From: a virus
Virus record (IMG/VR): IMGVR_UViG_3300042868_003408
Location: 1-21,246 of that record
Strand: one strand, 5' to 3'
Length of the DNA stretch: 21,246 bases
Shown: positions 1 to 21,246 of the stretch, one piece after another
Position numbering within the stretch: the first letter of the stretch is position 1
How the letters are laid out: every line of letters starts with the position of its first letter
Position numbers and translations under genes: made by a program
Notes under the pieces: model-generated
Database searches by the model: none
Told to the model about the DNA's origin: nothing
Seen by the model: only the letters and a program-made list of their open reading frames with translations

Positions 1-1
1 A

Positions 2-466
2 GACGTAGCCTTGTTCTGGGCTAAACTTGATAAACCTGTATCACCTTTTGGTGTTGATCAGTATGAGTTGCAGATTCAAGGTGACAAGAAACGTGAGAAA
101 GAATTCTCTCAGTTCGGTAAAGTTAAGCCTGTTGAAGGCGGTAAGATCTCTGTTAATCTTAAGAAGAAAGCCTTCAAGAAAGATGGTACAGATGCCGCCA
201 AAGTTCGTGTAGTAGACGCAGGTAAGAAAGAACTTGATCCAAAGTTGATTGGTAATGGTTCTATCGGTAATGTTATGGTGTACTGCTCACCATACGAAAT
301 CAAACTTCCTAACGGTAAAGTAAGTAAAGCTGGTATTTCAACAATGTTAGTAGCTGTTCAAGTTACTGATCTTGTTCGTTATGAACGTAAATCTGAGAAC
401 TTTGTTGACTTCGATGTTGAAGGTACTTCTGTTGATACAGATGCGTCTGAAGAAGCAATGTTTTGA
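2..466 (+). CDS. ssDNA-binding protein, T7 gp2.5-like, 5' end outside window
   Basis: The reading frame is open to the left edge, so the start lies outside the window; the TTG at 11 is only an internal codon (frame reads DVALFWAKLDKP). The protein matches the short phage ssDNA-binding proteins that coat single strands during replication and recombination. It has a basic N-terminal half, a core LIGNGSIGNVMVYCSPYEI followed by AVQVTDLVRYE, and a strongly acidic tail (DTDASEEAMF) ending in phenylalanine. An acidic tail closing with an aromatic residue is the known feature of T7 gp2.5 and of N4 and T4 equivalents that contact polymerase and helicase. It is followed directly by a hairpin and a terminator, so it appears to be the last gene of its transcript. 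Family assignment is by pattern, without a search. Confidence 0.8.
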   Translation, partial: DVALFWAKLDKPVSPFGVDQYELQIQGDKKREKEFSQFGKVKPVEGGKISVNLKKKAFKKDGTDAAKVRVVDAGKKELDPKLIGNGSIGNVMVYCSPYEIKLPNGKVSKAGISTMLVAVQVTDLVRYERKSENFVDFDVEGTSVDTDASEEAMF

Positions 467-481
467 GTTAGTGTAACTAAC
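467..481. repeat. perfect hairpin, 6-bp stem with 3-nt loop
   Basis: GTTAGT-GTA-ACTAAC begins at the base after the ssDNA-binding protein stop codon. It is a perfect inverted repeat with a three-base loop (TAC on the minus strand, centre A). The size resembles N4 virion RNA polymerase promoter hairpins (5-7 bp stem, 3-nt loop, central purine on the template strand). It could equally be a chance repeat or a minor mRNA 3' structure. Confidence 0.4.
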
Positions 482-504
482 GAAAATCTCTCTAAATTAT
501 AATT

Positions 505-548
505 ATCCCTTGTGATAGTCCTTAAATGGTCTGTCATGAGGGATTTTT
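505..548 (+). terminator. rho-independent terminator after the ssDNA-binding protein gene
   Basis: The arms at 505-518 (ATCCCTTGTGATAG) and 531-544 (CTGTCATGAGGGAT) pair over 14 positions, three of them G-T wobbles, around a 12-nt loop. A run of five T ends at 548. The structure covers the GTG at 512 and the ATG at 536, which argues against either being the start of the next gene. Confidence 0.65.
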
Positions 549-562
549 ATTCGAAAGTATAT

Positions 563-775
563 ATGATTAAATCCGATGAAGATGATGAATTTGAACGTAT
601 TGAACGTGAAAACTCTATGAAAGGACAACCATACATATACAAACATAAACGTGAATGGATTAGTATAAGTGATAATGACATTGCTTATATATCTGCTGAA
701 TGCTCATTAAAAACACCATGCGATTTCTACTTTGCAAGAGCTATCGAATCTAAACTCAAGGAACTAAACTCATGA
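563..775 (+). CDS. small acidic hypothetical protein
   Basis: A 70-residue protein beginning MIKSDEDDEFERIERE; no family recognised. The frame is open upstream to a GTG at 512 and an ATG at 536, but both lie inside the terminator hairpin, so the ATG at 563 is preferred; it has a weak GAAAG five bases upstream. It ends in an ATGA overlap with the next gene, indicating translational coupling. The N-terminal 20 residues are rich in Asp and Glu and the middle has aromatic and basic residues. Start choice is uncertain; the existence of the gene is likely because it is coupled to its neighbour. Confidence 0.6.
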   Translation: MIKSDEDDEFERIERENSMKGQPYIYKHKREWISISDNDIAYISAECSLKTPCDFYFARAIESKLKELNS

Positions 776-1140
776 AACTCAATAAAACACAACTGAACTA
801 CGCTCTCTCTCGTTTGTCTGAAAAGATCAATCAAAAACGTGATGCTGAAACACCTGACTATATTAGTTCTAAAAAGCATGATCCAAAAGAAATCTACAAG
901 TTCTTACTTGCTCATAACGTTGATCTTGTTGATGAATCTAAGTTCGTAAACACATGGGGTATTCGTGATCTAGGTGAAGTGCTTGTTTTCCCTGAAAACT
1001 TTGATAAAGCACACGAAGACAACATAAAACAACGTGAAGCAGTACGTGCTAAGTATGAAGCTATCCAACAATCAATGATGGATAAACTATATCTCTGTGA
1101 CGAAGCTGAAGAAGCCCTCGAATTTATCAACTCAATCTAA
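772..1140 (+). CDS. hypothetical protein, 122 aa
   Basis: No family recognised. The start overlaps the previous stop as ATGA. The protein is charged and probably mostly helical, with a basic N-terminus (MKLNKTQLNYALSRLSEKI), a central WGIRDLGEVLVFPENF stretch, and a C-terminal helix-like segment with alternating charge (residues about 82-120). No signal peptide or membrane segment. Its stop overlaps the AAAGGA ribosome-binding site of the next gene. Position in the run of early-type small genes suggests a host-takeover or accessory role, but nothing in the sequence specifies it. Confidence 0.7.
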   Translation: MKLNKTQLNYALSRLSEKINQKRDAETPDYISSKKHDPKEIYKFLLAHNVDLVDESKFVNTWGIRDLGEVLVFPENFDKAHEDNIKQREAVRAKYEAIQQSMMDKLYLCDEAEEALEFINSI

Positions 1141-1150
1141 AGGACACATC

Positions 1151-1441
1151 ATGAAAAACTTAAACGAATTCTTCCCAACAAAAGTTCAGTTCGAAGTTAC
1201 ACTTGTTAATGAAGTACCAGCAGACTACTACGATGCTAAGAACTGGGATAAAGGTATCGGTGTTTACTACCACGAAGAAAAAGATTGTATGTACTTCGTA
1301 AACAAATACTCAGTCGATACCATCTGGAATCCATCACAGAAAGGATTATTTGAAGTAATTGAAGATACATTCCACTCACCTAAAGTTGAGGAAGATCTGT
1401 TGTTACGAGCTATTGCCGCTATGAACGGTCATCGTATATGA
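1151..1441 (+). CDS. hypothetical protein, 96 aa
   Basis: The ATG at 1151 follows a good ribosome-binding site (AAAGGA at 1139-1144, six bases away), so this start is preferred to the earlier in-frame ATG at 1097, which would lie inside the previous gene. The protein starts MKNLNEFFPTKVQFEVTLVN and is rich in aromatic and acidic residues (YYDAKNWDKGIGVYYHEEKD), probably a small beta-containing fold. No family recognised. It ends in an ATGA overlap with the following gene. Confidence 0.7.
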   Translation: MKNLNEFFPTKVQFEVTLVNEVPADYYDAKNWDKGIGVYYHEEKDCMYFVNKYSVDTIWNPSQKGLFEVIEDTFHSPKVEEDLLLRAIAAMNGHRI

Positions 1442-1668
1442 GTAATGATGGCTTTGAATTAGAGCAATGCATCATGGAATGTTGGCAAGTGTGTGAAGAT
1501 CTGAAGAAATTCGACATAGATCGACAAACACTGGCTAACTACTATGAAGCCAAATTCAATAAACTCTGGGAAATCTTTGAGGAACTAACCCATGAACGAT
1601 ACTTTAATAATGTTGCCAGAAAAGCACCGTCATTCAATCCGTATGATAATGAAGGTGAGACTTCATAA
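1438..1668 (+). CDS. small hypothetical protein, 76 aa
   Basis: Starts by ATGA overlap with the preceding stop. Cysteines at residues 11, 15 and 19 sit in an acidic helix (ECWQVCEDLKKF), but no complete metal-binding pattern follows. No recognisable family. Its last 77 bases overlap the start of the next gene in another frame. Confidence 0.6.
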   Translation: MSNDGFELEQCIMECWQVCEDLKKFDIDRQTLANYYEAKFNKLWEIFEELTHERYFNNVARKAPSFNPYDNEGETS

Positions 1669-1846
1669 GCTTGAAGGTGACTTGTCATTCTGCAAAGATA
1701 TGATAGCATTACACTGGAATAACTCTGATCCAGCTAAGCCTCACAGTATTACAGCATTCAAACTGCTTAATCACTACAAAGACTATGCTCGTAAGCTTCG
1801 TAAAGAACTTAAAACAATCCGTTCAATTCTACAGGTAATGAAATGA
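1592..1846 (+). CDS. small basic hypothetical protein, 84 aa
   Basis: The ATG at 1592 is preceded by GAGGA about eight bases upstream (in TTGAGGAACTAACCC), which supports this start in spite of a 77-base overlap with the previous gene. ATGs at 1643 and 1649 would reduce the overlap but have no good ribosome-binding site. The C-terminal part (YKDYARKLRKELKTIRS) is a basic amphipathic helix. No family recognised. It ends in an ATGA overlap with the next gene. Confidence 0.6.
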   Translation: MNDTLIMLPEKHRHSIRMIMKVRLHKLEGDLSFCKDMIALHWNNSDPAKPHSITAFKLLNHYKDYARKLRKELKTIRSILQVMK

Positions 1847-2082
1847 GTCAATATCACCACTGGTACTATACTGATAATGCAGACTTTGAATGCACTATCG
1901 AAGTTGAAGTAGGAAGTATCTGTCAAATCCGTGATGAAAAAGGAGGTTATGAGCCAGACTATGCTGACGATATCTATGTAACCGAAGTAAAGCACAAAGG
2001 TACTGATATCATTGATGTCATCCATCCAGATGTACTCAAAGATATCGTGTCTCAATTCGTTGAAGTAAATTCCTCACTCTGA
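1843..2082 (+). CDS. hypothetical protein, 79 aa
   Basis: Coupled to the upstream gene by ATGA. It begins MSQYHHWYYTDNADFECTIE and continues with alternating hydrophobic and acidic residues (VEVGSICQIRDEKGGYEP, then DDIYVTEVKHKG), suggesting a small acidic beta-rich protein. No catalytic motif or membrane segment. Function unknown. Confidence 0.65.
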   Translation: MSQYHHWYYTDNADFECTIEVEVGSICQIRDEKGGYEPDYADDIYVTEVKHKGTDIIDVIHPDVLKDIVSQFVEVNSSL

Positions 2083-2090
2083 AAGTCCAT

Positions 2091-2534
2091 ATGCAAAATC
2101 CATTAAGCGAGTACCGTAATCACCTGTTTGCTACTCACGACAACCTTGATGAGTCGTTTTCATACTTACACAGTATGATGAGTACACTGTCTAACTCAGA
2201 TAAGATGGGTGTTAACACAGCAGTCTGTTGTTTAATCAACACTCTTGCCAAAACAATTGATGAAGTATATCACCCCAGTAAAAACATGTCTATTGCCTCT
2301 CTCGTAGACAAATACCTTGATGATAAGCTTGCCGCAACAGTTGAAGAAATCATCAATGAACGTATCTATAATTCTATCGAACAATATATGTCAGATGAAT
2401 TTGATATCTGTGACTATGACCATAACATAGATTGGGATGATCGTATCAGCTCTAACCTTGATAAAGATGTTCTCAGAGAACTTGTTGAAGAAACAATCAA
2501 AGACAACATCACATTCGAGGTACGTGTATCATGA
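2091..2534 (+). CDS. acidic hypothetical protein, 147 aa
   Basis: Eight bases separate it from the previous stop, with a weak GAAAG upstream. The N-terminal half looks helical (SYLHSMMSTLSNSDKMG, then AVCCLINTLAKTIDEVY). The C-terminal half is strongly acidic (SDEFDICDYDHNIDWDD at about 113-129). No family recognised. The acidity would fit a protein that mimics DNA or binds a basic partner, but that is speculation. It ends in an ATGA overlap. Confidence 0.65.
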   Translation: MQNPLSEYRNHLFATHDNLDESFSYLHSMMSTLSNSDKMGVNTAVCCLINTLAKTIDEVYHPSKNMSIASLVDKYLDDKLAATVEEIINERIYNSIEQYMSDEFDICDYDHNIDWDDRISSNLDKDVLRELVEETIKDNITFEVRVS

Positions 2535-2764
2535 ACCAACCCGAGTCAAACGGATACTTTGTATTCGTCAAACAAGGTTACGATCGAGCCTACTATTGTG
2601 TAGCAGGTCGTGATATCAAGCTGGAAGATGCAGTCTGCTATCTATTCCAAAATGAAGCCGCTAAAGTATGTACAACAATGAACATGGAACTTAACGATGA
2701 ACTCCGTCAAAAAGAAACGCTCGATGAATCCAGAAGTACTAGCCAAGGGCAAAGCAGCTCTTGA
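2531..2764 (+). CDS. hypothetical protein, 77 aa
   Basis: Starts by ATGA overlap. The N-terminal 45 residues look folded (YFVFVKQGYDRAYYCVAGRD), while the tail is polar and Ser/Gln-rich (SRSTSQGQSSS). That tail lies over the start of the next gene in another frame, so it may be overprinted and dispensable. No family recognised. Confidence 0.55.
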   Translation: MNQPESNGYFVFVKQGYDRAYYCVAGRDIKLEDAVCYLFQNEAAKVCTTMNMELNDELRQKETLDESRSTSQGQSSS

Positions 2765-2993
2765 ACAGTGGCGTAAAGAAAAAGCTTATGCACAAAAGAA
2801 AGGTGGTAAGTTCCTTGAAGCATGGAATGAAGAACAAGAGCTAAAGAAAGCTCAAAAACGTACTTCACCATTACAAGCTATTAAAAATTTCTGTAATGAC
2901 TGTGTAGGAGGTATTCGTACAGACATAACCAACTGTACTGCCAAACAATGTTCTCTGTATATCTATCGTCCATACAAGAAAGGTGAAGAATAA
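2697..2993 (+). CDS. small Cys4 zinc-binding phage protein
   Basis: The C-terminal half carries CNDCVGG followed by NCTAKQCSLYIYRPY, with cysteines at 66, 69, 80 and 85. This CxxC-GG...C-x4-C-x-LY-x-YR arrangement recurs in small phage proteins of unknown function and probably binds one zinc ion. The N-terminal 55 residues are very basic (Lys/Arg/Gln-rich), suggesting nucleic acid contact. The start is uncertain: ATG 2697 has a weak GGA eight bases upstream, and ATG 2724 gives a natural MNPEVLAKGKAAL start with less overlap. The stop overlaps the next ATG as TAATG. The family resemblance is recalled, not searched. Confidence 0.7.
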   Translation: MNSVKKKRSMNPEVLAKGKAALEQWRKEKAYAQKKGGKFLEAWNEEQELKKAQKRTSPLQAIKNFCNDCVGGIRTDITNCTAKQCSLYIYRPYKKGEE

Positions 2994-3223
2994 TGACACC
3001 AAACATCATAGAATACAACCCAGATGACTTTAAAAATATTCTTGCAAAAGATTGTAAGTTTATTAAAGAACCTGAAAGATCTGAATGGGTATGCTACATG
3101 TTCGGTGCTAGTGCTGGTAATGGTATTAGCTATCGACCACTCAAAAATAAACAACCTAATTGGTTTGTTCGTTATATGATGAAAGTCTGTTTTGATTGCA
3201 CATGGATAAAGGATAAACAATGA
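2993..3223 (+). CDS. small hypothetical protein, 76 aa
   Basis: Starts in a TAATG overlap and ends in an ATGA overlap, so it sits firmly in the coupled array. It has a lysine-rich N-terminal half and Trp and Cys residues near the end (WFVRYMMKVCFDCTWI). Four cysteines are present, only one pair as CxxxC-like spacing, so zinc binding is not supported. Function unknown. Confidence 0.6.
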   Translation: MTPNIIEYNPDDFKNILAKDCKFIKEPERSEWVCYMFGASAGNGISYRPLKNKQPNWFVRYMMKVCFDCTWIKDKQ

Positions 3224-3366
3224 ACGAATATTGCTTTCAAGTAAGTCGTACAAAAACTGTCTGGGTTTGTGCCATTGATGAAGAAGAAGCTGAGTCTAAA
3301 GTCTATGAAGAAATCGGTTATGATCCCGATGAAATGGAACTTGTTGACGTAAACTTCGACATCTAA
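3220..3366 (+). CDS. 48-residue acidic hypothetical protein
   Basis: A very short gene: the ATG overlaps the previous stop (ATGA) and it ends TAA at 3364-3366, one base before the next ATG. It begins MNEYCFQVSRTKTVWVCAID, followed by DEEEAESKVYEEIGYDPDE. The pattern of a beta strand, then 'VWVxAxDEEEAE' and a helix resembles the small DpnD/PcfM-like or DUF-type phage proteins in which residues after the strand form an 'AxxxxEA' helix. That resemblance is tentative. Coupled position supports it being expressed. Confidence 0.6.
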   Translation: MNEYCFQVSRTKTVWVCAIDEEEAESKVYEEIGYDPDEMELVDVNFDI

Positions 3367-3367
3367 T

Positions 3368-3589
3368 ATGGAACTATACAAACTACCCAGAGGATCTCAC
3401 TTCAGACTAATCGGTGATACCCAAATACCGCCTGAAGCAAGACACCCTAATCTTGATAAAACATACAAGCTAATCAACATCGATGGTATGTACTCTTATT
3501 GTCTTGATGAAAATAAGGATGTGTACCACTTTGCTGCATGGGCTGACGTTACTGAGGTAAACAATGATAGCGTACAAACTGTTTCGTAA
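3368..3589 (+). CDS. hypothetical protein, 73 aa
   Basis: One base after the previous stop, without a clear ribosome-binding site, so probably translated by coupling. It begins MELYKLPRGSHFRLIGDT and contains a DKTYKLINIDGMYSYCLDE segment and a WADVTEV end. This looks like a small beta-barrel, as in many short phage proteins of the form 'LPRGSxFRL...'. No function can be given. Its last 26 bases overlap the next gene. Confidence 0.65.
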   Translation: MELYKLPRGSHFRLIGDTQIPPEARHPNLDKTYKLINIDGMYSYCLDENKDVYHFAAWADVTEVNNDSVQTVS

Positions 3590-3863
3590 ACGTAAAGACG
3601 GTACTTATGGTCCACTGTTTATTAATCGTAAACAAAAGCTTACTACTAATGTATGGTACTTTGCTGAGGATCATAAAACAAAAGGCTATAAACATCGTCC
3701 TGGTTGGCATGCATGTGCTGAACCTATTGCTCCACACTTATCTAAGAAAGGTCGTGTATGGTGTAAAGTAATTATCAATGATCTTGAACGTCATCAAAGA
3801 CCTGAGTCACAAGGCGGTCTCTGGTTTACAGCTAATGTACTTAAAATTGTAGAGGAACTATGA
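3564..3863 (+). CDS. conserved phage hypothetical protein (YKLFR...HRPGWH type)
   Basis: The ATG is preceded by GAGG with seven bases spacing. The 99 residues follow a pattern seen in many phage genomes: AYKLFRKRKDGTYGPLFI, then KGYKHRPGWHACAEPIAPHLS and GRVWCKV. The HRPGWH and PHLSKKGRVW blocks are the conserved parts. The family is widespread but has no known function. His and Cys residues in the central block could bind metal or act catalytically, which is only a guess. It ends in an ATGA overlap. Confidence 0.7.
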   Translation: MIAYKLFRKRKDGTYGPLFINRKQKLTTNVWYFAEDHKTKGYKHRPGWHACAEPIAPHLSKKGRVWCKVIINDLERHQRPESQGGLWFTANVLKIVEEL

Positions 3864-4009
3864 GTTCAACACTAATCGCAATCATCGGTCTCGTATACTT
3901 AGCTGTATGCGTTGACCTGTTCTTTAAAGGCAGTACAGGTCTAAGCATTGCTTTCCTAGGCTATGCTATCGGTAACGTAGGTCTATACTTGGAGACAGTA
4001 ACCAAATGA
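3860..4009 (+). CDS. 49-residue two-helix membrane protein
   Basis: ATGA overlaps at both ends place this short gene firmly in the array. The protein is almost entirely hydrophobic, with two likely membrane segments (about residues 4-22, TLIAIIGLVYLAVCVDLFF, and 27-44, around LSIAFLGYAIGNVGLYL) joined by a short FKGSTG turn. Small two-helix phage membrane proteins can be holins or superinfection or host-modifying factors. The position among early-type genes argues against a holin. Function unknown. Confidence 0.65.
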   Translation: MSSTLIAIIGLVYLAVCVDLFFKGSTGLSIAFLGYAIGNVGLYLETVTK

Positions 4010-4413
4010 GACAACGTACAGTATACTTAGCGGGTCCAATGGAACATGTGTCTGTTGACGAAGCTAAAGGTTGGCGTTCAACTGCCACACACCTGCTAGC
4101 TCCAACGTGTAAGATTCTTAATCCATGCAGACGTCTTCATGCCTTCGAAAAGAAATACATGAAGCGTATCTTTGAGTTAGATCTTCGTGATATCCGTGAG
4201 TCTGACTTAATATTAGCTAACCTAGATAATCCATTAGTACCTAAACACGGTACTGCTATGGAAGTCTTCTATGCTGCTTATATATTGAAAATCCCTGTCG
4301 TAGCATTCAAAGCTAGTGACTCAACAATCCATCCATTCTTTGAATCCCTTGTCACTGAATGGCGTTCAACTGTAGATAAAGCCTGTGATACAATTCTCTC
4401 GGAGTACTTATGA
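4006..4413 (+). CDS. nucleoside 2-deoxyribosyltransferase-like protein
   Basis: This family moves deoxyribose between bases or hydrolyses the glycosidic bond of (deoxy)nucleosides and nucleotides. The 135-residue protein shows its marks: N-terminal YLAGPM (7-12), GWR (22-24), the NPCRR segment (39-43), DLRDIRESDLILAN (59-72) ending the central strand, and HGTAMEVFYA (81-90), in which E86 would be the nucleophile, followed by PVVAF. Length is normal for the family. ATGA overlaps join it to small membrane proteins on both sides. Its substrate is unknown; it could salvage bases, clear unwanted nucleotides, or act on a nucleotide signal. Confidence 0.72.
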   Translation: MRQRTVYLAGPMEHVSVDEAKGWRSTATHLLAPTCKILNPCRRLHAFEKKYMKRIFELDLRDIRESDLILANLDNPLVPKHGTAMEVFYAAYILKIPVVAFKASDSTIHPFFESLVTEWRSTVDKACDTILSEYL

Positions 4414-4502
4414 TTGTTAAATACATCTGGATCGGAATCCTCTGTTTCGCTTCTCTGTGCGTAATTGCACAATTCTTTCGTAAACCAAAGGTAAATATCT
4501 GA
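4410..4502 (+). CDS. 30-residue single-pass membrane peptide
   Basis: A tiny gene starting in an ATGA overlap and ending one base before the next ATG. It encodes MIVKYIWIGILCFASLCVIA followed by QFFRKPKVNI: a membrane helix from about 4 to 22 and a basic cytoplasmic tail. Supported by its exact fit between two genes; function unknown. Confidence 0.5.
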   Translation: MIVKYIWIGILCFASLCVIAQFFRKPKVNI

Positions 4503-4503
4503 T

Positions 4504-4746
4504 ATGCCATACATAACTCAAGAAGACCGTCAATCGAACCACATGTTGCAGTATGAACCACGTACTGCAGGTGAATTAAACTTCATGATTACTACGTTCA
4601 TTCGTGACTACTACAATGCAATGCCTTGTTATCAATCCATCAACGACATCGTTGGTGCTCTTGAAGGAGCTAAACTAGAGTTCTATCGTAGGGTTGCCGC
4701 CCCTTATGAAGATATCAAAATCAACCTAAACGGAGATGTATACTGA
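4504..4746 (+). CDS. DUF6899-like conserved phage protein
   Basis: The 80-residue protein begins MPYITQEDR and continues with AGELNFMITTFIRDYY, INDIVGALEGAKLEFYRR, and ends VAAPYEDIKINLNGDVY. The MPYI-QEDR start, the GALEGAK-EFYRR block and the PYED-K-NGDVY end are a conserved phage pattern I associate with DUF6899. No activity is known. The stop overlaps the next start as TGATG. The family name is from memory and should be confirmed. Confidence 0.72.
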   Translation: MPYITQEDRQSNHMLQYEPRTAGELNFMITTFIRDYYNAMPCYQSINDIVGALEGAKLEFYRRVAAPYEDIKINLNGDVY

Positions 4747-5180
4747 TGAGCTACACTAAAGAAGCTATGCCTGAAGATTTCAAGCTTGACACAAATGTCA
4801 ACAAAATATTAGCATCATGGGATAACGAAGACTTCTTTGATATTAAAGCCCGACAATACCTTGAAAAAGAACGTGAAGAAATCCAAAAAGGATGGTCTGA
4901 AGTGTTCGGTCAAGAATACAACAAGGAAATTGATATGTATGAAAACAAAGATCACATTAACCCTAAGCACTACAAGAACGTAGCCGCAGGTAAGCAATAC
5001 ATGGAACTCATGGTTGACATGCTTGCGGGTAAGTCAGGTGTAGAAGCTCACTTGTTCGGTCAAGTGTATAAATACCTGATGCGCTGTGGTAACAAAGACC
5101 AAGAAGTACAAGAGTTAAACAAAGCTCTGTGGTATCTGCAAGCACTCATCAAGTTTAAAACTGAAGGTAAAGTTCTGTAA
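4746..5180 (+). CDS. DUF3310 protein related to T7 gp1.7 nucleotide kinase
   Basis: The N-terminal 66 residues are acidic and unrecognised. Residues about 69-140 match the DUF3310 pattern: HINPKHYKNV (70-79), then HLFGQVYKYLMRCGNKD (102-118) and ELNKALWYLQALI (123-135). DUF3310 occurs in T7 gp1.7, which phosphorylates dTMP and dGMP, and in many phage proteins of unproven activity. The conserved YKYL-R-G-KD and KA-WYL blocks are clear. It lies in a nucleotide-oriented region, and a role in dNTP supply is a reasonable inference. Confidence 0.72.
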   Translation: MSYTKEAMPEDFKLDTNVNKILASWDNEDFFDIKARQYLEKEREEIQKGWSEVFGQEYNKEIDMYENKDHINPKHYKNVAAGKQYMELMVDMLAGKSGVEAHLFGQVYKYLMRCGNKDQEVQELNKALWYLQALIKFKTEGKVL

Positions 5181-5795
5181 ATGAACCACATCAAGACGGT
5201 CAAACGTTTTGTCGCTGGAAGTCATAAGTTCTTTGACATCTATGAATGCACTGTAGATGAAGTAGATACTTATACTTCCAGTACTGGCAAGGCAATGGTT
5301 AAAGTATCCATTGAAGGTAAAGAGTATAATGGTCTCCATAACAAATGGGTCTATGAATACTTATGCGCCAACGAAGGACAGCCATCCTTTGTAGTCTTCT
5401 GGAAAGCCCCTAAGGGTGATCCTATGGTAGCCTACGTTAAAGAGATATGGCAAAATCACATTGATGGTACTCCACAAGAGACTGTCTATTTAGCAGACGA
5501 TAGTGAAGCTTACAAACAAGAAGGTGAATCCTTCCTGTACATGTGGGTTAATAAAGATACCGATAAGAAATACATCGGTAAACACAGAGGTAAACCTGAT
5601 GATGGATATGTATGCTCATCTGAAAGCTTTATGACTGAGTACAATGAGTGTCCATCAAGGTTTATACGAACAGTATTAGCCTATGGTAGTGATCAAGAAA
5701 TGCTTGAGCTTGAAACTATTATGCTTCTGCAGTTAAAAACCCGTATGAGTCCTCTGTACTACAATCTTTCAAACAATCTTAATAAGGAAAACTGA
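5181..5795 (+). CDS. GIY-YIG endonuclease-like protein with unknown N-terminal domain
   Basis: It starts directly after the previous stop codon. Residues 1-110 form an unrecognised domain (beta-rich, with TSSTGKAMVKVSIEGKEYN). From 118 a GIY-YIG-type domain follows: FLYMWVNKDTDKKYIGKHRG (118-137), DGYVCSSESF (141-150), R163 in FIRTVLAYG, and a helix with E176 and E178 before LLQLKTRMSPLYYNLS. This is the spacing of the nuclease fold: YIG motif, Arg, then catalytic Glu. Such free-standing phage proteins are often mobile homing endonucleases of the Seg type. The first tyrosine motif is LYMW instead of GIY, so activity is uncertain. It ends in a TGATG overlap. Confidence 0.68.
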   Translation: MNHIKTVKRFVAGSHKFFDIYECTVDEVDTYTSSTGKAMVKVSIEGKEYNGLHNKWVYEYLCANEGQPSFVVFWKAPKGDPMVAYVKEIWQNHIDGTPQETVYLADDSEAYKQEGESFLYMWVNKDTDKKYIGKHRGKPDDGYVCSSESFMTEYNECPSRFIRTVLAYGSDQEMLELETIMLLQLKTRMSPLYYNLSNNLNKEN

Positions 5796-6052
5796 TGGCT
5801 AAATCAAATGCCGTTAAACATGATTTCACTATCAAGCTTGGTGGTCAAAACTATGAGATTCAACTAAGCCCTAGCACTAACTATGGTTGGTTTGAACACA
5901 ATGAACTTGGTGACGAGTCAGGTGGAGGTCTATGGTTTGATCGTGGTATGTTCTTAATTGACTACGATGGTGTGTATGAATTACCCTTCGAGGTTAAAGA
6001 TACACTAGTCAGGTTTGGTTATATTGATCCACTAGAGGCAGAGCAATGGTAA
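5795..6052 (+). CDS. hypothetical protein, 85 aa
   Basis: Starts in a TGATG overlap. It is acidic, with an FTIKLGGQNYEIQL strand region, then WFEHNELGDESGGGLWFD and a C-terminal helix ending LEAEQW. The closely spaced Trp residues and Gly-rich GGGLWF turn suggest a compact beta fold. No family recognised. The stop overlaps the following gene. Confidence 0.65.
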   Translation: MAKSNAVKHDFTIKLGGQNYEIQLSPSTNYGWFEHNELGDESGGGLWFDRGMFLIDYDGVYELPFEVKDTLVRFGYIDPLEAEQW

Positions 6053-6249
6053 TGATCGAGATTGATGACGATACTGAAGACGCTATTGTATGCGCCAGTT
6101 TGCTTAAAATGTATAAACATTTAAACAATGAGCGTAGCTACAAATACTTGTTTAGTGTTGACTCACATGAGAACCTAGTTCAAGTACATATACTCCGAGA
6201 CGCAGTCAAAAGAGTATACGAGTACTATAGCACAGATAAACTTGAATAA
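6046..6249 (+). CDS. small acidic hypothetical protein, 67 aa
   Basis: There are two possible starts: ATG 6046, with GAGG seven bases upstream, and ATG 6052, which forms a TAATG overlap with the previous stop. The ribosome-binding site favours 6046. The first 12 residues are acidic (IEIDDDTEDAI), the rest basic and helical. Function unknown. It is the last gene before a 48-base non-coding gap that holds a candidate promoter. Confidence 0.6.
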   Translation: MVMIEIDDDTEDAIVCASLLKMYKHLNNERSYKYLFSVDSHENLVQVHILRDAVKRVYEYYSTDKLE

Positions 6250-6264
6250 AATCAAGCCAACCGC

Positions 6265-6283
6265 AGACGGTACCTTATAGATA
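6265..6283 (+). promoter_or_regulatory. candidate phage RNA polymerase promoter, site 1
   Basis: AGACGGTACCTTATAGATA lies in the gap between 6249 and 6298. It matches the consensus of three intergenic sites (AGACGGTACCTAATAGATA) at 18 of 19 positions. The layout, a GC-containing block followed by TATA and a G, resembles the -4 to +1 part of T7-family promoters. Transcription would begin near 6280, 18 bases before the next ATG. Confidence 0.55.
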
Positions 6284-6297
6284 CACACGGAGAACCT

Positions 6298-6462
6298 ATG
6301 AAAAGATACGTTGTAACTTGCTGTTTCGAAATCAATCATGATGAAACTATGGCTGACATTGATACTGTCATCCATGAGTTTGTCAGAGAAGACTTCTTAG
6401 ATCACTATAACGGTGAAATGTTTTATGTAGTACAAGCAGAGGAAATCAATGAACAGAGATAA
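6298..6462 (+). CDS. 54-residue hypothetical protein
   Basis: The ATG is preceded by GGAGA with six bases spacing and by the candidate promoter, making it the first gene of its presumed transcript. It begins MKRYVVTCCFEINHDETMAD and ends MFYVVQAEEINEQR; the pattern of strand, acidic helix, strand is a small alpha/beta fold. No family recognised. It overlaps the MazG-like gene by 14 bases. Confidence 0.65.
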   Translation: MKRYVVTCCFEINHDETMADIDTVIHEFVREDFLDHYNGEMFYVVQAEEINEQR

Positions 6463-6727
6463 AGCGTATACAATGTATACAACAGCTGAAGAATGTAATG
6501 AGGTCTCTCAAAACATTATGAAGATACTTAGGTTTGGTCTTGATACTGTCTATCCAGCTGATGGTAAAGAAAGTAATCGAGATAAACTTGAGGAAGAAAT
6601 GGGTCAATTAATGTTCTGTCTTAATCACTTAATCGATGATCTTGATCTGAGTGAAGACAACATTATGGCGGCTTACAATCAGAAAGCTAACACATGGTTA
6701 AAATGGAAAGCCTATTATGTTAATTGA
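6449..6727 (+). CDS. MazG-like nucleotide pyrophosphohydrolase
   Basis: MazG-type enzymes hydrolyse (d)NTPs to monophosphates and keep nucleotide pools clean; MazG itself can also lower ppGpp. This 92-residue protein has the four-helix pattern: EECNEVSQNIMKILRFG (14-30), with E14, E15 and E18, then LEEEMGQLMFCLNHLID (47-63), with E48-E50, and a last helix MAAYNQKANTWLKWK. The acidic residues are those that bind magnesium in the EExxE-12-28-ExxD scheme. GAGGAAA upstream of the ATG gives a good ribosome-binding site. Length fits a single MazG domain. The substrate is not determinable from sequence. Confidence 0.72.
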   Translation: MNRDKAYTMYTTAEECNEVSQNIMKILRFGLDTVYPADGKESNRDKLEEEMGQLMFCLNHLIDDLDLSEDNIMAAYNQKANTWLKWKAYYVN

Positions 6728-6878
6728 TACGTCTCAAGAGGGTGTAGTACGAGTTACTATTGACTTCTTTGTTCCACTTACAGATGAACTTGAGTATAAG
6801 CTTGACTATATTCTGGATAGCATAGCTGAACTCGAGCATGACTACGATAAGGAGATTGAACTTGAAATCGCAAAGTGA
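6717..6878 (+). CDS. 53-residue acidic hypothetical protein
   Basis: A short gene starting 11 bases inside the end of the MazG-like gene, with ATG at 6717. It encodes MLIDTSQEGVVRVTIDFFVP, then an acidic helix (LTDELEYKLDYILDSIAELE) and a charged end. The pattern of strand, turn and long acidic helix is plausible for a small folded protein. Its end overlaps the deaminase gene. Supported mainly by filling the gap between two genes; function unknown. Confidence 0.5.
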   Translation: MLIDTSQEGVVRVTIDFFVPLTDELEYKLDYILDSIAELEHDYDKEIELEIAK

Positions 6879-7317
6879 CTGGGATCTATTCTACATGAGG
6901 ATTGCTGACTTAATATCTCAGCAGTCTTATGCAGAAGATCGTAAGGTAGGTGCTATTGTTGTTAAAAATGATAACATCATTTCATTCTCATACAACGGTA
7001 CACCAAGAGGTACAAACAATGATACCCAAGTACATGAGGTACTCCATGCAGAAGCCCAAGCTATCTCCAAAGTTACACGTTCTAATCAATCTACTGTTGG
7101 TGCTACTCTATATAGCACTCTTTCCCCTTGTATTGATTGCGCTAAGCTTATATACGCTGTTGGGATTCATCGAGTGGTTTTTAGAGACCCTTATAAGTGC
7201 TCTAAAGGAATAGAATTCCTTAAAAAACAAGGGGTTATAATCAACAACACACAACTGCATGAAGCATTCATTGACCCAATGTTGCTGATTAACACAGGAC
7301 TATACAACAATGAATGA
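6862..7317 (+). CDS. dCMP deaminase family protein
   Basis: dCMP deaminase converts dCMP to dUMP for dTTP synthesis. From the TTG at 6862 the protein has WDLFYMRIADLI, then RKVGAIVV, the zinc motif HAE (62-64, in VLHAEAQA) and PCIDC (89-93), giving the His and two Cys zinc ligands and the catalytic Glu64. The end (YKCSKGIEFLKKQGV) is typical of the family. Two starts are possible: ATG 6838, without a good ribosome-binding site, and TTG 6862, with AAGGAG seven bases upstream, preferred here. No thymidylate synthase is visible in the window, so the dUMP made must be used by another enzyme. Confidence 0.85.
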   Translation: MKSQSDWDLFYMRIADLISQQSYAEDRKVGAIVVKNDNIISFSYNGTPRGTNNDTQVHEVLHAEAQAISKVTRSNQSTVGATLYSTLSPCIDCAKLIYAVGIHRVVFRDPYKCSKGIEFLKKQGVIINNTQLHEAFIDPMLLINTGLYNNE

Positions 7318-7510
7318 AACAACTCTAATCTTAGTAATAACTGTGCTTGGTTTAGGTGCATACAACTGGCATCTCCATACAGTCATTCAAGGACTTAACG
7401 AGCAGATCGATAACTTCCTTGAGATGGTCATGGAGATGGCTAAAGAGCTTCAAGATCTTGGATCACCTAACGTAAAGGTATTAGATGCAAAAGAAAAAGA
7501 AGAGCTATGA
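7310..7510 (+). CDS. small membrane-anchored coiled-coil protein, 66 aa
   Basis: The start lies just inside the deaminase end. Residues 5-20 (TLILVITVLGLGAYNW) form one membrane segment. The rest is a probable coiled coil (IQGLNEQIDNFLEMVMEMAKELQDL). This layout resembles phage spanins or Rz-like proteins and T7-type inner membrane factors, but its place beside nucleotide genes gives no support for a lysis role. Function unknown. Confidence 0.6.
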   Translation: MNETTLILVITVLGLGAYNWHLHTVIQGLNEQIDNFLEMVMEMAKELQDLGSPNVKVLDAKEKEEL

Positions 7511-7979
7511 CAGACCTAAGAATATCCGTGTGACAGTTGCTTGTTTACCTGACTCTGAAAATGAAGTAAGACAATTATTCTTTGATTGTCTTAACGATTA
7601 CAGTAAGCGTTTCAAGGTACCTATTACGGATAAAAAGTTTGTGGTTCATATCTGCTTGATTGAATACGAAGAAAGTAATATCGAGCAGGGATTAACTATC
7701 TACAATGAAGCTGATAAAAGAATTCTTATTCAGCTAAGAGACCCACTCTTAAACGATTGGGGTACAAGCCACTATGTCATGGATAAGTTTATTAATATTC
7801 TTTGCCATGAGATAGTACATGCATGCCAGTACTTATGTAACCGTAAGATACCTAAATTCAACAAGCTAGACTACGATAAAAAAGATTTAAGAGAGCAATA
7901 TTTCTTTGATCCTTCTGAGATGGAGGCTCGTATGCTCGAAGCCCCATACACATGCTTTTACGGAGATAAACTTGTATGA
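7485..7979 (+). CDS. HExxH putative zinc metallopeptidase-like protein
   Basis: The ATG has AAAGG six bases upstream. The 164-residue protein contains HEIVHACQ (108-115), a classic HExxH zinc and catalytic motif on a helix, followed 33 residues later by FDPSEMEARM, in which E145 or E147 could be the third ligand. This arrangement fits gluzincin-type peptidases such as the short M78/ImmA-like or SprT-like phage proteins. The N-terminal 60 residues look alpha/beta. It sits directly upstream of, and coupled by ATGA to, the DNA polymerase gene. Activity and target are unknown. Confidence 0.6.
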   Translation: MQKKKKSYDRPKNIRVTVACLPDSENEVRQLFFDCLNDYSKRFKVPITDKKFVVHICLIEYEESNIEQGLTIYNEADKRILIQLRDPLLNDWGTSHYVMDKFINILCHEIVHACQYLCNRKIPKFNKLDYDKKDLREQYFFDPSEMEARMLEAPYTCFYGDKLV

Positions 7980-9823
7980 GTAAACTAAGGCTATGTGTAG
8001 ACATTGAGACCAATGGTTTCATTCCAGATGTAAATAAGATCTGGTGTCTTGTTGCTGTTGATTCAGACAACGGGAATGTCTACTCATTCTCAGACTATGA
8101 CGATGAGCTACCAAGCTTATCTGAAGGTCTTGACTTCATATCCAAGGCTGATATCGTCTTTGGTCATAACATTATTGGTTATGACTTAGTAGTACTAGAC
8201 TATATCCTTGGATTTAAACTACCAGACACCGTTAAGGTGATTGACACATGGATTCTATCCCAATTAAACCAATATAAGCGTGAGCATAAACATGGTCTTG
8301 AGGGATGGGGTGCCAAGCTAAACTATCCTAAGCTAGACTTCACTGAGTTCAATAACTACAGTAAGGAAATGCTTACATACTGTATCCGAGATGTTCAACT
8401 GAACGTAAAGGTATACAAAGTATTAACTGAAGAAGCCACTAACTTAATTCGTAAGTATCCTCTGTACAAGAAGGGTATCGAGGTTGAGACTGAATTCGCT
8501 AAGATTGAAGCTGATATCCGCAGTAAAGGATGGATGTTTGATATGGCTAAAGCTCAGACACTTCTAATCGAAATCAATAACAAGTTAGATGCTATTGAGA
8601 TGGTACTCGAACCTAAAATTGGAATGAGGTGTATCAAGACAGATGGAAAAGACGAATTCAAAGAACCCGCTTGGCGTAAAGACGGGTGCTATACGGTCGC
8701 CACAGTTAAACACTTTGATTTACCACAAGAGTCAGGAAGAACTACGAGACCTATTGAAGGACCGTACTGCAGAATTTCCTTTGAACAAGGAAAAGTCGGA
8801 TCAATCGAAGTCGTAAAAGACTGGTTGTATTCTATTGGATGGGTACCTGATGAATGGAATGTGGAAAAAATAAATGGTAAATTTGTTAACAAATCTCCTA
8901 AAATCACTGAGTCTTCGCTTCAGAAGCTTGGGGCAGATGCTATGCTGGTATCTGACTACTACACCATTAGAAGTCGTAAAGGCATTCTTGAAGGATGGAT
9001 TAATGAAGTACGTAACAGCAAGGACAATCGTTTACATGGTCGCATGTGGACTATTGGTACTCCTACCTTTAGGTGTAGACATGAAGTTGTTGCTAATCTC
9101 CCTAGTGTTGACTCTGTTTATGGGAAAGAAATGCGTGGACTACTTATATCCGAACCCGGAACTACCATTGTCGGTGCTGACTCAGCTGGAAATCAGATGC
9201 GTGGTCTTTGTCATTATATACGCAACGATGATTTTACTAATGAGGTAATCAATGGAGATGTCCATCAACGAAATGCAGACGCTCTTGGTACTAGCCGCAA
9301 GCTTGCTAAGCCTTTTCTTTATGCTTTTCTTTTTGGGGGTGGTGATGGTAAACTTGGTCTCATTCTTACGGGCAAGACGGATGCAAAGACGGGTAAGCTT
9401 GCTAAAGAAAAGTTTGAAAACTCAATACCCGGATTAAAAGATCTTAAGGATAATCTATCAAGCCTATTTGATAAGACATCTAATACATTCGGTAAAGATA
9501 AAGCTTTCATCAGAGGTATTGATGGTCGTATGGTATTTGTAAGCTCTCAGCATCAGGTACTTAACTACCTATTACAGACTGCTGAAGGTGTCAGCTGCAA
9601 AGCTGCAGCGGTATATCTTAGAGACAAACTAAAAGAACGTAACATCCCACACTACTTTGTTTTACACTATCATGATGAAGTTGCTGTTGTAACTAAAGAT
9701 GAGTATGCAGAAGAGGTAGCTGAGTTATCCATCGAAGCATTCACCGAAGCACCTAAATGGTTTGGTATCGAGTGCATGGGTGGTGATGCACATACAGGAA
9801 AGACATATGCAGAAGTACATTAA
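7976..9823 (+). CDS. family A DNA polymerase with 3'-5' exonuclease (T7 gp5-like)
   Basis: The replicative polymerase, 615 residues against 704 in T7. The exonuclease domain has DIETNG (D9, E11), HNIIGYD (D70) and YCIRD (Y135, D139). The polymerase domain has motif A GADSAGNQMR (D402), motif B RKLAKPFLYAF (R441, K445, Y449) and motif C HYHDEV (H566, D567, E568), so the catalytic residues of both activities are present. An unusual point is Q407 at the place of the Glu that acts as the sugar steric gate in T7 (E480) and Klenow (E710). It starts by ATGA overlap with the HExxH gene and ends 17 bases inside the following small gene. Confidence 0.93.
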   Translation: MSKLRLCVDIETNGFIPDVNKIWCLVAVDSDNGNVYSFSDYDDELPSLSEGLDFISKADIVFGHNIIGYDLVVLDYILGFKLPDTVKVIDTWILSQLNQYKREHKHGLEGWGAKLNYPKLDFTEFNNYSKEMLTYCIRDVQLNVKVYKVLTEEATNLIRKYPLYKKGIEVETEFAKIEADIRSKGWMFDMAKAQTLLIEINNKLDAIEMVLEPKIGMRCIKTDGKDEFKEPAWRKDGCYTVATVKHFDLPQESGRTTRPIEGPYCRISFEQGKVGSIEVVKDWLYSIGWVPDEWNVEKINGKFVNKSPKITESSLQKLGADAMLVSDYYTIRSRKGILEGWINEVRNSKDNRLHGRMWTIGTPTFRCRHEVVANLPSVDSVYGKEMRGLLISEPGTTIVGADSAGNQMRGLCHYIRNDDFTNEVINGDVHQRNADALGTSRKLAKPFLYAFLFGGGDGKLGLILTGKTDAKTGKLAKEKFENSIPGLKDLKDNLSSLFDKTSNTFGKDKAFIRGIDGRMVFVSSQHQVLNYLLQTAEGVSCKAAAVYLRDKLKERNIPHYFVLHYHDEVAVVTKDEYAEEVAELSIEAFTEAPKWFGIECMGGDAHTGKTYAEVH

Positions 9824-9977
9824 ACGTTTTGCGGTATTAATTGTGTTAATCATTTCATCACCTATTGTTCTACTAGGTTTTGTTTACAAAGAAGTGAAAG
9901 ACTACTTTAAATTTGGTATTGAATTATCTGAATATGCAGGTAGAAAATTTACGGATTGGGTAGGTAAAAATGATTGA
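9807..9977 (+). CDS. 56-residue single-pass membrane protein
   Basis: The ATG at 9807 has AGGA seven bases upstream and is preferred to the earlier in-frame ATG at 9762, which lies deep inside the polymerase gene. A basic start (MQKYIKR) is followed by one membrane helix (about 8-26, FAVLIVLIISSPIVLLGFV) and a charged amphipathic tail. By the positive-inside rule the N-terminus would be cytoplasmic. It lies between polymerase and exonuclease genes; function unknown. Confidence 0.6.
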   Translation: MQKYIKRFAVLIVLIISSPIVLLGFVYKEVKDYFKFGIELSEYAGRKFTDWVGKND

Positions 9978-10824
9978 ATCAGATGATCAATTCGATGTGG
10001 CAATCATTGATGCAGATAGTATTCTGTATCAGATTGCACACATGCAACCGTCCCCTGCGTTATGTCGTAAAGCTCTTGACGATAAGATGAAAGAGATTAT
10101 GACTAACACTGGGTCTATCAACGGTGCAGTGTTTATTAAGGGTCAGAATAACTTCCGATACCAAGTAGATGCTGCCTATAAAGGTAATCGTAAAGATACT
10201 ATCGAACCTGAAGTTAAAGATCGTATCGAAGAATTATACGAGTATGCTAAAGAGTTTGCTATACAAGCAGACGATGGTGAAGCAGACGACTACTGTGGTA
10301 TTGCCGCTGAAATAGCTCTTCAAGAAAATAAACGTTATATTGTATGCCACATAGATAAAGACTTAGACTGTATTCCTGGGTGGCACTATAACTTTCGTAA
10401 AGAAACAATGTACTACGTTGAACCTGAAGACGGTTATAGATTCCTTATGATGCAGATCTTAACAGGAGATGCAACAGATAATATCCAAGGCTTAAGAGGG
10501 GTAGGACCAAAGACAGCTGAGAAGCTTATTAATGGTGTACCTAATAACCTTTTGTGGTCAAGGGTTATTGACATCTGGAAGGAAAAATGTGGTGATAATT
10601 GGCAACCTCTCTTTTTGAAATGTGCTAACTGCATTTACATCAGAGAGACTGCTCTTGACTTAATGCCACTCTCATTCGAAGAACTTAAGGAACGACTATC
10701 TTGGACAACGACTACGGACACTGGTACCCTCTCACAGACAGACCAGACAACGCCTTTGGATTCATCTACTACATCGGAAACCTTGAAACAGGAAGACGAT
10801 ACATCGGAAGAAAGCAACTCATAA
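9970..10824 (+). CDS. 5'-3' exonuclease of the FEN family (T7 gp6-like)
   Basis: Removes RNA primers and degrades 5' ends of DNA; in T7 the equivalent gp6 also frees host nucleotides. The 284 residues show the metal-binding acids: D14 and D16 (IIDADS), D101/D102 with E104, D106 and D107 (ADDGEADDYCG), D129, D131 and D133 (IDKDLD), and D167 and D170 (TGDATDN). The helix-hairpin-helix GLRGVGPKTAEKL (174-186) binds DNA. Residues 244-284 are a low-complexity Ser/Thr/Asp/Glu tail (13 Thr) lying over the start of the next gene in another frame, so this tail probably arose by loss of an earlier stop. It overlaps the preceding small gene by eight bases. Confidence 0.85.
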   Translation: MIESDDQFDVAIIDADSILYQIAHMQPSPALCRKALDDKMKEIMTNTGSINGAVFIKGQNNFRYQVDAAYKGNRKDTIEPEVKDRIEELYEYAKEFAIQADDGEADDYCGIAAEIALQENKRYIVCHIDKDLDCIPGWHYNFRKETMYYVEPEDGYRFLMMQILTGDATDNIQGLRGVGPKTAEKLINGVPNNLLWSRVIDIWKEKCGDNWQPLFLKCANCIYIRETALDLMPLSFEELKERLSWTTTTDTGTLSQTDQTTPLDSSTTSETLKQEDDTSEESNS

Positions 10825-11135
10825 GTGTATCAAGAAAACTTAAATCAGGATCAACAAGACGAACTGTTACACGCAAGGAGTCTGATTGGCGTAGCTATCA
10901 GTCCAGCTGCAGAGAACTTCTTAACGATATTGAAAAGTACGGACCTGAAGCTTTTACTTTTGTTATCTACAAGTGGTGCTTCGGAGCAGGAGATCTTACG
11001 TACAGCGAGGTACATGAGCAATGGCAATGTGAAGTTTTGTCAAGACATGAACTTCCTAATGGAGAGCGTGTCTGGTACAACGGTAACATCGGAGCTGTAA
11101 AATTTTTAAAACCAAAACAGTATGAAGAAGAATAA
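10701..11135 (+). CDS. GIY-YIG endonuclease-like protein, overlapping the exonuclease gene
   Basis: Begins at TTG 10701 with AAGGA eight bases upstream; an in-frame TAA at 10686-10688 rules out a longer protein. It has FIYYIGNLETGRRYIGRK (21-38), the two-part GIY-YIG signature, then WRSYQSSCREL (63-73), a motif common in Seg-type homing endonucleases, and an acid-containing helix YSEVHEQWQ (101-109), where E103 or E106 would be the metal-binding Glu. WYNGNIGAVKF closes the domain. The first 124 bases overlap the exonuclease coding sequence in another frame. Function as a mobile or recombination nuclease is inferred from the family. Confidence 0.78.
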   Translation: MDNDYGHWYPLTDRPDNAFGFIYYIGNLETGRRYIGRKQLISVSRKLKSGSTRRTVTRKESDWRSYQSSCRELLNDIEKYGPEAFTFVIYKWCFGAGDLTYSEVHEQWQCEVLSRHELPNGERVWYNGNIGAVKFLKPKQYEEE

Positions 11136-11283
11136 TAGACCTATTAAACCAATTGAAAAAGAAATCCCTTCACTTAAGGATGACTTTAAAAATCAATTTA
11201 AACGTAAGAAAGAAACACAGCAAGAAGCTAAAGATCGTAGACAACGTATCAGAGAGTATCAAGAAGACCGAGACTGGAACTAA
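11122..11283 (+). CDS. 53-residue highly charged protein
   Basis: ATG at 11122 lies inside the end of the GIY-YIG gene and the stop is three bases before the primase-helicase start. It encodes MKKNNRPIKPIEKEIPSLKD, then a charged helix rich in Lys, Arg, Glu and Gln (KRKKETQQEAKDRRQRIREY) and ends DRDWN. The composition fits a small basic nucleic-acid or protein-binding helix. No family recognised. Support is the exact fit between two real genes. Confidence 0.6.
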   Translation: MKKNNRPIKPIEKEIPSLKDDFKNQFKRKKETQQEAKDRRQRIREYQEDRDWN

Positions 11284-11286
11284 TAT

Positions 11287-12891
11287 ATGTCAAGATGGAT
11301 TCATACCGCTTGTCCCAAGTGCGATTCATCAGATGCCTTCTCATACAAGGAGAATGATGATTTCGGATATTGCTTTTCATGCTGTAAGTCAGCACCAACA
11401 GACCCAAATTTTAAACCAACTGTTTATCACAAAGAAAATTACGATATGCACACTATAGAGGAGATCAGAGAGTATGACACAAGAGGCTTTCAAGAAAGAG
11501 GAATCACCAAGACAGTATCAGCTCATTACGGGGTTAAAGTTTCCTATGCTGAGGATGGCACTATTAGTAGCCACTTTTACCCTTATACTAAAGACAACGG
11601 TATCGTTGCTTACAAGGAGCGTAAGCTCCCTAAAACTTTTCTTATTCACGGTGACTTCAAGGGTGTACAACTCTTTGGTCAAAACGTTTCAACGGGTGGT
11701 AAGCGCATTATCATCACGGAAGGAGAGTTAGACGCATTAGCCGTAGCACAAGCTCAACATGATAAGTATGGTAGGTTTTACCCAGTAGTAGCCTTACCAT
11801 CAGCGTCTGCTACATCAATGATCCTTGAACAACGTGAGTGGTTACGTAACTTCGATGAAGTCGTACTCATGTTTGATCAAGATGAACCCGGAAAGAAAGC
11901 TACAGATCAAGCCGCTAAGATCATCGGCTATGATAAGGTTAAAGTAGCATCACTACCTGAAAAAGATCCATGTGACGTACTGATTAAACATAGCTCTGCT
12001 ACCTTGATGAACTGTATCTTTGATGCACGTACATTCAGTCCAGCAGGTGTTGTTAAAGGTGAAGCTATCTGGGAACAATTCAAACGTAAGAAAGAAACTA
12101 CTTCTCTTCCTTATCCTGAATGTTTGAAGACTCTCAACGACAAGCTACATGGTATGCGCTTAGGTGAGATTGTATTGTTCACCTCAGGTACAGGCTCAGG
12201 TAAAAGTACAGTCATTAAAGAAATTGTACTTGAGATCTTAGCTAAGACAACTGATATGATCGGTATGGTGTCACTCGAAGAATCCATTGGTGACTCAGCT
12301 GAGAAGTTTATTGGTATGCAGTTACGTAAGAACCTTCTGACACATCAAGTAACAGAAGAAGATATGTATGCTGCTCACCAACAAGTGTTCGGTGATGAAC
12401 GCTTAGTACTGCTTGATCACCAAGGCTCTGTAGGAGATGAGTCTCTTATCGACAAGCTTGAACACTTAGCCTTGATGGGTTGTAAGTATATTATCCTTGA
12501 CCACATCACTATTGCTGTGTCCGAGGGTGCTAAGGGTCGTACAGGTAACGAAGCAGTTGACTCAGTCATGAGTGATCTACTTAAGATCTGTAAGAAACAT
12601 AATGTCTGGTTAGGTGTTGTGTCTCACTTGCGTAAGGGTGAAAAGCCTTTCGAAGAGGGTCACTTACCATCTATCGATGACATCAAAGGCTCAGGCTCTA
12701 TTAAACAAATCTCATTCGACATCATTGCTTTTGCTCGCAACATGATTGCTGAGACAGAACAGATGCGTAACACAATTAAGCTTCGTGTATTGAAGTCTCG
12801 ATTCACGGGTATGACAGGTGACTGCGGTAATACTAAGTATGACTCAGACACAGGTCGCTTAATGCAAACTACTTTTGTTGACTTTGAATAA
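11287..12891 (+). CDS. DNA primase-helicase (T7 gp4-like)
   Basis: A bifunctional replication protein: it unwinds DNA and makes RNA primers. The 534 residues have an N-terminal zinc finger (C9, C12, C29, C32), a TOPRIM primase domain (ITEGELDA with E145; FDQDE with D197 and D199), then a RecA-like helicase with Walker A SGTGSGKST (300-308), Walker B ILDHI (D405), VVSHLRK (H447) and SRFTG (R505), a likely arginine finger. The acidic end FVDFE recalls the gp4 tail that touches DNA polymerase. Shorter than T7 gp4 (566). The start ATG is three bases after the previous stop. The RNA polymerase gene begins directly after its own stop. Confidence 0.93.
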   Translation: MSRWIHTACPKCDSSDAFSYKENDDFGYCFSCCKSAPTDPNFKPTVYHKENYDMHTIEEIREYDTRGFQERGITKTVSAHYGVKVSYAEDGTISSHFYPYTKDNGIVAYKERKLPKTFLIHGDFKGVQLFGQNVSTGGKRIIITEGELDALAVAQAQHDKYGRFYPVVALPSASATSMILEQREWLRNFDEVVLMFDQDEPGKKATDQAAKIIGYDKVKVASLPEKDPCDVLIKHSSATLMNCIFDARTFSPAGVVKGEAIWEQFKRKKETTSLPYPECLKTLNDKLHGMRLGEIVLFTSGTGSGKSTVIKEIVLEILAKTTDMIGMVSLEESIGDSAEKFIGMQLRKNLLTHQVTEEDMYAAHQQVFGDERLVLLDHQGSVGDESLIDKLEHLALMGCKYIILDHITIAVSEGAKGRTGNEAVDSVMSDLLKICKKHNVWLGVVSHLRKGEKPFEEGHLPSIDDIKGSGSIKQISFDIIAFARNMIAETEQMRNTIKLRVLKSRFTGMTGDCGNTKYDSDTGRLMQTTFVDFE

Positions 12892-15093
12892 ATGAATCCA
12901 TTAAATTATCTTACTGAACGTGTATCGAAGGTTGTCCCCAACTCAGATAAGATCTACAATGAGGGTGCTCGCCTTCTAGCACACTATCCAACATGGGAGT
13001 ACGAACTTGAAAGGTTTATTAACGAGTCGTGGGATACTTTACTTCGCTACTGTATCCGAAATAAGAATGCAACACATTCTGCCTCTGTTAAACTCACTTT
13101 CGCATCTGACCTTATCGGAAAGCGAATTGCTAGAGCTATCGGAGCTGATGAGACAGACATCAAAACAACTCTATCTCTTGGAGACTTACTGCTCGAAACT
13201 TTCCTCCAAGACGGACTGATTGATATCTTCAGAGAGTATGCTGGATACAAGGCTCCTTATATGGTACGCATTGTTAATCAAGCAGATGAAATTAAACCAA
13301 CACTGATTGGTACTTCATTTGAACCTCTGTTACCTATTGCTGGGCTATACAGTCCACTAACCAAAGAACCTTTTATTAAAGGCTGGACTAACTCTAAGTT
13401 GTTCCATGAAAACCTAAATAAAACCTTTGTTAACTCCCTTGAAACTCTTCGTCAACAACCATGGCAACTTAACCTGCCTGTGTTAAGTGCTATGCAAGCA
13501 CAAAAGCCTAAGGAAATCTTAGAGTTAGTTGATGAAGATGGTGTCATCAGGGAATACAACATTCACCATGAGAACCTAGACTTACCTAAGAACTTGTTCC
13601 ATACAGACAAGACTAAATTTCTTGGTAAGAAAGATCCCAAGCTACAGCGTATGATGAGTAAGTACTTCGAGTACACTCAGGTACTTAAGAAGGCTGAGAT
13701 GATTGGCGACAGAACATTCTATCAGGAAGTCTCTTGTGACTACCGTGGCAGAGTTTACTATGCAGAATCATTCTTAGAGTTTCAAGGTAGTGACTTGGCT
13801 CGTAGCCTGTTCTTGTTTGCTAATAAGAAGAAGGTTACTGAACGTGGCTTATTCTGGATCAAGGTGCATACAGCAGCTTGCTTTAATAAGTCGTTTATTA
13901 TTGGTAACATCCCAAGCTACTTTACCACAGACTACAAAGCTTACTTAACTGAAGAAGGTCTTGATACTATATCTGTGGATAAGATGACACTGGAAGATCG
14001 AGTTGCATGGGTAGATAACAACATAGAGTTTATCTATCAGACTGCCCGTACTAAACATATTCATCCTGACGCTGAGAAAGCCTATAGCTTCTTAGCTTGT
14101 TGTAATGAATTGTTAGGTTACAAAAGATCTGTCATGGAGGGTAAACCCTTTATGTCTGGTCTTCCTATACCTATCGATGGTAGTAATAACGGTTGGCAAC
14201 ACTTAGCGGCTATGTCTAAGGACAAACAAGCTGGTACACTAGTGTCACTTGTTCCTACACCTATCCAGAAAGACTTCTACGTAGCAGTAGCCAAAGAACT
14301 TATTAGCATTATGCCTGAGTACTTTGAAGCTAAAGATATGCCTATGAAACATATCCGTAAGGGTATAGCTAAACGAGGCTCAATGACTCGTGCTTACAGT
14401 GCAGGTAAACTTCGTATCGCAAAGAATATGTACGATGACTGTCACGTAGAAGGCTATACTGTTAAATATAACATTACTGAAAATGAATGTGATATACTAG
14501 CAGGTAACTTAATCAAGGCTATTAACACTGTCTGTGCAGGACCACTCAAGACAACCAAGTATTTACAGAAGATTGCAGAACATGAACTTAACTCAGGAAG
14601 AAATCAACTTTCGTGGACAACCCCATCAGGGTTCCCAGTGGTATACAAGGCTTACTTACAGCATGAACGGAAACAAAGAGGAACTATCAAAGGTATCCAA
14701 GGAAATAAAGACGGACGGGTCATGCACGTTATTAAGGTTGACGTACTCAATAAAGAAACTGGTGAACGTGTTCCTTGCAGACGTTCCTTTGCTTCTGGTA
14801 TCAGCCCTAACGTTGTTCACTCATATGATGCTGCTCACATGGCAAATACTATCGTCAGCTTTAACGGCTCTTTTGGAGCAGTCCATGATAGCTTTAGTAC
14901 ACATGCGGATGAAGTTGATTTCCTTCAAGAAGTAACTAAGATGACCTTCATTGCACAGTATGATGTAGAAAACTTCTTTGATATCATACAAGATACTCTT
15001 ATGAATAATAAGAATAACTTCACCTTCAACCAACCTGAGCTGGGTAACCTAGTGCTCAGTGAGGTTATGGAATCTAAATACTTCTTCTGCTAG
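12892..15093 (+). CDS. single-subunit DNA-directed RNA polymerase, T7-like
   Basis: A T7-family polymerase that transcribes phage genes from its own promoters. The 733 residues have all key motifs: DYRGR (D283-R287), motif A PIDGSNNG (D429), motif B K494 with Y502 eight residues on (AKRGSMTRAY), and motif C VHDSFST (H665, D666). Spacing between motifs matches T7, but the part before DYRGR is about 138 residues shorter, so the N-terminal promoter-binding and melting domain is reduced. After Y502 comes Ser where T7 has Gly640, and position -4 of motif B is Lys (R489 at -5). The ATG abuts the previous stop and has no good ribosome-binding site, suggesting reinitiation. It ends YFFC, comparable to the aromatic FAFA end of T7. 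Confidence 0.92.
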   Translation: MNPLNYLTERVSKVVPNSDKIYNEGARLLAHYPTWEYELERFINESWDTLLRYCIRNKNATHSASVKLTFASDLIGKRIARAIGADETDIKTTLSLGDLLLETFLQDGLIDIFREYAGYKAPYMVRIVNQADEIKPTLIGTSFEPLLPIAGLYSPLTKEPFIKGWTNSKLFHENLNKTFVNSLETLRQQPWQLNLPVLSAMQAQKPKEILELVDEDGVIREYNIHHENLDLPKNLFHTDKTKFLGKKDPKLQRMMSKYFEYTQVLKKAEMIGDRTFYQEVSCDYRGRVYYAESFLEFQGSDLARSLFLFANKKKVTERGLFWIKVHTAACFNKSFIIGNIPSYFTTDYKAYLTEEGLDTISVDKMTLEDRVAWVDNNIEFIYQTARTKHIHPDAEKAYSFLACCNELLGYKRSVMEGKPFMSGLPIPIDGSNNGWQHLAAMSKDKQAGTLVSLVPTPIQKDFYVAVAKELISIMPEYFEAKDMPMKHIRKGIAKRGSMTRAYSAGKLRIAKNMYDDCHVEGYTVKYNITENECDILAGNLIKAINTVCAGPLKTTKYLQKIAEHELNSGRNQLSWTTPSGFPVVYKAYLQHERKQRGTIKGIQGNKDGRVMHVIKVDVLNKETGERVPCRRSFASGISPNVVHSYDAAHMANTIVSFNGSFGAVHDSFSTHADEVDFLQEVTKMTFIAQYDVENFFDIIQDTLMNNKNNFTFNQPELGNLVLSEVMESKYFFC

Positions 15094-15110
15094 ACGGTAC
15101 CTAATACCAG
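15092..15110 (+). promoter_or_regulatory. candidate phage RNA polymerase promoter, site 2
   Basis: AGACGGTACCTAATACCAG starts at the end of the RNA polymerase gene and lies in a 41-base gap before the ribonucleotide reductase gene. It shares the first 15 bases with the consensus of the three intergenic sites, then diverges. Initiation would be near 15107, 28 bases before the ATG. Confidence 0.5.
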
Positions 15111-15134
15111 ACAACAATTAACAACAAGGAACTC

Positions 15135-17012
15135 ATGAACTCTTATCAACAACTTATCGCCAAGTCCCGTTATGCCCGTTACCTACCTGAAGAAAAACGT
15201 AGGGAGAATTGGGATGAAACATCTGCCCGTTGGGTATCTTTCTTTCAAGAACAACTTAAAGATAAAGTAAATAAGGATGACTCTATCTGGGGTCTTCTAG
15301 GAAACAGCATTAATAACTTAGCAGTGCTTCCCTCTATGCGATCTATTATGACTGCTGGTGAAGCTCTTAGACGAACACACGTTGCAGCCTATAACTGCAG
15401 TTACCTTCCTGTTGATAATCAACGCTGCTTTGATGAAGCTATGTATATCCTCTTGTGTGGTACAGGAGTAGGCTTTTCTTGTGAGCAAGCTTATGTTAGC
15501 CAGTTACCCGTTGTTCCTACAATGGTTGAGGCTACTGGCTACACTATTGTAGTAGCTGACTCTAAAGAAGGTTGGTGTGAAGCTTATAAAATGCTTATTG
15601 GAATGTTGTATGAGGGTATCATTCCTAAATGGGATGTGTCGCTCGTTCGTCCAGCAGGTGCGCCACTTAAGACATTCGGTGGTCGTGCCTCAGGTCCGGG
15701 TCCACTGATTGACTTGTTCCAGTATACAGTAGACAAGTTTAAAGCTGCTCAAGGTCGTAAGCTTAAGTCTATTGAAGCACACGATATCATGTGTAAGATC
15801 GGTGAAGTAGTTGTGGTGGGTGGTGTACGTAGGTCAGCCATGATTTCTCTTGGTGACTTGGGTGATTATGATCATGCCACAGCTAAGGCAGGTGCATGGT
15901 GGGAAAACCATGGTGAACGTGCATTGGCTAACAACTCAGCAGTGTACAACAGTAAACCTTCTATCGGTGAGTTCATGAAGGAATGGTTAGACATTTACAA
16001 CAGTCACTCAGGTGAACGTGGTATTTTTAACCGTGAAGCTTCTCAAATACAAGCCGCTAAGTGGGGTCGCAGAGATTCTAAGGTTGACTACGGTACTAAC
16101 CCTTGCTCAGAGATTATCCTGAAGCCATATCAGTTCTGTAACTTGTCTACAGTAGTAGTGTCTCCTGAAGATACTGTTGAGTCACTCAAGACTAAAGTTC
16201 GATTAGCTACTATCATGGGTACTATGCAGTCTACACTGACTGACTTCCCTTACCTTCGTGATGTATGGCGTACTAACACCAACCAAGAACGTCTCTTGGG
16301 TGTGTCTATGACTGGTATCCTTGACAATCCTTATCTTCGTGGTAGTACTCACTATCCACTAAGAGATCTTCTTGAAGAACTTCGTGATGTAGCTCGTGAG
16401 ACTAACAAAGAGTGGGCAGCTATCTTGGGTGTACCTGAGTCAGCCGCTATTACTTGTGTTAAGCCTGAAGGTACTGTGTCACAACTCACACAGACATCCA
16501 GTGGTATCCATGCTGGACACGCTAAGTACTACATCAGACGTATTCGTCAGGATAAGAAAGATCCATTGACTCAGTTCTTGATTTCTCAGGGTATCCCTAA
16601 TGAAGACTGCGTTATGAAGCCTGACCAAACTACTGTGTTTAGTTTCCCACAACATTCACCAGGATTTACTCGTGAAGATCTTAATGCTATTGAGCATTTA
16701 AATATCTGGTTGACATACCAGCGTTACTGGTGTGAGCATAAGCCCTCAGTAACTATCTCAGTTAAAGACCACGAGTGGATGGAAGTAGGAGCATGGGTAT
16801 ATGAACACTTTGATGAGTGCACTGGAATTAGTTTCCTTCCTGATGATGGCGGTACTTATCGTCAGGCTCCATACGAAAACATTGACTTATCCGTTTACCA
16901 TCGTCTTGTTGACACCCTACCTAGCATTGAATGGGATCTCTTTGTGGAAGATCGTGACAATGTAGAAGGTGCTCAGACACTTGCTTGTACAGCTGGAGGA
17001 TGTGAGATTTGA
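15135..17012 (+). CDS. class II ribonucleotide reductase, adenosylcobalamin-dependent
   Basis: Reduces ribonucleotides to deoxyribonucleotides with a vitamin B12-derived radical; monomeric, like the Lactobacillus enzyme (739 aa) but shorter at 625. Residues seen: YNCSYLP with C88 (reducing cysteine), TNPCSEI with N322, C324 (radical site) and E326, C335 (the second reducing cysteine, 11 residues after C324 as in the known enzyme), TCVKPEGTVSQL (440-451), the substrate-loop region, and a C-terminal redox pair C618 and C623 (ACTAGGCEI). AAGGA precedes the ATG. The host must supply cobalamin. The next gene, a thioredoxin, overlaps its stop as TTGA and can reduce the C-terminal pair. No partner subunit is needed. 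Confidence 0.93.
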   Translation: MNSYQQLIAKSRYARYLPEEKRRENWDETSARWVSFFQEQLKDKVNKDDSIWGLLGNSINNLAVLPSMRSIMTAGEALRRTHVAAYNCSYLPVDNQRCFDEAMYILLCGTGVGFSCEQAYVSQLPVVPTMVEATGYTIVVADSKEGWCEAYKMLIGMLYEGIIPKWDVSLVRPAGAPLKTFGGRASGPGPLIDLFQYTVDKFKAAQGRKLKSIEAHDIMCKIGEVVVVGGVRRSAMISLGDLGDYDHATAKAGAWWENHGERALANNSAVYNSKPSIGEFMKEWLDIYNSHSGERGIFNREASQIQAAKWGRRDSKVDYGTNPCSEIILKPYQFCNLSTVVVSPEDTVESLKTKVRLATIMGTMQSTLTDFPYLRDVWRTNTNQERLLGVSMTGILDNPYLRGSTHYPLRDLLEELRDVARETNKEWAAILGVPESAAITCVKPEGTVSQLTQTSSGIHAGHAKYYIRRIRQDKKDPLTQFLISQGIPNEDCVMKPDQTTVFSFPQHSPGFTREDLNAIEHLNIWLTYQRYWCEHKPSVTISVKDHEWMEVGAWVYEHFDECTGISFLPDDGGTYRQAPYENIDLSVYHRLVDTLPSIEWDLFVEDRDNVEGAQTLACTAGGCEI

Positions 17013-17263
17013 AGCTACTTAAATTTTCTGCAGCATGGTGCCAACCATGTAAGCAATTAGATAAAGTTCTTAAAGAAGCTTTACCTGAATACCCTGAGAT
17101 TGAATTAATTAATATGCCTATCGAGGATAATAAAGATTCAGTATCATACTACGGTATTCGTTCAGTACCTACAATGATTATTGTAGACAGTAATGATCAG
17201 GTATTACGTACATCAGTAGGATTTGATGCTAATAAGGTAAAACCTTTCTTAGCAGGTACCTAA
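17009..17263 (+). CDS. thioredoxin-like protein
   Basis: Provides electrons, most likely to the ribonucleotide reductase. The 84 residues carry WCQPC (10-14), a variant of the usual WCGPC, and the cis-proline SVPT (P54). It starts at TTG 17009 with GGAGG nine bases upstream, overlapping the reductase stop codon as TTGA. It is shorter than E. coli thioredoxin (108), keeping the core fold without the long N-terminal segment. It could also serve as polymerase processivity factor, as host thioredoxin does for T7, but the coupling points to the reductase. Confidence 0.88.
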   Translation: MKLLKFSAAWCQPCKQLDKVLKEALPEYPEIELINMPIEDNKDSVSYYGIRSVPTMIIVDSNDQVLRTSVGFDANKVKPFLAGT

Positions 17264-17269
17264 TAGATA
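17251..17269 (+). promoter_or_regulatory. candidate phage RNA polymerase promoter, site 3
   Basis: AGCAGGTACCTAATAGATA overlaps the end of the thioredoxin gene and stops two bases before the first tRNA. It matches the three-site consensus at 17 of 19 positions. Initiation near 17266 would place the tRNA five bases into the transcript. Confidence 0.5.
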
Positions 17270-17270
17270 A

Positions 17271-17345
17271 AGCGGGGTAGCTCAGTAGAAGAGCGATGGA
17301 CTCATAATCCATAGGTCAGGGGTGCGACTCCCTTCCCCGCAACCA
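17271..17345 (+). tRNA. tRNA with CAT anticodon (Met or Ile2)
   Basis: The cloverleaf is complete: acceptor arm GCGGGG/CCCCGC (17272-17277 with 17335-17340) plus an A1-A72 mismatch, D stem GCTC/GAGC, anticodon stem ATGGA/TCCAT with loop CTCATAA (anticodon CAT, 17303-17305), T stem AGGGG/CCCTT, and an encoded CCA at 17343-17345. It lacks the three G-C pairs of initiator tRNA, so it is elongator Met or an Ile tRNA modified to read AUA. The D loop AGTAGAA has A at position 18 and the T loop TGCGACT has G at position 55, so the usual G18-psi55 contact is absent. Confidence 0.85.
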
Positions 17346-17352
17346 TCGGTCC

Positions 17353-17372
17353 GACTCTACCGTTACGGAGTC
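17353..17372 (+). other. hairpin in the spacer between the two tRNAs
   Basis: GACTC (17353-17357) pairs with GAGTC (17368-17372), and inner CCG/CGG can pair as well. The 41-base spacer is otherwise featureless. It may help processing of the tRNA precursor or be incidental. Confidence 0.3.
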
Positions 17373-17386
17373 ACAGACATAATGAC

Positions 17387-17460
17387 AGTGGTATAATTCA
17401 ACTGGTAGAATCGAGGATGTATAAGCTTCGGAATGTGGCGTTCGAATCCCACTACCACTC
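17387..17460 (+). tRNA. atypical tRNA, isotype uncertain (TAT or GTA anticodon)
   Basis: Acceptor AGTGGTA/TACCACT (17387-17393 with 17453-17459) is perfect, the D arm ATTC/GAAT has a normal AACTGGTA loop, and the T loop TTCGAAT is normal. The anticodon arm is odd: CGAGG/CTTCG leaves a nine-base loop ATGTATAAG, or a shifted stem with an A-G mismatch leaves TGTATAA with G at position 33. The T stem has one bulged C (17439). The anticodon reads TAT (Ile) in the canonical register, or GTA (Tyr) if T17418 is position 33. No CCA is encoded. Confidence 0.65.
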
Positions 17461-17478
17461 TCTAATCAAGGACACAAC

Positions 17479-17817
17479 ATGGCTAAACAAAAACACCCAA
17501 GATATTATTCAAGGAAATTCCTTAATAAAAGCAAGGGTACAGCGTTAATAGAATCAAGCGTAGATATCAGCCCATACTCTATGGACGGTACTATCTGTAT
17601 ATCTGACTGCTATCGTAAGGTAGAGCTTGATATGCACATATATGATAAGAAATCTTTAAAAGAAAAGTATGATAAATTAGAATTACTAATTAAAGAATTA
17701 ACTTTATTTAAAGACTTTATTGATAATAATGCCGACTATTATTTTGAATTAAAGAAAAATAATAAACCAACTAGTCTAGCCGCATTATTAAGCGAGGAAG
17801 ATGATGATGATGATTAA
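17479..17817 (+). CDS. hypothetical protein with acidic Asp tail, 112 aa
   Basis: The ATG has AAGGACA upstream, a good ribosome-binding site. The N-terminus is basic (MAKQKHPRYYSRKFLNKSKG), the middle acidic-aliphatic, with a likely helix (SLKEKYDKLELLIKELT), and the C-terminus ends SEEDDDDD, encoded by a GAT repeat. No family recognised. An acidic tail of this type occurs in phage ssDNA-binding and processivity factors, but the rest of the protein does not resemble one. The next gene's start lies in the same repeat. Confidence 0.65.
   Translation: MAKQKHPRYYSRKFLNKSKGTALIESSVDISPYSMDGTICISDCYRKVELDMHIYDKKSLKEKYDKLELLIKELTLFKDFIDNNADYYFELKKNNKPTSLAALLSEEDDDDD
17800..17814 (+). repeat. (GAT)5 trinucleotide repeat shared by two genes
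   Basis: Five GAT units encode the Asp run at the end of the upstream protein and, in another frame, four consecutive ATG start codons of the downstream gene. Such a repeat can vary in length by slippage without breaking either frame. Confidence 0.7.
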
Positions 17818-18007
17818 TAAACACGATATTGAGGACTTGTGTCCTGACTACTATAAATCTAAAGAAGAAATCCTATATGACGACAGAGCCTATTGGTACG
17901 ATATTGAGCTACAAGGCTTAAAATTACCTGAGGTATGGGGTAAATATATCCTAGGTGAAAACGTTAAGTCCTACGAGTTTAACCTTAGTAAAGGCTATTA
18001 TGGGTAA
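17801..18007 (+). CDS. small acidic hypothetical protein, 68 aa
   Basis: Four successive ATGs (17801, 17804, 17807, 17810) can each serve as start; the upstream GAGGAAG spaces best with the second to fourth. The protein continues with INKHDIEDLCPDYYKSKEE and ends with a Tyr/Gly-rich SKGYYG. No family recognised. It overlaps the next gene by eight bases. Confidence 0.6.
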   Translation: MMMMINKHDIEDLCPDYYKSKEEILYDDRAYWYDIELQGLKLPEVWGKYILGENVKSYEFNLSKGYYG

Positions 18008-18203
18008 AGGTAGTAGTAGACGTAGAGAGAATGAACAGCTGGTAAGAGACAACTGGGATGCTATATTTGGTATTAAAAAGAACCCTGAGACTCTACAGGA
18101 ACATGTCTGGAATGATAAGGTAAAAGCATATCAGTCAGATATTGAGAAGAAATTAATTAAAGGAAATGAATATGGCAATGACACCACCTCAACCCAAAAG
18201 TAA
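18000..18203 (+). CDS. hypothetical protein of the MGKGSSRR type, 67 aa
   Basis: The ATG at 18000 has AAAGG five bases upstream and gives the start MGKGSSRRRENEQLVRDNWD, a form common in short phage proteins of unknown function. The earlier in-frame ATG at 17955 lies inside the previous gene. A DNWDAIFG block follows, then a Lys-rich helix. No known activity. It overlaps the Dps-like gene at its 3' end. Confidence 0.6.
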   Translation: MGKGSSRRRENEQLVRDNWDAIFGIKKNPETLQEHVWNDKVKAYQSDIEKKLIKGNEYGNDTTSTQK

Positions 18204-18648
18204 TAATTTGATTACAATGCTTACCCAGCTTTATGCTGATAACTTTGTGACATACTACAAGTCTCATGGATACCACTTCAATGTTGAAGGTCCAATGTTT
18301 GCTCAAGACCATGCACTGCTTGAAGAGATCTATGACTTTTTGTGGGCACAACATGATATGCTTGGTGAACAGATCCGTCAGATGGACAAGGGAGTACCCT
18401 GCTCTCTTAAAGAAGTTCTTAGTATGACTAATATTACAGAATGTGATAGTGCTAAAAAACCAAGTAAAGAAATGTTTACATGGTTGAATCAAGACTTTGA
18501 TGATTTGGTTGATCATGCTCAAAAATTGTATGATGAAGCTGACATGCAATGTTATGGTGGTTTGGCCACACTTGTTGGTGATTATATTAAAGACTTGTCC
18601 AAGCTTAACTGGAAAGTCAAAGCAACACTTGGAAAGAGTTTTAAATGA
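18172..18648 (+). CDS. Dps-type ferritin-like protein
   Basis: Dps proteins form 12-subunit shells that store iron, consume peroxide and may coat DNA. From ATG 18172 (AAGGA seven bases upstream) the 158 residues have YHFNVEGPMF (34-43), H47, E51, D62 and E66. The spacing of H35, H47, E51, D62 and E66 (12, 4, 11, 4) is identical to the ferroxidase site of Listeria Dps (H31, H43, D47, D58, E62), except for Glu in place of D47. KGVPCSLKEVL follows as in the family. The Lys-rich DNA-binding N-tail of E. coli Dps is absent. It is coupled by ATGA to the next gene. Known in some bacteria, uncommon in phages. Confidence 0.8.
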   Translation: MAMTPPQPKSNNLITMLTQLYADNFVTYYKSHGYHFNVEGPMFAQDHALLEEIYDFLWAQHDMLGEQIRQMDKGVPCSLKEVLSMTNITECDSAKKPSKEMFTWLNQDFDDLVDHAQKLYDEADMQCYGGLATLVGDYIKDLSKLNWKVKATLGKSFK

Positions 18649-18899
18649 ACGAACCAAAACATTATAACATCTATGCATTACGTGGTGATGTGGATACAAC
18701 GGATGAAGACGTATGTGCAATGCTAGGCTTAGACCCTAACCTTGCTGGAACACCTGCTATTAATGAAGCGGCTATTCGCAAAATGCACAAAGAAAATTAT
18801 GACGGATACGTAGCTAAGGGTGTAGACCCTACTGAAGCGTTATCACTAGCTGATAAGCGAGCTGCTGATGTTCGCAAAACAATTAAACAATTGAAATAA
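18645..18899 (+). CDS. hypothetical protein, 84 aa, last gene before the terminator
   Basis: Starts by ATGA overlap with the Dps-like gene. It begins MNEPKHYNIYALRGDVDTTD; the block LRGDVDTTDEDVCAMLG and the later NYDGYVAKGVDPTEALSLADK look like two short helical repeats, with a basic end (RKTIKQLK). I do not recognise the family. Its coupling to the Dps-like gene could mean a joint role, but this is a guess. The bidirectional terminator follows within two bases of the stop. Confidence 0.65.
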   Translation: MNEPKHYNIYALRGDVDTTDEDVCAMLGLDPNLAGTPAINEAAIRKMHKENYDGYVAKGVDPTEALSLADKRAADVRKTIKQLK

Positions 18900-18900
18900 A

Positions 18901-18945
18901 AAAAAAAATAACCCCTACTAGGATAATTCCTAATAGGGGTTTTTT
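18901..18945. terminator. bidirectional rho-independent terminator between convergent genes
   Basis: The stem AACCCCTACTAGG (18910-18922) pairs with CCTAATAGGGGTT (18929-18941) with one mismatch and a six-base loop ATAATT. A run of A lies to the left (18901-18908) and a run of T to the right (18940-18945), so each strand reads as hairpin plus U-run. It serves the plus-strand array and the minus-strand gene ending at 18948. Confidence 0.85.
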
Positions 18946-18947
18946 AT

Positions 18948-21245
18948 TTATAGATCATCCTTACTTGCGTAGGAATTTTCTAATCCAATTATATCTTCAA
19001 ATTTAATTTCATTTGATTTCTTATTTTTCTTATTATTACGTTCAGCAACGGCAGAACTATAACGGTTGCTATCATTACTAACATCACCTTTATATCTACT
19101 AGCACCACCTGTAGGTGTCATCTGACCAATACCATGTGGTTGAGCTGCTTTCATAAGTACCTTAGCTGTCTCTTCAACTTTAGAAGGGAATTCTCTTAGC
19201 CAACGGGTGTATGGATACATCTGATGTTCAGATACACCAGGAACTAGACCAAGAGTTTTCTTAGCAAGCATTGCAAGTTGTTTAAATTGTTCAGCGCTAA
19301 CAGCAATGTCTGCTCTAATAGCTTCGCCTGAATGAGTTTCATTACCTGAAATTGAGAATGGAGGTTTCCAACCAAATGATTTGGCTTGAGAAAGAACTTT
19401 ATTAGCATCTGCTACTTTTTTATTCCATTTAATTTCATCATTACCACTACGTCTTAAAAAAAATTCTTTATACGAAGAGCCTTCAGAATATTTATTATGA
19501 ATCTCATCAAAGAAAGCCCCAAGAGATGGGTAATCTCCATTATCACCTATACCTACAATACCAGCTTTTTCAGCTTGTCTAAAGGTATGCTTTTCAGCTG
19601 TGTTCCAAGCTGAATCTATATTACCAGCAAATTTTGCAATAGCAGGTATAGCTGCAGGAATCGCATAATTATTATAAGCATTACGATAAATTAAAGAACC
19701 TGATGCAGTAGAAATAATGGAGTCGTGAACCCAAGAAATTGGTTTAGGTAACTCATTTCTGTTTGAATTAACAAACATAGTAGTTAGCTTAACTAAATCA
19801 CCGTCAGCAGATTGAATAGGCATAACATTAAGTAGACGACCTTGAGCAGAACCAATAGGGTTATCAAAGAAATCCCATTGTTGGGTACGCTTGTTCCAGT
19901 ATCGCTGCAAACCTTTAGTAGCATTAGGATCATAGCCACGCATTGTTTGTTCAATCTCAATCTGTTTACCTTCAAGAGTATTATAAACACTTTGTGCAAT
20001 GGCTTTACGTTTAAGAATAATCTTTTCACCGTCAACTTGTTCTTGAATTAAAACATCACTATCTCCAGCATACTTAGGCATAACACCAGGAGTAGAAAAG
20101 ATTTGGGTATCACCTGTAATACCAGCAAATGTAGGAACAGCACCAAGTATAGACATATATCTACCAACAGACTTCATCTGTGTACTAAATCCACCATCAA
20201 GAATATCTCTTAACGTTGATTCAACAGCATTGTTAAGTAATTCTTGTGGATCTGCTTTTTCCCCGTCATAAGCAGGTCCAATATACTTAGCATATTCTTC
20301 TGCAACTTGTTCTGTTAAAAAGTCCTCAACATGAGAGCTAAACATACTAGCATCTTTACCATATGATGCTTGCATAAGAGGTGATTTAAGAAGCATACTA
20401 GCTACCTTAGCTTTGCCATGCTTATCAATAATAGCTTTAAAAAATTCTTTCCAACCATTTCTAAATTGATCGCTATCATCTGGGAGTAACTCATCAATTT
20501 TGCTATGCAAAGAACTCAAAGCAAATGTACGTAAGTCTTCCATACTAGGATTAAATGTTCCTAGCTGAATAGCTTGGGGTGTGTTACCTGAAAACAAGGC
20601 TTGAAGGAAAATACCATTCTGGTTACCGTCATCAAATGTTAAATGAGATATCTTATGGTTTTGTGATTTCATTTGCTTATTAGGATTATTAAATTTATTT
20701 TGTAATTCAAAAAAATCATCCCATAAGTTTTTATTACCCATAGATTCACCACGTTCCATACCTGCTAATAATTGTTTAATATTATCAGAAGCACTTTGTG
20801 GATCACTCATAAAGGCATTATACTCTTTTCCTACTTCAGCAAGCCTAGCCCCAATCTGAGGAGTATACATACTTAAAATATCAGCCATACCTGTTTTAAT
20901 TATTTGCGGGTTACCACCTTTAATAGCTGTCTCATAATTAATAACAGCGTTAATCATCATACCAATAGCTGCAAGATCGGTTGGGGGTAATGCTTTTAAA
21001 GCTTTGTTAATCTCTTGACCAGATTTTTTACCAAACAAAATACGATTACCAACTTCTTTAAGGTAGTCTACCTTTGTTTTGTCAAACAAATGTTCAGCTG
21101 TAACTACGTCTTGAGCACCAAAGTTCATCATATCACGAACAACATTCTTTGATGACATATAATCAGTACCACCAGAGGCAGGAAAGAAACGTTGGTTAGC
21201 AACTGAGTGCATCCAAGCAGAGAACCTAAGCCCAGGAAGCTTTTG
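18948..21245 (-). CDS. putative virion RNA polymerase (N4 vRNAP-like), C-terminal part, 5' end outside window
   Basis: The frame is open to the right edge, eleven residues before the ATG at 21212, so the visible 765 residues are the C-terminal part of a larger protein. Counting from that ATG, single-subunit RNA polymerase motifs appear in order: motif A FDDGNQNGIFLQA (D195), motif B KSPLMQASYG (K276, Y284), and motif C SWVHDSI (H496, D497). D195-G-N-Q-N-G matches T7 D537-G-S-C-S-G, K276 to Y284 is eight residues as in T7 (K631, Y639), and Y284-D497 is 213 residues (T7 173, N4 273). HSVANQR (2-8) is a weak candidate for the TxxGR element. Serine stands at 272, where T7 has R627. N4 vRNAP is a giant protein packaged in the virion and injected to transcribe early genes. 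The strand and position convergent with the replication module fit this. Confidence 0.65.
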   Translation of the reverse strand, partial: QKLPGLRFSAWMHSVANQRFFPASGGTDYMSSKNVVRDMMNFGAQDVVTAEHLFDKTKVDYLKEVGNRILFGKKSGQEINKALKALPPTDLAAIGMMINAVINYETAIKGGNPQIIKTGMADILSMYTPQIGARLAEVGKEYNAFMSDPQSASDNIKQLLAGMERGESMGNKNLWDDFFELQNKFNNPNKQMKSQNHKISHLTFDDGNQNGIFLQALFSGNTPQAIQLGTFNPSMEDLRTFALSSLHSKIDELLPDDSDQFRNGWKEFFKAIIDKHGKAKVASMLLKSPLMQASYGKDASMFSSHVEDFLTEQVAEEYAKYIGPAYDGEKADPQELLNNAVESTLRDILDGGFSTQMKSVGRYMSILGAVPTFAGITGDTQIFSTPGVMPKYAGDSDVLIQEQVDGEKIILKRKAIAQSVYNTLEGKQIEIEQTMRGYDPNATKGLQRYWNKRTQQWDFFDNPIGSAQGRLLNVMPIQSADGDLVKLTTMFVNSNRNELPKPISWVHDSIISTASGSLIYRNAYNNYAIPAAIPAIAKFAGNIDSAWNTAEKHTFRQAEKAGIVGIGDNGDYPSLGAFFDEIHNKYSEGSSYKEFFLRRSGNDEIKWNKKVADANKVLSQAKSFGWKPPFSISGNETHSGEAIRADIAVSAEQFKQLAMLAKKTLGLVPGVSEHQMYPYTRWLREFPSKVEETAKVLMKAAQPHGIGQMTPTGGASRYKGDVSNDSNRYSSAVAERNNKKNKKSNEIKFEDIIGLENSYASKDDL

Positions 21246-21246
21246 A

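Follow-up and report, generated by a model that had tools for sequence, protein, structure and literature searches.

A compact, putative virion-type RNA polymerase gene opposite the replication genes in aquatic phages that also carry a T7-like RNA polymerase

The locus analysed here raises the question of what a phage that already carries a T7-like single-chain RNA polymerase could do with the product of a second long gene, located on the opposite strand and running off the end of the record. The window, i.e., the whole stretch of DNA analysed, comprises 21,246 bases and is the entire virus record; because the frame is open to its edge, the 5′ part of this gene is missing. A preliminary description, made from the sequence alone, had read it as a second, divergent single-subunit RNA polymerase (RNAP) of the N4 virion type. 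In our analysis, the most likely product is a compact single-subunit DNA-dependent RNAP that would be packaged, injected and used for transcribing the first phage genes, leading to the T7-like RNAP; that it synthesizes RNA, enters the virion, is injected and transcribes early genes, and that these events follow in this order, is inferred. The two polymerase genes are:

12892..15093, plus strand: T7-like single-chain RNA polymerase, 733 aa (PF00940, E 1.8e-55; phrog_414, E 1.4e-98)
18948..21246, minus strand: C-terminal 765 codons and stop of the putative virion-type single-subunit RNA polymerase gene (open frame to the window edge, homologues, predicted fold)

In regard to the residues involved, numbering starts with the first codon in the window, adding 11 to the numbers of the preliminary description, which had counted 754 aa from an internal ATG at 21212. 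The sites are placed as follows:

21135..21197, minus strand: R motif (TxxGR-like), N17-Q-R19 ... S-K-N-V-V-R37 (R19 invariant, R37 nearly so; profile alignments)
20613..20630, minus strand: motif A, D206-G-N-Q-N-G (Asp invariant in three clades; profile alignment)
20358..20387, minus strand: motif B, K287-SPLMQAS-Y295-G, corresponding to T7 K631/Y639 and N4 K670/Y678 (Tyr invariant)
19719..19727, minus strand: motif C, H507-D508-S (nearly invariant; in a beta-hairpin turn of the model)

The claim that motifs A, B and C are present in order held (D206, K287/Y295 and H507-D508), and a fourth element close to the truncated end, R19, had been missed. Motif spacings had been described as close to those of T7 and N4, and the K-to-Y spacing of 8 in motif B was confirmed to equal that of N4 K670-Y678 when N4 gp50 was aligned. 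It had also been expected that a routine search could leave the gene unnamed, which held as well: the Pfam search returned no family, the PF00940 profile of Autographiviridae-type RNA polymerases included, the PDB sequence search gave no match, and PHROGs gave one 27-residue match only, of unknown function (E 3e-4). Likewise, tblastn against 50,697 phage records found no match. The full gene, which the preliminary description had wished to see outside the window, cannot be followed there since the record ends, and its extent is represented by complete relatives of 1,135-1,393 aa. With the catalytic Arg, two Asp and Tyr lying in order at the four motif sites, the criterion for the single-subunit RNA polymerase superfamily is met, as shown computationally. 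D206 is predicted to be the first metal ligand, matching T7 D537 and N4 D559, and D508 is predicted to be the second, matching T7 D812 and N4 D951.

Homologue-bearing contigs were identified in IMG/VR by using either the neighbouring T7-like polymerase or a DNA pattern for motif A (DDGNQNG) as the query. Five contigs returned by the DNA pattern (G020, G022, G023, G026 and G028) lack a homologue and apparently represent chance occurrences. Among 43 loci at which the sequence continues for 4.5 kb or more past the T7-like RNAP gene, a homologue was present on the opposite strand in 39, and the flank extends just 5.0-5.5 kb at the four loci without one. The cultured Roseobacter phage CRP-7 (MK613349, 58 kb) holds a homologue in gp33, a protein of 1,235 aa annotated as ‘hypothetical protein’ (HMM E 8e-29). 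Searching a collection of bacterial and archaeal genomes returned no relative, so neither a host link nor a provirus could be obtained.

The homologues form three clades, namely A, which includes the window, B, which includes CRP-7, and C. Identity between clades is 14-20% among 33 homologues (14-19% for the window protein against clades B and C), and the 33-sequence alignment has just six invariant residues: R19, G139, G166, D206, R239 and Y295. Nearly invariant residues include D508, Q478, N525 and N526. The surroundings of motif A vary (DGNQNG, DASQSN, DMNSAG) around a constant Asp, motif C occurs as HDS, HDA or FDN, and the Lys of motif B is replaced by Arg in clade B, so that CRP-7 gp33 reads DARQSN in motif A and has Arg for Lys in motif B. 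In an unguided profile alignment with T7-like RNAPs, T7 R425, D537, Y639 and H811-D812 fall on the four sites of the family. Since the invariant columns and the unguided alignment coincide with the catalytic sites, the motifs are not due to chance. The Lys-to-Arg replacement in clade B and the variable context of motif A, together with the position of the gene among ejection-type proteins, could favour an RNAP descendant without catalytic activity, whose only remaining role is in ejection or structure. We regard this as very unlikely, because the few residues that all clades retain include those with a predicted catalytic role (Arg, both Asp and Tyr), and a loss of catalysis predicts the opposite.

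The reading as a single-subunit RNAP is further supported by structure prediction. AlphaFold, run with the family alignment, modelled the window fragment with a pLDDT of 84.7 and a pTM of 0.84, and 1,200 residues of a relative, L149, with a pLDDT of 85.7 and a pTM of 0.85. In the model of the window fragment, a strand carries motif A, motif B sits where a helix ends, and the turn of a beta hairpin holds motif C. T7 RNAP has the same arrangement of its motifs A, B and C. In Foldseek, the 50 top-ranked PDB matches for each model were all yeast or human mitochondrial RNAP, T7 RNAP or N4 virion RNAP (vRNAP), with best E-values of 1.4e-7 for the window fragment and 2.3e-13 for L149, and with mitochondrial and T7 RNAPs ranking ahead of N4. 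The viral library likewise returned phage RNA polymerases, N4-type vRNAPs included. TM-scores were modest (0.22-0.56 depending on the target), hence the structural match has to be considered remote and multidomain. A confident match to an unrelated fold, named beforehand as a result that would refute the polymerase reading, was not seen in the top 50 of either model. A right-hand polymerase fold with a single-subunit RNAP active site is thus established computationally, as a model prediction without distances between palm residues. Alternatively, the protein could be no polymerase at all, being an unrelated ejection, lytic or structural protein with chance motifs, as might be suspected from the lack of Pfam and PDB sequence matches and from a PHROG match of only 27 residues. 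This alternative is all but excluded: chance motifs are rejected by the invariant columns and the profile alignment at the catalytic sites, and an ejection or lytic fold is rejected by the Foldseek matches of both models, which fall only on single-subunit RNAPs.

The lineage to which this polymerase belongs is less clear. Against a Schitoviridae vRNAP profile built from 14 vRNAP stretches, hhalign gave a probability of 69.7% (E 4.2e-5) for the whole family and 86.2% (E 4.9e-6) for clade C, compared with E-values of 0.16-0.99 for reversed or column-shuffled controls. In this alignment, N4 R424 and D559 fall on the Arg and Asp of the family; R19 is thus matched with T7 R425 and N4 R424 in the respective profile alignments. 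A broad T7-like profile gave 17% (E 1.5e-3), the profile comparison with the T7-like RNAPs of the same phages gave no match, hhalign against single sequences was uninformative, and a single-sequence search of the minus-strand polymerase against N4 vRNAP found nothing. Ungapped (anchored) motif scores placed the family about equally far from the N4 and T7 groups, which could not be separated, and profiles restricted to the NTD carried a weak N4 signal in clade C only. The sequence link to Schitoviridae vRNAP is therefore weak to moderate at these hhalign probabilities. We interpret the family as a lineage of its own that may be closest to N4 vRNAP, with its branching unresolved. In a phmmer search, limited to single-sequence sensitivity and to N4 ORFs from base 20,500 onwards, five genomes of the clade gave no convincing match; the sole match was marginal and short (336 bases, E 1.5e-4). 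The criterion of the seven hallmark genes of Schitoviridae (capsid, portal, terminases, tail, DNA polymerase, vRNAP) was not met in that search.

Compared with known systems, the protein shares with N4 gp50 and the Schitoviridae vRNAPs the R, motif A, motif B and motif C sites in the same order, the virtual absence of cysteine and ejection-type neighbours, and its gene, like that of gp50, is the final one of the late strand and converges with the replication genes. On the other hand, gp50 comprises 3,500 aa with large N- and C-terminal domains and the present family 1,135-1,393 aa, about the size of the N4 mini-vRNAP core (1,106 aa), so that the protein resembles a natural ‘mini-vRNAP’. The partner polymerase also differs, being the two-chain RNAPII in N4 and a single T7-like chain here, and the hairpin promoters of N4 have no detected counterpart in this phage group. 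T7 and mitochondrial RNAPs (PF00940) resemble the family in fold and catalytic sites and provide the top Foldseek matches, yet the family has no PF00940 match, its gene lies in the late block and its proteins are nearly free of cysteine.

The position of the gene is shown by CRP-7 and ten contigs of 58-64 kb, in which replication genes occupy mainly one strand and late genes mainly the other, the two blocks converging at the minus-strand polymerase gene, the last of the late strand. In the window, the following structure separates the blocks:

18910..18941, unstranded: terminator-like hairpin between the converging gene blocks, 14 pairs with flanking A and T runs (read from the sequence)

Cysteines number 0 in the window fragment, 0-3 in its relatives and 10 in the T7-like RNAP; the 14 Schitoviridae vRNAP stretches have none. 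The neighbours of CRP-7 gp33 are cysteine-free proteins of 1,368 and 1,223 aa, the latter being gp35 (L143 25699-29367), annotated as ‘hypothetical protein’, which starts with a lysozyme-like domain (PF16754, E 3.6e-6) and may thus be an ejection protein that cuts the cell wall in the manner of T7 gp16. Absence of cysteine marks passage through the virion and not polymerase function, as other ejection proteins also lack it.

Apart from the polymerase question, the window contains a ferritin/Dps-like gene (18166-18648; PF00210, E 4.6e-10; phrog_3636 ‘DNA binding protein’, E 6e-26), which a podophage-like replication block does not usually contain, and a possible homing endonuclease gene (5181-5795; phrog_314, E 8e-9). 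ARAGORN called a tRNA-Met (CAT) at 17271-17345, and a second tRNA-like stretch, not called by ARAGORN, follows it before 17478. Ribonucleotide reductase is encoded by one plus-strand gene in the window; in CRP-7 its annotation lies on the late strand and consists of two parts separated by a further ORF (gp44-gp46, L143 35552-38170), a split that might represent an intron or an insertion.

Furthermore, a scan for repeats revealed a T7-type promoter-like sequence, ctag(t/c)CGGTACCTAATAggga with the variant GTCCCCTAATAG, present in 4-10 copies per contig (at most one mismatch) in ten contigs and in three copies in the window:

6268..6279, plus strand: T7-type promoter-like repeat CGGTACCTTATA (one mismatch)
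15095..15106, plus strand: T7-type promoter-like repeat CGGTACCTAATA, directly upstream of the ribonucleotide reductase gene
17254..17265, plus strand: T7-type promoter-like repeat AGGTACCTAATA (one mismatch), directly upstream of tRNA-Met

The repeat lies on both strands in this phage clade (loci L217-L253), was not found in CRP-7, and is the obvious candidate for the promoter used by the 733-aa T7-like polymerase. In eight genomes, a late-strand copy precedes a structural-looking gene of about 510 codons, some 12-16 kb upstream of the minus-strand polymerase gene. The window has 36 sites resembling sigma70 promoters, where 59.5 (sd 6.6) would be expected, and such sites did not exceed expectation in 11 genomes, in a scan that detected the T7 A1-A3 promoters as a control; this is weak evidence, since host promoters may depart from the E. 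coli consensus. N4-type hairpins (stem of at least 6, 3-base loop, the scan being blind to 5-bp stems) were not enriched between genes, no second class of repeated promoter emerged from the search, and reading the divergent regions yielded nothing usable.

These data bear on whether the enzyme is packaged. It could alternatively be an active single-subunit RNAP that is expressed but stays in the cell, acting there in middle or late transcription, considering that there is no evidence of packaging, that T7-like RNAPs normally stay unpackaged and that the protein is without the extra domains of N4 vRNAP. We find this unlikely: the gene ends the late strand beside giant cysteine-free proteins, cysteine is nearly absent from its own product and a T7-type promoter lies on the late strand, all of which suggests that it is made together with the virion proteins, at a stage where the cell would hardly need another polymerase. 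In addition, a T7-like RNAP is already present. Returning to the preferred reading of a packaged enzyme, the minus-strand polymerase would be made late and packaged with two other giant ejection-type proteins, and after injection with the DNA it would transcribe the first phage genes, through which the T7-like polymerase would be expressed. The latter would then act at T7-type promoters on both strands to transcribe middle and late genes, that of the minus-strand polymerase included. Context and promoter data fit, without proving, such a relay from an injected polymerase to the T7-like one, which remains an inference without virion proteomics or activity data.

With respect to the preliminary description, there is strong support for its reading of a second, divergent single-subunit RNAP, coming from residue conservation, from the profile alignment and from the predicted structures, with RNA synthesis itself inferred. 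The N4-type assignment has to be amended to a compact protein, not N4-sized, with a weak-to-moderate N4 sequence link and no detectable gene in common with N4. A virion role remains the inference that best suits the position of the gene, the depletion of cysteine, the ejection-type proteins next to it and the promoters on the late strand, and of the proposed packaged and expressed polymerases, the pairing with the 733-aa T7-like RNAP held and packaging is only inferred.

A packaged single-subunit RNAP has been called unique to Schitoviridae (PMC12633501). Outside that family, a virion RNAP was reported for vB_PunP_Y3 (Poorviridae), described as N4-like-derived with three hallmark proteins kept (PMC11654794), and one was conjectured for StenR_269 from size, helicity and lack of cysteine (PMC10747016). 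In these cases, too, podophages not placed in Schitoviridae have been credited with a virion RNAP, but the present, putative case rests on the active site and fold, in phages without a detectable N4 gene. The CRP-7 paper mentions only the T7-like RNAP (PMC6918029). As far as the open-licence PMC literature searched can tell, a compact vRNAP-like protein paired with a T7-like RNAP in this aquatic group is new, its packaging being inferred. A bolder reading is also possible, in which two single-chain enzymes transcribe the whole genome without the host polymerase, the minimal packaged one using a non-hairpin promoter before the T7-like one takes over, and in which the packaged lineage entered the virion independently of N4.

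A family so far labelled ‘hypothetical’ thereby gains a function, with activity inferred, in an apparently unrelated aquatic group that has a cultured member in CRP-7. The suggested programme is one in which an injected polymerase would switch on the T7-like one. If the protein is indeed packaged, packaging and injection may require no more than the polymerase core, and both would then be separable from the approximately 2,400 further residues of the N4 enzyme.
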